64,000 nt of DNA, from contig JAFQON010000048.1 of the NCBI GenBank assembly GCA_017403185.1, positions 62,001 through 126,000 of the forward strand, given 5' to 3'. Both the position numbers and the translations under genes were made by a program. A model generated the notes under the pieces. It was not told where the DNA came from. It was given only the letters and a program-made list of their open reading frames with translations, and ran no database searches. Positions within the stretch are counted from its first letter, which is position 1. Every line of letters starts with the position of its first letter. Source of the stretch: Clostridia bacterium. Its GTDB lineage: Bacteria > Bacillota > Clostridia > Oscillospirales > Acutalibacteraceae. This document shows, piece after piece, positions 1 to 64,000 of this stretch.

Positions 1-605
1 ACGACATTGGTGCCGAGGCAGGTTGCGGCGATACCTACTTTATCACAACCTGTTGATTTTTTGATATCTTTGATATATGAATTGAATTCATCTGCAATTT
101 CCATAGGATCAAGTCGCCAGTCATAACGGAACCAATAGTCATTCCATGCGTAATAGCCTTTGCTGCCCATCTGATCGTTGTGTCGCTTGTGTTCCATTTC
201 ATCCTTGCGGCTCTGGGCCAAACCGGAATTGTTGATGGCGTTGCCGTTTTCATCAAGCAGAGAATTGGCGAATATTTTGCTGATTTCTGTTTCAAGACCC
301 GCATAAAGATCGTTCCAATTATTGGTTGCCAAACCCTTTGCAAGTGCCGGAAGCAGAGTTTTTGCCATTGATTTGTATAACTCACTGTTATCTGCGCCTT
401 CACTCTCGCCTGTTACGAGCTTTGCAATATCTTTGTAGTGAAATATTTTGTTGCCTTCCGCATCATAAAGTGCTTCACCGTCGCCGGAAATGCGGATAAC
501 GGGAATACGGCTTCTGCTTTCGTTTGCATCAACCCATGAAAATGCGGGAATCAGCAGGCTGAATATAATTACTGCCGAAAGAAATAATGAAACTAATTTT
601 TTCAT
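1..605 (-). CDS. Secreted alpha/beta-hydrolase-like protein (LCAT/PGAP1-like), 3' end missing
   Basis: Reading the minus strand from an ATG at 605 gives 201 open codons that run off the window. The start follows AAGGAAG. The first ~22 residues (MKKLVSLFLSAVIIFSLLIP) are a signal peptide, so the product is exported. Around residues 155-200 it reads FRYDWRLDP, then KVGIAATCLG. This matches the FxYDWR motif and the strand-nucleophile-elbow of LCAT/PGAP1-type lipases and acyltransferases. The elbow normally reads GHSxGG with a catalytic Ser; here the aligned residue is Cys. The rest of the catalytic triad lies outside the window, so activity and substrate are unknown. A consensus sigma-A promoter overlapped by a long palindrome lies upstream. 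Confidence 0.7.
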   Translation of the reverse strand, partial: MKKLVSLFLSAVIIFSLLIPAFSWVDANESRSRIPVIRISGDGEALYDAEGNKIFHYKDIAKLVTGESEGADNSELYKSMAKTLLPALAKGLATNNWNDLYAGLETEISKIFANSLLDENGNAINNSGLAQSRKDEMEHKRHNDQMGSKGYYAWNDYWFRYDWRLDPMEIADEFNSYIKDIKKSTGCDKVGIAATCLGTNV

Positions 606-685
606 AAAACAGACTTCCTTAAGGTTAATAAATCTGAAATTCGTGAAAAGCAAAAAAGATTTTATGAATTTCAAAATTCCAACTA

Positions 686-713
686 ATTATAATTCAATCA
701 CAAATTTTGTCAA
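686..713 (-). promoter_or_regulatory. Sigma-A promoter for the partial hydrolase gene
   Basis: On the minus strand a perfect -35 TTGACA (708-713) is separated by 16 bases from a perfect -10 TATAAT (686-691). The start codon at 605 lies about 75 bases downstream of the expected +1. Confidence 0.8.
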
Positions 714-731
714 CAGACAAAATTTGTGATT
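696..731. promoter_or_regulatory. Operator-like 16-bp perfect inverted repeat over the -35 box
   Basis: The arms AATCACAAATTTTGTC (696-711) and GACAAAATTTGTGATT (716-731) are perfectly complementary around a 4-base spacer. The repeat covers the -35 element of the promoter at 686-713. No T-tract follows either arm, so repressor or activator binding is more likely than termination. The cognate regulator is not identifiable. Confidence 0.6.
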
Positions 732-737
732 AGTACA

Positions 738-758
738 ATTTGTTTAGCAGAAACAAAT
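738..758 (-). terminator. Weak A/T hairpin after the LRR gene
   Basis: ATTTGTTT (738-745) and AAACAAAT (751-758) form an 8-bp A/T-only stem, about 40 bases past the stop codon of the minus-strand LRR gene. There is no G+C core or strong T-run, so it is a weak terminator at best. Confidence 0.3.
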
Positions 759-794
759 CTCATCAAAGGGCAGAATTCTTATGCAGCCTGAAAA

Positions 795-3700
795 TTAATA
801 CCAAAGGAATCCGAGCAGAAGAATACGGATTATCCACTGCCACCAGGCGTAGGAAACCGTGATTTCAAATTCGTCTGTATAGCTGCCGTATGCAACCGTG
901 ATTGTTTTTGTGCCTACAGAATCAGCATTGAATCCGTATGCGGCAAAAGCATTTGTATCGGTTATGATTTTTGATGTGCCGTCGGAATACATTACCTTAA
1001 GTGCAAGGCCGTTTAACTCAAAGCTTTCATCCTTGTATATGTATTTTGTTTTATTCGGAAGAGCTATAATTTTAATGCCTGTAATGGTTGGTGCAGGAGC
1101 TTCGGGCTTTTCAGCTTTTTTATATTCTGCAACAACAGTTATATCGTTCGCCGGCATTGTATCGGGGAGCTCGGGCGCCCAGCGAATAAAATCAAATCCT
1201 TCTTTTTCAGGATTTGCGGGTGATGTGATTGTTGTACCGTATTCGAGGGTAATCGGTGCAATCGCTGTTCCGCCTGCGGTATCAAAGGTGATTGTGTATT
1301 TGTTAACCTGCCATACTGCAGTGAATTCAAGATTTTCAGCGGGCATTGTGTCGGGCACTTCAGGGGTCCAACCGATGAAGGTATAGCCCTCTTTTTCGGG
1401 ATTTGCGGGCGCTGTAATCGCTGCGCCGTATTCTAGGGTAATTGGTGCAATCGCTGTTCCGCCTGCGGTATCAAAGGTGATTGTGTATTTGTTAATCTGC
1501 CATACTGCAGTGAATTCAAGATTTTCAGCAGGCATTGTGTCGGGCACTTCGGGGGTCCAACCGATGAAGGTATAGCCCTCTTTTTCGGGATTTGCAGGCT
1601 TGGTTATCGCTGCCTCTTCGGTTACAGTCTGTTCTGTTGCAACACCGTCAACAAACCATTTAACCGTAAATTTTCTTGGTTTTACGGTCACGGTGCAGGT
1701 ATCGCTGATATCCGTGCTTTTAACGGTTGCAGTTATTGTTGCCGTTCCGGGGCTTACGGCGGTTATAACACCGTTTTCATCAACAACTGCTATGCTTTCA
1801 TCGGACGAAAAATATATAATTTCTGCATTTTCAAAATTTACAAAAGCAGGGGCTGATGAATCATCAATCTCAAGAACAATATCTTTTTGCAGAAAGCTTA
1901 TTGCTTTTGCACAAACCGCATATTCGCTGAAATGATCAGTTTCTATAATAATATAGCCGTTTATGACAGATATTTTATCGTGTGTGAACGGGTCGAAATC
2001 ATTGAAATCCGTTGCATCGGAATGCCAGTGGATAATTGAAAAGCTTTTCAGAAAGTTTTCATCTGCAGGAACGGATATTTTATCTCCGTTATCGGTGAAA
2101 ATGAAGCAATCGTTGATGAAATCAATATTTTTTGCCTCGACGCCGTATTCCCCCGAGCATTCGAGACCTTTTTCAAGGAGTTCAAGAAAAGCATCGGGAG
2201 CTTTGATTTTAACGGTTATATTGTTCCCGGGGATCGGCTGAACCGCATTACCGTTACCGTCTGAAAGTCTGATATCGAGAATGCGGATAGGTGATACCAT
2301 AAGCTTTGTGTAAAATCCGTTCTTCTCATATTTGGAGGTCACGGAATCAAGCTCTGTTGCTTCAAGGTGGATATCGGTGGCAGTGCCGTCAAAATCATCG
2401 TCGGTATAAATAATTATAACTGATTTGTCGGTGTCTTTCAGTGAATAGTGAACGGTGATTTTTGAATAATCTCCATCGTTGATGACAGCTGACCATTCAG
2501 CCTTTGAACCGTCATAATATACATCGCTTATGCTGCTTAAAGAAAAAGCGAAATATTCGATTGAGGTTGTTGCTTCAGGAACATAAATTTCTTCAAGCGT
2601 TGAGGAACTGGTGAACGAATAATTCTTAATGATTTCAACCGTTTCAGGCACATGATACGCTTTTTCACTGCTGCCGAGAGGGTATTGGATAAGAATTGTT
2701 TGTTCCTTGTTAAAAAGTGCACCGTGTTCATCATTTGAATATTCGGTGTTCTGAGGGTCAACATTTATGCGGGTAAGAGCTTGGCAATTTTTGAAGACTT
2801 CGCCTTTTATTTCAGTGACCGTTTTCGGGATTGTGATTTCGGTAAGTGATGAGCATTTTTCAAAAGCATAATAACCGATTGATTGCAGGCCTTCATTCAA
2901 AACAACCTTTTTCAGATTTGCACAGTTGGCAAATGAACACTGGCCTATTCTGTCAATTGTTTCGGGAAAAGTTACACTTTCAATAAAGCTTGCTCCGTAA
3001 AATGCGTTTGATAGTACGGCAGTAAGGTTATCGGGTAACACGAGGTCGGAAGATAATTTTTCTCCGTTGAGATACAGATTATCGGCGTATGCAAGCGGAT
3101 TGCCTGATTCAGCACCAAAAAAGATTTTGCACCAATCCTTGAGTGTTCCGCCGTAATAAACATTTTCAAGAGATTTGCAACCGTAAAAAGCGCTTGCACT
3201 GAGATAACTTGTATAAGTACCAAATGTTATTTCTTTAAGGCTTGAGCATTCCCAGAAAAGGTGTTCTCTTATGCGGTAAAGTTTCGGAGGTATAACAATG
3301 CTTTCAAGGCTTTGGCATTTATTGAAGCAATACATACCCATATCTGTCACACTGTCAGGCAGATCAATTGACTTCAAATTTTTGCATTGGGAGAATGCAC
3401 TTGAGCCAATTGTATGCAGACCGTACTCCAGCTCGATTTCTTCAAGATAAGAGCAACCGCTGAATACTGCTGAGCCGATTTCTTTTACGGTTGAAGCAAT
3501 GCGCGCATTTTTTACCGCAGTAACGGAAAAAGCGTGCTCACCTACAGCAGTTACTCCTTCGCCAACGGTTATCTTGTTGATTTTGTGTTTGTAAGAGGTC
3601 CATGGCTGATCGGTATAGCTTTCGTAGTCTGCCGTAGCACCATCGCCATAAATATAGAGCTCGCCGTCACTGTAAAAGGTCCAGTAGACCTCTCCTGTTG

Positions 3701-3827
3701 TTCCGCTTGCAGTTATTTCTTTTTCTGTTGCGCTTGCATTCGGAAGAACAGCTTCGCAAAAGAAAAAGCTTAAAGCCGAAAGAACGGTTGCAATTATAAT
3801 TGAAATTGTTTTTAGTTTTTTAGTCAT
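795..3827 (-). CDS. Secreted BspA-like leucine-rich-repeat protein with Ig-like and InlB B-repeats (LRR1)
   Basis: This is a 1,010-residue secreted surface protein. The start is the ATG at 3827 with GGAG 11 bases upstream; a GTG 12 bases earlier would overlap that site. Domains in order: signal peptide (~1-35); about a dozen BspA-type LRR_5 units with the CxxLxxIxxPxxVTxIGxxAFxxC pattern (~75-450); a linker region (~450-630); a Big_2-like Ig domain (~635-700); three InlB B-repeat (Flg_new) units containing EGYTFIGWTPEVPDTMP (~705-890); a second Ig-like domain (~910-985); and the tail WWQWIIRILLLGFLWY. BspA-like repeats usually mediate adhesion. The gene begins 16 bases after the stop of the upstream sigma-factor gene and shares its transcript. 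Its tail and last Ig domain match those of LRR2 at 9217-11538. Confidence 0.85.
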   Translation of the reverse strand: MTKKLKTISIIIATVLSALSFFFCEAVLPNASATEKEITASGTTGEVYWTFYSDGELYIYGDGATADYESYTDQPWTSYKHKINKITVGEGVTAVGEHAFSVTAVKNARIASTVKEIGSAVFSGCSYLEEIELEYGLHTIGSSAFSQCKNLKSIDLPDSVTDMGMYCFNKCQSLESIVIPPKLYRIREHLFWECSSLKEITFGTYTSYLSASAFYGCKSLENVYYGGTLKDWCKIFFGAESGNPLAYADNLYLNGEKLSSDLVLPDNLTAVLSNAFYGASFIESVTFPETIDRIGQCSFANCANLKKVVLNEGLQSIGYYAFEKCSSLTEITIPKTVTEIKGEVFKNCQALTRINVDPQNTEYSNDEHGALFNKEQTILIQYPLGSSEKAYHVPETVEIIKNYSFTSSSTLEEIYVPEATTSIEYFAFSLSSISDVYYDGSKAEWSAVINDGDYSKITVHYSLKDTDKSVIIIYTDDDFDGTATDIHLEATELDSVTSKYEKNGFYTKLMVSPIRILDIRLSDGNGNAVQPIPGNNITVKIKAPDAFLELLEKGLECSGEYGVEAKNIDFINDCFIFTDNGDKISVPADENFLKSFSIIHWHSDATDFNDFDPFTHDKISVINGYIIIETDHFSEYAVCAKAISFLQKDIVLEIDDSSAPAFVNFENAEIIYFSSDESIAVVDENGVITAVSPGTATITATVKSTDISDTCTVTVKPRKFTVKWFVDGVATEQTVTEEAAITKPANPEKEGYTFIGWTPEVPDTMPAENLEFTAVWQINKYTITFDTAGGTAIAPITLEYGAAITAPANPEKEGYTFIGWTPEVPDTMPAENLEFTAVWQVNKYTITFDTAGGTAIAPITLEYGTTITSPANPEKEGFDFIRWAPELPDTMPANDITVVAEYKKAEKPEAPAPTITGIKIIALPNKTKYIYKDESFELNGLALKVMYSDGTSKIITDTNAFAAYGFNADSVGTKTITVAYGSYTDEFEITVSYAWWQWIIRILLLGFLWY
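1230..1607 (-). repeat. Two near-identical 189-bp tandem copies of the InlB B-repeat
   Basis: The DNA coding for the second and third Flg_new-like units recurs with a 189-base period (63 codons) and only scattered differences; for example, the block starting near 1338 returns near 1527. The high DNA identity points to recent duplication or gene conversion inside the gene. Confidence 0.75.
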
Positions 3828-3843
3828 AATACTATACACTCCG

Positions 3844-5391
3844 TTAAGAAATTATAAAAGCATCAACACTGTAGCTTTTGCCTGATTCCGCTGTTTCGCT
3901 GATTGAATCTGACATTGCATCAATTCCGAAATCGGATAATAACCTTTGTTCAATAACACTGTCTGATATAGAGTCTCCGGCATAGAATTGCAAGGTTTTT
4001 TGAATTGTTTCTTCCGAGCCTGAGGTATGAAGCGTCACCGTTACCGTTGCAGGTGAAGCCGATTCGGTTGTGGTTGTTGTTGCGGCTTTTGTTGTTGTGG
4101 TTGCAGCCTTTGTGGTGGTTGTGGTCTTTGCAGTTGTTTCAGTAGCTTTAGCGGTCGTTGCTTCCCGTGTGGTGGTTTCCTTTTTTGTGGTTGTCTGCTT
4201 TTGCGTAGTTGTTGGCCTGGTTGTTGCAGTTGTTGTTTGTTTTTTCGTTGTTGTGTTGGTTTTGGTGGTTGATTTGGTTGTGGTTTTATTTGCAGCGGAT
4301 GATTTCTCGGCTTCTTTTGCCTGAGTAACCGTTGTTGATTGTTTTGCTGCCGATGTGAAATTCCTGCTTGTTGAAAGCTCTGCTGTTAAGCTTTCCGTTT
4401 CCGCAACGGCAGGAATAAACACCGTTTCACTCTCAAATCCGTAATCGGGAGCGGTTGTGACTTCTTCGGTGTGAGAGGTTGTTGCAGTTGCGTTTGATTC
4501 GATTTTGTTTTTTACAACAACCGTTGTGCCAATCGCCGAGCCCGTAACAATACCTGCAGCTGCAACGCCTGCAACCACCTTTTGCGCAACACTCATTGCG
4601 GCAACCTTTGCACCTACGCCCGTTGCGGCGGTGGCGGTTGTGCTTGCTGCTGTTGTTGCCGTGGCAGCAGTTGAAACTGCGGCAATTCCCGTTTGTGAAG
4701 CTGCCGATATGCCTGCAAATGCGGCGGTCTGTGAAGCGCTGCCTGCGAAAGAAGCGGCAGCAATATCTGCGGATTTTTTGACGACAGATATAACGAGCCC
4801 GAAAGGCGCAATGCCAAAAAGCGGGAGCCCTTTTTTTGTTCGCTTTTCAGCTTCTTTCTCAACTTCTTTTTTTGCTTTTGAAATTTTGCTTTTTACAGAA
4901 CTTTCAGTGACAGCAAGCTCTTTGGCAATGTCAGCGTAGCTCATATCAAATTTGTATCGCAGAATCAGACAAAGCCGTTTGTCTTCTGAAAGGCATTGAA
5001 GAATCTTATTAATATCTTCAATGCGTTCTTCTGTTTCAAGCGATGCCTCGGGGAGGACTGAAATATCGTCTTCTTCAATATTTTCAATTATATCTGACTG
5101 GTCTTCGGTGAGAACCGAGGGCTTTTTCTTTTTCAGATAGTCACGGCTTTTGTTGGCGGCAATTCTTATGAGCCAGTTTTTTATTTTATCAGGCTCTTTT
5201 AAGGATGATATGTTCTCTATTGCTGCTAAAAAACAATCCTGAACCAAATCGTGAGATTCATCTTTGTTTTGCGTGATCTCGCAAGCAATTGCATATATTT
5301 CGGGTGAGAGCTCAATATAAATTTTTTCAAAAGACGACATATCGCCGTTCTTGGCTTTTTGGGCAAGCTCTGAAAGCTGAAGATTATCCAT
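3844..5391 (-). CDS. ECF-like sigma factor with C-terminal membrane segment, Thr-rich stalk and terminal domain (sigma 1)
   Basis: The 515-residue product starts with an ECF sigma factor: sigma-2 region at ~12-90 (DLVQDCFLAAIENI, then KNWLIRIAANKSRDYL) and sigma-4 HTH at ~130-185 (SYADIAKELAVTESSVKSKI). A normal ECF factor ends near residue 180. Here it continues with an Ala-rich segment and a likely transmembrane helix (KVVAGVAAAGIVTGSAIGTT, ~280-305), a Thr/Lys-rich stalk of about 110 residues, and a ~65-residue C-terminal domain. If the helix spans the membrane, the sigma part is cytoplasmic and the stalk and terminal domain are outside. The LRR1 gene follows directly. A close paralogue lies at 7492-9102. 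No separate anti-sigma gene is present; the extension may do that job (inference). Confidence 0.85.
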   Translation of the reverse strand: MDNLQLSELAQKAKNGDMSSFEKIYIELSPEIYAIACEITQNKDESHDLVQDCFLAAIENISSLKEPDKIKNWLIRIAANKSRDYLKKKKPSVLTEDQSDIIENIEEDDISVLPEASLETEERIEDINKILQCLSEDKRLCLILRYKFDMSYADIAKELAVTESSVKSKISKAKKEVEKEAEKRTKKGLPLFGIAPFGLVISVVKKSADIAAASFAGSASQTAAFAGISAASQTGIAAVSTAATATTAASTTATAATGVGAKVAAMSVAQKVVAGVAAAGIVTGSAIGTTVVVKNKIESNATATTSHTEEVTTAPDYGFESETVFIPAVAETESLTAELSTSRNFTSAAKQSTTVTQAKEAEKSSAANKTTTKSTTKTNTTTKKQTTTATTRPTTTQKQTTTKKETTTREATTAKATETTAKTTTTTKAATTTTKAATTTTTESASPATVTVTLHTSGSEETIQKTLQFYAGDSISDSVIEQRLLSDFGIDAMSDSISETAESGKSYSVDAFIIS

Positions 5392-5424
5392 TCTCCACTT
5401 CCTTTTCGGTTTGTATATACTAAG

Positions 5425-5453
5425 AGTATAACAAAAAATAAAACATATTTCAA
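5425..5453 (-). promoter_or_regulatory. Sigma-A promoter for the sigma 1-LRR1 operon
   Basis: On the minus strand, TTGAAA (5448-5453), a 17-base spacer and TATACT (5425-5430) lie about 35 bases before the start codon at 5391. The -10 sits in the small palindrome TATACTCTTAGTATA. Confidence 0.7.
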
Positions 5454-5564
5454 TTTATATTGACGAAATTAAACAAAGTTTACACAAATTAAATTTTTGT
5501 GAATTTTTAAATTTTGCCGAAACTTTTCTGCATTTAATTCGTCGAAAAAATTTTTTTGAAAATG

Positions 5565-5593
5565 TGCAACTTTTTGAATCTTAAATCGACTTA
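5565..5593 (+). promoter_or_regulatory. Possible ECF-type promoter pointing into the antisense of the XRE gene
   Basis: TGCAAC (5565-5570), 16 bases, then CGACTTA (5587-5593) has the layout of ECF promoters such as those used by B. subtilis SigX/SigM. It follows an A/T block with TTTTTTTGAAAA, like the two better ECF-type sites at 6075 and 9139. No gene on this strand begins close downstream, so it may be a relic or chance. Confidence 0.3.
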
Positions 5594-5610
5594 TATATTA
5601 GGGGGATAAC

Positions 5611-5643
5611 AAAAAACGGCATCCCGATAAACTCGGAATACCG
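5611..5643 (-). terminator. Intrinsic terminator of the XRE regulator gene
   Basis: On the minus strand, GGTATTCCGA pairs with TCGGGATGCC (with two G-U pairs) around a 5-base loop and is followed by GTTTTTTG. It lies directly after the stop codon of the gene at 5651-5893. Confidence 0.75.
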
Positions 5644-5650
5644 CTGGATT

Positions 5651-5893
5651 TTATTCGATTTCCTGTTCAAGGGTCCTGAAAAGCTCGGAATCAAAAAATT
5701 CGTCAAGAGAAATTTCAAGACCGTCGCACAGCATTTTTATTGTTATAACTCCGGGGTTTTTGCTTACTCCGTAGATAATGTTTTTTACCGTTGACGGGGG
5801 AACGGCTGAGATGCTTGCAAGACCGTTTATCGTTATTTTTCGTTCTCTGCAAAGCTGATGAATTCTTTCTGCAATTGCTTCTCTTGTTTTCAT
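5651..5893 (-). CDS. Small XRE-family DNA-binding regulator
   Basis: The 80-residue protein is a single helix-turn-helix of the XRE/Cro type: ERIHQLCRERKITINGLAS, then VPPSTVKNIIYG as the recognition helix region. Its ATG follows GGGGGTC. It is monocistronic, with a terminator right after it and a repeat-rich region in front. It sits between the two divergent sigma/LRR loci and may regulate one or both, or itself; the sequence does not decide which. No effector domain is present. Confidence 0.85.
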   Translation of the reverse strand: MKTREAIAERIHQLCRERKITINGLASISAVPPSTVKNIIYGVSKNPGVITIKMLCDGLEISLDEFFDSELFRTLEQEIE

Positions 5894-5961
5894 ACTGACC
5901 CCCGTTTCATTGGTTATTTCATATTCAGTATAAATTTATAATAAAAAATAATTCGCCCATA

Positions 5962-6011
5962 TATAGACTTTTGTAAATTATTATTATATAATAGTCTTTA
6001 TATAGTCTATA
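5962..6011. promoter_or_regulatory. Cluster of TAGTCT half-sites between the XRE gene and the sigma 2 operon
   Basis: TATAGACT (5962-5969) and AGTCTATA (6004-6011) form an inverted repeat. TAGTCT also recurs at 5992-5997 and 6003-6008, 11 bases apart, about one helical turn. TTCGCCC and GGGCGAA flank the cluster as a second inverted pair. This spacing is typical of an operator region. Binding by the adjacent XRE regulator is an inference. Confidence 0.5.
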
Positions 6012-6074
6012 TTGTTGTTTGAAAAGGCGAAATTAAGGGCGAAAATCAAAAAATAAAATTTTTTTGAAAAACAA

Positions 6075-6103
6075 TGAACCGATATTCATGTTTGCTCGTC
6101 TAA
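6075..6103 (+). promoter_or_regulatory. ECF-type promoter of the sigma 2 operon
   Basis: TGAACC (6075-6080), exactly 16 bases, then CGTCTAA (6097-6103) fits the ECF class (AAC-type -35, CGTC-type -10). The same AATGAACCG and CGTCTAATGGGTGAAA blocks recur with the same spacing at 9139-9167. An A/T-rich stretch lies just upstream of both. The first gene begins about 20 bases downstream. Confidence 0.7.
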
Positions 6104-6124
6104 TGGGTGAAAGGGGGCAAAAGG

Positions 6125-6358
6125 ATGAATAACGGTTCTGTAAGAAAAAGAGTTAATCTTGACGGTTTTCATTCGCTTGATATTTCGGTTTGTGAAGAAA
6201 AGCAAACTGTTGTAACGGAGCTTATAATTCCCGATGAAGAGCCTGTTTTTATTTATGCCGAAAAATTCAATGAGCCCTGCAACTACTTTAAAGAAGGCAT
6301 ACGCAAGGGTATTGAATATCTGAATTCAAACACAAGAAATAAGAGAAAAGGTGGATAA
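6125..6358 (+). CDS. Small protein of unknown function, first gene of the sigma 2 operon
   Basis: I do not recognise this 77-residue protein. It begins with basic residues (MNNGSVRKRVNLDGFHSLDI), has an acidic middle and ends in a basic, probably cytoplasmic tail (NTRNKRKGG). There is no signal peptide or membrane segment. The ATG at 6125 is chosen because AAAGGGGGC lies 8-10 bases before it; an in-frame GTG at 6107 would leave no room for a ribosome site or for the +1 of the ECF-type promoter. The next gene begins 4 bases after its stop, so the two are translationally linked. It could help control the downstream sigma factor (inference). Confidence 0.65.
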   Translation: MNNGSVRKRVNLDGFHSLDISVCEEKQTVVTELIIPDEEPVFIYAEKFNEPCNYFKEGIRKGIEYLNSNTRNKRKGG

Positions 6359-6362
6359 GATT

Positions 6363-7433
6363 ATGGGACTTGTTGAATTGAAATGTAAATCGTGCGGTGC
6401 AAATTTAACCGTGAATGATGATGCGGAAATTTTTACCTGTGATTACTGCGGGGCAACGCTTACACACGAAACGATTCACCATAAGGTTTCGGGCACTGTC
6501 AAGGTTGCGGGAATTGCTGATACGGACAACCTTGTTGAAAGAGCTTCGATTCTGTTAAGAACGGGTGAGTTTGCACGCGCAAGGGAATTTTATGAGCGTG
6601 CTTTGGAGAGCTCTCCAAGACATGCCAAAGCATATTGGGGAATAATGCTGTGTGACAGCAGGGTGAAAAACGCCGAAGCTTTTATTGCTATGGCAGAGGA
6701 TATCACTGATAACCAATATTACAAAATGGCGGTTGAATTTGCTGATTATTCAGACAAATCCTATTACCTTGAAATCGGCGCAAAATCCAAGGAAGCCTTT
6801 AACAATCATCTTATTGAGCTTAAAAACGAGGCTGACAAAAAGCTGAAATCCGGGTATTTCAGCGATGCTCAGGATAAATATAACAGAATTCTGAGCCTCT
6901 CACCGGGGCATTCCGATATTTACTGGGGGCTTTTGCTTTGTCAGTGCAACGCAACAGACGATAACGAGCTTGTGAAAAAAGCGGTTGATGTTACCGAAAT
7001 CCACAACTATAAAATGGCGCTGTCTTACGCTCAGGGTGATAAAAAGCAATACTACATGAATGTCGGCGAAAGAGCCAAGGCGGCAGATAAAAAGAAAACA
7101 CTCCGTCTTAATCTCACAAAATACGCATTGAGAATTCTGCTTTATGTTTCATTTTTGCTCAGTGTGGCGATGTTCGGTATGCTTTTCTATGTTGACGGTT
7201 TGTTCTCGCAGGCAAATCCCGATGATGCTGCGATGATAGACAAGCTGACAACTATGGAAAACACGGTTATCGCAGTGTTTTTTGCATCAAGTATTTTCTC
7301 ATTAATCAGCAACAAAGTTTTGATTTACATAAAAGATATTCTCGGCAATCTTGTAATTGATAAATTCAAATATGTTTTGTGGGTGCTGTTCGGCATTTCG
7401 GCATTTGCTTTTTTCGTTACATTTATTTTCTGA
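6363..7433 (+). CDS. Zinc-ribbon/TPR-like membrane protein in the sigma 2 operon
   Basis: The 356-residue protein opens with a zinc ribbon, CKSCGANL...CDYCGA (two CxxC pairs, ~8-32). Two similar TPR-like halves follow (~65-140 and ~165-240), each with a YWGxxLC block and a later YKMA block. Three hydrophobic helices lie in the last ~110 residues (about 245-268, 300-322, 336-356), so the ribbon and TPRs are probably cytoplasmic and membrane-held. The ATG at 6363 has AAAGGTGG upstream and is preferred to a GTG 12 bases earlier. It is cotranscribed with the small gene before it and the sigma factor 58 bases after it. It may bind or hold the sigma factor at the membrane; this is inferred from position only. 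Confidence 0.75.
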   Translation: MGLVELKCKSCGANLTVNDDAEIFTCDYCGATLTHETIHHKVSGTVKVAGIADTDNLVERASILLRTGEFARAREFYERALESSPRHAKAYWGIMLCDSRVKNAEAFIAMAEDITDNQYYKMAVEFADYSDKSYYLEIGAKSKEAFNNHLIELKNEADKKLKSGYFSDAQDKYNRILSLSPGHSDIYWGLLLCQCNATDDNELVKKAVDVTEIHNYKMALSYAQGDKKQYYMNVGERAKAADKKKTLRLNLTKYALRILLYVSFLLSVAMFGMLFYVDGLFSQANPDDAAMIDKLTTMENTVIAVFFASSIFSLISNKVLIYIKDILGNLVIDKFKYVLWVLFGISAFAFFVTFIF

Positions 7434-7491
7434 TGCAAAAATCAAGAAGGGCTTACACCCTTGAAAAACTCAGCTGACAGACGGTGAATTT

Positions 7492-9102
7492 ATGGAAGTG
7501 AACAAACAAAGAATAGCAGAGCTTGTTACAAGGCTGCAAAGCGGTGATGACTCTGCGTTCAAGGAGCTTTACGGGCTCACAAACGAAAGAGCATATTTTG
7601 TTGCTCTTGAATTTACAAAGAACAAGCAGGATGCTGAGGATATTCTGCAGGAAAGCTACATGAAGGCTCTTTCAAGAATAAAAGAGCTCGATAAACCCGA
7701 GAGCTTCTCAAGCTGGCTCAATCAGATTGTCGCCAACAAGAGCAAGGATTTTCTCAAAAAGAAAAAGCCCATGCTTTTTAACAGCGACGAAGAAGAAACA
7801 AATGTAACGGAGCTTTTGCCCGATGAAAATACCGAATTCAGCCCCGAGGATAATCTTGACCAATCCGAGCTGCAGAAAACGGTTATGGAAGTGCTTGATG
7901 AGCTGAGCGAAGAAAAGCGTGCCTGCGTGCTGATGATGTATTTTGAAGAGCTTAGCGTAGGCGAAATTGCAGAAACTCTTGAAATCCCCGAGGGTACGGT
8001 CAAAACAAGACTGTTCTCCGCCCGAAAGGATTTGAAGGATAAATTTGCCAAGAGGGGAATCACTTCGCTTTACAGCACGGCACCCATCGGAGTTGTTATT
8101 TGGGCAATGCGCAGAATGTCCGAAACGGTGTCAAAAACATTTGTCGGCAGCGGCGCATCGGCAAAGGTGCTTGCAGGTATTACCGTTGCAGGCACGGGCA
8201 CGGCGGCAAGTATTGCGGCGGGCACAACAGCGGCAACCACGGCTGCGACTGCAGCAACAGCAGCGGCAACCGCCACGGGAACGGCAACCGCCACGGGCGT
8301 TGCGGCAAAGATAGCAGCCTTAACGGTTGCGCAGAAGGTTATAGCGGGTGTTTCCGTGGCTGCAGTGGTTGCAGGCTCAACGGCGGGCGTTGTGACGGTG
8401 GTTAATAACAGAGATAAAAACGATGATGTTTCAAGCACCGCTTATACCGAGGAATACACCACGGCTCCGAGTTTTGAAACAACCCTTGCGGTTGAAGCGA
8501 TGGGCACGGTTGAGTTTTCGCAAACAACGGCTGTTACGGAATCTGAAGCTGTAGCCGGCGGCTCAACGACCAAGCCCCGAAGCACATCAGGCGGAAGAAC
8601 CACCTCAAGCGCAACAAAAACCACAACCAAATCCGCAACCCGCACCACAAAACCGACAACAACCAAGAAATCAATCACCACCCGAAAAGCGACTACCACT
8701 AAAAACGCTGCAACAACAAAAGTGACCACCACCAAAAAGCAAACAACAACCGAAAAAGAAACAACCACCAAAAAGGTTACAACAACCAAAGTTACCACAA
8801 CCAAAGCAACAACTACTGAAAAACAGACTGCTACGACCACCAAGGCAGCCACAACAACCACAACCAAAGCAACAACGGCTGCTCCCGCAACTGCGGTTGT
8901 TGATGTTCTTGACGGCAGCGGAGTTGTTGATACGCTGACATTTTCTGTTCCTGCGGGGACAAGCATGACCAAGAGCTATATCATAGGTCTTGTGGAATCC
9001 GAAGGATATACAATATCTAATTACGGTGTTTTCGGTATGAATGTTGATTTGGGCAGCACTGCCGAATCGGGAGAAACATACAGATTTGAAGCAGAGCTTT
9101 AA
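7492..9102 (+). CDS. ECF-like sigma factor with C-terminal membrane segment, Thr-rich stalk and terminal domain (sigma 2)
   Basis: This 536-residue paralogue of sigma 1 has the same plan: sigma-2 region (~12-90, DAEDILQESYMKALSRIKEL, then SWLNQIVANKSKDFLKKKKP), sigma-4 HTH (~130-190, LSVGEIAETLEIPEGTVKTR), a long Ala/Thr-rich segment, a likely membrane helix (KVIAGVSVAAVVAGSTAGVV, ~283-305) followed by charged residues, a Thr/Lys-rich stalk (~335-465) and a ~70-residue end domain sharing TAESGxxY with sigma 1. It is the third gene of the operon driven by the ECF-type promoter at 6075. That promoter recurs before LRR2, suggesting autoregulation plus control of LRR2. It could instead be a truncated-function sensor that no longer binds polymerase, although both sigma regions look intact. 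Confidence 0.85.
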   Translation: MEVNKQRIAELVTRLQSGDDSAFKELYGLTNERAYFVALEFTKNKQDAEDILQESYMKALSRIKELDKPESFSSWLNQIVANKSKDFLKKKKPMLFNSDEEETNVTELLPDENTEFSPEDNLDQSELQKTVMEVLDELSEEKRACVLMMYFEELSVGEIAETLEIPEGTVKTRLFSARKDLKDKFAKRGITSLYSTAPIGVVIWAMRRMSETVSKTFVGSGASAKVLAGITVAGTGTAASIAAGTTAATTAATAATAAATATGTATATGVAAKIAALTVAQKVIAGVSVAAVVAGSTAGVVTVVNNRDKNDDVSSTAYTEEYTTAPSFETTLAVEAMGTVEFSQTTAVTESEAVAGGSTTKPRSTSGGRTTSSATKTTTKSATRTTKPTTTKKSITTRKATTTKNAATTKVTTTKKQTTTEKETTTKKVTTTKVTTTKATTTEKQTATTTKAATTTTTKATTAAPATAVVDVLDGSGVVDTLTFSVPAGTSMTKSYIIGLVESEGYTISNYGVFGMNVDLGSTAESGETYRFEAEL

Positions 9103-9138
9103 AAGTTAAAAAATTTTTTGAAAAAGTTGAAATTTTAA

Positions 9139-9167
9139 TGAACCGTTTTCAGATTCCGGTCGTCTAA
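9139..9167 (+). promoter_or_regulatory. ECF-type promoter of the LRR2 gene
   Basis: TGAACC (9139-9144), 16 bases, CGTCTAA (9161-9167). It is identical to the site at 6075 in both boxes and in the nine bases after the -10, but the spacer differs. The gene starts about 42 bases past the expected +1, after AAAGGAGA. Confidence 0.7.
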
Positions 9168-9216
9168 TGGGTGAAAACGGATGAAAATCCAAAAAATTTA
9201 AAAGGAGACTTAAATC

Positions 9217-11538
9217 ATGGCAAAGAAAAATCTGTTCAAAAAAACACTGGCACTTGCCCTTGCTGCAGTGCTCACCTTCGGCGCAGCACCCCTTGCAGGT
9301 CTGTGTGCAATCGAGCTTCCCTCGCTCGGCTCGCTTACCGCAAGCGCAGCGGAGGAAACCGATTATCTGTACACAACAGCAGATAACCAAATAACAATCA
9401 CAGGTCATAACAATCCTGTCGGCAAATTGGCAATACCCGAAGCTATTAATGATTTGCCGGTAACAAAAATTTCTTCAGGTGCTTTCAATGGCTGTGAAAT
9501 GATTACATCGGTTTCAATTCCTTCAACTGTTTCGACAGTAGAATTAAATGCTTTTGCAAACTGTTCAAGCCTCACTACGGTGACATTTGATCCTCGTTCG
9601 GAAGATCAGATTTTGGAAATCGGAAGCTTTGCTTTCTCAAACTGCACATCACTTTCATCAATTAACCTTGAAGACTCAAATGTCTCAAGTATGGGTGGTA
9701 ATGTTTTCAGAGATTGCTCAGCACTTGAGAAAATCGTAATGCCTGACACACTTACAAATGTTGAAGGCGGCGTTTTCTATCGCTGCACAAGTCTCAGAGA
9801 TGTAACACTCAGTGAAAACATGACAGCATTGAACGACTTTGGCTTCAGACTTGAGGGCTTCTTTTACGGTTGCACTTCTCTTTCTGAAATAGAAATTCCC
9901 GCCAACATTACAACTATAGGCGATGATGCTTTCCGTGACAGTGGTATTCGTAAGGTCACTTTTGCCGAAAACAACAAATTAACAACTGTTTCGTCTTTGG
10001 CATTCTGTAATTCAAAGCTCCAGTCAATAACAATTCCTGCTACCGTTACTCTGATAGATTCACAGGCATTCCAGGATTGCAAAAATCTTTCTTCAGTGAC
10101 ATTCGAAAAGCGCAGTGAAGATCAGGTTCTGCAAATCGGCAGCCATGTTTTTTCAGGCTGTGCTGTTCTTTCATCAATAAACCTTGAAGACTCGAATGTT
10201 ATAAATATGGGCGGTAATGTTTTCAGAAATTGCTCAACGCTTGAGAAAATCGTAATGCCCGACACACTTATTAATGTTGACGGCGGTGTTTTCTATGGTT
10301 GCACAAACCTCAGGGATGTAACGCTCAGCAAAAACATGACAGCGTTGAATTGCTTTGGTGCACGATTGGAAGGATTCTTCTATGAATGTGAAAATCTTAC
10401 CGAAATAACAATTCCTGCAAATGTTAAAATTATTGATCATGATGCTTTTTGTGGCAGCGGTATTCAAAAAATTACTTTTGAAGAAAACAGTAAATTAACA
10501 ACAATTTCATCACAGGCTTTCTGTAATTCAAACCTTCAATCAATTATAATCCCTGCTACGGTTACTTCAATCGAAAGGATAGCTTTTCAGAACACAGATT
10601 TGGAATGGGTTGTTTTTGAGGGTAACAAAAATTTGGAAATTGCCAATCATGTGTTTGACGGTTGCTCAAATCTTACAGATGTCTACTATTCAGGTACAGA
10701 AGAAGAGTGGAACGAAATAATCATAAACGAAAACGGCAACGGTTATTTGTTAAATGCGGCAATGCACTTCAACTTTACAGGTGTACCTCAGGATAAGCTG
10801 AAAAACACCGAATACGGCGTAAGCGCATCTTTTGATTACGGCTGCTATGACGAGGATGTTGAGCTCAGCATCAAGCCCGTCTCAAAAGACCGTGAGCCCG
10901 GCGGTGTTTATATTCCCGATGATATGACTCTTGAAAGAGTAGGTTGCTTTGATATTTCAATTGTTAAAAAAGGCAGCGATGTTCCTGCAGAGAAAAAGAA
11001 TGACGGCATGGTAACAATCAGAATGCCCATCCCCGAAAAATTCAAGGGCCTGAAGGATTTCAGAATCATTCATTATCTCAAGAAGGGCGGATATGACAAT
11101 CTTTCAACCTCCGAAACAAACGAAAAGCTTAAGATTACCGTTGACGGTGATTACCTTGTGTTCAGCGTTTCCGAATTCAGCGATTTTGATGTTTTCACAC
11201 TTGTTCCCGCAGAAAACGATGAACCTTCAACACCTTCCGATAAAAAGGTTGTTTCTGTTTCAATTGCATCGCTTCCTTCAACCACTTCATATACATACAG
11301 AAGCGAAAATGTTGACCTTTCGGGCATGAAGTTAACCGTCAGATATTCCGACGGCACAATCGAAACCGTTACCGATACTTCAAAGATGAAGGTCAGCGGC
11401 TTTAACGGCAAAAAGCTCGGCGACCAGACAGTTACAGTTGAATATGAAGGCGCAACCGCAGAGTTTGAAGTTAATGTTTCATACGCATGGTGGCAGTGGA
11501 TTATCAGAATTCTTCTTCTCGGCTTCCTCTGGTATTAA
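9217..11538 (+). CDS. Secreted BspA-like leucine-rich-repeat protein (LRR2)
   Basis: The 773-residue product has a signal peptide ending in an AxA-like site (~1-45), then a run of BspA-type LRR_5 units (~55-510) with repeating AFxxCxxLxxVTIPxxVxxI patterns, a linker with a ZU5/death-like fold pattern similar to that in LRR1 (~515-665), one Ig-like domain (~675-750) and the tail WWQWIIRILLLGFLWY. The last ~90 residues are homologous to the end of LRR1. LRR1 has extra Big_2 and InlB repeats that are absent here. It lies 114 bases behind sigma 2 but has its own ECF-type promoter, so it is likely a main target of that factor. The cell-surface role (adhesion or sensing) is inferred from the family. 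Confidence 0.85.
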   Translation: MAKKNLFKKTLALALAAVLTFGAAPLAGLCAIELPSLGSLTASAAEETDYLYTTADNQITITGHNNPVGKLAIPEAINDLPVTKISSGAFNGCEMITSVSIPSTVSTVELNAFANCSSLTTVTFDPRSEDQILEIGSFAFSNCTSLSSINLEDSNVSSMGGNVFRDCSALEKIVMPDTLTNVEGGVFYRCTSLRDVTLSENMTALNDFGFRLEGFFYGCTSLSEIEIPANITTIGDDAFRDSGIRKVTFAENNKLTTVSSLAFCNSKLQSITIPATVTLIDSQAFQDCKNLSSVTFEKRSEDQVLQIGSHVFSGCAVLSSINLEDSNVINMGGNVFRNCSTLEKIVMPDTLINVDGGVFYGCTNLRDVTLSKNMTALNCFGARLEGFFYECENLTEITIPANVKIIDHDAFCGSGIQKITFEENSKLTTISSQAFCNSNLQSIIIPATVTSIERIAFQNTDLEWVVFEGNKNLEIANHVFDGCSNLTDVYYSGTEEEWNEIIINENGNGYLLNAAMHFNFTGVPQDKLKNTEYGVSASFDYGCYDEDVELSIKPVSKDREPGGVYIPDDMTLERVGCFDISIVKKGSDVPAEKKNDGMVTIRMPIPEKFKGLKDFRIIHYLKKGGYDNLSTSETNEKLKITVDGDYLVFSVSEFSDFDVFTLVPAENDEPSTPSDKKVVSVSIASLPSTTSYTYRSENVDLSGMKLTVRYSDGTIETVTDTSKMKVSGFNGKKLGDQTVTVEYEGATAEFEVNVSYAWWQWIIRILLLGFLWY
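9575..10605 (+). repeat. 516-bp segmental duplication within LRR2
   Basis: A block of about 172 codons is present twice in tandem. The landmark INLEDSNV is coded near 9660 and again near 10176, and GGNVF, LEKIVMPDTL and MTALN recur in the same order. The copies have diverged at many positions, so this duplication is older than the one in LRR1. Confidence 0.75.
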
Positions 11539-11596
11539 TTCAACCGAATAAACGGACATTTGAAATCATTGTTTTTTGAGGAGTTCACATAAAACC

Positions 11597-11623
11597 GAAA
11601 GCCCGTCATTGCGACGGGCTTTC
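11597..11623. terminator. Bidirectional terminator between LRR2 and the HD-domain gene
   Basis: GAAAGCCCGTC (11597-11607) and GACGGGCTTTC (11613-11623) form a perfect 11-bp stem. The converging genes end at 11538 and 11628. Short T-rich stretches lie on both sides. Confidence 0.8.
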
Positions 11624-11627
11624 AACT

Positions 11628-12068
11628 TTATAATTCATTTTTGCCAAGCAAAAACTCTTTGGCTCTTTTGTATTTTTCAAAACGCTGCAGCATCCGCTCA
11701 TCAATTGTTTCAAGGCGGTCGGGGTTGCTGTTGTGGGTGAGGTCTGCAAGCTTCACCTTCACGGCAATCGGATTGGTTTTGAGTGCTTTGATATAGTCAT
11801 CATACGGCACTCCGTCTGCGTGGGTCATAAGCGAGAGCGCTTCTATAACCTCTTCGGGGAAGCCTTCTTTTCTTAAATCATCAAGCGTTATTTCCGTATC
11901 CTCAACCACATCGTGAAGCAGTGCCGTGCAGGTTGAGTATTCGTCATCCATATGCGATGCGACCTCATAGGGATGATATACATATGGCATCCCGCTTTTG
12001 TCAACCTGCTCCTTATGAGCATTGAATGATATCACAAGCGCCTTCTTGGTTAATCCGGTATAAATCAT
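11628..12068 (-). CDS. HD-domain protein, small (p)ppGpp hydrolase (MESH1/SAH)-like
   Basis: The 146-residue single-domain HD protein has the metal-binding motifs of the RelA/SpoT hydrolase domain: HP in YVYHPYEVA, HD in LLHDVVEDT, and a later Asp in KLADLTHNSNPDR. The length fits stand-alone hydrolases that break down (p)ppGpp. No synthetase, TGS or ACT domain is present. The start codon overlaps the stop of the WYL regulator gene by 4 bases, so the two are translated together. Other HD phosphohydrolases of nucleotides remain possible. Confidence 0.75.
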   Translation of the reverse strand: MIYTGLTKKALVISFNAHKEQVDKSGMPYVYHPYEVASHMDDEYSTCTALLHDVVEDTEITLDDLRKEGFPEEVIEALSLMTHADGVPYDDYIKALKTNPIAVKVKLADLTHNSNPDRLETIDERMLQRFEKYKRAKEFLLGKNEL

Positions 12069-13066
12069 GATTCAACACCTCTATTATATTTTTCTGAAAC
12101 GGATGCAGCCTGTTTTTTCATTTCTGTTCGCACTTCTTCGGGGGAGAGAATTTCGGCATCCGCACCGAAGCCGAATACCCATGCAAGAAAATGCTGGCTC
12201 ACAACCACGCTTACCGTAACAGTAAAATGTTCGTCACCGTCTTTTATTATTATCGAATCCCTTCCGAAGCGGTCAAGCACCGCACCGACAAGGTGGTTTG
12301 AGAAGCGAAGCTTAACCTTCTGCTCTTTGCCGCCGAACATTCCGAAAACGGTTTTGGTGTAGGATGACATATCAACATTTTCAAACTCTTCGTTACCCTC
12401 ACGCTCGTTGTCTGTCATGGATACCTTATACATTTTATCTACTCTGTAATGCTTCATTTTCTCTGCAGCAGAGTCCCACGCAAGCAAATAGTAGTTTTCG
12501 TCGTCCCAGATGAGGGCAAAAGGGCTGACCTCATAGAAAGCTCCGTCATGCCTGAATCTGCGTTCTTTTGTTACGGTGTATTCAAAATACTGATAGCGGA
12601 TTTTTCTGTTTTGAGTGATTGCATCGGAGATAACATCAACAGCGTAATAAATGCTCTCATTCATGCTCTTCACTCTGTTTGTGACGAACACCTGACGCTG
12701 CAGAAGCTGGCCGTCATAAACGCTTGCAAGCCCCTCTATCTTTTTGATAAGCTTGTATGTTTTATCCTGAGTAATGAATTTTGAGGACTGCACGCTGTCC
12801 ACAAGCAGCTTCAGTTCGGGCAGCTCAAAATCCCTCTCGCCGATGTAATATCCGCCGTTTTTGCCTTTAAGCTGAATTATGTCAAACCCGAAAAGTCTCA
12901 ATGACTCAATATCGTCATAAATACTTTTTCTCTCAGCCGAAATATTGTTTTTGGCAAGCTCTTCAATAATCTGCGCCGTGCTCACGGGATGCTCTTCGTC
13001 GGAATTCTGCATAAGAAATCTGAGCAGATAGAGAAGCTTGAGCTTCTGATTTGCCGATTTAGCCAT
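12065..13066 (-). CDS. WYL-domain transcriptional regulator
   Basis: The 333-residue protein has an N-terminal winged HTH (~1-70, STAQIIEELAKNNISAERKS), a WYL domain (~140-230, FYEVSPFALIWDDENYYLLAW) and a C-terminal WCX-like extension. WYL regulators sense ligands, often nucleic-acid or nucleotide related. The ATG at 13066 follows AAGGAG; the longer open frame upstream only overlaps the CDF gene. The promoter in front has a 14-bp palindrome in its spacer, suggesting autoregulation. It is cotranscribed with the HD-domain gene. Confidence 0.85.
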   Translation of the reverse strand: MAKSANQKLKLLYLLRFLMQNSDEEHPVSTAQIIEELAKNNISAERKSIYDDIESLRLFGFDIIQLKGKNGGYYIGERDFELPELKLLVDSVQSSKFITQDKTYKLIKKIEGLASVYDGQLLQRQVFVTNRVKSMNESIYYAVDVISDAITQNRKIRYQYFEYTVTKERRFRHDGAFYEVSPFALIWDDENYYLLAWDSAAEKMKHYRVDKMYKVSMTDNEREGNEEFENVDMSSYTKTVFGMFGGKEQKVKLRFSNHLVGAVLDRFGRDSIIIKDGDEHFTVTVSVVVSQHFLAWVFGFGADAEILSPEEVRTEMKKQAASVSEKYNRGVES

Positions 13067-13088
13067 GATACCAACTCCTTTTATCCTT

Positions 13089-13117
13089 ATTATACAGCAT
13101 TTGCTGTCCGATAACAA
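13089..13117 (-). promoter_or_regulatory. Sigma-A promoter of the WYL-HD operon with palindrome in the spacer
   Basis: On the minus strand, TTGTTA (13112-13117), a 17-base spacer and TATAAT (13089-13094). The spacer contains ACAGCAAATGCTGT (13094-13107), two 6-base arms around AA. An operator here would block polymerase directly. Confidence 0.7.
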
Positions 13118-13125
13118 GGACTTTT

Positions 13126-14046
13126 TCAATGACGGTGCCCGTGGCGGAGCCGATGATGGTGGTGATGGTGGCTGTGCCCGTGGTTTTCGCTGAATTCCGT
13201 GTGACATTGCTCATCACTGCATTTCTCGTTTTCTGCTTCAAGCTCAAGCGTTGCGTGAGCAATTCCGTGTTCCCTGAGCTCCTTGCGGATATCTGTTTTT
13301 ATCTGATAACCTGTCAAATCCGTTACAATGTGCATGGTTGCGTGGTGTGTGTTGCCGTCAATGCTCCTGATGTGTATGTGGTGAACATCTTTTACGCCGT
13401 CAATTTCCGCAATATGCTCTCTTATTTCGTCAATATCAATTCCGTCGGGCACTTTCTCGAGAAAAAGGTCAAGGACTTCCTTTAAGTTCATGATTGCATT
13501 CACAAAAATGAACAAAGAAACGCCTATGGAAATTATCGGGTCAATCAGAGCGAAATCCGTAAAACGCATCACAACCGCACCAATCAGCACAACTGCCCAG
13601 CCAAGCACATCCTCAAGCATATGCAGATTAACCGCTTTTTGGTTTAAAGAGTTGCCTTCACGGGTAAAAAATGCCGCAAATGAGTTAACCGTTACGCCTG
13701 CAACGGCAAAAATAATCATTCCGTTATAGTTGATTTCAGCGGGCTCTATGATTCGCATGGCTGCATTGTAAATTACCGCAGCTGAGCCGAATAAGAGGAT
13801 GAATGTTGTGATTATACTGCCGAGAACCGAATATCTTGCGTAGCCGTAGGTGTATTTGCCGTCGGGCTGTTTTCGACTCTTTTTTTCAAGAATAAGAGAT
13901 ATGCCTATGCTTGCGGCATCGCCTATATCATGAACTGAGTCGGAGAGAACGGCAACGCTGCCCGTGAAAACTCCGCCGATTAATTCAAATATAGAAAATG
14001 TCAGGTTCAGAATAAATGCAATCAGAATATTTTTTTCAGCTTTCAT
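13126..14046 (-). CDS. Cation diffusion facilitator (CDF) family metal exporter
   Basis: The 306-residue membrane transporter has about six helices over residues 1-200 and a cytoplasmic CDF C-terminal domain (~205-285). The metal-site motifs are HDIGD in helix II and HMLED in helix V, both HxxxD, which is typical of Zn/Co/Cd exporters. The last ~30 residues carry 12 His, a metal-binding tail. The ATG at 14046 follows AGGAGG; upstream in-frame codons lack a ribosome site and would overlap the promoter. It is divergent from a TetR-type regulator, with matching palindromes at both promoters, so metal- or stress-dependent repression is likely. Confidence 0.88.
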   Translation of the reverse strand: MKAEKNILIAFILNLTFSIFELIGGVFTGSVAVLSDSVHDIGDAASIGISLILEKKSRKQPDGKYTYGYARYSVLGSIITTFILLFGSAAVIYNAAMRIIEPAEINYNGMIIFAVAGVTVNSFAAFFTREGNSLNQKAVNLHMLEDVLGWAVVLIGAVVMRFTDFALIDPIISIGVSLFIFVNAIMNLKEVLDLFLEKVPDGIDIDEIREHIAEIDGVKDVHHIHIRSIDGNTHHATMHIVTDLTGYQIKTDIRKELREHGIAHATLELEAENEKCSDEQCHTEFSENHGHSHHHHHHRLRHGHRH

Positions 14047-14099
14047 AAAAAACCTCCTGTTGACTGTATTGGATTTATGCGGTACAATATATCCATTAG

Positions 14100-14114
14100 C
14101 GAACTTAGTGTTCG
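14100..14114. promoter_or_regulatory. Operator-like repeat at the CDF transcription start
   Basis: CGAAC-TTAGT-GTTCG (14100-14114) lies just downstream of the CDF promoter -10. It shares its CGAAC/GTTCG arms with the palindrome at 14168-14181. Confidence 0.55.
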
Positions 14115-14120
14115 GTATAT

Positions 14121-14148
14121 ATTGTATCAGGATGAAGTGTGAAATCAA
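14121..14148 (-). promoter_or_regulatory. Sigma-A promoter of the CDF gene
   Basis: On the minus strand, TTGATT (14143-14148), 16 bases, TACAAT (14121-14126). Confidence 0.6.
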
Positions 14149-14165
14149 CATACGATATCACGGCG

Positions 14166-14194
14166 TTGTTCGGTACCGAACAAAATTTTATAAA
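14166..14194 (+). promoter_or_regulatory. TetR-gene promoter with overlapping palindromic operator
   Basis: TTGTTC (14166-14171), 17 bases, TATAAA (14189-14194). The perfect 14-bp palindrome GTTCGGTACCGAAC (14168-14181) covers the -35 box, as expected for TetR-family autorepression. Confidence 0.6.
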
Positions 14195-14210
14195 TGTACG
14201 GAGAAAAAAT

Positions 14211-14762
14211 ATGGACAGAAGACAGAGAAAAACAAGAGAAGCGATATTCGGGGCGTTCGTTGAGCTTTTGTCAGAGAAGAATTTCGGGCAGATAACCGTC
14301 GGTGAGATAATTGAGCGTGCAGATGTGGGCAGAGCTACCTTTTACGCTCATTTTGAAACAAAGGATTATCTTCTTAAAGAGCTGTGTGAAGAGCTTTTTT
14401 GCCACATTTTTGATTCCGCAAGCAACCAAAATACCGCTCACAGGCATATTTTTGATTGTAATGCTCCCGATTCCGTGTTTCTCCACTTGTTTCAGCATTT
14501 GAAGAATAACGATAACAACATATCACGGCTTCTTTCGTGCCCAAACAACGAGCTTTTTTTGCAGTATTTCAAAAGCAATCTTCTGCAGCTTATCAAAAAT
14601 CAGAGCCCTTTATTTGACTCCGAAAAAAGCAGCAGGCTGCCCGAAAGCTTTTGGATAAATCATATTGCATCAACCTTTGTTGAAACCGTAAGGTGGTGGA
14701 TTGATAACGGCATGAAGGAGTCACCCGAAACCGTAACGGGATATTTCTTTTCGGTTGTTTAA
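14211..14762 (+). CDS. TetR/AcrR-family regulator
   Basis: The 183-residue protein has the TetR N-terminal HTH at ~5-50: RKTREAIFGAFVELLSEKNF, then ITVGEIIERADVGRATFYAHF and KDYLL. The rest is an all-helical ligand/dimer domain of the type seen in the PIP-related TetR subgroup. The ATG at 14211 follows ACGGAG; a longer frame upstream would overlap the operator. It is divergent from the CDF exporter and shares CGAAC/GTTCG operator arms with it, so it probably represses both genes. Confidence 0.85.
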   Translation: MDRRQRKTREAIFGAFVELLSEKNFGQITVGEIIERADVGRATFYAHFETKDYLLKELCEELFCHIFDSASNQNTAHRHIFDCNAPDSVFLHLFQHLKNNDNNISRLLSCPNNELFLQYFKSNLLQLIKNQSPLFDSEKSSRLPESFWINHIASTFVETVRWWIDNGMKESPETVTGYFFSVV

Positions 14763-14791
14763 CAAAATATCTATTATACATTTGTCAGCTA

Positions 14792-14820
14792 TTGACGAAA
14801 AAGTAAAATATTGTTATAAT
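14792..14820 (+). promoter_or_regulatory. Sigma-A promoter of glnA
   Basis: TTGACG (14792-14797), 17 bases, TATAAT (14815-14820). The start codon at 14854 follows AAAGGAGTG. Confidence 0.85.
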
Positions 14821-14853
14821 TCATCTGTATTTTAATAAAAGGAGTGTTCCTAA

Positions 14854-16278
14854 ATGGCAAAAAGCATACAGGATATTCTCGCAATTATCAAAGAAAACGA
14901 TATCAAGATGGTTGACTTCAAGATGGTTGACATCAACGGTCAGTACCGTCATGTAACAATCCCCGCAGAGAATTTTTCAGAAGACACAATGAAGAGCGGC
15001 ATCGGCTTTGATGCTTCAAACTACGGCTACGCTGTTGTTGAAAAGAGCGATATGGTGTTTATTCCCGACCCTGACACAGCGGTTATCGACCCCTTCTGTG
15101 AAATTGCAACACTGTCAATGACGGGTAATGCAATGATTATCGATTCACCTGAAAACAGGCCCCTTGCTCAGTATCCCAGAAATATCATCAAGGCTGCTGT
15201 TGAATATATGAAGAACAGCGGTGTTGCCGATGAAATGAAGATTCTTCCCGAGTTTGAATTCTATCTTTTTGACGATGTTACATGGAGTGTTGAAGGCAGA
15301 TATATCGGCGCTACCGTGGATGCAAAGCAGTCATACTGGAATTCGGATGTTGAAGGCAAAGGCGTTGTTGTTGCAAAGCAGAAGAACTACCACATTGCAA
15401 AGCCCTTTGACACATCCTATGAATGCCGCAGCGAAATGTGCATGCACATGAAGGATGCAGGCATTGAAATCAACTATCATCATCCCGAAGTTGCAGCATC
15501 GGGTCAGTATGAAATCGAGCCTCAGCTCGGCGAAGTTGTTCATATGGCGGATGCTTCAATGATGATTAAATATATCATCCATAACACTGCTCTCAAATAC
15601 GGCAAGACCGCAACATTCATGCCCAAGCCTATCTACGGTGAAGCAGGCAGCGGTATGCATGTGCATATGCTCCTTTTCAAGGACGGTGAGCCTGTATTCT
15701 CAGACGATAACGGATATTCACATCTGAGTGAAACAGCGCATTACTTTATGGGCGGTCTTCTTAAGCATATCGGTGCTCTTTGTGCTATCACAAACCCCAG
15801 CACAAACTCCTTCAAGCGCCTTATTCCCGGCTTTGAGGCTCCCGTAACAGTTGGTTACGCAACCTCAAACAGAAGTGCGGTTATCCGTATTCCCGCTTAT
15901 GCAAAGAGCCCTGACAAGCGCAGATTTGAGCTTCGCAACCCCGATGCAACCTGCAACCCCTATTTCTGCTATGCGGCAATCCTTATGGCAGGTCTTGACG
16001 GCGTTAAGAATAAGATTGATCCCCATGCAAACGGTTGGGGTCCCTATGATGTTAACCTCTATCATCTCAGCGATGAGGAGAAGGCCAAGCTTTCACATCT
16101 TCCCACATCTCTTCCCGAAGCACTCGATGCTCTCGAAGCGGATAACGCATTCCTTACCGAAGGCGGCGTATTCCCCGAAGAGCTTATCAAAAACTTCATC
16201 AAAACAAAGCGTGATGAGTGCGCTCAGCTTTCAGCTATTCCTCACCCCGCAGAATTTGATAAATATTATAATCTTTAA
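14854..16278 (+). CDS. glnA: Glutamine synthetase, type I (beta-like)
   Basis: The 474-residue enzyme makes glutamine from glutamate, ammonia and ATP in the cytoplasm. Family motifs are visible: the beta-grasp start (KMVDFKMVDINGQYRHVTIP), EFEFYLFD with a metal-ligand Glu, the ATP/glutamate region GSGMHVHMLLF, NPSTNSFKRL, and RRFELRNPDATCNPY. Its length and C-terminal insertion fit the GSI-beta form. The sequence NLYHL aligns with NLYDL of E. coli GlnA, whose Tyr is adenylylated; here that Tyr is residue 403. Most Firmicutes carry the shorter GSI-alpha form. It is a single gene with its own promoter and terminator; no glnR or glnB is adjacent. Confidence 0.95.
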   Translation: MAKSIQDILAIIKENDIKMVDFKMVDINGQYRHVTIPAENFSEDTMKSGIGFDASNYGYAVVEKSDMVFIPDPDTAVIDPFCEIATLSMTGNAMIIDSPENRPLAQYPRNIIKAAVEYMKNSGVADEMKILPEFEFYLFDDVTWSVEGRYIGATVDAKQSYWNSDVEGKGVVVAKQKNYHIAKPFDTSYECRSEMCMHMKDAGIEINYHHPEVAASGQYEIEPQLGEVVHMADASMMIKYIIHNTALKYGKTATFMPKPIYGEAGSGMHVHMLLFKDGEPVFSDDNGYSHLSETAHYFMGGLLKHIGALCAITNPSTNSFKRLIPGFEAPVTVGYATSNRSAVIRIPAYAKSPDKRRFELRNPDATCNPYFCYAAILMAGLDGVKNKIDPHANGWGPYDVNLYHLSDEEKAKLSHLPTSLPEALDALEADNAFLTEGGVFPEELIKNFIKTKRDECAQLSAIPHPAEFDKYYNL

Positions 16279-16289
16279 TAAGAACATGA

Positions 16290-16326
16290 AACTCTGCAGC
16301 AGAAATGTTGCAGAGTTTTCCTTTTA
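16290..16326 (+). terminator. Intrinsic terminator of glnA
   Basis: AACTCTGCA (16290-16298) pairs with TGCAGAGTT (16309-16317), followed by TTCCTTTT. Confidence 0.85.
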
Positions 16327-16334
16327 AATCGGTC

Positions 16335-16363
16335 TTGATATATTGATTTTTATTTGATATAAT
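16335..16363 (+). promoter_or_regulatory. Sigma-A promoter of the flavodiiron gene
   Basis: TTGATA (16335-16340), 17 bases, TATAAT (16358-16363). Confidence 0.8.
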
Positions 16364-16396
16364 TCAACTGTATACGGATTTTGAAAGGAGATTTTT

Positions 16397-17545
16397 ATGA
16401 TAGGCAAGGATATTAAATATGTAGGTGTTAACGACAGGGAGATTGATTTGTTTGAGGGTCAGTATATTGTGCCCGAAGGCATGGCGTATAACTCGTACAT
16501 TATCGAAGACGAAAAAATTGCGGTTTTTGATACTGTTGATGCTGCATTCGGCGAGGAATGGCTCGGTAACATAAAGAATGCTCTCGGTGACAAGGCCCCT
16601 GATTATCTTATTGTTCAGCATATGGAGCCCGACCATTCCGCAAATATAACAAAATTCACCGAAACATATCCCGATGCCGTTGTTGTTGCAACGGATAAGG
16701 CGTTTGTAATGATGAAAAAATTCTTTGATGCCGATTACGAAGGCAGAAAGCTCGTTGTCAAAGACGGCGACACTCTTTCACTCGGCAATCACGAATTAAC
16801 CTTCTATACTGCACCCATGGTGCATTGGCCCGAGGTTATCATGACCTATGACAGCTATGCAAAGGTGCTTTTCTCGGCGGATGCTTTCGGTAAATTCGGT
16901 GCACTTGATGCGGATGAGGATTGGGCTTGCGAAGCGCGCAGATACTATTTCGGCATAGTCGGTAAATACGGCGTTCAGGTGCAGGCAGTTCTTAAAAAAC
17001 TCGGCGGCCTTGAGGTTGAAATAATCTGTCCTCTTCATGGCCCTGTTCTCAGTGAAAATCTCGGATATTACCTTGATTTATACAACACATGGTCATCATA
17101 CGGCGTTGAAAGCGAAGGTGTTGTTATATGTTATACCTCTGTTTACGGCAACACAAAAAAAGCTGTTGAGCTTCTTGCCGAGGAGCTTGAAGCAAACGGT
17201 TGCCCCAAGGTGGCGGTGAATGACCTTGCACGCTGTGATATGGCTGAGGCGGTTGAGGATGCCTTCCGTTACGGCAAAATCGTTCTTGCATCAACCACCT
17301 ATAACGGCGATATCTTCCCGTTTATGAGAGAATTCATAAATGAGCTTACTGAGAGAAATTATCAGAACCGCACCGTCGGCATTGTTGAAAACGGTACATG
17401 GGCACCCCTTGTTGCAAAGAAGATAGCAAAAATGCTTGAAAACAGTAAGGGTATAGTCTATACTCAGAATACCGTTACAATACACTCGGGTGTGAAAGAA
17501 GAAAATGTTGAGCAGATCAAGCTTCTTGCAAAGGAGCTGGCATGA
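16397..17545 (+). CDS. Flavodiiron protein (FprA-type O2/NO reductase)
   Basis: The 382-residue protein has a metallo-beta-lactamase-like diiron domain (~1-245) and a C-terminal flavodoxin domain (~250-382). Diiron ligands are visible as HMEPDH (HxExDH), a His in MVHWPE, an Asp in FSADAFG and a His in CPLHGP. The flavodoxin FMN loop reads YTSVYGNTKKA. These enzymes reduce O2 to water, or NO to N2O, using electrons from rubredoxin or F420-type donors, and protect anaerobes. No rubredoxin gene is adjacent and no rubredoxin domain is fused. The ATG follows AAAGGAG. The GH16 gene begins 36 bases after the stop and may be read from the same promoter. Confidence 0.93.
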   Translation: MIGKDIKYVGVNDREIDLFEGQYIVPEGMAYNSYIIEDEKIAVFDTVDAAFGEEWLGNIKNALGDKAPDYLIVQHMEPDHSANITKFTETYPDAVVVATDKAFVMMKKFFDADYEGRKLVVKDGDTLSLGNHELTFYTAPMVHWPEVIMTYDSYAKVLFSADAFGKFGALDADEDWACEARRYYFGIVGKYGVQVQAVLKKLGGLEVEIICPLHGPVLSENLGYYLDLYNTWSSYGVESEGVVICYTSVYGNTKKAVELLAEELEANGCPKVAVNDLARCDMAEAVEDAFRYGKIVLASTTYNGDIFPFMREFINELTERNYQNRTVGIVENGTWAPLVAKKIAKMLENSKGIVYTQNTVTIHSGVKEENVEQIKLLAKELA

Positions 17546-17581
17546 TTCTGCTGAGTTGAATTGAAAAAAGGAGCGGTGCTT

Positions 17582-18502
17582 ATGTTCAGCGTTGTGTTAA
17601 AGTCAATTCTGAAAATATTTATAGCAATTCTTATGGCGATTAATCCTCAGCTTCCCGGTATGCTTGATCTCGGCAAAATTCCTCAGGGCAAAACCATTGA
17701 CCTTGAAAACGATTTTGTTCTCAAGTGGGAGGATGATTTTAACGGCACTGAGCTTGATAAAAGCAAATGGGGTTATTCGTGGTGGATAACAGAGCGTAAA
17801 GGCGGTTATTGGCATGAGGATATGGTGAGCGTCAAAGACGGTAACCTTGTTATCAGAGCCGAATACCTTGAAGAACCTCTGCCAAATTATTATGAGGATT
17901 CGGGTGTCGATATGCCCGAATACAAGCCGGGCTGGTATACGGGTAAGGTCACAACCCGTGGTAAATATGAGCAGAAATACGGTTATTTTGAGGTGCGCTG
18001 TATTCTGCCTAAGGCAACGGGAATGTGGAGTGCCTTCTGGATGATGAACGAAGGTGTTTACAATGTCAATAATTCGGGCGAAGACGGCACGGAGATTGAT
18101 GTTTTTGAGTCCTTCTATTATAAGGATAATTGGTGGGGGAACGATGCAATCTCAACAGGCATCCACTATGACGGTTACGGTGAAGGCCATCACGGCGAAG
18201 CTGTGGGCAAAATGTTCATTGAAAACAATCCTTATGAAGAGTATAACACTTATGGCGTTGAGTGGAATGAGAATGAGTATATCTTCTACATAAACGGTGT
18301 TGAAACGGGCAGAACCTCAGCGGGCGGTGTGTCAAAGAACCCCGAATATCTTCTGCTTTCCTGCGAATTTGCAGGCGAAAACGGTGTTCAGAGCTCAGAC
18401 AGACACGGTACGGGCGAAATTTGGAAAACACCCAAAGAAAACTGGCCTGCCGAGTTCAAGGTGGACTATGTTAGATGCTATCAATATAAAGAATTAGCAT
18501 AA
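17582..18502 (+). CDS. Secreted glycoside hydrolase family 16 (endo-beta-glucanase-like)
   Basis: The 306-residue enzyme has an N-terminal hydrophobic signal segment (~1-30) and a GH16 jelly-roll domain (~45-305). The catalytic motif EIDVFE gives nucleophile E171, helper D173 and acid/base E176, in the beta-bulge form ExDxxE of laminarinases and other 1,3-glucanases. Nearby aromatic residues (WSAFWMM, GVEWNENEYIFYING) fit the family. The ATG at 17582 is preferred because AAGGAG lies at 17567-17572; a TTG at 17561 would precede that site. It probably cuts beta-glucans outside the cell; the exact linkage cannot be read from sequence. A strong terminator follows. Confidence 0.9.
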   Translation: MFSVVLKSILKIFIAILMAINPQLPGMLDLGKIPQGKTIDLENDFVLKWEDDFNGTELDKSKWGYSWWITERKGGYWHEDMVSVKDGNLVIRAEYLEEPLPNYYEDSGVDMPEYKPGWYTGKVTTRGKYEQKYGYFEVRCILPKATGMWSAFWMMNEGVYNVNNSGEDGTEIDVFESFYYKDNWWGNDAISTGIHYDGYGEGHHGEAVGKMFIENNPYEEYNTYGVEWNENEYIFYINGVETGRTSAGGVSKNPEYLLLSCEFAGENGVQSSDRHGTGEIWKTPKENWPAEFKVDYVRCYQYKELA

Positions 18503-18507
18503 AAAAT

Positions 18508-18538
18508 TACCTGCGGCATCAGTCGCAGGTATCTTTTT
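18508..18538 (+). terminator. Intrinsic terminator of the GH16 gene
   Basis: TACCTGCG (18508-18515) pairs with CGCAGGTA (18524-18531), followed by TCTTTTT. Confidence 0.85.
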
Positions 18539-18549
18539 ACACAACTTTC

Positions 18550-18600
18550 CAAACAAATGTTCGAAAAACTATTGAAAATTAAAATTTGAGATGGTATAAT
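18550..18600 (+). promoter_or_regulatory. LexA-box-like site plus sigma-A promoter of the SOS polymerase locus
   Basis: CAAACAAATGTTCG (18550-18563) differs at two positions from the symmetric Gram-positive SOS box CGAACATATGTTCG. It is followed by TTGAAA (18572-18577), 17 bases, TATAAT (18595-18600). A Y-family polymerase gene downstream is exactly the kind of gene LexA controls, which supports the box. Confidence 0.65.
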
Positions 18601-18604
18601 AAAT

Positions 18605-18780
18605 GCACAAGCTATGAATGCAGTGCTTGTGTTGTCGGTGGGATGAGGTCATAGCCGCATCTGCCTGTCATTCAGCAATTCGCCCACCGTGATTTTCAAA
18701 TAAGAAGATAAGAGATAATATTGAAGAGATAATAAATAATAGGTATTTTTTTAGCATAGGGCGGGGGCTCCTGCCGTTTT
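18605..18780 (+). ncRNA. Structured untranslated RNA between the SOS promoter and the polymerase gene
   Basis: The ~175 bases after the promoter contain no credible reading frame but strong pairing. Hairpin 1 is CACAAGC (18606-18612) with GCTTGTG (18625-18631). Stem 2 is CGGTGGG (18636-18642) with CCCACCG (18683-18689), enclosing two smaller pairings. GCTATGA (18611-18617) also matches TCATAGC (18649-18655), and TGAATG can pair with CATTCA, so alternative folds or a pseudoknot are possible. It ends in a terminator-like hairpin. I match it to no riboswitch or RNA family that I know. It may be a separate small RNA or a leader that controls read-through. Confidence 0.4.
18760..18780 (+). terminator. 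Terminator-like hairpin inside the polymerase leader
   Basis: GGCGGG (18760-18765) pairs with CCTGCC (18770-18775) through one G-T wobble around GGCT, followed by G and four T. Transcription of the polymerase gene must read through it or start later. Confidence 0.5.
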
Positions 18781-18802
18781 AACAAGACAACCAAATCTTA
18801 CA

Positions 18803-18826
18803 GTAGGGGCGGATATCATCCGCCCG
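18803..18826. repeat. REP-like palindrome
   Basis: GTAGGGGCGGATATCATCCG (starting at 18803) has perfect arms GGGCGGAT (18807-18814) and ATCCGCCC (18818-18825) around ATC. Its G+C content is well above the surrounding A/T-rich leader. It looks like a short dispersed palindromic element, but only one copy is present in this window. Confidence 0.4.
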
Positions 18827-18866
18827 TCGAAAACATAAATAACATCATATAATGGGAGGTGAAGCC

Positions 18867-20369
18867 GTGAATAAAACATATATAGCCATTGATCTCAAGT
18901 CATTCTATGCGAGCGTAGAGGCGATGGAGAGGGGGCTTGACCCTCTTACAACAAATCTTGTTGTTGCCGACCCGTCAAGAACGGAGAAAACGATTTGCCT
19001 TGCAGTTTCGCCGAGTCTGAAAAGTTACGGAATATCGGGCAGGGCAAGAATGTTTGAATTGATGCAGCAAGTGAGAATTGCCAATGCACAGCGAAAAATG
19101 AATGCGCCTCAAAGAAAATTCACGGGTTCATCCTGTGATGATAACGAGCTTAAAGCAAATCCTTCACTTGCGATTGATTATATTGTCGCTCCGCCGAGAA
19201 TGGCACTTTATATTGAATACAGCACACGCATATACGATGTCTATTTAAAATATGTTGCGCCCGAGGATATTCACCCTTACAGCATTGATGAAGTGTTCAT
19301 CGATGCAACGGCATATCTCAAAGTCAGGGGAATGACGCCCTATGAATTTGCGCAGATGCTTGTTAAAGATGTGCTTGCCGAAACGGGTATAACCGCAACT
19401 GCCGGTATCGGCACAAACCTCTATCTCTGCAAGGTTGCAATGGATATAACGGCAAAGCGTATTCCGGCTGATGAATACGGAGTTCGTATTGCTCAGCTTG
19501 ATGAAATGGCCTACCGCAAAACTCTGTGGAATCACCGACCGATAAGAGATTTCTGGCGTGTGGGCAGAGGGATATCCGAGAAACTGGAGGAGCACGGAAT
19601 ATACACGATGGGCGATGTTGCAAGATGCTCGATTGATAACGAAACCCTGCTTTACAAGCTTTTCGGCATCAATGCCGAGCTTCTTATAGATCACGCATGG
19701 GGCTGGGAGCCATGTACGATTGCCGATATAAAGGCATACAAGCCCGAAACAAACAGCGTGAGCACGGGGCAGGTGCTTCAGCGTCCGTATGACTTTGAAA
19801 AAGCGTGTCTTGTATTGCGTGAAATGGCGGATAATCTTGCACTTGATCTTGTGAGCAAAAAGCTTGTAACGGATCAGCTTGTTATTGTAATCGGCTACGA
19901 TATTGAAAATCTGACCGATATAAACCGTCGTAAAGCGTATACAGGTGAAATAAAAACTGATTTTTACGGCAGGAAAGTCCCGAAGCACGCAAGAGGCACG
20001 GCAAATATCGGCAGATATACCGCATCAACACGGCTGATTATGCAGGCTGCAACCGAAGCATATGAAAGAATAACGGATAAAAAACTGCTCATAAGAAGAA
20101 TAAATATCACTGCAAATCATGTTGTGCCCGAGGATGCGGTCGATAACACTCCGCAGCCTGAGCAGCTTAATTTTTTTGAGGATTACAGAGAAAAGGAATT
20201 GAAGAGGGAGATTGAAGATGCAAAGCTTGAGCAAGAGCGCCGCATTCAGGATGTGCTTGTGAATATAAGACAGAAATACGGCAAAAATGCTTTGCTCAAA
20301 GGCATGAATTTTAAAGAGGGTGCAACCGCAAGGGACAGAAACCGGCAAATAGGAGGTCACAAAGCATAG
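18867..20369 (+). CDS. Y-family DNA polymerase (UvrX/UmuC-like)
   Basis: The 500-residue translesion polymerase begins with AIDLKSFYASVE, the first catalytic Asp motif, and has YSIDEVFID (~135-143) with the catalytic Asp-Glu pair. TAGIGTNLYLCKVAMDI is the following palm motif. The little-finger domain extends to ~420 and a charged helical tail ends the protein. The GTG at 18867 is chosen because GGGAGGT ends 6 bases before it; the ATG at 18852 overlaps that site. Its partner YolD follows directly. The LexA-like box upstream indicates induction by DNA damage. The UvrX/YqjW-type enzymes of Gram-positive mobile elements and chromosomes are the closest match. Confidence 0.9.
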   Translation: MNKTYIAIDLKSFYASVEAMERGLDPLTTNLVVADPSRTEKTICLAVSPSLKSYGISGRARMFELMQQVRIANAQRKMNAPQRKFTGSSCDDNELKANPSLAIDYIVAPPRMALYIEYSTRIYDVYLKYVAPEDIHPYSIDEVFIDATAYLKVRGMTPYEFAQMLVKDVLAETGITATAGIGTNLYLCKVAMDITAKRIPADEYGVRIAQLDEMAYRKTLWNHRPIRDFWRVGRGISEKLEEHGIYTMGDVARCSIDNETLLYKLFGINAELLIDHAWGWEPCTIADIKAYKPETNSVSTGQVLQRPYDFEKACLVLREMADNLALDLVSKKLVTDQLVIVIGYDIENLTDINRRKAYTGEIKTDFYGRKVPKHARGTANIGRYTASTRLIMQAATEAYERITDKKLLIRRINITANHVVPEDAVDNTPQPEQLNFFEDYREKELKREIEDAKLEQERRIQDVLVNIRQKYGKNALLKGMNFKEGATARDRNRQIGGHKA

Positions 20370-20370
20370 A

Positions 20371-20799
20371 ATGAATGAACAAAATAAATACGGCGACATA
20401 ATAAGCTTGCCTCATCATATATCCGATAAGAGAAAAAGAATGTCGCTGCATGACAGGGCTGCACAGTTCAGCCCTTTTGCAGCTCTTACGGGTCACAGCG
20501 ATGCGTTGAGTGAAACTGCAAGGCTCACCGATTCAAGGGCTGAGCTTGATGAGAGCGAAAAAGAGCTTATAGATGAAAAGCTGCACAGGCTTATCCAAAA
20601 CCCCAAAACCGAAGCAGCCCTAATCTGTTTTATGCCCGACAGCAGAAAAAGCGGGGGATCATACCTGCGTATCACGGGACGCTTTAAAAAATTTGATGCT
20701 TTAAGGCGTGAGATTGTTATTTCCGACGGTACGGCAATACCTGTTGATAACATTTTTGATATTGAAATTTTCGCAGAAAATCTGCCATACTCAGAATAG
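20371..20799 (+). CDS. YolD-like protein
   Basis: The 142-residue protein carries the YolD signature MSLHDRAAQFSPFAALTGH (~24-42), followed by ETARLTDSRAELDE. YolD-like proteins are found beside Y-family polymerases and are thought to act with them in SOS mutagenesis. It begins one base after the polymerase stop; GGAGGT lies 14 bases upstream, so translation is probably coupled. The C-terminal half (~75-142) looks like a small beta-rich domain, as in longer clostridial members. Confidence 0.85.
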   Translation: MNEQNKYGDIISLPHHISDKRKRMSLHDRAAQFSPFAALTGHSDALSETARLTDSRAELDESEKELIDEKLHRLIQNPKTEAALICFMPDSRKSGGSYLRITGRFKKFDALRREIVISDGTAIPVDNIFDIEIFAENLPYSE

Positions 20800-20883
20800 T
20801 TTACAAATTGTTAACAAAATAAAATTCACATTTTTATACCTTGAATTGTTTCTTTTATGGATTTTATCGCAAAGGAGGTATTC

Positions 20884-21375
20884 GTGTATTCAATGATTGA
20901 GAAAAACAAATCGGAGGAAGAAATCAAAGAGCTTGTTGATAAATACAGTTCTCTGATTTTCAGGATTTCTTACTGTATTTTGTGCAATCGTGACGATGCG
21001 GAGGATGCAGTGCAGGAGACCTTCTTGAAATATCTTACCAAAGCGCCTGAGTTCAACAGCGAGGAGCACCGCAAGGCGTGGCTTATAAAGGTTTCGGCAA
21101 ATATCAGCAAAAATATGCTTTTGTTCCGTATCAGAAGGGATACGGTCGATATTGAAGGGATCAGGGATGTCGGAATACACGAAAATGACTTTGAGATTTT
21201 TGAATCCATAATGAGTCTGCCCGCCAAATATAAAATTGTCCTTACTCTCCATTATGTTGAAGGCTATAAATGCAAAGAGATTGCAGATATTGTGAATATC
21301 AGCGAGGAAGCAGTGAGAAAACGCCTGCAAAAAGGGCGCGAAATGTTAAAAGAAGAAATGGGGGATCGGCTTTGA
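20884..21375 (+). CDS. ECF sigma factor (single-domain length)
   Basis: The 163-residue protein has sigma-2 (~20-85, DDAEDAVQETFLKYL, then HRKAWLIKVSANISKNML) and sigma-4 (~105-155, YKCKEIADIVNISEEAVRKR). It is ordinary ECF length, unlike the two extended factors in this window. AAAGGAGGT at 20871-20879 is 4 bases before the GTG at 20884 and 13 before an ATG at 20893; the GTG is preferred, although the ATG is possible. The next small gene overlaps its stop and encodes a membrane protein, as in ECF/anti-sigma pairs. Its targets are unknown. Confidence 0.85.
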   Translation: MYSMIEKNKSEEEIKELVDKYSSLIFRISYCILCNRDDAEDAVQETFLKYLTKAPEFNSEEHRKAWLIKVSANISKNMLLFRIRRDTVDIEGIRDVGIHENDFEIFESIMSLPAKYKIVLTLHYVEGYKCKEIADIVNISEEAVRKRLQKGREMLKEEMGDRL

Positions 21376-21590
21376 TTGACCGTGAGTTGAATAATTATGT
21401 CAGATTGATGAATTCAATTACGCTTTCTCAATCGGACAAACAAAAAATTGAGGAAGAACTTCTGCAGCATATTAATGCGGTTAAAAAAGAAATTTCCAAA
21501 AAATATTTTGTGGCGGCCTCTGCTGCAGCTGTGATTGCAGCAGGCATTTTTTTGGCAATGCGAGAAAAGAGACAGGATTACAGACTATAA
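21372..21590 (+). CDS. Small membrane protein, possible anti-sigma factor
   Basis: The 72-residue protein has a ~48-residue charged cytoplasmic part (LIDRELNNYVRLMNSITLSQ...) and one membrane helix (YFVAASAAAVIAAGIFLAM, ~48-67), then a short basic end. The TTG start at 21372 overlaps the TGA of the ECF gene, so translation is coupled. Length, topology and overlap are those of a minimal anti-sigma factor. No zinc-binding HxxxCxxC motif is present, so it is not a ZAS-type anti-sigma. The role is inferred from position. Confidence 0.6.
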   Translation: MIDRELNNYVRLMNSITLSQSDKQKIEEELLQHINAVKKEISKKYFVAASAAAVIAAGIFLAMREKRQDYRL

Positions 21591-21609
21591 TCAGATGTGA
21601 GGTATAAAA

Positions 21610-23325
21610 ATGAGTTTGAACTACGAAAATCCTCTTTTTAAATTTGAAAACACAGACCTTCCGCTGGGCTTTGAGGTGCCGGACAGGTCTATGTTCGGTA
21701 TGATAAAAATTTCTGCCGAGAATCTTCCCGATTCGCTCGCTTATGAGTATTTCGGAACAAAGTGCACTTATAGAAATTTGGTAAATAAAATTGAAGAGAT
21801 ATCGGGCGCATATCACAGCATGGGTGTGCGTAAGGGTGATATTGTAACGATTGTTATGCCCAACACCCCCGAGGCTGTTATCAGCATTTATGCTCTTAAC
21901 AGAATAGGTGCGGTTGCAAATGTTCTGCATCCGCTTTCAGCTCAGGAAGAAATAAAAAATCATATAAACAGAGTCAACAGCAAGGTTTTGCTTTGTGTTG
22001 ATATATGCAGTGAGAAAATAGCAAATATAATAGACGAAACGCCGCTTAAGAGTGTTATTATCGCTTCCGCAGGCGATTCAATGCCTTTTGTCATGAAAAC
22101 TCTTTATGCTCTCAAGTGCATAAAGAACTTCAAGTATGACAAATCGGATAAGCGATATATTTCGTGGAGTGATTTTGCAAAAAATTCATCAAGGGTTTCG
22201 GAATATAAGCCGAAGGGCAGAGAAAACAAAGAGGTTGCAATTATCCTTCACAGCGGCGGAACAACCGGCACTCCCAAGGATATTATGCTTTCAAACTATA
22301 ACTTCAATGCGTTCGGAATGCAGGCTGTTCTTACCCTCAGGGATGTTAAGGCGGGCGACAAAATTCTTGCAATCCTGCCTATTTTCCACGGCTTCGGTCT
22401 GGGAGTGTGCGTTCATGTTTCGCTTTGTTTCGGTGCTTGCTCCGTGCTTATTCCGCAGTTCAATTCGAGCAAGTTTGCGAGCATTCTCAAAAAGTATAAG
22501 CCCACAATGATTTTCGGTGTTCCCACTCTTTATGATGCACTTCTTAAAGCAAAGGGTACGGATAAGATTGACTTCTCGTTCCTCAAATATGCAGTCAGCG
22601 GCGGCGACACTCTGCCTGAAAAGCTTGAAAAGAGCGTTAACAATTTCCTCTCAGCGCATAATTCGGATATCAAAATTTGCGAAGGCTACGGCATGACCGA
22701 AGGCCTTGCGGCACTCAGCCTTTCCGTTGCAGAAAACTATAAATCAAGAACCATCGGCAAGCCTCTTATCGGCACCGAAATGTGTATCGTTGAGCCCGGC
22801 ACGGTTAATGTTCTTCCTGCAGGGGAGGACGGTGAGCTTTGTGTAAGCGGACCAACTGTTATGATAGGCTACAGAAATAACCCGCAGGAAACAGAAAACA
22901 CACTCCGTGTTCATGCTGACGGCAAAACATGGCTTCATACAGGCGATATGGCTATGATTGATGAGGGCGGATTTGTTCATTACAAGCTCAGAATCAAGAG
23001 AATGATGATAACTTCAGGCTTCAATGTTTATCCCACACAAATTGAGGGAGTTATTGAAGAACTCGACTTTGTTGAAAAATGCGTGGTGGTTTCAATTCCT
23101 CATCAATATAAAAAAGAGGTTGCAAAGGCATTTATTGTTCTTAAAAACGGCAAAGAAAAGAGCAAGGAAACAGAAGAAGAAATCCGTGCATACTGTAAAA
23201 AGAAGCTTATGCACTACAGTGTGCCCTATAAATATGAGTTCGTTGACCTTCTTCCCAAAACCGCTTATAATAAAATTGACTTTATGAAGCTTCAGAAAGA
23301 GAGTGAAAGGGAGGCTGTTTGCTGA
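21610..23325 (+). CDS. AMP-dependent acyl-CoA synthetase/ligase
   Basis: The 571-residue member of the ANL superfamily activates a carboxylic acid, probably a fatty acid, with ATP, normally forming an acyl-CoA. The P-loop reads HSGGTTGTPKD (~215-226), the A5 motif GYGMTEG (~360), the hinge HTGDMAMID (~440) and the catalytic Lys region LLPKTAYNKID near the C-terminus. No signal peptide is present. It overlaps the PlsC-like gene by one base, which suggests that it supplies acyl groups for that acyltransferase. Substrate chain length cannot be told from the sequence. Confidence 0.88.
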   Translation: MSLNYENPLFKFENTDLPLGFEVPDRSMFGMIKISAENLPDSLAYEYFGTKCTYRNLVNKIEEISGAYHSMGVRKGDIVTIVMPNTPEAVISIYALNRIGAVANVLHPLSAQEEIKNHINRVNSKVLLCVDICSEKIANIIDETPLKSVIIASAGDSMPFVMKTLYALKCIKNFKYDKSDKRYISWSDFAKNSSRVSEYKPKGRENKEVAIILHSGGTTGTPKDIMLSNYNFNAFGMQAVLTLRDVKAGDKILAILPIFHGFGLGVCVHVSLCFGACSVLIPQFNSSKFASILKKYKPTMIFGVPTLYDALLKAKGTDKIDFSFLKYAVSGGDTLPEKLEKSVNNFLSAHNSDIKICEGYGMTEGLAALSLSVAENYKSRTIGKPLIGTEMCIVEPGTVNVLPAGEDGELCVSGPTVMIGYRNNPQETENTLRVHADGKTWLHTGDMAMIDEGGFVHYKLRIKRMMITSGFNVYPTQIEGVIEELDFVEKCVVVSIPHQYKKEVAKAFIVLKNGKEKSKETEEEIRAYCKKKLMHYSVPYKYEFVDLLPKTAYNKIDFMKLQKESEREAVC

Positions 23326-23987
23326 TGAGTAAAAAACCCGTAACATGGGGCTACCGTCTTCTTGCACCGTTTCTTCTTTTGCTGTTTCGCTTGTATTACA
23401 GCCCCAAGGTGTTCGGCAAGGGGAATATTCCCAAAAAAGGAGCAGTTGTTGTATGCAGCAATCACAAGCATGTTCTTGACCAGTGTCTTGCCGCTCTTGC
23501 AACTCACAGAGCAATAAACTATATGGCAAAATCCGAATATTTCAAGGGCAAATTTGCTTGGTTTTTCAAGATTACAGGCTGCATCTGCGTTAACCGTAAC
23601 GGTCACGACGAAGATGCAAAGGCATCTGCCAATGCCGTGCTTTCAAGCGGCGGCGCATTAGGTATTTTCCCTGAAGGAACAAGAAATAAAACCAACAATC
23701 TTATCGGCGAATTCAAATACGGTGCAGCATCGCTTGCCTGCAAAAACGAGGCGATGATGGTGCCTGTGGCCGTTACAGGCGAATATAAATTCAGAAGTAA
23801 AACACTTTGTTCAAGAATAGGTGAACCTTTTTCAACCAAAGGCATGACGGTTGAAGAAGCAAACAGGCGTCTTCATGATGAAATTGTGAAGCTGATAAAC
23901 CAAAATCTTGAAGCCGGCTACGGAACTTCAGAAGAATTCGAAAGAGCCGGAAGGTATAATATTCTGAAGAATAATGCAATCGGCTGA
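23325..23987 (+). CDS. 1-acyl-sn-glycerol-3-phosphate acyltransferase-like protein (PlsC family)
   Basis: The 220-residue protein has an N-terminal hydrophobic segment (~9-25) and the PlsC domain. Motif I is NHKHVLD (HxxxxD, ~44-50), and motif III FPEGTR lies near residue 108. PlsC adds the second acyl chain in phosphatidic acid synthesis at the membrane. Start and stop overlap as TGATG with the acyl-CoA synthetase gene before it. It may be a specialised paralogue of the housekeeping enzyme, given the dedicated ligase. Confidence 0.88.
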   Translation: MSKKPVTWGYRLLAPFLLLLFRLYYSPKVFGKGNIPKKGAVVVCSNHKHVLDQCLAALATHRAINYMAKSEYFKGKFAWFFKITGCICVNRNGHDEDAKASANAVLSSGGALGIFPEGTRNKTNNLIGEFKYGAASLACKNEAMMVPVAVTGEYKFRSKTLCSRIGEPFSTKGMTVEEANRRLHDEIVKLINQNLEAGYGTSEEFERAGRYNILKNNAIG

Positions 23988-24008
23988 TTGGTCAATATAA
24001 TAAAAGTG

Positions 24009-24043
24009 AAGCGCAGTTGATACGGTGTGTATCGGCTGCGCTT
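24009..24043 (+). terminator. Hairpin after the PlsC gene
   Basis: AAGCGCAG (24009-24016) pairs with CTGCGCTT (24036-24043), with an inner GATAC/GTATC pairing. The following A/T stretch has no clean T-run, so efficiency is uncertain. Confidence 0.6.
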
Positions 24044-24056
24044 ATTAATTTAAGTC

Positions 24057-24084
24057 TTGCAATTACCTTGTTTTATGATATAAT
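24057..24084 (+). promoter_or_regulatory. Sigma-A promoter of the giant secreted-protein gene
   Basis: TTGCAA (24057-24062), 16 bases, TATAAT (24079-24084). The start codon at 24143 lies about 50 bases past the expected +1. Confidence 0.7.
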
Positions 24085-24142
24085 GTAAAATAGAATATTA
24101 TAATTTTTGTTTAATTATATACGATATTGGAGGAATCAGGCG

Positions 24143-27100
24143 ATGGTATTGTTGAAAAAAGCTCTTGCATGGCTGCTTACCGTATTGATGGGTACATCTT
24201 CGTTGGCACCTGTTCAGGAGATTGTAAAAGGCCATGAAGAAAAAACAGGGGAGAGCATAATCGACTCCTTGTTCGGCTCAGACGATGAGGTTACTCTGTG
24301 GAGTGTACTTGTTGATATGAATGCTGTTTTTCTTCGCTATTTCGGCTCAAACAATCTCACCGAGGATGAAATAAAAAATACGGTTTCATTGATGAACAGC
24401 GATACCGTTGCTGATGCGGTTGAGGATACAAACGGGCTTTCTTCTCTCGTGAAAAAGCTCACAAAAAAGGACCGTGAGGTTTTTGGCGCAACGGATACAT
24501 CAAGGTCGTTCAACGCTTTTGTTCTGGCACTTAAAGGCAGAACCTCATTGAATGCCGCATCCGCCTCAGTTGTTGGCGGCAAGGTGCTGATTACGGACAG
24601 TCAGGGCACGGTCAGTGCATCGGGCAATACCGCAACAATCACCGTTAAAGCCACCCTCGTCTCGGCAAAGTCAAACACAATTGATATTTATAATAATACA
24701 GATGCAATTTCAACCCTCAGCTTTGATTACAGCGCCTCCAACTATAAGTCTTTCAGCTTAGGTAATTCAAGCGGCTCATATTCTGTGCTGCTTAATCCCG
24801 GTGCAGGTATAACTGTTACCCTTGAAGCGGGTGCACCTCTCAAGGAAGCAAAGCTTGTGCTCAGCAACATCAGCCTTGTTGCCGCTCAGGTGTCATCGGA
24901 TGTAACTTTTGAATACGATTCCGCTTATGGCAGTGTTACCGTGAACGGTGCAGCCGTTGCTTCAGGTGCAGTGCAGAATGTTACGCTTGCCGACGGAGCA
25001 ACTCTTGTTGCCTCAACAAAAAACGGCGGTCAGTTCCTCGGATGGATAAACACGGCAAACAGCGTTATTCTTTCAACAAATACCACCTACAAGGTAACAC
25101 CCGTTGCCGATATGACGGTCAGAGCAGTGTTTACAGGCTCAACGGGTATCGCATATTTTAAGGCAGGCAGCGGAAATTATCTGTTTGATAATCTCAACAA
25201 TGCTGCGGCATATGCAAGCAAGTCGGGTAACAGCACTGTTGTTCTTATGAATAACGGCACGCTTCCCGCAGGTAACTATACAATTCCGTCGGGAGTAACA
25301 CTGCTTGTTCCTTTTGATTCCGCAAATACAATTTATACAACGGCGCCTGAGGTTATCGTTGACACATATACCAAGCCCACCGCCTACCGTACTCTTACAA
25401 TGGCAGAGGGGGCACATATCACCGTCAACGGAGCTCTCAGCCTTCCGGCTAAGCATTATGCGACTCAGGGCAGCAAGCCGAACGGCAGCTCGCCTAACGG
25501 TCCCTGCAGCTTCATAAATATGAATGAAGGCAGCAGCATCACCGTGAATAACGGCGGTTATCTTTATGCCTATGGTTTCATTACGGGCTCGGGCAGCGTT
25601 GTTGCCAAGAGCGGTGCAAATATCTACGAATATTTTCAGATAATGGACTTCAGAGGCGGCACACAGACTACGGATATGGAAAACGGAGTGTTCCCGCTTT
25701 CGCAGTATTACATTCAGAATATCGAAGTGCCGCTTACTCTTGAAACCGGAGCGGTTGAAAACTGTTACGCTACAATGAAAATTTCAAGCATGACACTGAG
25801 CACGGCGGTTGCTTTTATCGCAAACAGCGGTGCAATGTTCAATCTGTCATCAGGTTCTCTTACAAAGAGATATGACGGTGCTGCGGACAGGCTTGTTTTT
25901 GAGCTTGACGGCACAATGTCAATCAATCCGATTGAAATGGAATTCGGCTCAGGCTTGCTTGCAACAAAAATCAATTCCAAAAATTATGAGCTTCCCATAA
26001 ATAACAACATCACCGTTAAGGTTAACAGCGGTTCGGTTACACTCGGTCAGGATGTTGCGATGCTTCCCGGCTCAGAGCTTATAATTTCTGAAGGTGCAAA
26101 ATGCACTGTCGGCTCGGGCTGCAATGTGTATGTTTATGATGCTGATCAGTGGGGAACCTTCTGCGGTGCTGTCAATAAAACATTTATTCCCGTGCAGTAC
26201 GCACCCGGCAAAAAATACAACCGTACTGCAGCAGATATTAAGGACACTATAATTTGCGTCAACGGAACTCTTGATGCTTCTGCAGGTTATATTTACACAA
26301 CCGCAGGCGGCGCAAATATCTTTTCATCCGCCTCCGGCAAGGCGATGATAAAAAAAGGCTCCGAAACAAAAACATATCAGCTTGTGCAGAAGGTGGGTTA
26401 TACAGAGATTCCCATAACTTCTGCAAAGCTTAAGAATTCAGACGGAACATACTTCACTCCTTCGGCATCTTCATCAACAAACTACGGTGTCAACGGTATG
26501 TGGCGTGAGCATACAGGTCATGCTTATACCGAAGTCCTCACAACTGCCGCAACATGTGAGACGGCGGGTCTTAAAACATTCACCTGTTTCTGCGGAAGCT
26601 CTTATACAGAGGCGATTGCGGCAACGGGTCACACACCCGGTGCGGCGGCTGACTGCACCTCAAATCAGGTTTGCACCGTTTGCAACAAGGAGCTTGCTCC
26701 TGCACTCGGTCACGCCTACAGCTCTGTTGTTACCGCTCCCACCTGCACTCAGGAGGGCTTCACAACTCACACCTGCAGCAGATGCGGAGATGTTTATACT
26801 GACGGCAGAGTTGCAGCGAAGGGTCACACAGCAGGGGCAGAAGCGACCTGCACTTCAAATCAGATTTGTACCGTTTGCGGCACAGAGCTTGCACCCGTAA
26901 AAGGTCACGACTATAAAGCTGTTGTAACCGAAGCAACCTGCATCGAAGGCGGCTTCACAACTCATACCTGCGCAAATTGCGGTGATACATATATCGACAG
27001 CGAGGTTGCGGCAAAGGGACACAAACCCGGTGCAGACGCAACCTGTACGGAGCCCCAGACCTGCACCGTTTGCGGTGAAACTCTTAAGCCTCAGAACGGT

Positions 27101-30100
27101 CATATTGCAGGCGCAGCGGCTGACTGTACCAATGCGCAAAGCTGCACGGTCTGCGGAGAAGAGCTTGCTCCTGCACTCGGTCACGATATGGTGCACGACA
27201 ATGCTCAGGATGCAACCTGCACCGAGGATGGCTACAGCTCGGGCAGTGTTTGTTCCCGCTGCGGTCATACGGAGGGCAAAGCGGTTATACCCGCCAAAGG
27301 TCACACTGCAGGAGCTGATGCGACCTGCACTTCAAATCAGATTTGTACCGTATGCGGTGTTGAGTTAAAGCCTGCAACCGGTCATAATTATCAGGCTGTC
27401 ACAACTCTTCCCACCTGCACAGAAAAGGGCTTCACAACCCATACCTGCCTGAATTGCGGCGATTCTTATACGGACAGCGAAACCTCCGCAAAGGGTCATA
27501 CACACGGAGCTGCAGCAACCTGTACGGCGGCACAGACCTGCACGGATTGCGGCGTTGAGCTTGCTCCCGCACTCGGTCATCTTCCGGGTGCTGAGGCAAC
27601 CTGCACCGATTCTCAGCTTTGCATGGACTGTGGCGAAATTCTTACTCCTGCAGCGGGTCACACACCCGGCAAGGCGGCAACCTGCACCGATGCGCAAATC
27701 TGCACCGTGTGCGGTGAGGAGCTTGCTTCCGCAACAGGTCATAATTATGAAACAACAGTTACCTTATCAACCTGCACCGATAAGGGCTATACAACCCATA
27801 CCTGCTACGGCTGCGGCGATACATATACCGACAGTGAAACGGCTGCAACGGTTCACAATATGATTCCTGCTTCGTGCACCTCACCTTCAGTGTGCATTAA
27901 TTGCACTCATACCGAGGGCAGGTCACTCGGTCACACTGTTGTTGAAAGTGCCGAAATCCCCGCAACCTGTACTCAAGACGGCTATTCTCTCGGTAAGCAT
28001 TGCGAAATCTGTCACGCAGTTATTGTTGAGCAGCAGTTTGTGCCTGCGCTCGGTCATGACATAATAACTCATGATGCCAAAAATCCCACCTTTACAGAGG
28101 TTGGCTGGCATTCATATGAGGAATGCACCCGCTGCGATTACACAACATATGAAGAAATTCCAATGCTTGAGGAAGCATCGGTTTCGGATTATGAAACATT
28201 CATTGCAAACCTTGCTCTTCTTGAAGAGCTTGCGGCGGCCTACACTATGGAAGTGCCGGGCAAAGACCCGCTTGAGCTTGTAATCAAGTACATCCGTACG
28301 GGTGTTGAAAAGTATAACGAAGGCTCGTGGGGCATTATGGCGGGCTACGAGGATACGGGCTTTGCGGATTTTGTTGCAAAGATTGAAGATGAAATCAATT
28401 CGTCTGCTTCTTCTTCGGATGAAATGATTGCCGTCAGCGGTCTCAAGAATATTGAAATGTTCACTCTTCCCAACGGTGATCTTGTTGATTTCGGGCATAT
28501 GTTCGGCTCGATGGATATAACCTATCATAATAAGGGAAGCAATAATCATGCCGATGTTTCAGGCTGGGCTGGCGACCTTGTTGACCTGCTTGAGTTTTCG
28601 GATTACGGCGGAGTTACGGGCACACTCAATGAAATGATAGCCGATATTTCCGCAAACTATCTTCTTCAGGAAGATCCCGAGGAAATAGGCGGCTTCAATC
28701 AGCAGGATATGTATGGCGACCTTGACTCCTACTATATTATGAAAGCGGTTGATTCCGTTACATACGAAAACGGAAAACTCACTGAAATCCTCAGTGCATA
28801 TTTCACCGAGGAGCTTACAATGGAAAGCCGTGCGGATTACTTCCTTAAAAACAGACTCGGCGGTGTAAGCACCCGCACGGATGTCCGTGATGCGGTTTAC
28901 AATGCTTACACAGGCAATAAGCTTATAATAACTCTTGAATCAACCAAGGAATTGAAAACGGATGATGTTCCTCAGATGAGAAAGGCTTGCTGCTATGCGT
29001 TTGCGGATTATATCTGCAGCCTTGCGGGTGACTATGTTGAAGTGACGGAAAATCCCTATTTCACCGTTTTTGAATCCGAAACATCAACGCTTGCTCCGGG
29101 CATCATCCAAAATATTAAAAAGGCAACATCTGCCGATAATAAGCAGATGGTATATTATACTGCTACGGCTGATCTTACCAGAGATGATGTTGATGTTTAT
29201 GCAAACTACAGAAACAATGATCCTACCGTATGGGGTATGCAGACCGTTCTCGGTCAGGCGAGTGCTGCTCAGGAAAAATACGGTAATCCCGAGAGTGAAA
29301 ATTACATTGAAAACTACAATGTAATCGCAAGCATCAACGGCGACGGCTATAATATGAGCACGGGTGAGCCCGGCGGCTTGCTGATTATGGATGGCAAGGA
29401 ATACCACGGCATTGACGGCGGCGGATTCTTCGGCATCACCAAGGACGGCAAAGCGATTATAGGAACTCAGGCCGAGTATAACAGCACCTACAGGAATCAG
29501 CTCCGTGATGCAATCGGCGGATTCGGTGTGACTCTTATCAAAGACGGCAAGGTTGTTGTTAATGCGACCTCAAACTACTATGTTGACCGCCACAGCCGCA
29601 CGGCAGTCGGCATCACAAAGACGGGCAAGGTTGTCTTTATGGTTCTCGACGGCAGGCAGGAGCCTGTTTCCTGCGGCGGCAGTATGCTTGAAATTGCCCA
29701 TATTATGTATGAAGCAGGTTGCATCCATGCCATCAATCTTGACGGCGGCGGTTCAACAACTTATGTTGCCAAGCTTGAGGGTGCAGATAAACTCAGTGTT
29801 GTCAACAAGCCTTCTGACGGCACACTGCGTTCCGTAAGCACATCGCTTATCATGGTTTCAACTGCTCCGAGCTCAACTGCATTTGACCATGCAATAATTG
29901 AGAGCGAAACGGATTATCTTACAAAGAATTCATCAATTCAGCTTACAGCTTCAGGCGTCAGCGCAACAGGCAATGCCGCCGAACTTCCCGAGGGTGTTTC
30001 GTGGGCTGTTTCGGATGAAAAATGGGCAACGGTCACTCAGGACGGAGTGCTTACCGCTCTCAGAAACGGCTCTGTTGATGTTTACCTGATGCTCGGTGAT

Positions 30101-33100
30101 GAAATAATCGGTTCAAAGACAATTAACATTGTTGTTCCCGATAAGATTTACTTCACAAAAGCAAATATAAATGCTACCTATGGCGAAAAGGCTGAGCTTC
30201 CGCTTGTTGCTCTTTATGAGAATAAGCCAGTCACCGTAAGCACGGATGATATATCGTTCTCCTTCAGCAATGATGAGGCGGGCGTTATGGACGGCTTCGG
30301 ATTTATCGGCACGGACGGCACGGGAATAAAAAATGTTACGGTTACTGCTTCTTTGGTATCTGATGCCGAAAAGAATGCTTCTGTTTTGATTGCTCTTTAT
30401 AATAAGGGTGAAATTTCCTTTGATTTTGATAAAGCAGTGGGCGGAGACAGAACTCTTGCGTGGACCCGCAAGGTTTCAAACTCAACAACCGATGATAATG
30501 TTCTTTATGAAATAGCAGACGAAAGTCAGCCTATGGTTACTGAGTATACCTTTGCCATAGACATGACTCAGATTCCCATTCCCGAGCAGCTTGCCGATCT
30601 GACAACTATGCTGCCCGGTGCAGAGATTGAGGGTGCATCGGCATGGACCTTCCTTATGCAGCTTGCAGAGCGTGTAAGTGTTCTCACAGAGGTCAGACCC
30701 ACGGTTACAATTGATGAAAATTTCGATGTTGATTATTCGAATGTTTCGCTTGTGAACGATTATTTTGAGCTCAACGGCATCGAATTTGATGAGAACACAA
30801 ACACTCTTTCACTTGTTCTTAACTGGATTGACCAGACTCAGCCCGTTGACCCTGAAATGGCAAATCCGCTTTGCATTCTCAAGGGCATTAAGCTGACCCC
30901 GAAGGCTGATGCTCAGTGGACAAAGGACAGACTCACTCCCGTAAACATGGGCGAAATCAGCTACAAGGTGTATATGCGTGCAAGTGCACTTTATTCCTTC
31001 TCACAGAAGCCCGAAAATCAGCAGAAATACGGTCTTCATCCTTTTGAAAACATTCACTTGGGCAAGGAAGAAAAAGGCGGCTGGTTCGGCAATGTTTATG
31101 CAACCTTCAATGATACCTATACTCTTTCAAAAGCCGTTAAAGACGGTTGGGTGAATGAGGAAGGCGGCTTTGCATATTATATTGACGGTGTTAAATGCAC
31201 GGGCGTTAACCTTATCGACGGTTATTACTACGATTTCGGTGATAACGGCATCAATGTCGGTCAGACAAAACACACAGGTCTTTTATATGACGATGCACAG
31301 GGCGTTTACCGTTATTCAAAGCTCGGTGAGCTTGCATCAGGCTGGCAGCAGATAGGCGAGGACTGGTATTATTTCCATGCCGATACAATGGCTGCAAAGG
31401 CAGGCACTTACAGTGTTGGCACAGTTGCTTATGAGTTTGAGGAAACGGGTAAGGTTGCCTCAGGTGTATGGGTTAAGTGTGTGTTTGGTTACAGATACTA
31501 TTATGGTCCGTCCTTCTATAAAAAGGGTTGGGCAGTGATTGACGGCAATACCTACTACTTCAACAACACCTACAGATACGAAGGCTATCGCTGTGTTCAG
31601 GAATCCAACAGCAAGGATTTCACTTGGTACAACTTCGGCGATGACGGCATACGCAGGGATGAGGTTATTCCCGACGGCTTCTATAATGATGCCGACGGCT
31701 CTCTCAGCTATGTCGTGAACGGTCTTGCAGTTAAGGGTCTTCAGAAGATTGACGGCGATTATTATTATTTCGATTATTACGGTCGTGCAGTAACCGGCAA
31801 AAAATATGCCGAAACATCAAGCTGTGATTTGCCTGTAGGCACATATACATTCGGTGATGACTACAAGGCTCTCAACGGTCTTATCGAGCAGTCTGACGGA
31901 ACAATCTGTTACTATGTGAACGGCAAGCCAAAGGCGGCAGGTCTTGTTGAAATTGACGGCGACCTTTACTTTGCATATGGCAACAACGGTGAAATTGCAA
32001 TTGATATGAGCAAGTATGTATGGGAGGGCAACGGAATTCTTCCCGAAGCTACATACACCTTCGGTCCTGACGGCAAGATGCTTGACGGTATTATCGAAAA
32101 AGACGGAGTTCTTTGCTATTACGAAAAGGGTAAGCCCAAGGCAAAGGGTCTTGTTGAGGTTGACGGTGATTATTATTTCGCTTACGGCGAAAATGGTGAG
32201 GTTGCTGTCAGTGTTACAAAATATGTGTGGGAGGGTAACGGAATCCTTCCCGAAGCCTCATATGAATTCGGCGCAGACGGCAGAATGCTCAGGGGCATTG
32301 TGAATAAAGACGGAGTTCTTTATTATTACGAAAACGGTAAGCCCAAGATGGCCGGTCTTATTAAGGTAGGAGAAGACTATTTCTTTGTTAACGGTTCTGA
32401 CGGCAAGGTTTGCGTCAACGAATCCCGTTATGTGTGGGAAACAAACGGACTTCTTCCCGAAGATACATACGAGTTCGGTCCCGACGGCAGAATGCTTGAC
32501 GGCATAGTTGAAAAAGACGGTGCACTTTACTATTATGTTCAGGGCAAGCCGAAGATGGCAGGTCTTATCAACATTGACGGCTATTTGTATTTCGCCAACG
32601 GTGCGGACGGTAAGATTTGTGTAAGCGAATCACGCCATGTGTGGGAAACAAACGGTATCCTTCCCGAGGGCACATATGAATTCGGCTCCGACGGCAGAAT
32701 GCTTGACGGCATAGTTGAAAAAGACGGCTCATATTACTATTATGTTCAGGGTAAGCCCAAAATGGCGGGTCTTATTGAGATTGACGGTGCGTATTATTTT
32801 GCAAACGGTGCTGACGGTAAGCTCTGCACAGGCGAAACCCGCTATGTATGGCAGACTAACGGCCTTCTTCCCGAGGGTACATACGAGTTTGGTCCTGACG
32901 GCAGAATGTATGACGGAATTATCGAAAAAGACGGCGTTCTTCACTACTATGTGAAGGGCAGACCCAAGATGGCAGGTCTTATCGATATTGACGGTTATTA
33001 TTACTTTGCGGGCGGTTCAAACGGTGAAATCACCGTAAATCAGACAAAATATGTATGGCAAGGTAACGGTCTGCTTCCCGAGGATGAATACGAATTCGGT

Positions 33101-33328
33101 CCCGACGGCAAGATGGTCAACGGCTTCTTTGAGCGTGACGGAGTCAAGTATTACTATGTTGACGGACGCCCTGCACCCGTAGGTCTTAACTATGTTGACG
33201 GATATTATTACTTTGTTAAATATGACGGCTCGCTTATCTGCAACCAGACATATTATGCGTGGGAAACCAACGGACTTTCCGTTGAAATGAATTACACATT
33301 TGACGAAAACGGAAGAATAATAGGTTAA
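24143..33328 (+). CDS. Giant secreted protein: Cys/His repeats, phosphodiester glycosidase (NAGPA-like) domain and C-terminal wall-binding-like repeats
   Basis: The 3,061-residue exported protein starts at the ATG at 24143, 9 bases after GGAGG. Order: signal peptide (~1-30); beta-rich region with an InlB/Flg_new-like unit (~265-330); a long beta-helix-like part to ~780; Cys/His-rich repeats (~790-1340); a helical region (~1345-1690); a phosphodiester glycosidase domain (~1690-1910) with GVTLIKDGK, IDGGGFFGI and HAINLDGGGS; Ig-like parts (~1915-2330); and from ~2340 aromatic repeats of choline/glucan-binding type. NAGPA-type domains cleave N-acetylglucosamine-1-phosphodiester or similar links; bacterial members act on cell-surface glycans. 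The C-terminal repeats likely hold the protein to the wall or a glucan. It is monocistronic with its own promoter and terminator. Confidence 0.85.
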   Translation: MVLLKKALAWLLTVLMGTSSLAPVQEIVKGHEEKTGESIIDSLFGSDDEVTLWSVLVDMNAVFLRYFGSNNLTEDEIKNTVSLMNSDTVADAVEDTNGLSSLVKKLTKKDREVFGATDTSRSFNAFVLALKGRTSLNAASASVVGGKVLITDSQGTVSASGNTATITVKATLVSAKSNTIDIYNNTDAISTLSFDYSASNYKSFSLGNSSGSYSVLLNPGAGITVTLEAGAPLKEAKLVLSNISLVAAQVSSDVTFEYDSAYGSVTVNGAAVASGAVQNVTLADGATLVASTKNGGQFLGWINTANSVILSTNTTYKVTPVADMTVRAVFTGSTGIAYFKAGSGNYLFDNLNNAAAYASKSGNSTVVLMNNGTLPAGNYTIPSGVTLLVPFDSANTIYTTAPEVIVDTYTKPTAYRTLTMAEGAHITVNGALSLPAKHYATQGSKPNGSSPNGPCSFINMNEGSSITVNNGGYLYAYGFITGSGSVVAKSGANIYEYFQIMDFRGGTQTTDMENGVFPLSQYYIQNIEVPLTLETGAVENCYATMKISSMTLSTAVAFIANSGAMFNLSSGSLTKRYDGAADRLVFELDGTMSINPIEMEFGSGLLATKINSKNYELPINNNITVKVNSGSVTLGQDVAMLPGSELIISEGAKCTVGSGCNVYVYDADQWGTFCGAVNKTFIPVQYAPGKKYNRTAADIKDTIICVNGTLDASAGYIYTTAGGANIFSSASGKAMIKKGSETKTYQLVQKVGYTEIPITSAKLKNSDGTYFTPSASSSTNYGVNGMWREHTGHAYTEVLTTAATCETAGLKTFTCFCGSSYTEAIAATGHTPGAAADCTSNQVCTVCNKELAPALGHAYSSVVTAPTCTQEGFTTHTCSRCGDVYTDGRVAAKGHTAGAEATCTSNQICTVCGTELAPVKGHDYKAVVTEATCIEGGFTTHTCANCGDTYIDSEVAAKGHKPGADATCTEPQTCTVCGETLKPQNGHIAGAAADCTNAQSCTVCGEELAPALGHDMVHDNAQDATCTEDGYSSGSVCSRCGHTEGKAVIPAKGHTAGADATCTSNQICTVCGVELKPATGHNYQAVTTLPTCTEKGFTTHTCLNCGDSYTDSETSAKGHTHGAAATCTAAQTCTDCGVELAPALGHLPGAEATCTDSQLCMDCGEILTPAAGHTPGKAATCTDAQICTVCGEELASATGHNYETTVTLSTCTDKGYTTHTCYGCGDTYTDSETAATVHNMIPASCTSPSVCINCTHTEGRSLGHTVVESAEIPATCTQDGYSLGKHCEICHAVIVEQQFVPALGHDIITHDAKNPTFTEVGWHSYEECTRCDYTTYEEIPMLEEASVSDYETFIANLALLEELAAAYTMEVPGKDPLELVIKYIRTGVEKYNEGSWGIMAGYEDTGFADFVAKIEDEINSSASSSDEMIAVSGLKNIEMFTLPNGDLVDFGHMFGSMDITYHNKGSNNHADVSGWAGDLVDLLEFSDYGGVTGTLNEMIADISANYLLQEDPEEIGGFNQQDMYGDLDSYYIMKAVDSVTYENGKLTEILSAYFTEELTMESRADYFLKNRLGGVSTRTDVRDAVYNAYTGNKLIITLESTKELKTDDVPQMRKACCYAFADYICSLAGDYVEVTENPYFTVFESETSTLAPGIIQNIKKATSADNKQMVYYTATADLTRDDVDVYANYRNNDPTVWGMQTVLGQASAAQEKYGNPESENYIENYNVIASINGDGYNMSTGEPGGLLIMDGKEYHGIDGGGFFGITKDGKAIIGTQAEYNSTYRNQLRDAIGGFGVTLIKDGKVVVNATSNYYVDRHSRTAVGITKTGKVVFMVLDGRQEPVSCGGSMLEIAHIMYEAGCIHAINLDGGGSTTYVAKLEGADKLSVVNKPSDGTLRSVSTSLIMVSTAPSSTAFDHAIIESETDYLTKNSSIQLTASGVSATGNAAELPEGVSWAVSDEKWATVTQDGVLTALRNGSVDVYLMLGDEIIGSKTINIVVPDKIYFTKANINATYGEKAELPLVALYENKPVTVSTDDISFSFSNDEAGVMDGFGFIGTDGTGIKNVTVTASLVSDAEKNASVLIALYNKGEISFDFDKAVGGDRTLAWTRKVSNSTTDDNVLYEIADESQPMVTEYTFAIDMTQIPIPEQLADLTTMLPGAEIEGASAWTFLMQLAERVSVLTEVRPTVTIDENFDVDYSNVSLVNDYFELNGIEFDENTNTLSLVLNWIDQTQPVDPEMANPLCILKGIKLTPKADAQWTKDRLTPVNMGEISYKVYMRASALYSFSQKPENQQKYGLHPFENIHLGKEEKGGWFGNVYATFNDTYTLSKAVKDGWVNEEGGFAYYIDGVKCTGVNLIDGYYYDFGDNGINVGQTKHTGLLYDDAQGVYRYSKLGELASGWQQIGEDWYYFHADTMAAKAGTYSVGTVAYEFEETGKVASGVWVKCVFGYRYYYGPSFYKKGWAVIDGNTYYFNNTYRYEGYRCVQESNSKDFTWYNFGDDGIRRDEVIPDGFYNDADGSLSYVVNGLAVKGLQKIDGDYYYFDYYGRAVTGKKYAETSSCDLPVGTYTFGDDYKALNGLIEQSDGTICYYVNGKPKAAGLVEIDGDLYFAYGNNGEIAIDMSKYVWEGNGILPEATYTFGPDGKMLDGIIEKDGVLCYYEKGKPKAKGLVEVDGDYYFAYGENGEVAVSVTKYVWEGNGILPEASYEFGADGRMLRGIVNKDGVLYYYENGKPKMAGLIKVGEDYFFVNGSDGKVCVNESRYVWETNGLLPEDTYEFGPDGRMLDGIVEKDGALYYYVQGKPKMAGLINIDGYLYFANGADGKICVSESRHVWETNGILPEGTYEFGSDGRMLDGIVEKDGSYYYYVQGKPKMAGLIEIDGAYYFANGADGKLCTGETRYVWQTNGLLPEGTYEFGPDGRMYDGIIEKDGVLHYYVKGRPKMAGLIDIDGYYYFAGGSNGEITVNQTKYVWQGNGLLPEDEYEFGPDGKMVNGFFERDGVKYYYVDGRPAPVGLNYVDGYYYFVKYDGSLICNQTYYAWETNGLSVEMNYTFDENGRIIG
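26510..28165 (+). repeat. Alternating Cys/His-rich protein repeats in the giant gene
   Basis: Two unit types alternate. Unit B (~27 residues) is GHxxGAxATCTxxQxCTVCG followed by xELAPxx, in eight clear copies plus one degenerate. Unit A (~38 residues) is TCTxxGFTTHTCxxCGDxYT ending in AKGH, in about seven copies plus a degenerate last one. Each unit has a CxxC pair and a boundary GH, so metal binding or disulfides are possible. The order is roughly ABABABBABABBBABAA. Confidence 0.8.
31810..33325 (+). repeat. ~207-bp tandem repeats coding for wall-binding-like modules
   Basis: About seven units of ~69 residues share YVWxxNGxLPExTYEFGPDG, then DGIxEKDGxxYYY, GKPKMAGLIxIDG and YYFANGxDGK. The pattern is that of CW_binding_1/glucan-binding repeats. 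Middle units are the most alike and the last is cut short after DENGRIIG. Confidence 0.85.
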
Positions 33329-33366
33329 AAAAATCTGCTTCACCAATGCGGTGAAGCAGATTTTTT
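33328..33366. terminator. Bidirectional terminator between the giant gene and araA
   Basis: AAAAAATCTGCTTCACC and GGTGAAGCAGATTTTTT form a perfect 17-bp stem with a 5-base loop, with a T-run on each strand. Confidence 0.95.
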
Positions 33367-33378
33367 ATGTGTTATCGT

Positions 33379-34848
33379 TTATTTAAGTCTTCTTGCAAGA
33401 TCGTTAAGGAAAAGCTCGTTTTCAAGCCCTTCGGGGGTGGTGTCTTTGTTGATGTGAACAAATTCAATATCCATCATTCTTGCAAAGTCACGGAGCATTT
33501 CGGCATCAGCATCGTATGAAAGCACGGTGTGGTGTGCGCCGCCTGCGATAATCCAGCATTTTGCGCCCGTGCAAAGGTCAGGCATGGCTCTCCACATAAC
33601 TCTTGCAACGGGGAGATTGGGCATGGGGAGAATGGGTTTAACGCATTCGATATCCTGACATATCATTCTCAGCCTGCCGCCCATATCAACAAGGCTCACA
33701 ACAACGGCACTGCCTGCCTTGCCTTCGAATACAAGCCTTGCGGGGTCGTTTCTGTTGCCGATTCCGAGAGGGTGAACCTCAATTCTGGGTTTATCTGCAG
33801 CAAGTGTGGGGCAAACCTCAAGCATATGTGCGCCGAGCGAATATTCCGCACCGGGTGCAAGATTGTATGTATAGTCTTCCATGAATGCCGTGCCGCCGTT
33901 CATTCCTTCGGTCATCGCTTTCATAACGGCTGTCATTGCAGAAACCTTCCAGTCGCCTTCGCCGCCGTAGCCGTAGCCCTGTTCCATAAGTCTCTGGCTT
34001 GCAAGACCGGGGAGCTGCTCCATACCGTAAAGGTCCTCGAAAGTGTTCGTGAAGGCTTTGCAGCCCTGTTCGTCAAGCATTTTCTTCATTGCAATTTCTT
34101 CTTTAGCCTGATAGCGTACAGCATCGAGATTATCTGTTGCAAATTCATATTTTTCTGCGTATTCAGCCATGAGTGCATCAACTTCGGCATCTGTTACGGC
34201 ATTGATGTATTCAACAAGAGTGCCTACGGGCCAAGTGTTGATCTCCCAGCCGAGAACTTCCTGAACTCCTACCTTGTCGCCCTCGGTAACGGCAACATTT
34301 CTCATGTTATCGCCGAAACGCATAACCTTAAGCTTCTTTGAAAAAGCGGCACCAACTGCCGAGCGCATCCACTTGCCGAGCTCACCGAGCACCTTTTCAT
34401 CCTGCCAATAGCCCATGATTACCTTGCGGGGAGTGCGAAGCCTTGCGGCTATGAAACCGTGCTCTCTGTCACCGTGAGCGGCCTGGTTGAGATTCATGAA
34501 ATCCATATCGATTTCTTCGTTGGGAATATCTCTGTTATACTGTGTTGCGAAGTGACAGTATGGCTTCTGAAGATTCTTAAGACCGTTGAGCCACATTTTT
34601 GAAGGGGAGAAGGTGTGCATCCATGTGATGATGCCTGCACACTTATCATCATAGTTGGCTTCTTTGACAACCTCGGTGATTTCCTCCGAGGTCTTTGCGG
34701 TTACTTTGTAAACAACCTTGCAGGGCAGCAGACCGCTTGCATTCATCTTTTCGGCCATTTCGGCAGCTCTTTCGGCAACAGTGTCAAGCACTTCGGGGCC
34801 GTAGAGAAACTGACTGCCCACAACAAACCAGAATTCATAATTTTCCAT
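33379..34848 (-). CDS. araA: L-arabinose isomerase
   Basis: The ~489-residue cytoplasmic enzyme converts L-arabinose to L-ribulose. Family landmarks: FWFVVGSQFLYG at the N-terminus, TWMHTFSPSKMW, the Mn-site Glu residues in FTNTFEDLYGMEQLPGLASQ and MTEGMNGGTAFMEDYTY, and the His residues in SLGAHMLEVCP and GGAHHTVLS. Length matches the family (~490-500). The ATG at 34848 is used; a GTG at 34854 sits closer to the AAAGGGTG ribosome site and may be the true start, adding two residues. No araB, araD or araR is nearby, so the rest of the pathway lies elsewhere. Confidence 0.95.
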   Translation of the reverse strand: MENYEFWFVVGSQFLYGPEVLDTVAERAAEMAEKMNASGLLPCKVVYKVTAKTSEEITEVVKEANYDDKCAGIITWMHTFSPSKMWLNGLKNLQKPYCHFATQYNRDIPNEEIDMDFMNLNQAAHGDREHGFIAARLRTPRKVIMGYWQDEKVLGELGKWMRSAVGAAFSKKLKVMRFGDNMRNVAVTEGDKVGVQEVLGWEINTWPVGTLVEYINAVTDAEVDALMAEYAEKYEFATDNLDAVRYQAKEEIAMKKMLDEQGCKAFTNTFEDLYGMEQLPGLASQRLMEQGYGYGGEGDWKVSAMTAVMKAMTEGMNGGTAFMEDYTYNLAPGAEYSLGAHMLEVCPTLAADKPRIEVHPLGIGNRNDPARLVFEGKAGSAVVVSLVDMGGRLRMICQDIECVKPILPMPNLPVARVMWRAMPDLCTGAKCWIIAGGAHHTVLSYDADAEMLRDFARMMDIEFVHINKDTTPEGLENELFLNDLARRLK

Positions 34849-34884
34849 ATACACATTAATCACCCTTTGTAAAAGAATAAATTA

Positions 34885-34913
34885 ATCTTATCATTTGTTT
34901 TCTTTAAAGTCAA
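34885..34913 (-). promoter_or_regulatory. Sigma-A promoter of araA
   Basis: On the minus strand, TTGACT (34908-34913), 17 bases, TAAGAT (34885-34890). No clear arabinose-operator palindrome is seen. Confidence 0.7.
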
Positions 34914-35001
34914 GTATTCTTGAAGTGAGCAAAAATAACTTGCAAACTGATACATATTCTGTTAAACTTATAAACAGAGAAATTTGTTAAGGGTGATTAA
35001 T

Positions 35002-35766
35002 ATGGCAAAATGCAAGGTCATTTCACACAGAGGTGCCAACCGTGAAGCTCCGCAGAATACTCTGCCTGCGTTCAAAAAGTCAATTGAAATAGGTGTTGAC
35101 GGATTTGAAACGGATATTCACCTCACTTCAGACGGTGTGCCTGTTATCTGTCACAACTATACAATTGACGAAACCTCAGACGGTAACGGCAATGTCAAGG
35201 ACATGACACTTGAGCAGCTCCGCACACATGATTTCGGTTCGTATTTTCATGAAAAATTCAAGGGCACAACTCTTCCTACGCTTGAAGAATTTCTTTCGCT
35301 TTGTGAGAACGCCGACATAGAAATAATGAATATCGAAATCAAGCCGCCGCTTGACGGCAATATGGAAATAGTGGGCAAAACAATTGATGCCGTCAAGGCA
35401 CACGGACTTTTCGATAAGCTTCTTATTTCAAGCTTTGATGCGAATGTTCTTGTTGAATGCAAAAATGTTGACCCGAGCTGCAAAACGGGTTATCTTTATG
35501 CACCCAATAAAGCTCATTTCTATACCAATATGATTTTCGGTTATGTGGAATATGCAAAGAAAATCAAAGCGGATTATCTTCATCCCCATTATTATGCCGT
35601 TACAAAGCGTTATGTGAAAAAGCTTCACGAAAACGGCATAAAGGTGAATGTGTGGACTGTTAACAAGCCCGAAACTGTCAATAAACTTCTCAGCTTCGGT
35701 GTTGACGGAATAATTACTGATGTGCCGCAGACGGTAAATGCACTTGTTGAAAGATTTGATGGATAA
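35002..35766 (+). CDS. Glycerophosphodiester phosphodiesterase
   Basis: The 254-residue GDPD TIM barrel begins with VISHRGANREAPQNT (HRG and E-x-P-E/Q-N-T metal/catalytic motif) and has GVDGFETDIHLTSDGVPV with the metal-binding Glu and Asp, then CH in VICHN. It hydrolyses glycerophosphodiesters to glycerol-3-phosphate and an alcohol; it has no signal peptide, so it is intracellular. The ATG at 35002 follows AAGGGTG. The downstream tsaE gene begins 1 base after its stop, so it leads the operon to upp. Confidence 0.9.
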   Translation: MAKCKVISHRGANREAPQNTLPAFKKSIEIGVDGFETDIHLTSDGVPVICHNYTIDETSDGNGNVKDMTLEQLRTHDFGSYFHEKFKGTTLPTLEEFLSLCENADIEIMNIEIKPPLDGNMEIVGKTIDAVKAHGLFDKLLISSFDANVLVECKNVDPSCKTGYLYAPNKAHFYTNMIFGYVEYAKKIKADYLHPHYYAVTKRYVKKLHENGIKVNVWTVNKPETVNKLLSFGVDGIITDVPQTVNALVERFDG

Positions 35767-35767
35767 A

Positions 35768-36214
35768 ATGGCTGTTTACAGAACAAAAAGCCCTGCAGAG
35801 ACTGAGAAAATCGGTGAAATGCTTGGCAAATCGGTTAAAGACGGCTCTGTAATCGCAATGTTCGGCGACCTCGGTGCGGGTAAAACCGCATTCACAAGAG
35901 GCTTTGCAAAGGGAATGGGTATAAGCTGCGATGTCAGCAGCCCCACATTTGCGCTTGTCAATGAATACAGAGGCGAAAAAAGAACCTTATATCATTTTGA
36001 TATGTACCGTATTTCGGGCTGGGATGACCTTTATTCAACGGGGTATTTTGATTATCTCGATACAGGCGGATGCCTTATAATTGAATGGAGCGAAAACATT
36101 GAAGCGATTCTTCCCGATGACTGCATACGGGTTACGATTACCAAAACAGATGATTTTAATGAAAGAAATATTGAAATAATTGGAGCTGAAGCACTTGAAA
36201 ATATTAGCTGTTGA
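35768..36214 (+). CDS. tsaE: tRNA threonylcarbamoyladenosine biosynthesis ATPase TsaE
   Basis: The 148-residue protein has the P-loop GDLGAGKTAFTRG (~32-44), the switch-like SPTFALVNEY, HFDMYRI and the LIIEWSENI motif of TsaE. With TsaB and TsaD it installs t6A at position 37 of ANN-decoding tRNAs. The start at 35768 directly follows the GDPD stop; an in-frame ATG at 35759 would overlap. It overlaps tsaB by 20 bases. tsaD is not in the window. Confidence 0.95.
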   Translation: MAVYRTKSPAETEKIGEMLGKSVKDGSVIAMFGDLGAGKTAFTRGFAKGMGISCDVSSPTFALVNEYRGEKRTLYHFDMYRISGWDDLYSTGYFDYLDTGGCLIIEWSENIEAILPDDCIRVTITKTDDFNERNIEIIGAEALENISC

Positions 36215-36893
36215 TTCTTCGGCAAAGTCCGCAAGCGTTGCAGTTGCCGAAAACGGCAGGCTTATAAGCGAATGCTTTGTCAACAATACGCTGACCCACA
36301 GCAGAACCCTGATGCCTATGGTGGATAATGCTTTGTCTCAGGCTGATATCACACTCGGCGATATTGATGCGCTTTGTGTCAATGTCGGCCCGGGTTCGTT
36401 CACGGGCATACGCATAGGGGTTGCGGCGGTCAAAGGCCTTGCTGCGGCGGATAATAAGCCGTGTGCAGGTGTATCAACGCTTGAAAGCGTAGCCTATAAT
36501 TTTGCGGATGAAAGCTGCATTGTGTGTGCAGCAATGGATGCGAGGTGCAATCAGGTTTATACTGCGCTTTTTCGCTGTGACGGTACGGTTGTTAACCGCA
36601 TATGCGACGACAAAGCGGTTTCGGTTGATGAGCTCGGCGAAGAGCTTTCACAGTACAGCGAAAAGATTTATCTTGCGGGCGACGGTGCCGAAATCTGCTT
36701 TAAAGCATTTGGAGAAAGGCTTGAAAATGTGACGCTTTCGGGCGAAAACCGCCGATATCAAAGAGCGTTCGGCGCAGCTCTTGCTGCTCAGAAAAACAAT
36801 GAATTTACGGATTCCGCACTGCTTGCACCTGTCTATTTAAGGCTGCCGCAGGCAGAAAGAGAACTCAGAATAAGAAAAGGAGAATCGTTATGA
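36195..36893 (+). CDS. tsaB: tRNA threonylcarbamoyladenosine biosynthesis protein TsaB
   Basis: The 232-residue protein of the ASKHA fold begins KILAVDSSAKSASVAV and carries VGPGSFTGIRIGVAAVKGLA, the TsaB hallmark. It is the non-catalytic partner of TsaD in t6A synthesis. The TTG at 36195 is chosen as start because GGAG lies 11 bases upstream and it yields the standard M-K-I-L-A-x-D start; it lies inside the end of tsaE. The stop overlaps the rpiB start by 4 bases. Confidence 0.93.
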   Translation: MKILAVDSSAKSASVAVAENGRLISECFVNNTLTHSRTLMPMVDNALSQADITLGDIDALCVNVGPGSFTGIRIGVAAVKGLAAADNKPCAGVSTLESVAYNFADESCIVCAAMDARCNQVYTALFRCDGTVVNRICDDKAVSVDELGEELSQYSEKIYLAGDGAEICFKAFGERLENVTLSGENRRYQRAFGAALAAQKNNEFTDSALLAPVYLRLPQAERELRIRKGESL

Positions 36894-37333
36894 TTGCAAT
36901 AGGAAGTGACCATGCAGGCTATGAGCTTAAGCAGGTGATAATGAAGCATCTTGAAGAAAGAGGAACGGAATTTAAGGATTACGGCACATATTCTGCCGAT
37001 TCCTGCGATTATGCGGTTTATGCCGAGAAGACGGCAAGAGCCGTTGCAAGCGGTGAATGTGAGCTTGGTCTGCTTTTCTGCGGAACAGGCGTGGGTATAT
37101 CAATGGCAGCAAATAAGGTAAGGGGTATCCGTGCCTGCTGCTGCTCGGACTTGTTCTCGGCTGAGATGACAAGGCTTCACAATAACGCAAATATGCTTTG
37201 CCTCGGCGGCAGAGTTGTTACGCCCGAAAAGGCTGTTGAGCTTGTTGATGTTTTTCTTGATACAGCCTTCAGCGGCGAAGAACGCCACCAGAGAAGAATC
37301 GATCAGATAACAGACCTTGAAAACAGATTTTGA
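36890..37333 (+). CDS. rpiB: Ribose-5-phosphate isomerase B
   Basis: The 147-residue enzyme interconverts ribose-5-phosphate and ribulose-5-phosphate. It shows IAIGSDHAGYELK at the N-terminus, LLFCGTGVGISMAANKVRGIRA with the catalytic Cys, and HNNANMLCLGGRV. Length is typical. Its place before upp links pentose phosphate supply with nucleotide salvage, a common Firmicutes order. Confidence 0.95.
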   Translation: MIAIGSDHAGYELKQVIMKHLEERGTEFKDYGTYSADSCDYAVYAEKTARAVASGECELGLLFCGTGVGISMAANKVRGIRACCCSDLFSAEMTRLHNNANMLCLGGRVVTPEKAVELVDVFLDTAFSGEERHQRRIDQITDLENRF

Positions 37334-37351
37334 TTAACCGGAGGTAAAGAT

Positions 37352-37981
37352 ATGGCTAATGTTATGATAATGGAGCATCCTCTTATTCAGCACAAGCTTA
37401 CCTATCTCAGAGATGAAAAAACAACATCAAAGGAATTCCGCACTCTTGTGAGTGAAATTGCAATGCTTATGTGCTATGAAGCAACGAGGGATCTTCCGCT
37501 TAAAGAGGTTGAAACCAAAACTCCCGTTGCACCTGCAAAAACAAAGGTTATTGCGGGCAAGAAGCTTGCGTTTGTGCCTATTCTCAGAGCAGGTCTCGGC
37601 ATGGTTGACGGTGTGCTTGCTCTTGTGCCGGGTGCAAGAGTCGGTCATATAGGTCTTTACAGAGACCCTGAAACGCTTAAGCCTGTTGAGTATTATTGTA
37701 AGCTTCCCGCAGATATTGAAGAGCGAGAGGTTATAGTTCTTGACCCGATGCTTGCAACGGGCGGCTCGGCTATAGATGCTATTTCGCAGATTAAAAAGAG
37801 AAATCCTCATCAGATTAAATTTATGTGTATAATCGCTGCTCCCGAGGGTCTTGAAGCGCTCAAAAAAGCTCATCCCGATGTTGATATCTATGTCGGTGCA
37901 CTTGACGAAAAGCTCAATGACCACGGCTATATTGTTCCGGGTCTCGGCGATGCGGGCGACAGAATATTCGGTACAAAATAA
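37352..37981 (+). CDS. upp: Uracil phosphoribosyltransferase
   Basis: The 209-residue enzyme makes UMP from uracil and PRPP. Motifs: [14 protein letters not shown], the PRPP loop [18 protein letters not shown], and the uracil-binding end [16 protein letters not shown]. It is the last gene of the five-gene operon and is followed by a hairpin terminator. Confidence 0.95.
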
Positions 37982-37988
37982 TACAAAT

Positions 37989-38030
37989 AAAGGCGGCTTG
38001 CAAAGGAACAATTCCGATGCAGGCCGCTTT
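37989..38030 (+). terminator. Terminator-like hairpin after upp
   Basis: AAAGGCGGCTTGCA (37989-38002) pairs imperfectly with TGCAGGCCGCTTT (38018-38030) around a 15-base loop. The following bases are only moderately T-rich, and the convergent gene ends 4 bases on. Confidence 0.6.
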
Positions 38031-38033
38031 GGG

Positions 38034-38414
38034 TTATTTGTCAGCAATTTCGTCGGTGAGCTTCAGGATTACAGGGGCAATTTTCTCCCTTTGCCTTTTT
38101 GTTATATATGAAAAAACAGGGTAGGCAATACCTGCGATGATGATTCCTGCAATTCCGATTATGATGCCTAAAATAAAATGGTTTTCTGCCCATTTCATAA
38201 TGCAGGCCATTCCCGTTCCGAAAAGCAGCGTTCCGATTATACCGAGAAAGAGAGATAGAATCGTTCCCGGTTTTTCGGCTTTTTTGTCAAGCTCACAGAT
38301 TTCTTCAAGCACTGATTTTTCTTTTGCTTCAGGCGCATATTTTTCTCTTATTTTTTTAATTTTCTCTGTTTCGGAGGCGGAATAGGTGTAGGTGAATTTG
38401 TTTTCTTTTTTCAT
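38034..38414 (-). CDS. Small membrane protein of unknown function
   Basis: I do not recognise this 126-residue protein. It has a charged N-terminal cytoplasmic part (~1-50, many Lys and Glu), two hydrophobic helices (~51-72 SLFLGIIGTLLFGTGMACIM and ~80-105 ILGIIIGIAGIIIAGIAYPV) and a basic C-terminal tail. The pattern resembles small clostridial helical-hairpin membrane proteins. Its ATG lacks a strong ribosome site. It stands alone between upp and the histidine kinase gene and reads in the same direction as the kinase operon. Confidence 0.75.
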   Translation of the reverse strand: MKKENKFTYTYSASETEKIKKIREKYAPEAKEKSVLEEICELDKKAEKPGTILSLFLGIIGTLLFGTGMACIMKWAENHFILGIIIGIAGIIIAGIAYPVFSYITKRQREKIAPVILKLTDEIADK

Positions 38415-38491
38415 TTGATTGACCTCGATTCGTTTTTTTCTATGATATATGGTTTGTGTTGAAGAAAAATCAAGGTTATGTTTGTGAAATG

Positions 38492-39583
38492 TTAAGGGTT
38501 TTTTGGCTTGTCCATGCTGTTTTTGAATTTCACAGTGAATTTTGTGCCTTTATTCAGAACACTTTCAACATTTATTTCGCCTTCAAGAATATCTATTACT
38601 CTTTTAACAAGTGCAAGTCCGAGTCCGTTGCCGTGTGTGGCGTGGGATGTGTCTCCCTGATAAAACTTTTCAAAAATGTGCTTACCTGTTTCAGCGGTCA
38701 TTCCGCAGCCCGTGTCTGTGATGCAGACAGAAACTTCATCGCCTGATGCTTTAAGACTGATGCCGATTTTCCCTCCGTTATCCGTAAATTTTATTGCATT
38801 TGAAATTAAATTGTTCCATACGATTGACAGTAATTCGGTGTCCGTTTCAACAAACACTTCATCCTCAATATCTGTTTCGATTTCAAGATTTTTGTTTTCC
38901 AATTCGCTTTCGAAAGCAAGGATACATTCACAAAGCTGTTCGCTGAGACAGCATTTTTTTATGTTCGGATATATGTTTTGATTTTCAAGTTTGTTTAGTT
39001 TCAGAATGTTGGTGACAAGCTCCGAAAGCTTTGCGGTCGTAGAAACGATTGCTTTTGCGTATTCTGTTCGCTTTTCAGCAGAAATGTCAGGCTCTTCGAG
39101 AAGTCTGCCGTAATTCTGCAGTGCAGAGAGGGGAGTTTTGAGCTCGTGTGAAACATTTGAAATAAAATCCGAGCGCAGAGTTTCAATGCCTGAAAGCTCC
39201 TTTGACATTTTGTTGAGATCGTTTATTATTGGGTTGAATTCATTCATGCTTGTGAGAATTTTTGTGGGTTTTATCTGTACCGAAAAATCACCGTTTGTTA
39301 TCTTATTTGTGGCATTAAGTATTTTTTTTACCGGCATATCAACGGAAATCAGCCTTCTTATACGGTCAACTGCCGCAAAAATAACAGCGAGAAAGGTTGC
39401 GTTCCAAAATGTGAAAACAGCGGCATAATGTATTGTTTCTTCAGTGAAAACCGTTCCTGTGTCCCGTGAAAATACATTCAGGAAAAGCATGATGTTACAG
39501 GTGGAAACAAAGCCTACAAGAGTGAAAAAAATAGCGAAATTATAAATGATAAGCCATGTTCTTTTGATAAATGTTTTTTTCAT
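38492..39583 (-). CDS. Membrane sensor histidine kinase
   Basis: The 363-residue kinase has two membrane helices (~8-33 and ~50-72) with a short outside loop, a HAMP-like linker (~75-130), HisKA with the phospho-acceptor His in FISNVSHELKTPLSALQNYG (~145), and HATPase_c with the N box (NLISNAIKFTDNGG), G1 (ITDTGCGM), F (IFEKFYQGDTS) and G2 (GNGLGLAL). The start overlaps the stop of the response regulator gene by 4 bases. It faces the exopolysaccharide cluster, so capsule or envelope control is plausible, but nothing in the sequence proves it. Confidence 0.92.
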   Translation of the reverse strand: MKKTFIKRTWLIIYNFAIFFTLVGFVSTCNIMLFLNVFSRDTGTVFTEETIHYAAVFTFWNATFLAVIFAAVDRIRRLISVDMPVKKILNATNKITNGDFSVQIKPTKILTSMNEFNPIINDLNKMSKELSGIETLRSDFISNVSHELKTPLSALQNYGRLLEEPDISAEKRTEYAKAIVSTTAKLSELVTNILKLNKLENQNIYPNIKKCCLSEQLCECILAFESELENKNLEIETDIEDEVFVETDTELLSIVWNNLISNAIKFTDNGGKIGISLKASGDEVSVCITDTGCGMTAETGKHIFEKFYQGDTSHATHGNGLGLALVKRVIDILEGEINVESVLNKGTKFTVKFKNSMDKPKNP

Positions 39584-40254
39584 GTTTTTATCACCGCTTT
39601 ATAGCCCAGACCGTGAACCGTTAATATTTCAAATTCGGGACAGTGAGAAAATTTTTCTCGAATTTTTGTCATATAAACATCAACCGTTCTTGTGCTCGAA
39701 TTTGTGTCAGTATCCCAGAATTCATCCATAAGCTGAGAGCGGGTAAAGGCTTTTTTGGGATAAGAGAGAAGCTTGAAAACGAGATCAAACTCACGCACGG
39801 TAAGCTGGATTTCCTCGCCGTTATAATAAGCAGAGTGTTCTTCGGAGTCCAGAATAAGTCCGCCTATTTCAAGCTTGCGGCTGCTTGCGATTTTTGCTCT
39901 TCTCAGCAGTGCGGAAATGCGGAGTGACAATTCGTCAAGGCTTACGGGCTTGACCATATAGTCATCAATACCTATTCCGTAGCCGAGCCGTTTTGCGGCA
40001 AAGTCATCCCTTGCGGTCATAAACAGAATGGGAATATCCTTGTTGGTGTCTCTTATGATTTCTGCAAATTCAAAGCCGTCAGTTCCGGGCATCATGATAT
40101 CAGAAACGATAAGGTCTATTGTGTTTTCATACATAACATCATATGCTTCGTTAACATCAATGCAGCCGAACACATCGTAGCCGCAGCGTGAAAGGAATGA
40201 GCAGGCAGTGCGGTTTAAATCTCGGTCATCTTCAACAATCAGTATTTTTGCCAT
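39580..40254 (-). CDS. OmpR-family response regulator
   Basis: The 224-residue regulator has a receiver domain (~1-115; acidic pair EDD, phospho-acceptor Asp in LIVSDIMMPG, Thr in FMTARD and Lys in MVKPVS) and a winged-helix DNA-binding domain (~125-222; FDLVFKLLSYPKKAFTRSQL, then TRTVDVYMTKIREK). The ATG at 40254 follows GGAGGTG. It is the first gene of the pair with the histidine kinase and is transcribed away from the exopolysaccharide cluster. Confidence 0.93.
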   Translation of the reverse strand: MAKILIVEDDRDLNRTACSFLSRCGYDVFGCIDVNEAYDVMYENTIDLIVSDIMMPGTDGFEFAEIIRDTNKDIPILFMTARDDFAAKRLGYGIGIDDYMVKPVSLDELSLRISALLRRAKIASSRKLEIGGLILDSEEHSAYYNGEEIQLTVREFDLVFKLLSYPKKAFTRSQLMDEFWDTDTNSSTRTVDVYMTKIREKFSHCPEFEILTVHGLGYKAVIKT

Positions 40255-40350
40255 AAAAAGCACCTCCGATTTTATTTAACCATAACTTTGTTTCTAAAAT
40301 ATTAATTGAACATTTATTTAAAAAAATATGTAATTTTTATATTATTTATA

Positions 40351-40379
40351 TTGCATTTTTTTAGCAGATACTATATAAT
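40351..40379 (+). promoter_or_regulatory. Sigma-A promoter of the exopolysaccharide cluster
   Basis: TTGCAT (40351-40356), 17 bases, TATAAT (40374-40379), in a very A/T-rich 190-bp divergent region. The first gene starts at 40444 after AAGGAG. Confidence 0.75.
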
Positions 40380-40443
40380 AAATAATAATTATATAAATTA
40401 TAATATAGTGGCAGTTTATTTCAAGGAGAGAGATAAAACAGAT

Positions 40444-41208
40444 ATGGAACAGCCGAAAACAACAAACAACCTGAAGGAATATTATGTTATTGACTTTGCC
40501 CATGTTGTGAAAAGCGTTTGGCACAGAGCATGGGTTGTGGTTATTTCAAGCGTGCTCGCTGCTGTAATTGCATTTTCTGTTGCAGCTTTTGCAATAACAC
40601 CTACATATTCTTCATCGATTATGCTTTATGTCAATAACAGCTCATTTACTGTCGGTGATCTCGGCTTCAGCATCAGTTCATCAGAAATCAGTGCCGCACA
40701 AAGCCTTGTCAAAACATACACGGTGCTTTTGAAAAACCGCACCACTCTTGAAAAAATCATTAAGCACACAGGTGTTGAATACACATGGGAAGAGCTTTAT
40801 GAGATGATCGAGGCGGCACCTGTTAATGAAACAGAGATCATGGAAGTCACAGTTACAAGCACTGACCCTTATGAGGCTGAAAAGCTTGCGAACGGAATAG
40901 CGAAAATTCTGCCTCAGAGAGTATCCGAGATTGTTGAAGGAAGTTCGATGGAGGTTGTCGATTCGGCAATTGCCAACAAAGAAAAGGTCGCACCGAATAT
41001 TACACAGTTTACAGCAATCGGTTTTGTGCTCGGCGCATTGTTTTCACTGATTCTTCTTGTTATTCTCGCTTTGCTTGACAACACGGTGCATGATGAAGAG
41101 TATATCATCAACAACTATAATTACCCCGTATTGGCAAAGATTCCTGATTTGTTGGATACCGGAGCCAAAAAATATTCATACTACAACAGCTATAAAAAAT
41201 CCAACTGA
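40444..41208 (+). CDS. Polysaccharide chain-length/export regulator (Wzz/CapA-like)
   Basis: The 254-residue protein has the two-helix Wzz plan: helix ~33-55 (VVVISSVLAAVIAFSVAAFA), an outside domain (~58-195) and helix ~200-222. A cytoplasmic end of ~30 residues includes several Tyr. In Gram-positives it pairs with a separate tyrosine kinase to set polymer length and activate the kinase. The ATG at 40444 is chosen over upstream in-frame codons because AAGGAGAGAG precedes it. It is the first gene of the cluster; the kinase follows after 16 bases. Confidence 0.88.
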   Translation: MEQPKTTNNLKEYYVIDFAHVVKSVWHRAWVVVISSVLAAVIAFSVAAFAITPTYSSSIMLYVNNSSFTVGDLGFSISSSEISAAQSLVKTYTVLLKNRTTLEKIIKHTGVEYTWEELYEMIEAAPVNETEIMEVTVTSTDPYEAEKLANGIAKILPQRVSEIVEGSSMEVVDSAIANKEKVAPNITQFTAIGFVLGALFSLILLVILALLDNTVHDEEYIINNYNYPVLAKIPDLLDTGAKKYSYYNSYKKSN

Positions 41209-41224
41209 AAGCAGGTGAACAAAA

Positions 41225-41977
41225 ATGGGTATCAAAAGTAAAAAAAGCGGCTTTTTCTCAAATGCCGACAGTCAGAAAACTCTTCACCAAAACCTTGAGT
41301 TCACCGCAACGGAACAATATAAGCTTTTGCGAGCAAATCTTTCTTTCACATTACCTGAGGATAAAGAGTGCCCCATAGTCGGTGTTACAAGTGCCATGAG
41401 AGGTGAGGGCAAAAGCACCACGGCGGTCAATCTTTCCTATGTTCTTGCCGAAAGCGGCAAAAAGGTTCTGCTTATTGACGGGGACCTGAGAATTCCGAGT
41501 ATTGCGAAAAAAATGAGGATTGACGGGAATGTAGGTCTTACGGATCTTCTCAGGGGCGGAGAAACCGTTCAGATGAGCAACTTCAAATCTCTCTATTACA
41601 ATAATTGGTACATTATGCCTTCGGGTCCGCTTCCGCCGAACCCGTCGGAGCTTCTCGGTTCACGCAGAATGGAGAATGTTCTTAAAACCCTTTCTTCCAA
41701 TTTTGATTACATCATTCTTGACCTTCCGCCCGTAAATATCGTTTCAGATGCCTTGACTGTTTCAAAATATATCGATGGAATGATTGTTGTTGTAAGGGAA
41801 GATTATACTGAAAAGAAAGAACTTGAAACCTGCTTCAGGCAGCTTAAGCTTTCCGATGTAAATGTTCTCGGCTGTGTTATAAACGAATCCAAGAACGGTA
41901 AGGGTTCATACAGTAAATACAGGTACAAAAAATATTATAAATATTACAAAACTTACGGCGATGCAGTTAAGAAATAA
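41225..41977 (+). CDS. CpsD/CapB-family tyrosine autokinase
   Basis: The 250-residue BY-kinase has Walker A (SAMRGEGKSTTAVN, ~56-69), Walker A' (VLLIDGDLRIPS) and Walker B (YIILDLPPVN). The Tyr-rich C-terminal cluster (KYRYKKYYKYYKTYG) is the autophosphorylation site. It needs the membrane adaptor encoded just before it. The phosphorylation cycle with the adjacent PHP phosphatase controls polysaccharide chain length. Confidence 0.93.
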   Translation: MGIKSKKSGFFSNADSQKTLHQNLEFTATEQYKLLRANLSFTLPEDKECPIVGVTSAMRGEGKSTTAVNLSYVLAESGKKVLLIDGDLRIPSIAKKMRIDGNVGLTDLLRGGETVQMSNFKSLYYNNWYIMPSGPLPPNPSELLGSRRMENVLKTLSSNFDYIILDLPPVNIVSDALTVSKYIDGMIVVVREDYTEKKELETCFRQLKLSDVNVLGCVINESKNGKGSYSKYRYKKYYKYYKTYGDAVKK

Positions 41978-41989
41978 GAGGGTGCAGTG

Positions 41990-42685
41990 ATGGTTGATTT
42001 TCATTCGCACATTCTTCCGCAGATGGATGACGGCAGCAGCGGCGTTGAGGAAAGCTTTGAAATGCTTTCCGCTCTTGCACGGCAGGGGGTAGAAACCGTT
42101 ATTGCAACACCGCATTTTTATGCAAATGACGAATCTGTTTCCGATTTTCTTGCCAGGCGTGAAAAGTCATTTGCGGCTTTAAATGCTTCGGTCGGCAAGG
42201 GCTTGCCTGATATTCTGCTCGGCGCAGAGGTGAAGTATTATGAGGGCATCAGCCGTATGGCCGGGCTTGAAGCTCTGTGTATCGGCAACACGGGTCTTTT
42301 GCTCCTTGAAATGCCGATGAAAAGGTGGACGGAATACACTTTAAGGGAGCTTATTGATATTTCCTGCAGCGGCAAAATCATTTTGGTGCTTGCACATGTT
42401 GAAAGATATCTCAGCTTTCAAAGCTCAGGAACGATCGATTATCTTCTCAAAAACGGAATTCTGCTTCAGATTAATGCAGGCTTTTTGTGCGGCACTTTTT
42501 CAAAACGAAAAGCTCTCGGGCTTCTTAAACGGCAGGCGGTTCATTTTATCGGCTCTGACTGTCACAATATGTCCGACAGGCCGCCCGATATCGGCAGAGC
42601 ATACGAGATAATCCGAAAAAAGCTCGGCAACGATTTTTCACAGGCATTCATTAATTTTGCAAAAGATTTTTTGAATAAAAATTAA
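41990..42685 (+). CDS. CpsB/CapC-family PHP tyrosine phosphatase
   Basis: The 231-residue PHP-fold metallophosphatase starts MVDFHSHILPQMDDGS, the metal-binding HxH motif of this family, and has ATPHFY, GAEVKYY, LAHVERY and FIGSDCHN as further metal ligands. It removes phosphate from the Tyr cluster of the CapB-like kinase. The ATG at 41990 follows GAGGGTG; the preceding GTG is less well placed. Confidence 0.93.
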   Translation: MVDFHSHILPQMDDGSSGVEESFEMLSALARQGVETVIATPHFYANDESVSDFLARREKSFAALNASVGKGLPDILLGAEVKYYEGISRMAGLEALCIGNTGLLLLEMPMKRWTEYTLRELIDISCSGKIILVLAHVERYLSFQSSGTIDYLLKNGILLQINAGFLCGTFSKRKALGLLKRQAVHFIGSDCHNMSDRPPDIGRAYEIIRKKLGNDFSQAFINFAKDFLNKN

Positions 42686-42707
42686 ATTATCGAAAGGATG
42701 ATTAATT

Positions 42708-43382
42708 ATGAAAAAAGCATTGGCAATCATTTTATCACTCGTTATTGTGATTTGTGCAGGTGTTATGGCATTTGCGCAGGGCGGCTTTGTTTCAAGCCCT
42801 TCAGGCAATGATGCACCCGAAATTGAAGAGGTTTCGTATGAAGACGGCTCATGTAATCCCAAAATCGTTGTAACTCCTTACAAGGACAGAGATACTCTTG
42901 ATGAAGAAAAAGAAGAGGATATGAATGAAGCTTATGACGATATAGCTGCAAACGAAGACCTTTCAAAGATGTGCCCTGAGCTTGGCACGGTGGCAGCAAC
43001 AAAGGGTATCCCCGTTTCAAGGCTTGCGGTCAGTGATTTGTTTGATGTAAGTGCATATCACAACAGCGATGACCATGAGTATTGCGGTTCAATCACTGTT
43101 ACACTCAGTGCAGAAACACTCAAAAACTTCGTGGCTCTTCTTCATCGTAACAGCGACGGCAAGTGGAATGTTGTTCCCGATGTAATTGTTGATTACAGCG
43201 AAAGCACAATCACCTTCTCTGCTCAGGACTTCTCACCCTATGCTGTTGTTGTTGACAAAGCTGCTGACAGCGCACCCGACACAGGAAGCCTCAGCATCTA
43301 TATTCCCGCAATTGTAATGGTAATTTCAGCTGTTTCGCTTGCTTTTGTTCTTGTAAGCCTCAAGAAAAAGCAGGAAGCATGA
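42708..43382 (+). CDS. Secreted protein with sortase-type C-terminal anchor
   Basis: The 224-residue protein has a signal peptide (1-24, ending VMAFAQ), an acidic outside domain (~30-180), and at the end APDTG followed by a hydrophobic helix and KKKQEA. That is the layout of a cell-wall sorting signal (LPxTG-like, with Ala for Leu). I do not recognise the domain in the middle; it has two Cys residues that could form a disulfide. It sits between the phosphorylation genes and the LCP ligase, which is unusual for such clusters, and its stop overlaps the LCP start. No sortase is in the window. Confidence 0.75.
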   Translation: MKKALAIILSLVIVICAGVMAFAQGGFVSSPSGNDAPEIEEVSYEDGSCNPKIVVTPYKDRDTLDEEKEEDMNEAYDDIAANEDLSKMCPELGTVAATKGIPVSRLAVSDLFDVSAYHNSDDHEYCGSITVTLSAETLKNFVALLHRNSDGKWNVVPDVIVDYSESTITFSAQDFSPYAVVVDKAADSAPDTGSLSIYIPAIVMVISAVSLAFVLVSLKKKQEA

Positions 43383-44389
43383 GTAAGGTATATTCCTCAC
43401 AAGAAAAGAGGAGCAAAAACCTCAGATATGCTGCGGTGATTCTTGCTGCGGTGTTTGCGGTTTCAGCAATTCTTCTTTTTGTGAATATATGGGAAAAACA
43501 CCGCAATGAATTTGCGGGCAATGACTCCGGAACAGTCAGCACTGATTTGGAGTATAAAGGCAAAGAGTACAGGCTCAGGGAAGATGTGCAGACCGTGCTT
43601 GTTCTCGGTCTGGATAAATTTGAAATGCCTGATGTTGAATCCTACAACAACGATAAGCAGTCCGACTTTATGATGCTTCTTGTTGTTGATCACGGCAATG
43701 AAAGTGTCACGGCACTCCATATAAACCGCGATACCATAGCGGAAATGAATATTCTTGGTGTTGCCGGTGATGTTGTGGGCACAGTCGAGAAGCAGATTGC
43801 TCTTGCTCATACCTACGGCAACGGAAAAGAAATGAGCTGCCGCAATGCAGCGGATGCCGTTTCGGGTCTGCTTATGAATGTTGAAATAGACCACTATGTA
43901 TCTGTTACAATGGATGCTGTTTCGGTTTATAACGATTTTCTCGGCGGCGTTGAGCTGACGGTGCTTGATGATTTCTCGGGTATTGACGATACACTTGTTG
44001 AAGGTGAAACCGTAACCCTACTCGGCGAGCATGCTCTCAATTATGTTCGTACCCGTTACGGTCTTGATGACAGTACTAATTCGAGAAGAATGGTTCGTCA
44101 AAGGCAGTATATTGAGGCTCTTTACGAAAAGACTCTTGCCACACTCGAAAATGACGATGATTTTATAGTAAAAGCAGCATCAAAGCTTGCTGACTATATT
44201 GTTTCGGATTATACCGGAACAGGGCTTCAGACTCTTGCCGAAAAAATTATGGGTTATCAGTTTGTTGAAATCCGTGAGCTTGAAGGCAGAAATGTCCGTG
44301 GCGACGAGCATATGGAATTTTATCCCGATGAGGATTCAGTTAAAGAAACGGTTATAAATCTGCTTTATGAGCTGAAAGAAGCAGAATGA
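43379..44389 (+). CDS. LytR-CpsA-Psr (LCP) family wall polymer ligase
   Basis: The 336-residue protein has a short cytoplasmic start, one membrane helix (~17-37) and an outside LCP domain (~70-300). Family marks are TVLVLGLD, QSDFMMLLVVD (Asp), ALHINRDT (Arg) and ALNYVRTRYGLDDSTNSRR with several phosphate-binding Arg. LCP enzymes move polysaccharide from its undecaprenyl carrier to peptidoglycan. The start overlaps the stop of the anchored-protein gene by 4 bases. Confidence 0.92.
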   Translation: MSKVYSSQEKRSKNLRYAAVILAAVFAVSAILLFVNIWEKHRNEFAGNDSGTVSTDLEYKGKEYRLREDVQTVLVLGLDKFEMPDVESYNNDKQSDFMMLLVVDHGNESVTALHINRDTIAEMNILGVAGDVVGTVEKQIALAHTYGNGKEMSCRNAADAVSGLLMNVEIDHYVSVTMDAVSVYNDFLGGVELTVLDDFSGIDDTLVEGETVTLLGEHALNYVRTRYGLDDSTNSRRMVRQRQYIEALYEKTLATLENDDDFIVKAASKLADYIVSDYTGTGLQTLAEKIMGYQFVEIRELEGRNVRGDEHMEFYPDEDSVKETVINLLYELKEAE

Positions 44390-44414
44390 TTTTTTTGAAA
44401 GGATGTGAGCTTGA

Positions 44415-45101
44415 ATGAACGGCAATCCCGTAACCGAAAAAGAAAACGGATATCAGAATGCGGCAGATTTTGAAAAAGCTCACATTCAGAAAAAGCCATT
44501 TTATGAGTTTATAAAAAGAGTTTTTGATTTCGTTGCGGCGCTGTCGGCTCTTATCGTGCTTTTTGTTCCTTTGCTTATTGTGGCACTGATTATTGTTATC
44601 GACAGCCCCGGAGCATCTCCGATATATGTTCAGAAGCGAGTCGGAAAAAACGGCAAAGAGTTTAAATTTTATAAGTTCAGGTCAATGGTTCCGAATGCGG
44701 AGTCAATGCTTGATTCTCTTCTTGACAAGAATGAAATGGATGGCCCCGCATTCAAAATAAAAGAAGACCCGAGAATCACAAAATTCGGCCGCATAATCCG
44801 CAAATGCTGCATTGATGAATTGCCGCAGCTCCTTAATGTGCTGAAGGGGGAAATGAGCCTTGTAGGGCCCAGACCGCCTCTTCCGCGTGAGGTTGCGATG
44901 TATAATGAATATCAGCTTCAAAGGCTGTCTGTTATGCCGGGTCTTACCTGCTATTGGCAGGTTCAGCCGCAGAGAAACAGCGTTTCGTTTGATGATTGGA
45001 TGAAATCAGATTTGAAGTACATAGAGGAACGCGGAATAAAAACAGATTTGAAGATTTTATTTAAAACCGCAGGTGCAGTTTTCGGTATGGAGGGCATTTA
45101 A
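44415..45101 (+). CDS. Initiating sugar-phosphate transferase (polyprenyl glycosylphosphotransferase)
   Basis: The 228-residue membrane enzyme of the Bac_transf family has one N-terminal helix (~38-60) and the catalytic core KRVGKNGKEFKFYKFRSM, then KFGRIIRKCCIDELPQLLNV, GEMSLVGPRPPLP and the C-terminal PGLTCYWQV. It transfers the first sugar-1-phosphate onto undecaprenyl phosphate and so starts each repeat unit. The long N-terminal membrane part of WbaP is absent, so this is the short type. The last base of its stop is the first base of the next gene. Confidence 0.93.
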   Translation: MNGNPVTEKENGYQNAADFEKAHIQKKPFYEFIKRVFDFVAALSALIVLFVPLLIVALIIVIDSPGASPIYVQKRVGKNGKEFKFYKFRSMVPNAESMLDSLLDKNEMDGPAFKIKEDPRITKFGRIIRKCCIDELPQLLNVLKGEMSLVGPRPPLPREVAMYNEYQLQRLSVMPGLTCYWQVQPQRNSVSFDDWMKSDLKYIEERGIKTDLKILFKTAGAVFGMEGI

Positions 45102-46273
45102 TGGCTTTTAAAAATAACGGCAGGCTGCGTATTGCGATGCTCGGTCACAAAAGAATTCCGTCACGTGAAGGCGGGGTTGAAATTGTTGTCGGCGAGCTTT
45201 CAACAAGGATGGTGCACCTCGGCCATGAGGTAACCTGCTATAACAGAAAAGGCCACCATGTCAGTGGTGAAGAATTTGATACGGAAGCTTTGTCAGAATA
45301 CAAGGGCGTCCGTATCAAAAGCGTTTTTACCGTAAAAAAAGGCGGTCTTGCTGCCGTAAGCTCATCTGTATTTGCTGCAATCAAGGCGGCGTTCGGCAGA
45401 TATGATGTTGTTCATTTTCATGCGGAAGGTCCGTGCGCAATGCTGTGGCTGCCAAAGCTTTTCGGCAAAAAATGTGTTGCAACAATTCACGGCCTTGACC
45501 ACAGAAGAGCAAAATGGGGCAAGTTTGCTTCGTGGTATATTCTTACAGGTGAAAAATGCGCTGCAAAATTTGCTGATGAAATTATAGTCCTGAGCGAAAG
45601 TGTGCGTCAATATTTCAAAGATACTTATAACAGAGAAACGGTTTTTGTTCCCAATGGCATTTCGCCCGCCGAAAAGATTCGGGCGGATGAAATCAAAAAC
45701 AAATTCAATCTTGAGAAAAATTCCTACATACTTTTTCTCGGCAGGCTTGTCCCCGAAAAGGGGCTTCGGTATTTAATTGAAGCATACAAAAAGCTTGATA
45801 CGGATAAAAAGCTTGTCATCGCAGGCGGATCATCCGATACGGCGGATTTTGAAAATGAAATCAGAAGCCTTGCCGCCGAAGATGAAAGAATTATTTTTAC
45901 GGGCTTTGTGCAGGGAAGGCTGCTTGATGAGTTATACAGTAACGCATATTTATATGTGCTCCCGTCGGAGCTCGAGGGTATGCCGCTGAGCTTGCTTGAA
46001 GCTATGAGCTTCGGCAATTGCTGTCTTACATCGGATATTCCCGAATGTGCCGATGTAATCGGGGAATACGGCTTCGCTTTTAAAAACGGAAGTGCCGAAG
46101 ATTTGTGCGTAAAGCTTCGCTTTTTGTGTGAAAACCCTCAGAAGGTTGAACGGTGCAAGGCTGTAAGCTCGCAATATATATGTAATAAATATAACTGGGA
46201 TGATGTTGTCAACAAAACTCTTGAGTTATACGGTTTGAAGGAAGAATGTAATGAGAGTTCTGCTTGTAAATAA
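45101..46273 (+). CDS. Glycosyltransferase family 4 (rhamnosyltransferase WchF-like)
   Basis: The 390-residue GT-B enzyme begins RIAMLGHKRIPSREGGVEIV, close to the start of WchF/DUF1972-type rhamnosyl- and other GT4 enzymes. The C-terminal half has the nucleotide-sugar motif EGMPLSLLEAMSFGNC with the E-x7-E pattern and LFLGRLVPEKGL. It likely adds the second sugar of the repeat unit. The next gene begins 23 bases before its stop. The actual donor cannot be told. Confidence 0.85.
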   Translation: MAFKNNGRLRIAMLGHKRIPSREGGVEIVVGELSTRMVHLGHEVTCYNRKGHHVSGEEFDTEALSEYKGVRIKSVFTVKKGGLAAVSSSVFAAIKAAFGRYDVVHFHAEGPCAMLWLPKLFGKKCVATIHGLDHRRAKWGKFASWYILTGEKCAAKFADEIIVLSESVRQYFKDTYNRETVFVPNGISPAEKIRADEIKNKFNLEKNSYILFLGRLVPEKGLRYLIEAYKKLDTDKKLVIAGGSSDTADFENEIRSLAAEDERIIFTGFVQGRLLDELYSNAYLYVLPSELEGMPLSLLEAMSFGNCCLTSDIPECADVIGEYGFAFKNGSAEDLCVKLRFLCENPQKVERCKAVSSQYICNKYNWDDVVNKTLELYGLKEECNESSACK

Positions 46274-47447
46274 GTTTTTGTATCCCAAGGGCGGCTGTGA
46301 AACCTATGTGTTAAAGCTTGGAGATATCCTTGTCAGACACGGGCATTCTGTTGAATATTTTGGTCTTCAGAATGAAAAAAACACCGTCGGCAACAGCGCG
46401 GATTCTTATGTTTCCGATATGGATTTTGCAAAAGGCGTTTCCAAGAATCTTAAAGCGCCCCTTCGCATTGTTTATTCCTCAGAAGCAAGAAGAAAATTAA
46501 GAAAGGTGCTGAATTCGTTTCAGCCCGATGTTATACACCTTAATAATATTCAGTTTCATCTTACCCCGAGCATTATTCTTGAAGCTGAAAGATTTCGCAA
46601 AAAAACAGGCAGAAAGCTGAAAATCATATATACGGCGCATGATTATCAGCTTGTTTGCCCGAGCCACGGAATGTTTGATTCCGAAATGAAAATATGTGAG
46701 CAGTGTCTTGGCGGCAACTATGTAAATTGTGTCAAGAAAAAATGTATGAAAAAATCGCGGATGAAGAGTGTTCTTGCTGCGGTGGATGCTTACTTCTGGA
46801 AATTAAGCAAAGCGTACTCTTATATAGATAAAATCATTTGTCCCTCTGAATTTCTGAAATCAAAATTGGATACGCAGAAAAGATTTGCAGATAAAACAAC
46901 GGCAATCCATAATTTTTTCGATACGGATAATGTGACGGATTTCAAAAAAGAGAATTATGTTCTTGAATTCGGCCATCTTTCGAAGGATAAAGGCACATTA
47001 ACTTTGCTCGAGGCTGCAAAGCGTATGCTAGAAACGAGATTTGTGTTTGCGGGCTTCGGTGCAGCGGTTGATGAAATAATAAAACTTCCCAATGCCGAAT
47101 ATGTCGGCTTTAAAACAGGGGATGAGCTGAAAACTCTTATTGCCAAAGCGGCGTGCAGTGTGTACCCTTCGGAGTGGTATGAAAACTGCCCGTATTCGGT
47201 GATTGAATCTCAGATATACGGCACGCCTGTAATCGGCTCACGCATCGGCGGTATTCCCGAGCTTATAAGTGATGGTGAAACGGGTCTGCTGTTTGAGTCG
47301 GGCAATGCCGATGATCTTTATAAAAAACTGCATTATCTCCTTGAAACAGAAGGTAAGCTTGATGAATTTACCGCCAACTGCAGGACGATTCAATTTGAAA
47401 CTACCGAGAGCTACTTAAAAAAACTCATTCAGATATACGGAGAATGA
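46251..47447 (+). CDS. Glycosyltransferase family 4 with a Cys-rich insertion
   Basis: The 398-residue GT-B enzyme has the glycine-rich N-terminal loop FLYPKGGCETYV and C-terminal NCPYSVIESQIYGTPVIGSR, a GT4 nucleotide-sugar motif. Between them, at ~142-165, a Cys cluster (CEQCLGGNYVNCVKKKC) could bind zinc, which is seen in one GT4 subgroup. It overlaps the previous gene by 23 bases and is followed by another GT4 gene after 3 bases. Confidence 0.85.
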   Translation: MRVLLVNKFLYPKGGCETYVLKLGDILVRHGHSVEYFGLQNEKNTVGNSADSYVSDMDFAKGVSKNLKAPLRIVYSSEARRKLRKVLNSFQPDVIHLNNIQFHLTPSIILEAERFRKKTGRKLKIIYTAHDYQLVCPSHGMFDSEMKICEQCLGGNYVNCVKKKCMKKSRMKSVLAAVDAYFWKLSKAYSYIDKIICPSEFLKSKLDTQKRFADKTTAIHNFFDTDNVTDFKKENYVLEFGHLSKDKGTLTLLEAAKRMLETRFVFAGFGAAVDEIIKLPNAEYVGFKTGDELKTLIAKAACSVYPSEWYENCPYSVIESQIYGTPVIGSRIGGIPELISDGETGLLFESGNADDLYKKLHYLLETEGKLDEFTANCRTIQFETTESYLKKLIQIYGE

Positions 47448-47450
47448 TTT

Positions 47451-48638
47451 ATGAAAATTTATGAAATAGGAACGGGATATACTCCGATTCCAGCACAGAT
47501 TGCCGCGGCAACCGAAAGCGTGGTTGAAGAGCTGACCAGGGCATATCTTAATATGGGCAAGGATGTTGAAATAATTGATATTTCATCTTCGTGCAGAGCA
47601 GAGCATAATCTGCCCATAACTCAGGTCAGAGTGCCTTCTGTTTTCACAAAATCCGATGTAAGTCTCGGTATAATTCATAAATTAAAAAGAGTAGTTTATT
47701 CCGTATTTCTTGCTTTTAAACTTAAAAAAATCCTGAAAAATCTCAAAGAAAAAGCGATTTTTCATTTTCATAATCAATATAATCTGTTTTTCTTCACAAA
47801 GATTGTTCCCCAAAAACTTCGTGCAAAAGCTGTTGTTGCATATACCAATCATAACGGCTTATGGAGCAAGGAATGGGATGATGTGAAGGATGTTCTTCAC
47901 AGCCGTTATTTTCAGGAAATCGCCGCAATGAAAAGCGCGGATAAGGTGTTTGTTCTCAACGAAAAAACTAAAGAAAATGTTATAAAACATCTTGAAATTG
48001 ATGACAAAAAAGTTGTTGTTATCCGTAACGGTGTGAATACTGATGTTTACAAACCTCTTGACGAAAAAGAAATATTAAAAATAAAAGAGAAACATAATCT
48101 GACGGATAAAAAAGTTATTCTTCAGGTTGGCTCGGTTTATGAAAACAAAGGGCAGGCAAGAGTTGTTGAAATGCTCGCTCCGTTGCTTAAAGAGAATGAT
48201 AATCTTGTTTATGCCTATGTCGGCGGAATTGTTTCTCAGGAATATTTTGACAGGGTTAAAATGGCTGCAGATGAAAATTTCGTTTCAGATAAAACGATTT
48301 ATCTCGGCACAGTGTCTCCCGGTAAAGAGATGAATGAGATTTATAATATAGCGGATGCGACTGTTTTTGCATCCGAATATGAAGGCTTCCCGCTTGTTTG
48401 CGTTGAGTCTGTTTCGGCGGGCGTGCCCGTTATGCTTTGCACGGATACTGCTGTTAATATCGGTGACGGCAGCGTTGTTGCAACACAGGCAAACATCGTC
48501 AGCTGCATCAGAGACAGTATACTCAACAATCCTGATGAATACAAAATACTCCGTGTTCTTGCAAGAGAGAATGCCGTGAAGAACTATTCGTGGCAGGGGA
48601 TTGCACTGGAATATATGACGAAAGCAGAAGCTGATTAA
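47451..48638 (+). CDS. Glycosyltransferase family 4
   Basis: The 395-residue GT-B enzyme has VVVIRNGVNTDVYKPL in the domain linker, LQVGSVYENKGQ, and SEYEGFPLVCVESVSAGVPV as the GT4 motif with the conserved Glu pair. No signal peptide is present; it acts at the inner face of the membrane on the lipid-linked unit. It lies 3 bases behind the previous GT4 gene and 20 before the acyltransferase. Confidence 0.87.
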   Translation: MKIYEIGTGYTPIPAQIAAATESVVEELTRAYLNMGKDVEIIDISSSCRAEHNLPITQVRVPSVFTKSDVSLGIIHKLKRVVYSVFLAFKLKKILKNLKEKAIFHFHNQYNLFFFTKIVPQKLRAKAVVAYTNHNGLWSKEWDDVKDVLHSRYFQEIAAMKSADKVFVLNEKTKENVIKHLEIDDKKVVVIRNGVNTDVYKPLDEKEILKIKEKHNLTDKKVILQVGSVYENKGQARVVEMLAPLLKENDNLVYAYVGGIVSQEYFDRVKMAADENFVSDKTIYLGTVSPGKEMNEIYNIADATVFASEYEGFPLVCVESVSAGVPVMLCTDTAVNIGDGSVVATQANIVSCIRDSILNNPDEYKILRVLARENAVKNYSWQGIALEYMTKAEAD

Positions 48639-48658
48639 AAGTGGAGTGAAAGGGCTGT

Positions 48659-49675
48659 ATGTCAAAACAAAAAGAAATATGGGTTGACGGTGTGAAAATA
48701 TTTGCCTGTGCTCTGGTTGTGCTTGGTCATTTTCTGCAGAGCATGGGATTATCGGATATATATTCCAATAATTTTACGGAATGGGCAATTGATACCGTAT
48801 ATCTTTTTCATGTTCCTTTGTTTTTTATATGCAGCGGTTATTTGTATCAGAAAACTTGCACGGTTCTTACAATTAAAGAATACGGAAGGAATATTTTCAA
48901 AAAACTGATTTCGCTTGGTGTTCCGTATCTGTTTTTTTCTGCCGTAACATGGGCTGTCAAGAATGTTTTTTCAGATTCGGTAAACATAAAAACAAACGGT
49001 TTGATTTATTCTTTGTTTGCAGAGCCCATATCTCCTTATTGGTATTTATACACTCTGTTTTTTGTTTTTCTGATAACGCCCACAATAAAAAACAGAAAAT
49101 CTTCAATTATTATTCTGATTGTTTCGCTCGTTTTAAAATGTATAACATTTACTCCGCTTGAGATTGATTTGTATGCCGTTGAAACGGTTTTGGAATATCA
49201 TATCTGGTTTGTGCTCGGCATGATTTTGTGCAGTTCAAAAGCCGTAACATTTATCGGCAAAAAGCATATTCCGCTTTATTTCACACTTTCGGCGGTGTTT
49301 ATGGTATCGTGCTCGCTGATGTATTTTTTGAAAATCGATAACGGCATTATCGCATTTTTTGCAGGAATAGTTGCTTGCGCGGCAACGGTTATTCTTTTCG
49401 CCGTGCATCAGGGCGGAAAATTTGCAAAATTCATAAAATCCTTCTCTGAATATACCTTGCCGATTTATCTGATGCACACAATTTTTGCCGCAGGAATAAG
49501 AATTGTGCTGCTTAAAATCGGTGTTACTTCGGGAGTTATACACACGGTTGCAGGGCTTTCCCTCAGCTTTATCGGCCCGATAGCGGCGTCAGAAATATTA
49601 TCTCGCATTAAATTTGCTGATTTTGTTCTCTATCCCGGAAAATATATAAAATTGAATGCTGAAAAACAGAGGTGA
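48659..49675 (+). CDS. Acyltransferase family 3 membrane protein
   Basis: The 338-residue protein has about ten membrane helices. The early motifs WVDGVKIFACALVVLGHFLQ and LFHVPLFFICSGYLY are those of the Acyltransferase_3 (OafA/NodX-like) family, with the conserved His in VLGHF. Such enzymes acetylate or succinylate polysaccharides. Its last codons overlap the region just before the radical SAM gene. The product probably decorates the repeat unit. Confidence 0.9.
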   Translation: MSKQKEIWVDGVKIFACALVVLGHFLQSMGLSDIYSNNFTEWAIDTVYLFHVPLFFICSGYLYQKTCTVLTIKEYGRNIFKKLISLGVPYLFFSAVTWAVKNVFSDSVNIKTNGLIYSLFAEPISPYWYLYTLFFVFLITPTIKNRKSSIIILIVSLVLKCITFTPLEIDLYAVETVLEYHIWFVLGMILCSSKAVTFIGKKHIPLYFTLSAVFMVSCSLMYFLKIDNGIIAFFAGIVACAATVILFAVHQGGKFAKFIKSFSEYTLPIYLMHTIFAAGIRIVLLKIGVTSGVIHTVAGLSLSFIGPIAASEILSRIKFADFVLYPGKYIKLNAEKQR

Positions 49676-49679
49676 AACA

Positions 49680-50759
49680 ATGCCTGCAAAACTTAACGGC
49701 ACGGTTATCGTAACCTATCGATGCAATGCAAAATGCACAATGTGCAACAGATACAAGGTGCCTTCAGCGCCCGAAGATGAAATTTCAATAGAAACAATAC
49801 GCAAGCTGCCTGAAATGTATTTCACAAACATTACGGGCGGTGAGCCTTTTATCCGCGAGGACCTGAAAGAAATAGTCCGCGAGCTTTATAAAAAAAGTGA
49901 CAGAATCGTTATCTCAACCAACGGCTTTTTTACTGACAGAATAATCGATTTATGCAAGGAATTTCCGCAGGTTGGAATCCGCATTTCGATTGAGGGCCTT
50001 GAGCAGACAAATAATGAAATAAGAGGCCTTGAAGACGGATATAACAGAGGATATACCACTCTTAAAAAGCTTGTTGAAATGGGGATGAAGGATGTTGGCT
50101 TCGGCATGACGGTGCAGGATAAGAACGCCCCCGACCTTGTTGCACTCTATGATATTTCCGACGAGCTCGGCATGGAGTTTGCAACTGCATCGCTCCATAA
50201 CAGCTTTTATTTTGTTGAGTCAAACAACATTATTCATGACCGTCTTATGGTAGCTGAAAATTTTGAAAAGCTGATTAATAAGCTGCTTGATTCAAACAGC
50301 CCCAAAAAGTGGTTCAGAGCATATTTCAACCACGGTCTGATTAATTACATATTCAGTCAGAAGCGTCTGCTTCAGTGCGATATGAGCTTTGACACCTTCT
50401 TTATTGACCCTTACGGTGATGTTATGCCCTGCAACGGAACAAAAGAAAAAGAGGTTATGGGCAATCTTAATGAGCAAAGCTGGGATGATCTGTGGCAAAG
50501 CGAGCAGGCAGAGCTTGTGCGCAAAAAGGTGCGCTGCTGCGATCGCAACTGTTGGATGATAGGTTCTGTTTCACCTGCCATGCACAAATATATATGGAAG
50601 CCCGCTTTCTGGGTTATCAGGCATAAATTCCTGCGTTTCTTTAAAAAGAAAAAATACTCAATGTTTGAAAACAAAATTGTCCGTGATTACCGTGACGGCA
50701 AGGTAACAAAGGAGCAGCTTGATGCCTGCTCAACCTGTGAAAGCTGTGCCGCAAAATAA
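49680..50759 (+). CDS. Radical SAM/SPASM-domain protein
   Basis: The 359-residue enzyme has CNAKCTMC (CxxxCxxC) for the SAM-bound 4Fe-4S cluster at ~18-25, then ITGGEPF and VISTNGF of the radical SAM barrel. The C-terminal part has DPYGDVMPCNGTKE, then CCDRNCW and a final CSTCESC, typical of SPASM auxiliary cluster ligands. The ATG at 49680 follows AGAGGTG. The substrate is unknown; its place among polysaccharide genes suggests modification of a sugar or lipid-linked intermediate, but a peptide substrate is not excluded. No small precursor-peptide gene is seen next to it. Confidence 0.88.
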   Translation: MPAKLNGTVIVTYRCNAKCTMCNRYKVPSAPEDEISIETIRKLPEMYFTNITGGEPFIREDLKEIVRELYKKSDRIVISTNGFFTDRIIDLCKEFPQVGIRISIEGLEQTNNEIRGLEDGYNRGYTTLKKLVEMGMKDVGFGMTVQDKNAPDLVALYDISDELGMEFATASLHNSFYFVESNNIIHDRLMVAENFEKLINKLLDSNSPKKWFRAYFNHGLINYIFSQKRLLQCDMSFDTFFIDPYGDVMPCNGTKEKEVMGNLNEQSWDDLWQSEQAELVRKKVRCCDRNCWMIGSVSPAMHKYIWKPAFWVIRHKFLRFFKKKKYSMFENKIVRDYRDGKVTKEQLDACSTCESCAAK

Positions 50760-50776
50760 ACGGTTTTGGAGATAAT

Positions 50777-51793
50777 ATGCTGATTTTATCCAATTCTTTA
50801 ACAAAAACCGATGATGAAGGCTGCCTTAAGGTTGCCAAAAGCCTTGTGAGCAGAATAAAAAAAGCCAAGCCCGAAACAACCGTTATCACCTATGAGCGTG
50901 AGTCTGAGTTTTCCGATGTGCATCTGAATGTTAACAGATTGATGCTCAGCTGCAGGCTTTTCTCCGTAATACGCAGGTGCAATGAGCCTGTGCTATATAT
51001 TCCCTTCCCTGCACGCACACTTGCAACGGCACTGAGAGTGTTTGTTGTTTCTTTATTCACACGCCAAAAGCTGAGTGTCATTTCGGTTATGAAGTATCAC
51101 ACAAACCTTATCTCACGCATCCTTTTGCGGCTCAGTGGTGCGGATTTTGTCGTTTTTTCAAAGGATGCAGCAGAATTCTATGAAAAAATTGCCGGCAAAA
51201 AACGAGTTGAATATTTAAAAACGGGTGTTGATACTCAAAAATTCACACCCGTTGATAATAATAAAAAGAATGCTCTTAAAGAAAAATACGGTTTTGACTG
51301 CAGACCTGTTATTCTTCATGCAGGCCATCTCAACAGGGGCAGAAACATTGCTGAATTGATGAAATTTGATGAGAAATATCAAATTTTACTTGTTACAAGC
51401 ACTCTTACAAAAAATGAGCAGGATATTGAGCTGAAAAATGAGCTGCTCAGCAAACCGAATATAAGAATAATCGATGATTATATTCCTAACATCGAAGAGC
51501 TGTATCAGCTGTCGGATATATACTTTTTCCCTGTTGTTGAGCAGGGCAGATGTATTGATGTGCCGCTGTCGGTTATGGAAGCTGCTTCTTGCGGCAAGCC
51601 GATAATCACAACCGATTACGGCGAAATAAAAGCATTAATAAACAATGACGGCTTTTATCGCATAAATTCATTTGACAAAGAAAGTCTTGATTGCCTTGCA
51701 GAAAAGGCTTTGAATTCTCAGAGCGTCACAGCACGAAAATCCGTTCTTGAATATGATTGGAGCAATGCTGTTTCGTTTTTTATTAATTCTTAA
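50777..51793 (+). CDS. Glycosyltransferase (GT4-like)
   Basis: The 338-residue protein has a GT-B plan: FSKDAAEFYEKIAG, LKTGVDTQKFTP at the domain joint, VILHAGHLNRGRNI, and DVPLSVMEAASCGKPIITTD near the C-terminus as the sugar-nucleotide motif. The N-terminal domain is less conserved than in the three other GT4 enzymes. It follows the radical SAM gene by 17 bases. Confidence 0.82.
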   Translation: MLILSNSLTKTDDEGCLKVAKSLVSRIKKAKPETTVITYERESEFSDVHLNVNRLMLSCRLFSVIRRCNEPVLYIPFPARTLATALRVFVVSLFTRQKLSVISVMKYHTNLISRILLRLSGADFVVFSKDAAEFYEKIAGKKRVEYLKTGVDTQKFTPVDNNKKNALKEKYGFDCRPVILHAGHLNRGRNIAELMKFDEKYQILLVTSTLTKNEQDIELKNELLSKPNIRIIDDYIPNIEELYQLSDIYFFPVVEQGRCIDVPLSVMEAASCGKPIITTDYGEIKALINNDGFYRINSFDKESLDCLAEKALNSQSVTARKSVLEYDWSNAVSFFINS

Positions 51794-51811
51794 AAAGGAA
51801 GGAGCCGTCAT

Positions 51812-52831
51812 ATGAACCAACCGTTGGTTTCTGTTGTTATACCAATCTATAATGTTGAAAAATATTTAGACAGATGTGTAGCTTCGGTTGTGGGTCAGAC
51901 ATATACAAATCTCGAGATAATCCTTGTTGATGACGGCTCTCCCGATAATTGTCCCACAATTTGTGATGAATGGTCTAAAAAAGACTCCCGCATAAAAGTG
52001 ATACATAAAAAGAATGAGGGTCTCGGCATGGCTCGCAATACGGGCATTGACAACGCAAGCGGAGAATATATCTTCTTTTTTGACAGCGACGATTATGTCG
52101 ATACCGCAATTGCGGAAAAATGTGTGCGAAAAATAAAAGAGCATAATGCGGATGTGTGCATATACGGCAGATATGATTTGTATGATGACGGCAAGCTTGA
52201 AGAAAAAAGAGCGTTGTCTGATAAAGACTATTTTGATGCTGATTCGATTAAAAATCAGCTCCTTCCGGGTATGTTTACTTATGATATGGGCTTTGGTGTA
52301 AGCTCGTGCGGTAAGATGTTCAGACTTGACTCCATAAAGCGCAACGGGCTCAGATTCAAATCCGAAAGAGAGATAATTTCTGAGGATACATATTTTGCTC
52401 TTGAATTCTTTTCACGGATTTCATCGGCGGTGATTGTTGGGGATTGTCTGTATTATTATTACAAAAGAGATAATTCTCTTTCACGAACTTTTAAGAAGGA
52501 CCGTCAGGAGAAAAACAATTATTTTCTTGAAAAATGCACCGATTTTATATTAAAAGAGGGCTTGCCTGAAGCTGTTCATTTGCATCTCAAGGCAAGATAT
52601 CATTCATTTACCCTTGCGGCAATCAAGCAGGTTTATGAATCCGCCCTGACTTCAAAAGAAAAGAAAAAAGAACTGTATACTTTTTTCAAAGACCCTGTTT
52701 TATGCAGTACACTTGATAATGAAGTGTTAAACCTTGAAAGCTCATATGTTAAATTGTTTTTTTTGTCTGTTAAGAAAAAACTGTATTTTGTAAGCTGTGC
52801 GCTTCTTTGGCTCAGAAGTTTTAAAAAATAA
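51812..52831 (+). CDS. Glycosyltransferase family 2
   Basis: The 339-residue GT-A enzyme begins VSVVIPIYNVEKYLDRCVAS, followed by ILVDDGSPDNC and FFFDSDDYVD (DxD metal motif, ~86-95). A ~200-residue helical C-terminal part follows. The ATG follows AAGGAAGGAG. It likely transfers one sugar of the repeat unit; the donor is unknown. Confidence 0.92.
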   Translation: MNQPLVSVVIPIYNVEKYLDRCVASVVGQTYTNLEIILVDDGSPDNCPTICDEWSKKDSRIKVIHKKNEGLGMARNTGIDNASGEYIFFFDSDDYVDTAIAEKCVRKIKEHNADVCIYGRYDLYDDGKLEEKRALSDKDYFDADSIKNQLLPGMFTYDMGFGVSSCGKMFRLDSIKRNGLRFKSEREIISEDTYFALEFFSRISSAVIVGDCLYYYYKRDNSLSRTFKKDRQEKNNYFLEKCTDFILKEGLPEAVHLHLKARYHSFTLAAIKQVYESALTSKEKKKELYTFFKDPVLCSTLDNEVLNLESSYVKLFFLSVKKKLYFVSCALLWLRSFKK

Positions 52832-52849
52832 CAACAGAGAGGTTCTATT

Positions 52850-54139
52850 GTGAATTTTAACAACGGAATTTTATATATAAAAAGGCGTTCCGTGCCCGAA
52901 TGGCTTACGGGATTTATTTTCGCATTCCCTTTTATGATGGCCTTCTTTACGGATTTTTTGAATGTTCCCGGTTTAGTGAAGTATCTGGTTGATGCCGCTT
53001 ATGTTATTGCTGTTTTGTTTTGGGTCGCACAAAAGCGCAATATACTGAGCAAAAAAATAATGCCTTTTTTTCTGTATACAATAATATTCTTTTTGTATAC
53101 AATGATTGTTCATCTGTTTAATTTTCAATCTCCGTTTTATTTCTTATGGGGCTTCAGAAACAATTTCAGATTTTTTATTTCTTTTTTGCTTTTTGCAACT
53201 TTTTTTGATGAAGAGGATTTGATTTTCTGCTTAAGAATAACGGATGTTTTGTTTTGGATTAATGCTGCAGTTTCAATTTTTCAGTTTGTAATTCTTAAAT
53301 ATGAACAGGATTTTCTTGGCGGAATTTTCGGCACCGAAAAGGGCGGCAATGCCTTTACTCTGATTTTTTTCAGCATAGTTATCAGTAAATCTATTTTATT
53401 GTTTATGAGCAAAAAAGAGAGTGCTGTGCTTTGTTTTTCAAAATGCGGCATGTCGCTTGTTGTTGCAGCCATGGCAGAGCTTAAAATTTTCTTTATTATT
53501 TTCCCGCTTATTTTGGTTATTTCGGCCTTTATAACAAGTTTTTCTTTCAGGAAACTTATGCTGATGCTTGTGTCAACCGTCATGGTTATTTTCGCAAGTA
53601 TGCTCCTCACAACAATATTCAAGGATGAAGGAATGCTTTCTGTTGACAGACTTGTGGAAATGATAACTGCTTCAAACTATGCCACAACAGAGGATTTGGG
53701 CAGATTTACCGCAATCCCCACAATATCAAACAACATCCTTACAAAGCCGTGGGAGAAGGTTTTCGGCTTGGGTTTGGGCAACTGCGATACCTCGGCGTTT
53801 GCGATATGCAATACTCCGTTTTATCAGAGCCATTCTTACCTTCACTATGAATGGTTTTCAAGTGCCATTATGTTTCTTGAAAACGGATACATAGGTCTTG
53901 TGACATATATAGGATTCTTTGTTCTTTGCTTTTTGTTGGCAAGAAAGCATACAAAAAATAAAACATCAAATGAGCTTTTTGGCAGGATAAGTATGCTGAT
54001 TTCAATTATTTGTGTAATAATGGTCTTTTATAATTCGGCGCTCAGAACAGAGGCTGCTTATATGGCGTATTTTGCGTTGGCATTGCCTTTTGCCCCAAAC
54101 AGCGACCTGAGCAAAGACCGGGACTACGAAACAGCTTGA
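52850..54139 (+). CDS. Polysaccharide repeat-unit polymerase (Wzy-like)
   Basis: The 429-residue protein is almost all hydrophobic, with about ten membrane helices and one longer outside loop at ~285-345 containing FGLGLGNCDTSAF and HSYLHYEWF. This layout, and its position between glycosyltransferases and a flippase, is that of Wzy O-antigen/capsule polymerases, which are poorly conserved in sequence. The GTG start at 52850 follows AGAGAGG. Confidence 0.8.
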   Translation: MNFNNGILYIKRRSVPEWLTGFIFAFPFMMAFFTDFLNVPGLVKYLVDAAYVIAVLFWVAQKRNILSKKIMPFFLYTIIFFLYTMIVHLFNFQSPFYFLWGFRNNFRFFISFLLFATFFDEEDLIFCLRITDVLFWINAAVSIFQFVILKYEQDFLGGIFGTEKGGNAFTLIFFSIVISKSILLFMSKKESAVLCFSKCGMSLVVAAMAELKIFFIIFPLILVISAFITSFSFRKLMLMLVSTVMVIFASMLLTTIFKDEGMLSVDRLVEMITASNYATTEDLGRFTAIPTISNNILTKPWEKVFGLGLGNCDTSAFAICNTPFYQSHSYLHYEWFSSAIMFLENGYIGLVTYIGFFVLCFLLARKHTKNKTSNELFGRISMLISIICVIMVFYNSALRTEAAYMAYFALALPFAPNSDLSKDRDYETA

Positions 54140-54152
54140 GTGTTGGTGAAGA

Positions 54153-55466
54153 ATGAACTACGGTAAAGTATTCAATAATGCAAAGTGGATAGTTGCCTGC
54201 AAAATAATGCAGTCGCTGCTGCAACTTGTGGTAGGTATGCTGTGTGCAAGATATCTCGGGCCGTCAAACTACGGTCTGATAAACTATGCCGCCTCCATAG
54301 TTGCGTTTGCAATGCCGATAATGAAGCTGGGTTTTGACGCAACGCTTGTCCGTGAGCTTGTGGAGAACCCTCGTAAAGAGGGGGAGATCCTCGGCACCTC
54401 TCTAATGATGAATATGCTATCGGCAATTGCCTGCATAGGCGGAGTGACTGCGTTTGCTTCAATTGCAAATTCAGGTGAAAAAGAAACAATAATTGTTTGT
54501 GTTCTTTACAGCCTGTCGATTTTCTTTGCGGCTGTTGAAATGATACAGTATTGGTTTCAGTATAAGCTGCAATCCAAGTATTCCTCGGTTGTGATGCTTA
54601 TAGCTTATATCGCAGTTGCTGCATACAGAATATTTTTGCTTGTAACGGGCAAAAGTGTTTATTGGTTTGCCGTTACACATTCGGTTGAGTTCGGAACGGT
54701 CGGAATTACTCTTATTGTTTTATATTTCAGAAAAGGCAGCCGATTCAGCTTTTCTTTTGATACGGCAAAAAAAATGATTTCAAAGAGCAAGCATTATATT
54801 CTTGCATCACTTATGGTGGTTGTTTTTCAAAGCACGGATCATATAATGCTGACTACCATGATAGGGGAGGAAGAAAACGGATTTTATACCGCAGCAATAA
54901 CCTCGGCTGCTGTTGTTCAGTTTGTTTATACTGCAATAACAGACTCCTTCAGACCAGTAATACTTTCAAGCAAAAAAGAAGAAAATGCCGATTATGAGAG
55001 GCTTGTTTCCATGCTTTACGGCATTATAATTTATTTATCGTTGGCGCAATCCGTTGTGTTTACTGTTTTTTCAAGGCTTATAATCACCGTTCTTTACGGT
55101 GAAAGCTATGCCGCATCGGTTGCGGTTTTGCGCATCCTGATATGGTTTATTGTTTTTTCTTATATGGGAACGGTTCGCAATGTGTGGATTCTTGCTGAGC
55201 AGAAGCAGAAATATCTGTGGATTATAAATCTTTCGGGCGCAGTGTTCAATATAATTCTGAACGCAGTTATGATACCGTATTGGGGAGCCTGCGGTGCGGC
55301 TTTTGCATCGCTGCTGACACAGTTCTTCACAAACTTTGTTCTCGGATTTATAATAAAGCCCATTCGTCACAACAACCGATTGATGCTTAAGGGAATAAAT
55401 CCGGTTTTTATGATAAGAGAAAGCAAAAACTTAATTCGTGTTTTAAAAGACAGAAAAAATGTTTAA
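54153..55466 (+). CDS. Polysaccharide flippase (Wzx/RfbX, MOP superfamily)
   Basis: The 437-residue membrane protein has about twelve helices. It begins NAKWIVACKIMQSLLQLVVG, then ARYLGPSNYGLINYAAS, the MOP/PST N-terminal pattern, and has a GESYAASVAVLRILIW region near residue 310. Wzx moves lipid-linked repeat units across the membrane for Wzy. It ends 15 bases before the phosphatase-like gene. Confidence 0.92.
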   Translation: MNYGKVFNNAKWIVACKIMQSLLQLVVGMLCARYLGPSNYGLINYAASIVAFAMPIMKLGFDATLVRELVENPRKEGEILGTSLMMNMLSAIACIGGVTAFASIANSGEKETIIVCVLYSLSIFFAAVEMIQYWFQYKLQSKYSSVVMLIAYIAVAAYRIFLLVTGKSVYWFAVTHSVEFGTVGITLIVLYFRKGSRFSFSFDTAKKMISKSKHYILASLMVVVFQSTDHIMLTTMIGEEENGFYTAAITSAAVVQFVYTAITDSFRPVILSSKKEENADYERLVSMLYGIIIYLSLAQSVVFTVFSRLIITVLYGESYAASVAVLRILIWFIVFSYMGTVRNVWILAEQKQKYLWIINLSGAVFNIILNAVMIPYWGACGAAFASLLTQFFTNFVLGFIIKPIRHNNRLMLKGINPVFMIRESKNLIRVLKDRKNV

Positions 55467-55481
55467 CTACGGGAGAAATAT

Positions 55482-56849
55482 ATGGATAACAAAGAAAATT
55501 TGAGTGTTGATTTTGATGAAAGCTCCGCAGGTGACTCAGCCACAGTTGAGCATCACGGAAGTCAATCTCATCACAGCCATCATTCGCATCATCATGGTCA
55601 TCATAGCCATCACCATCACTCTCACTCAAGCAGATCAAAAAAAGAGAAAGCAAAACGCTTTATAAAACGCAATAAATATAAGATTGCCAACGGTTTTGTT
55701 GCTCTGCTTTTTGTTTGTGTGCTCATAATTATGGGTGTTTCACTTGATAAAGTAAGCGGTGGCTCAGACAAGGATGCTTCGCCGTATGATGACGGAGCAG
55801 TGGTTGAAACTCAGGCAACACTTCAGCTTGAGCTTCCGTTTTTTGATGAAGATGTTGTGGTTTCGGGGCTTGCTGTTGAGGAATATTTCAACTCTGACAG
55901 TTCGGTGTCGGCGGAGAGTATTTATAAAAAATATGCTTCGATGGGCAGGCTTGATACAGGGCTTCCCGTCAGGCTGTCATATGCTGTCAAGAGCATTCCT
56001 GAAGGATATTCGGTAAGGAGTGCAGAGGTTTTTGTTTCCGAAAAGAGTGATTTTACAAATTCATCTGTTTATTATTTGGCGGGCGATGAAACAAGTGTTG
56101 ATGTTTACCATTTAAAGGTTAACACTCAATATTACTACCGCTTCACTCTTTCGCTTTCCAACGGCAAAACGACAAGCGTTGACGGCAGCTTCAGAACAGC
56201 AAAAACACCCCGCGTGCTTTCTGTTGACGGAGCGTGTAATATGCGTGATATCGGCGGCTGGGAAACCGTTGGCGGCAAAACAATCAGGCAGGGCTTGCTT
56301 TATCGCAGCGCTGAGCTTGACGGAGCGGTTGAGCCGAAATACAGCATCACTCCCGACGGAGTAAACACAATGCTCACCGTTTTCGGAATTCGCACGGAAA
56401 TGGATTTGCGTCATTCAAGTGATAATCCTAACGGAACCAATACGCTTGGTGCGGCAGTTAATCATAATTACTATGCTGCTCCGATGTACGGCGATGTTTT
56501 CACCGACAGTGGCAAGGCTGCGATAAGAAATATATTTGCAGATTTGGCAGATAAAGATAATTACCCCGTGCTGATGCACTGTACTCACGGTCTTGACAGA
56601 ACAGGCACGGTTTGCTATCTTCTTGAGGCAATACTCGGCATGAGCGAAGAAAATCTTATGAAAGAATATCAGCTTTCCGCTCTGTATCACGGCAGTCTGT
56701 GGGCCGAGAATCAAATGAATGAATTTATAGGTCAGCTTAAATCTTATGAGGGCGATACAATTCAGAAAAAGGCGGAGAATTATCTCCTCTCAGCGGGTGT
56801 CACCTCTGCTGAAATTGCGAGCATAAGAGAGATTTATCTTGAAGGGTAA
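55482..56849 (+). CDS. Membrane-anchored tyrosine-phosphatase-like protein with His-rich cytoplasmic tail
   Basis: The 455-residue protein has a 16-His cluster at ~25-50 (HHSHHSHHHGHHSHHHH), a basic stretch, one membrane helix (~70-90, VALLFVCVLIIMGV), an outside Fn3-like domain (~165-245) and a Y_phosphatase3-type domain (~245-440). The domain has NMRDIGG at ~255 and the P-loop HCTHGLDRTGT with nucleophile C367 and R373 (Cx5R). By the positive-inside rule the phosphatase domain is outside the cell. Family members hydrolyse phospho-Tyr/Ser or phospholipids. It ends the exopolysaccharide run, so it may act on a lipid- or sugar-phosphate there; this is inference. Confidence 0.85.
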   Translation: MDNKENLSVDFDESSAGDSATVEHHGSQSHHSHHSHHHGHHSHHHHSHSSRSKKEKAKRFIKRNKYKIANGFVALLFVCVLIIMGVSLDKVSGGSDKDASPYDDGAVVETQATLQLELPFFDEDVVVSGLAVEEYFNSDSSVSAESIYKKYASMGRLDTGLPVRLSYAVKSIPEGYSVRSAEVFVSEKSDFTNSSVYYLAGDETSVDVYHLKVNTQYYYRFTLSLSNGKTTSVDGSFRTAKTPRVLSVDGACNMRDIGGWETVGGKTIRQGLLYRSAELDGAVEPKYSITPDGVNTMLTVFGIRTEMDLRHSSDNPNGTNTLGAAVNHNYYAAPMYGDVFTDSGKAAIRNIFADLADKDNYPVLMHCTHGLDRTGTVCYLLEAILGMSEENLMKEYQLSALYHGSLWAENQMNEFIGQLKSYEGDTIQKKAENYLLSAGVTSAEIASIREIYLEG

Positions 56850-56877
56850 ATAATCCTGAATTGAAAGAGGTTTGTTT

Positions 56878-59055
56878 ATGAATCAGCGGGATGTTTTTTC
56901 ATCGGCAGAATGGGTTACTTCGTGCGGCGATTGTGAAAATAAATTTTTTATTCTCAAAAGCAGTTTTTCTGTTGAAAAGGCAAGAAAGGCCACTCTCAGA
57001 GTCGTTGGTCTCGGTGTGTTTCACTGTTACATAAACGGTGAAAGGGTGAGTGAAGATTTGTTTTTGCCTCTGAGCACTGATTTTGAGGCGAGAAAGGACT
57101 ACCCTGTTAACGAAATAATCAGCGGTCATCGTCTGTATGTTCCCGAATATGATGTTACGCCTATGCTTAAAGACGGCGAAAACACAGTTACAATTCATTT
57201 TGGCGGCGGTTGGTATACATTTGGTGAGAACAGTAAATACGGTGATGCCAAAGCTGTTTGGCGCATTTTCGGTGAAGATAAAAACGGTGAATTTGATTTC
57301 GGTTCATCAAAGAGAGATAAAATCGCTGACAGTTATGTGAAGGATTATCACTTTACATGCACCGAAACTCAGGATTTGCAAAGCAAAAATTCTGTCGAAG
57401 GTTTGATATGGTCTGATGCAGTTCTTGCAGATGCGCCCGATACAGAGTATTTCTTCACCGATTGCCCTGCAGACAGAGTTTGCGAAACGCTTCGAATAAA
57501 AGAAATAAAGAAAGATAATGATTTTACCGTTTATGATTGCGGTAAAAATATCAGCGGATACCCCGTAATAAAGCTTAGGGGTGAGGCGGGGGAGAAGGTA
57601 ACGGTTGTTCACTCAGAGGAGCTTTGCCCTGATGGCTCGATTGACCCCGAGTTTGTCCACGGTCAGAAACAGATTTATATTTGTGACGGAAATGAGAAAA
57701 CTGTTCGCCCTCTTTTTACCTGGTATGCGTTCCGCTATTTTGCGGTTTACGGCAATGCACAGCCTGAATGCGTAGAGGTTGTTCACACAAATGCGCCGAT
57801 ACTCTCACACTTCAAGTCTGATAATGAGATTCTTAATTGGATTCACGATACTTATGTAAACACCCAGCTTACAAATATGCACTCGGGTATACCTTCGGAT
57901 TGCCCTCACATTGAGCGCAGGGGATATACAGGTGACGGTCAGCTTGCCTGCCATGCGGCAATGAATATTCTTGATGCCGAAAGCTTCTATCGAAAATGGA
58001 TAAAGGATATTCAGGATTGTCAGGATGCTGTTACGGGTCATATTCAATATACTGCGCCCTATATGCACTCGGGCGGCGGCCCCGGCGGATGGGGCTGCGC
58101 AATTGTTGAGGTGCCCTATCAGTTTTATCTGCATTACGGTGACACGGAGCCTCTTTCTGAATGCTACCCCAATATGCTCCGTTATTTTGACTATCTTGAA
58201 TCGCATTCTGAAGCGGGGCTTGTTGTTAGCGATAAAGAGGGCGAATGGTGCCTCGGCGATTGGTGCACTCCGGTTTCGGTTGTTCTTCCCGCACCGTTTG
58301 TAAATAACTATTTTTACATTAAATCGCTTACACGATGTATTGATATTGCAAAAATAATCGGCAAGCAAGAGGATATTCCTCTGTTTGAAAAGCGTATTGA
58401 AGAGCGCAAAAAAGCGGTAATGGCAGCGTACTTCAACAAGTGGGACGGCAATTTTCTCGGCGGTCAGCAGGGTGCAAATGCTTTTGCAGTTGATATAGGT
58501 CTGGGTGATGAAAGAACATATCAGAACATGGTTGAGTATTATCGCAAGCTCGGCGGATACGACACGGGCATATTCGGAACGGATATTCTCACAAGAGTTC
58601 TGTTTGAGCGGGGTGACGGTCAACTTGCAACGGAGCTGATGCTTTCCGAAACACTTCATTCCTTTGGAGAAATGCGTCGTCTTGGTGCGACAAGTCTTTG
58701 GGAATATTGGCCGGGCTCGCTTCGTGACCGTTCACACAGCCATCCGATGTTTGGTGCGGTTGCAGCATATATATACGATTATCTTTTGGGTATCCGTGCA
58801 AAGGTCGGCTGTGCAGGTTATTCTGAAATTGTTATTTCGCCTGTGCTCGTTGATAAAATCAACAGCCTTGATGGCAGCAGGGAGCTCAAAGCAGGCACGG
58901 TTTCCGTGTCATACAATAAAAACGAAAATGCCGTTGAATTCGATATTGTCATACCGGAAAATCTGTCTGCAGATTTTGTTTTTGAAGGGGAAAAATATAT
59001 CCTCAGTCACGGCAAAAATCATTTTGTGTTTTCATTTGAAAGTGATTTGAGATGA
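56878..59055 (+). CDS. Alpha-L-rhamnosidase (GH78)
   Basis: The 725-residue protein begins with a carbohydrate-binding-like beta region (~1-300; VVGLGVFHCYINGERVSEDL is the typical GH78 start) and continues as an (alpha/alpha)6 barrel (~310-660). The general-acid motif SDCPHIERRGYTGDGQL is present, with further barrel motifs GEWCLGDWC and GATSLWEYWPGS. There is no signal peptide, so it is probably cytoplasmic. The ATG at 56878 follows AAAGAGG. It trims terminal L-rhamnose; beside a cluster with a WchF-like transferase it may recycle the cell's own rhamnose-containing glycan or use imported plant glycosides. Confidence 0.9.
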   Translation: MNQRDVFSSAEWVTSCGDCENKFFILKSSFSVEKARKATLRVVGLGVFHCYINGERVSEDLFLPLSTDFEARKDYPVNEIISGHRLYVPEYDVTPMLKDGENTVTIHFGGGWYTFGENSKYGDAKAVWRIFGEDKNGEFDFGSSKRDKIADSYVKDYHFTCTETQDLQSKNSVEGLIWSDAVLADAPDTEYFFTDCPADRVCETLRIKEIKKDNDFTVYDCGKNISGYPVIKLRGEAGEKVTVVHSEELCPDGSIDPEFVHGQKQIYICDGNEKTVRPLFTWYAFRYFAVYGNAQPECVEVVHTNAPILSHFKSDNEILNWIHDTYVNTQLTNMHSGIPSDCPHIERRGYTGDGQLACHAAMNILDAESFYRKWIKDIQDCQDAVTGHIQYTAPYMHSGGGPGGWGCAIVEVPYQFYLHYGDTEPLSECYPNMLRYFDYLESHSEAGLVVSDKEGEWCLGDWCTPVSVVLPAPFVNNYFYIKSLTRCIDIAKIIGKQEDIPLFEKRIEERKKAVMAAYFNKWDGNFLGGQQGANAFAVDIGLGDERTYQNMVEYYRKLGGYDTGIFGTDILTRVLFERGDGQLATELMLSETLHSFGEMRRLGATSLWEYWPGSLRDRSHSHPMFGAVAAYIYDYLLGIRAKVGCAGYSEIVISPVLVDKINSLDGSRELKAGTVSVSYNKNENAVEFDIVIPENLSADFVFEGEKYILSHGKNHFVFSFESDLR

Positions 59056-59136
59056 AAGAAAACGCAAGAATAATTGCTCTTTTGGGCAAGCACCAAAGCG
59101 TATTGTTCTCAGAATAAAAAATTGCAGATAAAAATT

Positions 59137-59167
59137 AACCACTTCATCAAAAGGTGAAGTGGTTTTT
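59137..59167. terminator. Bidirectional terminator after the rhamnosidase gene
   Basis: AACCACTTCA (59137-59146) pairs with TGAAGTGGTT (59155-59164), followed by TTT. On the other strand AATTTTTA follows, so it can also end transcripts from the SGNH gene. Confidence 0.85.
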
Positions 59168-59220
59168 CGTTACCTGTATTTTGATTTCAGTTTTTTCGTA
59201 ACAACCTCATAAATATGATT

Positions 59221-59383
59221 TTATATATCCTGAGGGTATACGATGCCCGTAAGCTTTCTGATTTCATCCATTTGTTTGGTTATGTAAAGTGTTTGCTCAG
59301 GTGTCACAACCGGGCTTTCATTCAGATTGTTGATTATACATTCGCTGAAATGGATTATCTGTTCCTCAAAGCAGTTTATGCGA
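59221..59383 (-). pseudogene. C-terminal remnant of a Gfo/Idh/MocA-family oxidoreductase gene
   Basis: The 320-base gap between 59056 and 59375 holds a terminator and, on the minus strand, an open frame without a start codon that reads INCFEEQIIHFSECIINNLN, then TPEQTLYITKQMDEIRKLTG and ends at a TAA at 59221. This is the pattern of the last ~50 residues of Gfo/Idh/MocA oxidoreductases (F-x-x-x-x-x-HF-x-x-CI, then a final helix). The rest of that gene is missing: the frame meets the end of the SGNH gene. A deletion that joined the SGNH gene to the tail of the oxidoreductase gene explains this. Confidence 0.6.
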
Positions 59384-60227
59384 AAAAACCTGTAAATAAA
59401 TTATAAACTACCGAAATTGCATTGAAAACAAATCCTGCAATTCTGAGTGTTGCGGTGAATATCGCAGGAATTTCTATGTCTTCGCCTTTTGCAGCAATAA
59501 CGGGAGTTGTATCGCTGCCGAGACTGAGCTCGCAAAGCTTGTCGAGAATAACATCGGCAATTATTTCGTTGCCCTTTGCACTCGGGTGAATTTCGTCATC
59601 GGCATAGTTTGCCATATCATCGCCGAGAGCCGAAGCAACATCAACAATTACAATTTCACCGGGATTTTCTGTGTTGTACTTTTCGATTGCAGCGTTGATT
59701 CTGTCTGCACCTTCCTGATAGGGAGCTCTCAGATAGCCCGACTGCGGGTTATAAAGAGTCTGCATAAGAATAACTGCGTCCTCGTTGTGTGAGTTGATTA
59801 TATCAATTATTTTGCAGAAGTTGTTATAAAAGCCTTCCGCAATACGGTCAAATTCGGCATGGTCATTTTTGACAATGGAATCAAACATGAGACCTATAAG
59901 ATTGCTCATAAGGAAGTCATTGCCGCCGATTGATATGCTGATAATATCAGCTTTTTTGAGATCGGCAATTACAACCTCGTTGCTCAAGCGGTTTATGAGA
60001 TTTGCTGTTGTGTGACCCGGCACGGAATGGTTTGCATAATCATAACCGTTTGTATCCGAAACTATTTTACCGTAGCACGCTTCCTTTGAATTTGAAATGC
60101 CGGAGCCATACGCAATCGAGTCACCGAGCACAAGATAAAACGGCTTATCCTCGGCAGCATATCCGCCAACAGTGAACAGGCATAAAACCATTGCAATGCT
60201 TAAAATAATTGCTGTAATCTTTTTCAT
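59376..60227 (-). CDS. Secreted SGNH/GDSL-family esterase with hydrophobic C-terminal tail
   Basis: The 283-residue protein has a signal peptide (1-24), block I LVLGDSIAYGSG with the catalytic Ser, block II Gly in HSVPGHTT, block III GGNDF with the oxyanion Asn, and block V DDEIHPS with the catalytic Asp and His. The last ~30 residues (IFTATLRIAGFVFNAISVVY...) are hydrophobic and could hold it in the membrane. SGNH hydrolases often remove acetyl groups from polysaccharides. It is divergent from the GH3 gene; each has its own promoter. Confidence 0.9.
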   Translation of the reverse strand: MKKITAIILSIAMVLCLFTVGGYAAEDKPFYLVLGDSIAYGSGISNSKEACYGKIVSDTNGYDYANHSVPGHTTANLINRLSNEVVIADLKKADIISISIGGNDFLMSNLIGLMFDSIVKNDHAEFDRIAEGFYNNFCKIIDIINSHNEDAVILMQTLYNPQSGYLRAPYQEGADRINAAIEKYNTENPGEIVIVDVASALGDDMANYADDEIHPSAKGNEIIADVILDKLCELSLGSDTTPVIAAKGEDIEIPAIFTATLRIAGFVFNAISVVYNLFTGFFA

Positions 60228-60256
60228 TTTTTACTTCCTCCATTTTTTATATATTT

Positions 60257-60285
60257 AATATATCATCATATTTTTTCTTGGTCAA
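60257..60285 (-). promoter_or_regulatory. Sigma-A promoter of the SGNH gene
   Basis: On the minus strand, TTGACC (60280-60285), 17 bases, TATATT (60257-60262), then GGAGGAAG before the start codon. Confidence 0.75.
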
Positions 60286-60358
60286 TAATTATTTTTTTGA
60301 ACAAAACATAATTGCTGTTAATTGAACAAAATTAAACATATGAGTTTGATTTTCGATA

Positions 60359-60387
60359 TTGAAACAATGTGATATACAAAGTATAAT
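60359..60387 (+). promoter_or_regulatory. Sigma-A promoter of the GH3 gene
   Basis: TTGAAA (60359-60364), 17 bases, TATAAT (60382-60387). The start codon at 60419 follows AAAGAGGTG. Confidence 0.8.
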
Positions 60388-60418
60388 GAAAATAAGAATT
60401 GAGCAAAGAGGTGTTAAG

Positions 60419-63022
60419 ATGAAAAAAGGTTTTCTCAAAGCGATATCCCTTGCACTTGTTATATCTCTCCTGTTTGGCAATATTGCTTTTGCAACGAGTG
60501 GCGATGTTGACCCTGCAATCATTGCCGAAACAAAAGAAACTGCAATTCAGATTGAAAGCGAAGGCATTGTTCTTCTCAAAAATGAGGCCGGTTTTCTTCC
60601 GCTCTCAAACAAAAAGGTTAATGTTTTTGGAGCAGGCTCGGTTTGCCCGTTTTTCGGCGGTGCAGGCTCAGGTGCAATTACGACTGATGACCCCGTAACT
60701 CTTTATGAGGCATTTGAAGCGGAGGGCATAGAGTATAATGCCGAGCTTCGTGCCCTTTATGAGAAGCATTGCCTTTCAAATGAGCTTCCAAAAACAGATA
60801 ACACGGTTATCAACAATCTTCTTCAGGTGCTCCTTGCCAAGAATACCCTTGAAGAAATGAATCCCAAATATCTCACCAACGAACTTCTCAAAAGTGCGGT
60901 TGAGTATTCAGATACGGCGATAATTGTTATCAGCCGCACAAGTGCCGAGGGCACTGACCACACTGTTGAAACGCTCAGCCTTTCCGATGATGAAAAGGCA
61001 ATGGTTGAAAAGGTAACAGCTGCTTTTGAGAATGTGGTTGTGCTTTTCAATATCGGCAATGTTATGGAAATGGGTTGGATTGATGAATATGAAAGCATAA
61101 AGGCGGCAGCAATAATCTGGATTCCGGGCGAATTCGGAATGACAGCCGTTCCGCAGGTGCTTGACGGTAAGGTTAATCCGTCGGGTAAACTTACCGATAC
61201 AATCGCATACAGCATCAAGGACCATCCTTCAAGCGAATGTTTCGGCAGCAATGAGTATAAAGGCGGCAAGAATTTTGTCGAATACTATGAAGGTATTTAT
61301 GTAGGCTACCGTTATTTTGAAACCTTCGCGAAGGACAAGGTGCAGTATCCCTTCGGCTACGGTCTTTCTTATACAAGCTTTGAAAAAGAAGTAATTTCGA
61401 CTGATTTTGATGCAGAAAATATATCTGTAAAAGTCAGAGTCACAAACACGGGCGATATGGCGGGCAAAGAGGTTGTTCAGCTTTATTACAGTGCGCCCTA
61501 TACCGAGGGTGGCATTGAAAAGAGCGCAATCTGCCTGGGCGGCTTTGCCAAAACAGAAATGCTTGCCCCCGGCGACAGCGAAACACTCACAGTTTCATTC
61601 TCAACAGACGATATGGCATCCTATGACTATAAAGAAAATGAGGCATGGGTGCTTGAAAAAGGTACATATAAAATAATTGTTGCAAACGATGTCAGAAATC
61701 ATATTTCAGCCTATGAATATGAAGTAGAAGAAACAAAAATAATCAAAAACGATTCCGCAACGGGCACAGAAATCGAAAATCTTTTTGAGGATATTTACAG
61801 TGGCTATGAAATAATGTCAAGAGCCGATGTTGACGGCACATATCCCGCTTTGCGTGACCTTGATAAGGACGATTATGTTGTTGATGTTGATAAAGTTCCT
61901 GAACCCGTAAAGGACGGAGAAGCTCCTAAAATGGGTGTTAAATACGATAAGACAATAACTCTGCAGGATGTTGCACAGGACGAAACACTCTGGGATGCTT
62001 TCCTTGATCAGCTTACTCTTGATGAAATGACAATGCTTGTTATCAACGGCGGCTATGAAACACACGGCATTGAGCGCTTGGGAATACCTCATACCATGGA
62101 TAACGACGGCCCTTCAAGTGTTAAGGGCAGAAACGGTCTTGTCTATACAGACAGCGGCACAGCTTACCCGTGCGCAACTGCAATCGGATGCACATGGAAT
62201 GTTGACCTTGCCTATGAAATGGGTAAGGGTGCGGGCAAGGAAGCTGCGGATATGGGTACGGATACCTGGTATGCTCCGGGTGCAAATATCCACCGCAACC
62301 CCAGAGGCGGCAGAAACTTTGAATATTTCTCCGAGGACCCGATAATTTCAGGCATTATGGCGGCTGAAATTATCAAGGGTGCAAATTCCGAAAGCCTTGT
62401 CACAACAATAAAGCATTTTGCGCTCAATGATCAGGAATCCCACAGAAACGGTATTTTCACCTGGTGTGATGAGCAGGCGATGCGTGAAATTTATCTCAAG
62501 GCGTTTGAAATTCCTGTAAAGGAAGCACAACCAAAGGGAATAATGTCGGCATATAACCGAATCGGAACAAAATGGTGCGGCTCAAGCTCCGCACTTCTCA
62601 AAGATTTGCTTCGTGAAGAGTGGGGATTTGAAGGCTTTGTTGTTTCAGACTATTCTTCCAACTTTACGGGCAGCGGATATATGAGCCCTGTTCTTGCTGT
62701 TTATAACGGTAATGATACAATTCTTTCGGGTATGTGGGCACTGCAGGTTGTGCAGCATAAGGCGGCGGTTAAGCTTGCATATGCCAAAGACCCTGTCGGT
62801 TTCGGCAATGCGCTGCGTGAAGCATGCAAAAATCTCTGCATAATGAAAATGGAAACAAAGGCATTCAAAAATCCTGAAATCACATATGATTCGTCACTTA
62901 TCGGTACTCTTGACACATTTGATGATTGGGAGTTTGAATTCCCTTATGTTTTCACTTTCCTGAGATTCATTTTAAATAATGTTCTGAATGTCGTTATTTA
63001 TGCTTTTAGGTTTATTCTGTAA
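60419..63022 (+). CDS. Secreted glycoside hydrolase family 3 with inverted domain order
   Basis: The 867-residue protein has a signal peptide (~1-27) and then the GH3 domains in swapped order: the C-terminal-type alpha/beta domain first (~40-320; SEGIVLLKNEAGFLPLSN), a fibronectin-III-like domain (~340-440) and the (beta/alpha)8-type domain last (~520-840). The catalytic Asp is D744 in VVSDYSSNF, and KHFALNDQES carries the substrate-binding Lys-His. The same inversion is known from a Ruminococcus albus beta-glucosidase. The last ~25 residues form a hydrophobic tail (FLRFILNNVLNVVIYAFRFI), a likely membrane anchor. The ATG at 60419 is preferred over an upstream in-frame ATG that lies inside the promoter. 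Confidence 0.9.
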   Translation: MKKGFLKAISLALVISLLFGNIAFATSGDVDPAIIAETKETAIQIESEGIVLLKNEAGFLPLSNKKVNVFGAGSVCPFFGGAGSGAITTDDPVTLYEAFEAEGIEYNAELRALYEKHCLSNELPKTDNTVINNLLQVLLAKNTLEEMNPKYLTNELLKSAVEYSDTAIIVISRTSAEGTDHTVETLSLSDDEKAMVEKVTAAFENVVVLFNIGNVMEMGWIDEYESIKAAAIIWIPGEFGMTAVPQVLDGKVNPSGKLTDTIAYSIKDHPSSECFGSNEYKGGKNFVEYYEGIYVGYRYFETFAKDKVQYPFGYGLSYTSFEKEVISTDFDAENISVKVRVTNTGDMAGKEVVQLYYSAPYTEGGIEKSAICLGGFAKTEMLAPGDSETLTVSFSTDDMASYDYKENEAWVLEKGTYKIIVANDVRNHISAYEYEVEETKIIKNDSATGTEIENLFEDIYSGYEIMSRADVDGTYPALRDLDKDDYVVDVDKVPEPVKDGEAPKMGVKYDKTITLQDVAQDETLWDAFLDQLTLDEMTMLVINGGYETHGIERLGIPHTMDNDGPSSVKGRNGLVYTDSGTAYPCATAIGCTWNVDLAYEMGKGAGKEAADMGTDTWYAPGANIHRNPRGGRNFEYFSEDPIISGIMAAEIIKGANSESLVTTIKHFALNDQESHRNGIFTWCDEQAMREIYLKAFEIPVKEAQPKGIMSAYNRIGTKWCGSSSALLKDLLREEWGFEGFVVSDYSSNFTGSGYMSPVLAVYNGNDTILSGMWALQVVQHKAAVKLAYAKDPVGFGNALREACKNLCIMKMETKAFKNPEITYDSSLIGTLDTFDDWEFEFPYVFTFLRFILNNVLNVVIYAFRFIL

Positions 63023-63049
63023 TTATCAATTTAAAGGGAGAGAGAAAAA

Positions 63050-63934
63050 ATGTTACAGATTTTACAAAGAATAATTGCAGTTATTCTTTCGTCATTCAGT
63101 GTTGTTTCAACCTTTATAGGCGGCTTGTCATTTGAAAAGTACGATGTTTTTGAAAATCTTGCATACGGTGAAGCCGAAAGAAACATAATGGATATTTATG
63201 TACCTGAGTCCGCATACGCCAATGAACACAACGGTGTTATTCTTTATATTCACGGCGGCTCGTGGACAGGCGGCAACAAAGAAGATATGGCGGAAAAATG
63301 TGAAAGATTTGCAAAGAAAGGCTATATCACCGCAACGATGAACTATACCCTCTACGCAGACGGGCTTTTCGGCAAAGTAACCGCACTTACAATGTGTGAT
63401 GAAATCGGAAAAGCAATTGAAAAGATCAAAGATTTTTCAAAGGAAAAGGAGCTTAATATCACAAAGCTTGCCGTTTCGGGTTATTCCGCAGGTGCACATC
63501 TTTCAATGCTTTACGGATTTTCAAGAGCAGGTGAGTCTGCGATTGAGCTTGTGTTTACCGCAAATCAGGTCGGACCGTCAGATTTCCATTCGGAAGTATG
63601 GGGCAGCACGGGTCTTGCGAGTATGCTTTCCGGTATTGAAATTACCGAAGAAATGAAAGAAAACGGTATGGTTGAAGATGTTATCAGCCTTGTTTCTCCC
63701 ACTGCTTATGTAACAAAAGATACCGTTCCTTCAATTCTTGCCTACGGCGGCACGGATATGATTGTTCCTTCGGGCAATGCAGAAAGAATAAAAGCTGCTT
63801 TTGAAAATGCAGGTGCAATTCATAATTTCATTCTCTATCCGCTTTCCAACCACGGGCTTGGTCTTGACCCGCTGTGTGAAATGGAATATATAAATACCGT
63901 TGAACAGTATTGTGTGCAGTATTTCGGGTATTGA
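63050..63934 (+). CDS. Alpha/beta hydrolase (BD-FAE/carboxylesterase type), probably exported
   Basis: The 294-residue protein starts with a hydrophobic segment (~1-25) that could be a signal peptide or membrane anchor. The fold motifs are LYIHGGSWTGG (oxyanion hole HGGxW), VSGYSAGAHLS with nucleophile S146, an acid residue near YGGTDMIVP and a final His in SNHGLG. The BD-FAE/esterase group removes acyl or feruloyl groups from plant cell-wall sugars. It begins 27 bases after the GH3 gene and is probably cotranscribed with it. Confidence 0.88.
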   Translation: MLQILQRIIAVILSSFSVVSTFIGGLSFEKYDVFENLAYGEAERNIMDIYVPESAYANEHNGVILYIHGGSWTGGNKEDMAEKCERFAKKGYITATMNYTLYADGLFGKVTALTMCDEIGKAIEKIKDFSKEKELNITKLAVSGYSAGAHLSMLYGFSRAGESAIELVFTANQVGPSDFHSEVWGSTGLASMLSGIEITEEMKENGMVEDVISLVSPTAYVTKDTVPSILAYGGTDMIVPSGNAERIKAAFENAGAIHNFILYPLSNHGLGLDPLCEMEYINTVEQYCVQYFGY

Positions 63935-63961
63935 TTAACAAAATTTAAAGGAGAAAATAAA

Positions 63962-64000
63962 ATGGCAAAAATAGTTTCAATACCTTTGGCGATAATAATG
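63962..64000 (+). CDS. Start of a gene cut by the window end
   Basis: An ATG at 63962 follows AAAGGAG and opens a frame MAKIVSIPLAIIM that runs off the window. The first residues are hydrophobic, consistent with a signal peptide or membrane helix. It lies 27 bases after the alpha/beta hydrolase gene and is probably in the same operon. The product cannot be identified. Confidence 0.6.
   Translation, partial: MAKIVSIPLAIIM

Follow-up and report, generated by a model that had tools for sequence, protein, structure and literature searches.

ECF systems are usually read as a soluble sigma factor working with a membrane anti-sigma protein. The window analyzed here, a stretch of 64,000 nucleotides of DNA from a Clostridia bacterium, contains two divergent loci, A and B, in each of which the sigma gene is extended by a putative membrane helix and an outside domain and stands next to a gene for an LRR protein. 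Could such a sigma factor be its own receptor, and what would the LRR protein contribute? With moderate confidence, we propose that these proteins belong to a family of ECF sigma factors that are tethered to the membrane and serve as surface receptors themselves. At the level of sequence, the architecture, the gene linkage, the fusions and the concordance between sigma factors and promoters could be demonstrated. The features of the two loci are collected in Table 1.

Table 1. Features of the two sigma loci (positions refer to the window)
Feature	Position	Strand	Basis or remarks
LRR protein A, 1014 aa	795..3839	-	Signal-like N terminus (by eye), BspA-type LRR_5, Big_2, three List_Bact repeats, Big_3, hydrophobic tail
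Hydrophobic C-terminal tail of LRR protein A (AWWQWIIRILLLGFLWY)	798..848	-	Comparison with LRR protein B and tail-pattern search in the own genome
Tethered ECF sigma A, 515 aa	3844..5391	-	Pfam domains
End domain of sigma A (TAESGKSY), predicted outside	3847..4050	-	End-domain profile match, 4e-17
Thr-rich stalk of sigma A	4051..4512	-	56 Thr among 154 residues
Predicted transmembrane helix of sigma A	4513..4578	-	Hydropathy
Region 4 of sigma A	4864..5016	-	Pfam
Region 2 of sigma A	5122..5313	-	Pfam
Candidate housekeeping-type promoter of sigma A	5425..5453	-	TTGAAA-17-TATACT, TG before; conservation of upstream region
ECF-type promoter, class alpha, 5' of the small protein/sigma B operon	6077..6111	+	Pattern match
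Conserved small protein of 77 aa (ATG at 6125)	6125..6358	+	Companion of tethered sigma genes; predicted four strands and helix
Zn-ribbon/TPR protein with hydrophobic C-terminal segments, member of the sigma B operon	6351..7433	+	Pfam
Tethered ECF sigma B, 536 aa	7492..9102	+	Pfam domains
Region 2 of sigma B	7588..7767	+	Pfam
Region 4 of sigma B	7882..8034	+	Pfam
Predicted transmembrane helix of sigma B	8338..8403	+	Hydropathy
Thr-rich stalk of sigma B	8404..8886	+	61 Thr among 161 residues
End domain of sigma B, predicted ubiquitin-like beta-grasp	8887..9099	+	Structure prediction, pLDDT 91.2
ECF-type promoter, class alpha, 5' of LRR protein B	9141..9175	+	Pattern match
LRR protein B, 773 aa	9217..11538	+	LRR_5, Big_3, hydrophobic tail
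Hydrophobic C-terminal tail of LRR protein B	11485..11535	+	Tail pattern

The N-terminal parts of both proteins are ECF sigma factors. Pfam matched Sigma70_r2 and Sigma70_r4_2 in sigma A (3.5e-12 and 6.8e-13) and in sigma B (1.9e-11 and 8.8e-15), with regions 2 and 4 of both above the curated cut-offs, and the TIGR02937 model of the ECF superfamily gave 99.9 bits for sigma B and 92.4 bits for sigma A against a cut-off of 42.9. The nearest solved chain to residues 1-190 of sigma B was SigW (1.2e-23). After region 4, the order is the same in both: a short hydrophobic segment (GLPLFGIAPFGLVI in sigma A, SLYSTAPIGVVIWA in sigma B), a stretch rich in Ala and Thr, the strongest candidate for a membrane helix (residues 272-293 in sigma A and 283-304 in sigma B), the stalk with 36-38% Thr, and an end domain of about 70 residues whose motif in sigma B reads TAESGETY. 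A profile made from 29 end domains, those of sigma A and sigma B among them, matched that of sigma B at 8.9e-22. The domain order that the earlier note had read in both genes, including the homologous TAESG end domain, is borne out, and its coordinates for the two sigma genes and the two LRR genes were correct. The sigma domains of A and B share only 59 identical columns out of 194, so the two are old paralogues. Pfam detected no zinc-finger or other anti-sigma domain in sigma A or sigma B (zinc finger at E up to 1), and the HX3CX2C zinc-finger anti-sigma motif was found in 0 of 58 tethered sigma factors.

As had been claimed, each sigma gene precedes a gene for a BspA-type LRR protein, and the gene for LRR protein A starts 4 bases after sigma A; Pfam matched a Big_3 domain in both LRR proteins. 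By sequence, the LRR partners are ordinary members of the BspA type (PF13306); the LRR_5 match was 2.4e-75 (250.9 bits) for LRR protein A and 3.3e-85 (282.8 bits) for LRR protein B, the gathering score being 27.7. What distinguishes them from other BspA-type LRR surface proteins is the tail WWQWIIRILLLGFLWY. The last Ig domain and the tail are indeed common to both LRR proteins: 48 of their final 85 residues are identical, including all of the final 20. When the own genome was searched with the tail pattern, all five exact matches lay at tethered-sigma loci; a sixth, with three mismatches, on contig C26 is no more than the single match obtained in the control. Among 28 partners scanned with Pfam, 23 contained LRR_5. 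In the partners at L066, L068, L070, L071 and L087-L090, which belong to other sigma clades, the place of WWQWIIRILLLGFLWY is taken by a second kind of C-terminal end that resembles RIIAFFKxLFGxLP.

We examined how far this arrangement recurs. The own genome (2.4 Mb, 50 contigs, 80% complete) has 25 Sigma70_r2 matches, and the long ones include five tethered sigma factors that have a Thr-rich stalk, namely sigma A, sigma B and one each on C2, C9 and C25. The next gene encodes an LRR protein for four of the five; after the C9 sigma gene comes a List_Bact-repeat/DUF6273 protein with the same tail, followed by an LRR protein. A sigma search at E 1e-40 in 60 genomes (the own genome, 36 of the genus and 23 of the order) returned 60 matches spread over 23 genomes, all but one within the own genus, and the 54 matches outside the own genome were read. 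With the end-domain profile, 37 matches were found in 45 genomes of the genus, 36 of them on tethered sigma factors and one on a fragment at a contig edge. The gene after the end-domain sigma encodes an LRR protein in 27 of the 37 cases and a tail-sharing partner in 3 more; in 5 of the 37, the next gene is neither. Linkage to LRR genes in other genomes was one of the refuting tests set in the earlier note, and it held. In G028 and G060, the end-domain sigma genes precede a 429-aa non-LRR protein.

At least 12 of 390 other genomes of the class match the tethered sigma (E 1e-38), and several of these class-level matches carry long C-terminal parts of other kinds (7 of the 13 loci were covered). 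The 19 closest named relatives (L010-L028) are assigned to Clostridia, Clostridiales or Oscillospiraceae, and 9 further loci are weak matches. These named relatives are metagenome assemblies, and the sigma frame of L079 is split ahead of its LRR part, either of which could be taken as a sign of an assembly artefact or decaying genes; intact frames and the same gene order in many separate genomes already contradict this explanation, and its probability is negligible. Other families of the class also have tethered ECF sigma factors, about 700-790 aa long and with outside parts of other kinds (L130, L133, L136, L140 and L141); in some of them, a similar hydrophobic segment containing proline follows region 4. 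The tethered design therefore seems wider than the genus. A further group of about 730-760 aa (L002 at 7498-9753, L053, L054, L058, L059, L061 and L064) has no Thr stalk, and the two members scanned, L002 and L059, gave no Pfam family in the outside part. In this group, the next same-strand ORF encodes a GH5-type glycosidase in L002, L053 and L061 and a 262-aa protein in L064; none was found in L054, L058 and L059.

Relatives of sigma A and sigma B carry other domains in the place of the end domain. The C25 sigma (L005) itself ends in LRR_5 (1.3e-33, Pfam). A regex found LRR units on the sigma chain in 15 of 60 typed rows, L079 with its broken frame among them, and Pfam added L044; in all six chains scanned (L005, L044, L065, L082, L025 and L027), LRR_5 was confirmed by Pfam. 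The sigma part of L044 falls inside the sigma B clade, and its upstream region has the promoter class of sigma B (alpha, see below) and the small protein, with an outside part that is LRR_5 (2e-13). Downstream of L044, no same-strand ORF of at least 200 aa starts within 800 nt; a 193-aa non-LRR ORF does start there. Among the regex-typed LRR-fused sigma genes, an LRR gene comes next in only 8 of 15. In G031, three sigma factors that are neighbors on the tree (99/88 and 100/98) carry an LRR part (L065), a CAP domain (L067) and a beta-grasp end domain (L072). The four CAP-type sigma genes (L063, L067, L069 and L075) are all directly followed by a gene for a papain-family protease. From the fusions and from the swaps among LRR, CAP and beta-grasp, it follows that outside parts can be exchanged and that their type tends to match the partner. 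The fusion of LRR units to the sigma chain also lends support to an outside task that the sigma factor and the LRR protein would share. Upstream of the sigma genes of L067, L069 and L075, a leader was noticed by eye that contains a recurrent GGATTGGCTTA element and a hairpin-like stretch with a run of T at its end; Rfam gave no match in it. On C25, L005 also includes a conventional ECF sigma gene followed by a 323-aa Big_3 protein and then large LRR proteins (15489-18500). The Big_3 protein is possibly an anti-sigma factor with an outside Ig domain, and this locus may represent the fused system in split form.

These swaps bear on the orientation of the chain. The Kyte-Doolittle maximum of the helix is modest, 1.72 in sigma A and 1.86 in sigma B, so that membrane insertion is likely but falls short of proof. 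In 56 of 58 longer relatives (two short matches were excluded), a hydrophobic segment of at least 1.6 lies ahead of the outside part, the helix hydropathy being 1.6-2.15; in L045 and L049, close relatives of sigma A, it is below 1.6. Some members have further hydrophobic stretches beyond region 4, so that their chains may cross the membrane more than once. The modest hydropathy and the several hydrophobic stretches in some members would suit a C-terminal half that stays in the cytoplasm, Thr-rich part and end domain included, with the hydrophobic stretch only membrane associated. LRR_5 and CAP domains are typical of secreted proteins, and Thr-rich stalks are typical of surfaces. Since LRR_5 and CAP stand in for the end domain in close relatives, we consider a cytoplasmic C-terminal half very improbable. 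Far better in keeping with the domain content, and in our judgment very likely, is a tethered chain with its end domain outside; the sigma part would sit inside, and one helix would cross the membrane to the Thr-rich stalk that bears the end domain.

A different question is whether the sigma factor and the LRR protein act on each other. They might merely be coregulated, with the outside domain sensing wall glycan, mucin or plant fiber and the LRR adhesin being an output that takes no part in gating. One operon and a common promoter would then account for the linkage without any contact, and such a scheme would also accommodate the diversity of the outside domains (beta-grasp, LRR, CAP and unassigned) and the 429-aa protein found next to the end-domain sigma genes of G028 and G060. 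It is less easily reconciled with the LRR units fused onto the sigma chain, with partners whose type follows that of the end domain, as the CAP-papain pairs do, or with the identical 20-residue end kept by the partners of two sigma factors as diverged as A and B. Mere coregulation is, in our estimate, unlikely, and we continue to favor sigma factors that act as their own receptors.

A small protein of about 80 aa accompanies many of these sigma genes. Its three copies in the own genome are all upstream of tethered sigma genes (B, C9 and C2). In the genus, 22 copies were found in 13 of 45 genomes, and 20 of the 22 are upstream of a tethered sigma gene, at distances from an overlap to about 1.7 kb, with genes between. 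The two orphan copies have no sigma gene downstream, one in G032:C71 (about 2.6 kb to the contig end) and one in G063:C5 (5.3 kb read). The invariant positions include YAE, PC and a Tyr of the last helix. In the predicted structure (mean pLDDT, 83.6), a long helix accompanies four strands, and no clear structural relative was found; neither Pfam nor NCBIfam matched the protein. The gene next to the tethered sigma genes mostly encodes an LRR or other secreted protein, and the small upstream protein without a family match may be a soluble anti-sigma factor. We tentatively regard it as a soluble regulator of the sigma factor, an assignment somewhat more doubtful than not, and it could act as an intracellular brake.

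An ECF-type promoter, [AG]ACC-N16-CGT[CA]-N6-[AG]TGAA, was found upstream of sigma loci, mostly 41-69 nt 5' of the first gene. A looser regex, written after inspection of the upstream regions, matched 22 of 60 loci compared with 0.8% of mononucleotide shuffles. Within the window, only two sites matched without mismatch, one before the sigma B operon and the other before LRR protein B; at up to two mismatches, there were 9 sites versus 6.2 expected, which is no excess. The strict class alpha pattern (AACC-N16-CGTCTAANNGGTGAA) was matched 17 times, in 9 of 45 genomes, with 0 for the reversed-pattern control, and all 17 sites lie 30-94 nt before an ORF: small proteins in 9 cases, Zn-ribbon/TPR proteins in 2 (the counterparts in G028 and G060, which have their own alpha promoter), LRR proteins in 2 (LRR protein B and one on C29 of the own genome), a 164-aa protein in 2, and single proteins of 433 aa and 477 aa. 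Except for the C29 site, alpha sites are confined to the sigma factor's own locus. In a tree of the sigma parts only (190 aa), the nine sigma factors with an alpha promoter form one clade (96/98). Among 37 genomes tested both ways, the 8 with alpha sites are the same 8 that have alpha-clade sigma factors, and 29 have neither (Fisher 2.6e-8, although the genomes are related and do not amount to 37 independent trials). Of the 45 genomes, 5 have a class gamma site, a single one each, and all five sites precede the small protein; a gamma-clade sigma gene comes next in four, and the fifth is the orphan small-protein gene of G063. Looser gamma-like forms missed by the gamma pattern are present in G008, G034 and G062 and at the C2 locus of the own genome. 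If each sigma factor reads its own promoter, promoter class should differ between sigma clades, as is observed here. Judging from these sequence patterns, we are highly confident that the alpha promoter would be read by the clade of sigma B, and the main output of sigma B is probably the LRR protein.

Alternatively, these promoters could be read by another, conventional ECF sigma factor, whose targets would include the tethered-sigma operons. Class beta gives this possibility some weight: it precedes the C9 operon and many other genes of the own genome, with 48 sites at up to one mismatch versus 14 in the control, and by eye the genes behind it encode secreted and membrane proteins, an ABC ATPase and the conventional ECF sigma factor on C20. 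Since beta sites lie 5' of many genes, including a conventional ECF gene, some tethered sigma factors may be targets rather than drivers. The beta sites are likely a large envelope regulon, and the class may serve a general envelope sigma factor. The gamma site of G063, with no sigma gene in about 5.3 kb, and a related promoter at the orphan small-protein gene of G032:C71 would also fit. Against such an outside reader stand the restriction of alpha sites, among the 37 genomes tested both ways, to genomes with the alpha clade, their confinement to the sigma factor's own locus save the one on C29, and the single gamma site per genome. We hold it to be improbable and keep to promoters read by the tethered sigma factors themselves. 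The beta-class promoter GACCAAAC..TCGTCTTATAGGTGAA was seen on C1, C2, C4, C12, C15, C25, C36 and C40 of the own genome.

Locus A differs from locus B. No alpha-class promoter was found at the sigma A locus. Its housekeeping-type promoter was assigned from conservation across 6 aligned upstream regions and not from a consensus scan, which found no more sites than in shuffles. Therefore, the link from sigma factor to LRR gene proposed in the earlier note is supported for B, by the alpha sites before both the operon and LRR protein B together with the clade concordance, and falls short for A; likewise, its self-contained circuit from surface to gene finds support for B and not for A, with its housekeeping-like promoter. 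Between the two loci lies an 80-aa HTH gene of the Cro/C1 type (5651-5893, minus strand). Putative operators of this gene, TATATAGACT (5960) and TATATAGTCTATAT (5999, nearly palindromic), occupy the region 5960-6012 between the HTH and small-protein genes. An HTH gene is likewise found between paired loci in G020 (L039/L049).

How might such a system work? The stalk would present a small beta-grasp, LRR or CAP domain as outside cargo, and the chain would most likely be held inactive at the membrane. That the outside domain gates the sigma factor seems to us rather likely. The secreted LRR protein encoded with it, or the ligand of that protein, would engage the end domain; for a part of the LRR protein itself in gating, we put the chances slightly short of even. 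Release of the sigma part by intramembrane proteolysis, with a cut in the Gly/Ala-rich helix, is in our view evenly balanced. A site-2 protease is present, but it is also found in 14 of 14 control genomes and thus says little about this step. Once freed, the sigma factor would transcribe the small protein, itself and the LRR protein from the private promoter, and this self-amplifying positive loop would set the amount of one surface protein. We speculate that the identical tail keeps the LRR partner in the membrane beside the sigma helix. Locus A would depart from this scheme in that its sigma gene appears to be under a housekeeping-type promoter. In its most complete form, the model envisages one-protein receptors in which swappable outside domains (beta-grasp, LRR, CAP or other) on a common ECF core each have a matched secreted partner, with promoters specific to the clade and almost only at the own locus and with a dedicated small cytoplasmic companion. 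The partner would feed back on its own sigma factor, so that each surface protein would have a private switch, perhaps a bistable one, and the identical tail of the LRR partners would associate with the sigma helix within the membrane. Taken as a whole, this extended model is tentative, and we would expect it to be wrong in some part.

The arrangement places sigma factor and sensor on one chain, with exchangeable outside domains, distinct promoters and matched partners supplied by nature. For gut Clostridia so far known from assemblies, it suggests a path, open to direct test, that leads from a surface adhesin back to the gene encoding it; it also predicts regulons from sequence and may provide ready-made orthogonal sigma-promoter pairs for laboratory use.

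The earlier note had offered these loci as its best candidate for an undescribed system. This holds only for a variant, since tethered ECF factors with outside domains are in print. The parts of the published accounts considered here describe ECF52 (SCO4117 of Streptomyces coelicolor) as exclusive to Actinobacteria, with a zinc-finger domain, a proline-rich stretch and a carbohydrate-binding domain, and propose autoregulation and excision from the membrane (PMC5826349). Like ECF52, the proteins analyzed here combine an ECF sigma factor, in their case with a predicted transmembrane part, a low-complexity stretch and a predicted outside domain on one chain. Unlike ECF52 as portrayed there, they come from Clostridia, lack the zinc finger (Pfam in A and B; HX3CX2C in none of the 58), have a Thr-rich rather than a proline-rich stalk, and end in a domain predicted to be beta-grasp-like, with no carbohydrate-binding Pfam match in A or B; the LRR and CAP outside variants, the LRR partner gene and the small companion protein are further differences. 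ECF48, ECF53 and IutY are also membrane-tethered ECF factors (PMC8999054). In the portion of that source consulted, IutY is a sigma factor with an anti-sigma-like extension that responds to the xenosiderophore aerobactin and is activated by Prc and RseP. It resembles the present proteins, as pictured here, in being a membrane-held ECF sigma with a regulatory part, and its release by proteolysis, here only proposed, is described; an LRR partner and a private surface-protein operon go without mention for IutY in that portion of the source (PMC8999054). In cellulolytic clostridia, the excerpts consulted describe several paralogous SigI/RsgI pairs in which a membrane sensor switches the sigma factor, with cleavage by RseP (PMC12203970, PMC6056542). 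There the sensor is a separate anti-sigma protein, whereas here sensor and sigma factor share one chain. A literature search, mostly outside subscription journals, found no report of such a link between a sigma factor and LRR proteins. As far as the literature compared goes, the apparently new features are the occurrence in Clostridia, the lack of a zinc finger, the Thr-rich stalk with exchangeable domains, the partner gene, the small companion and the private promoters.
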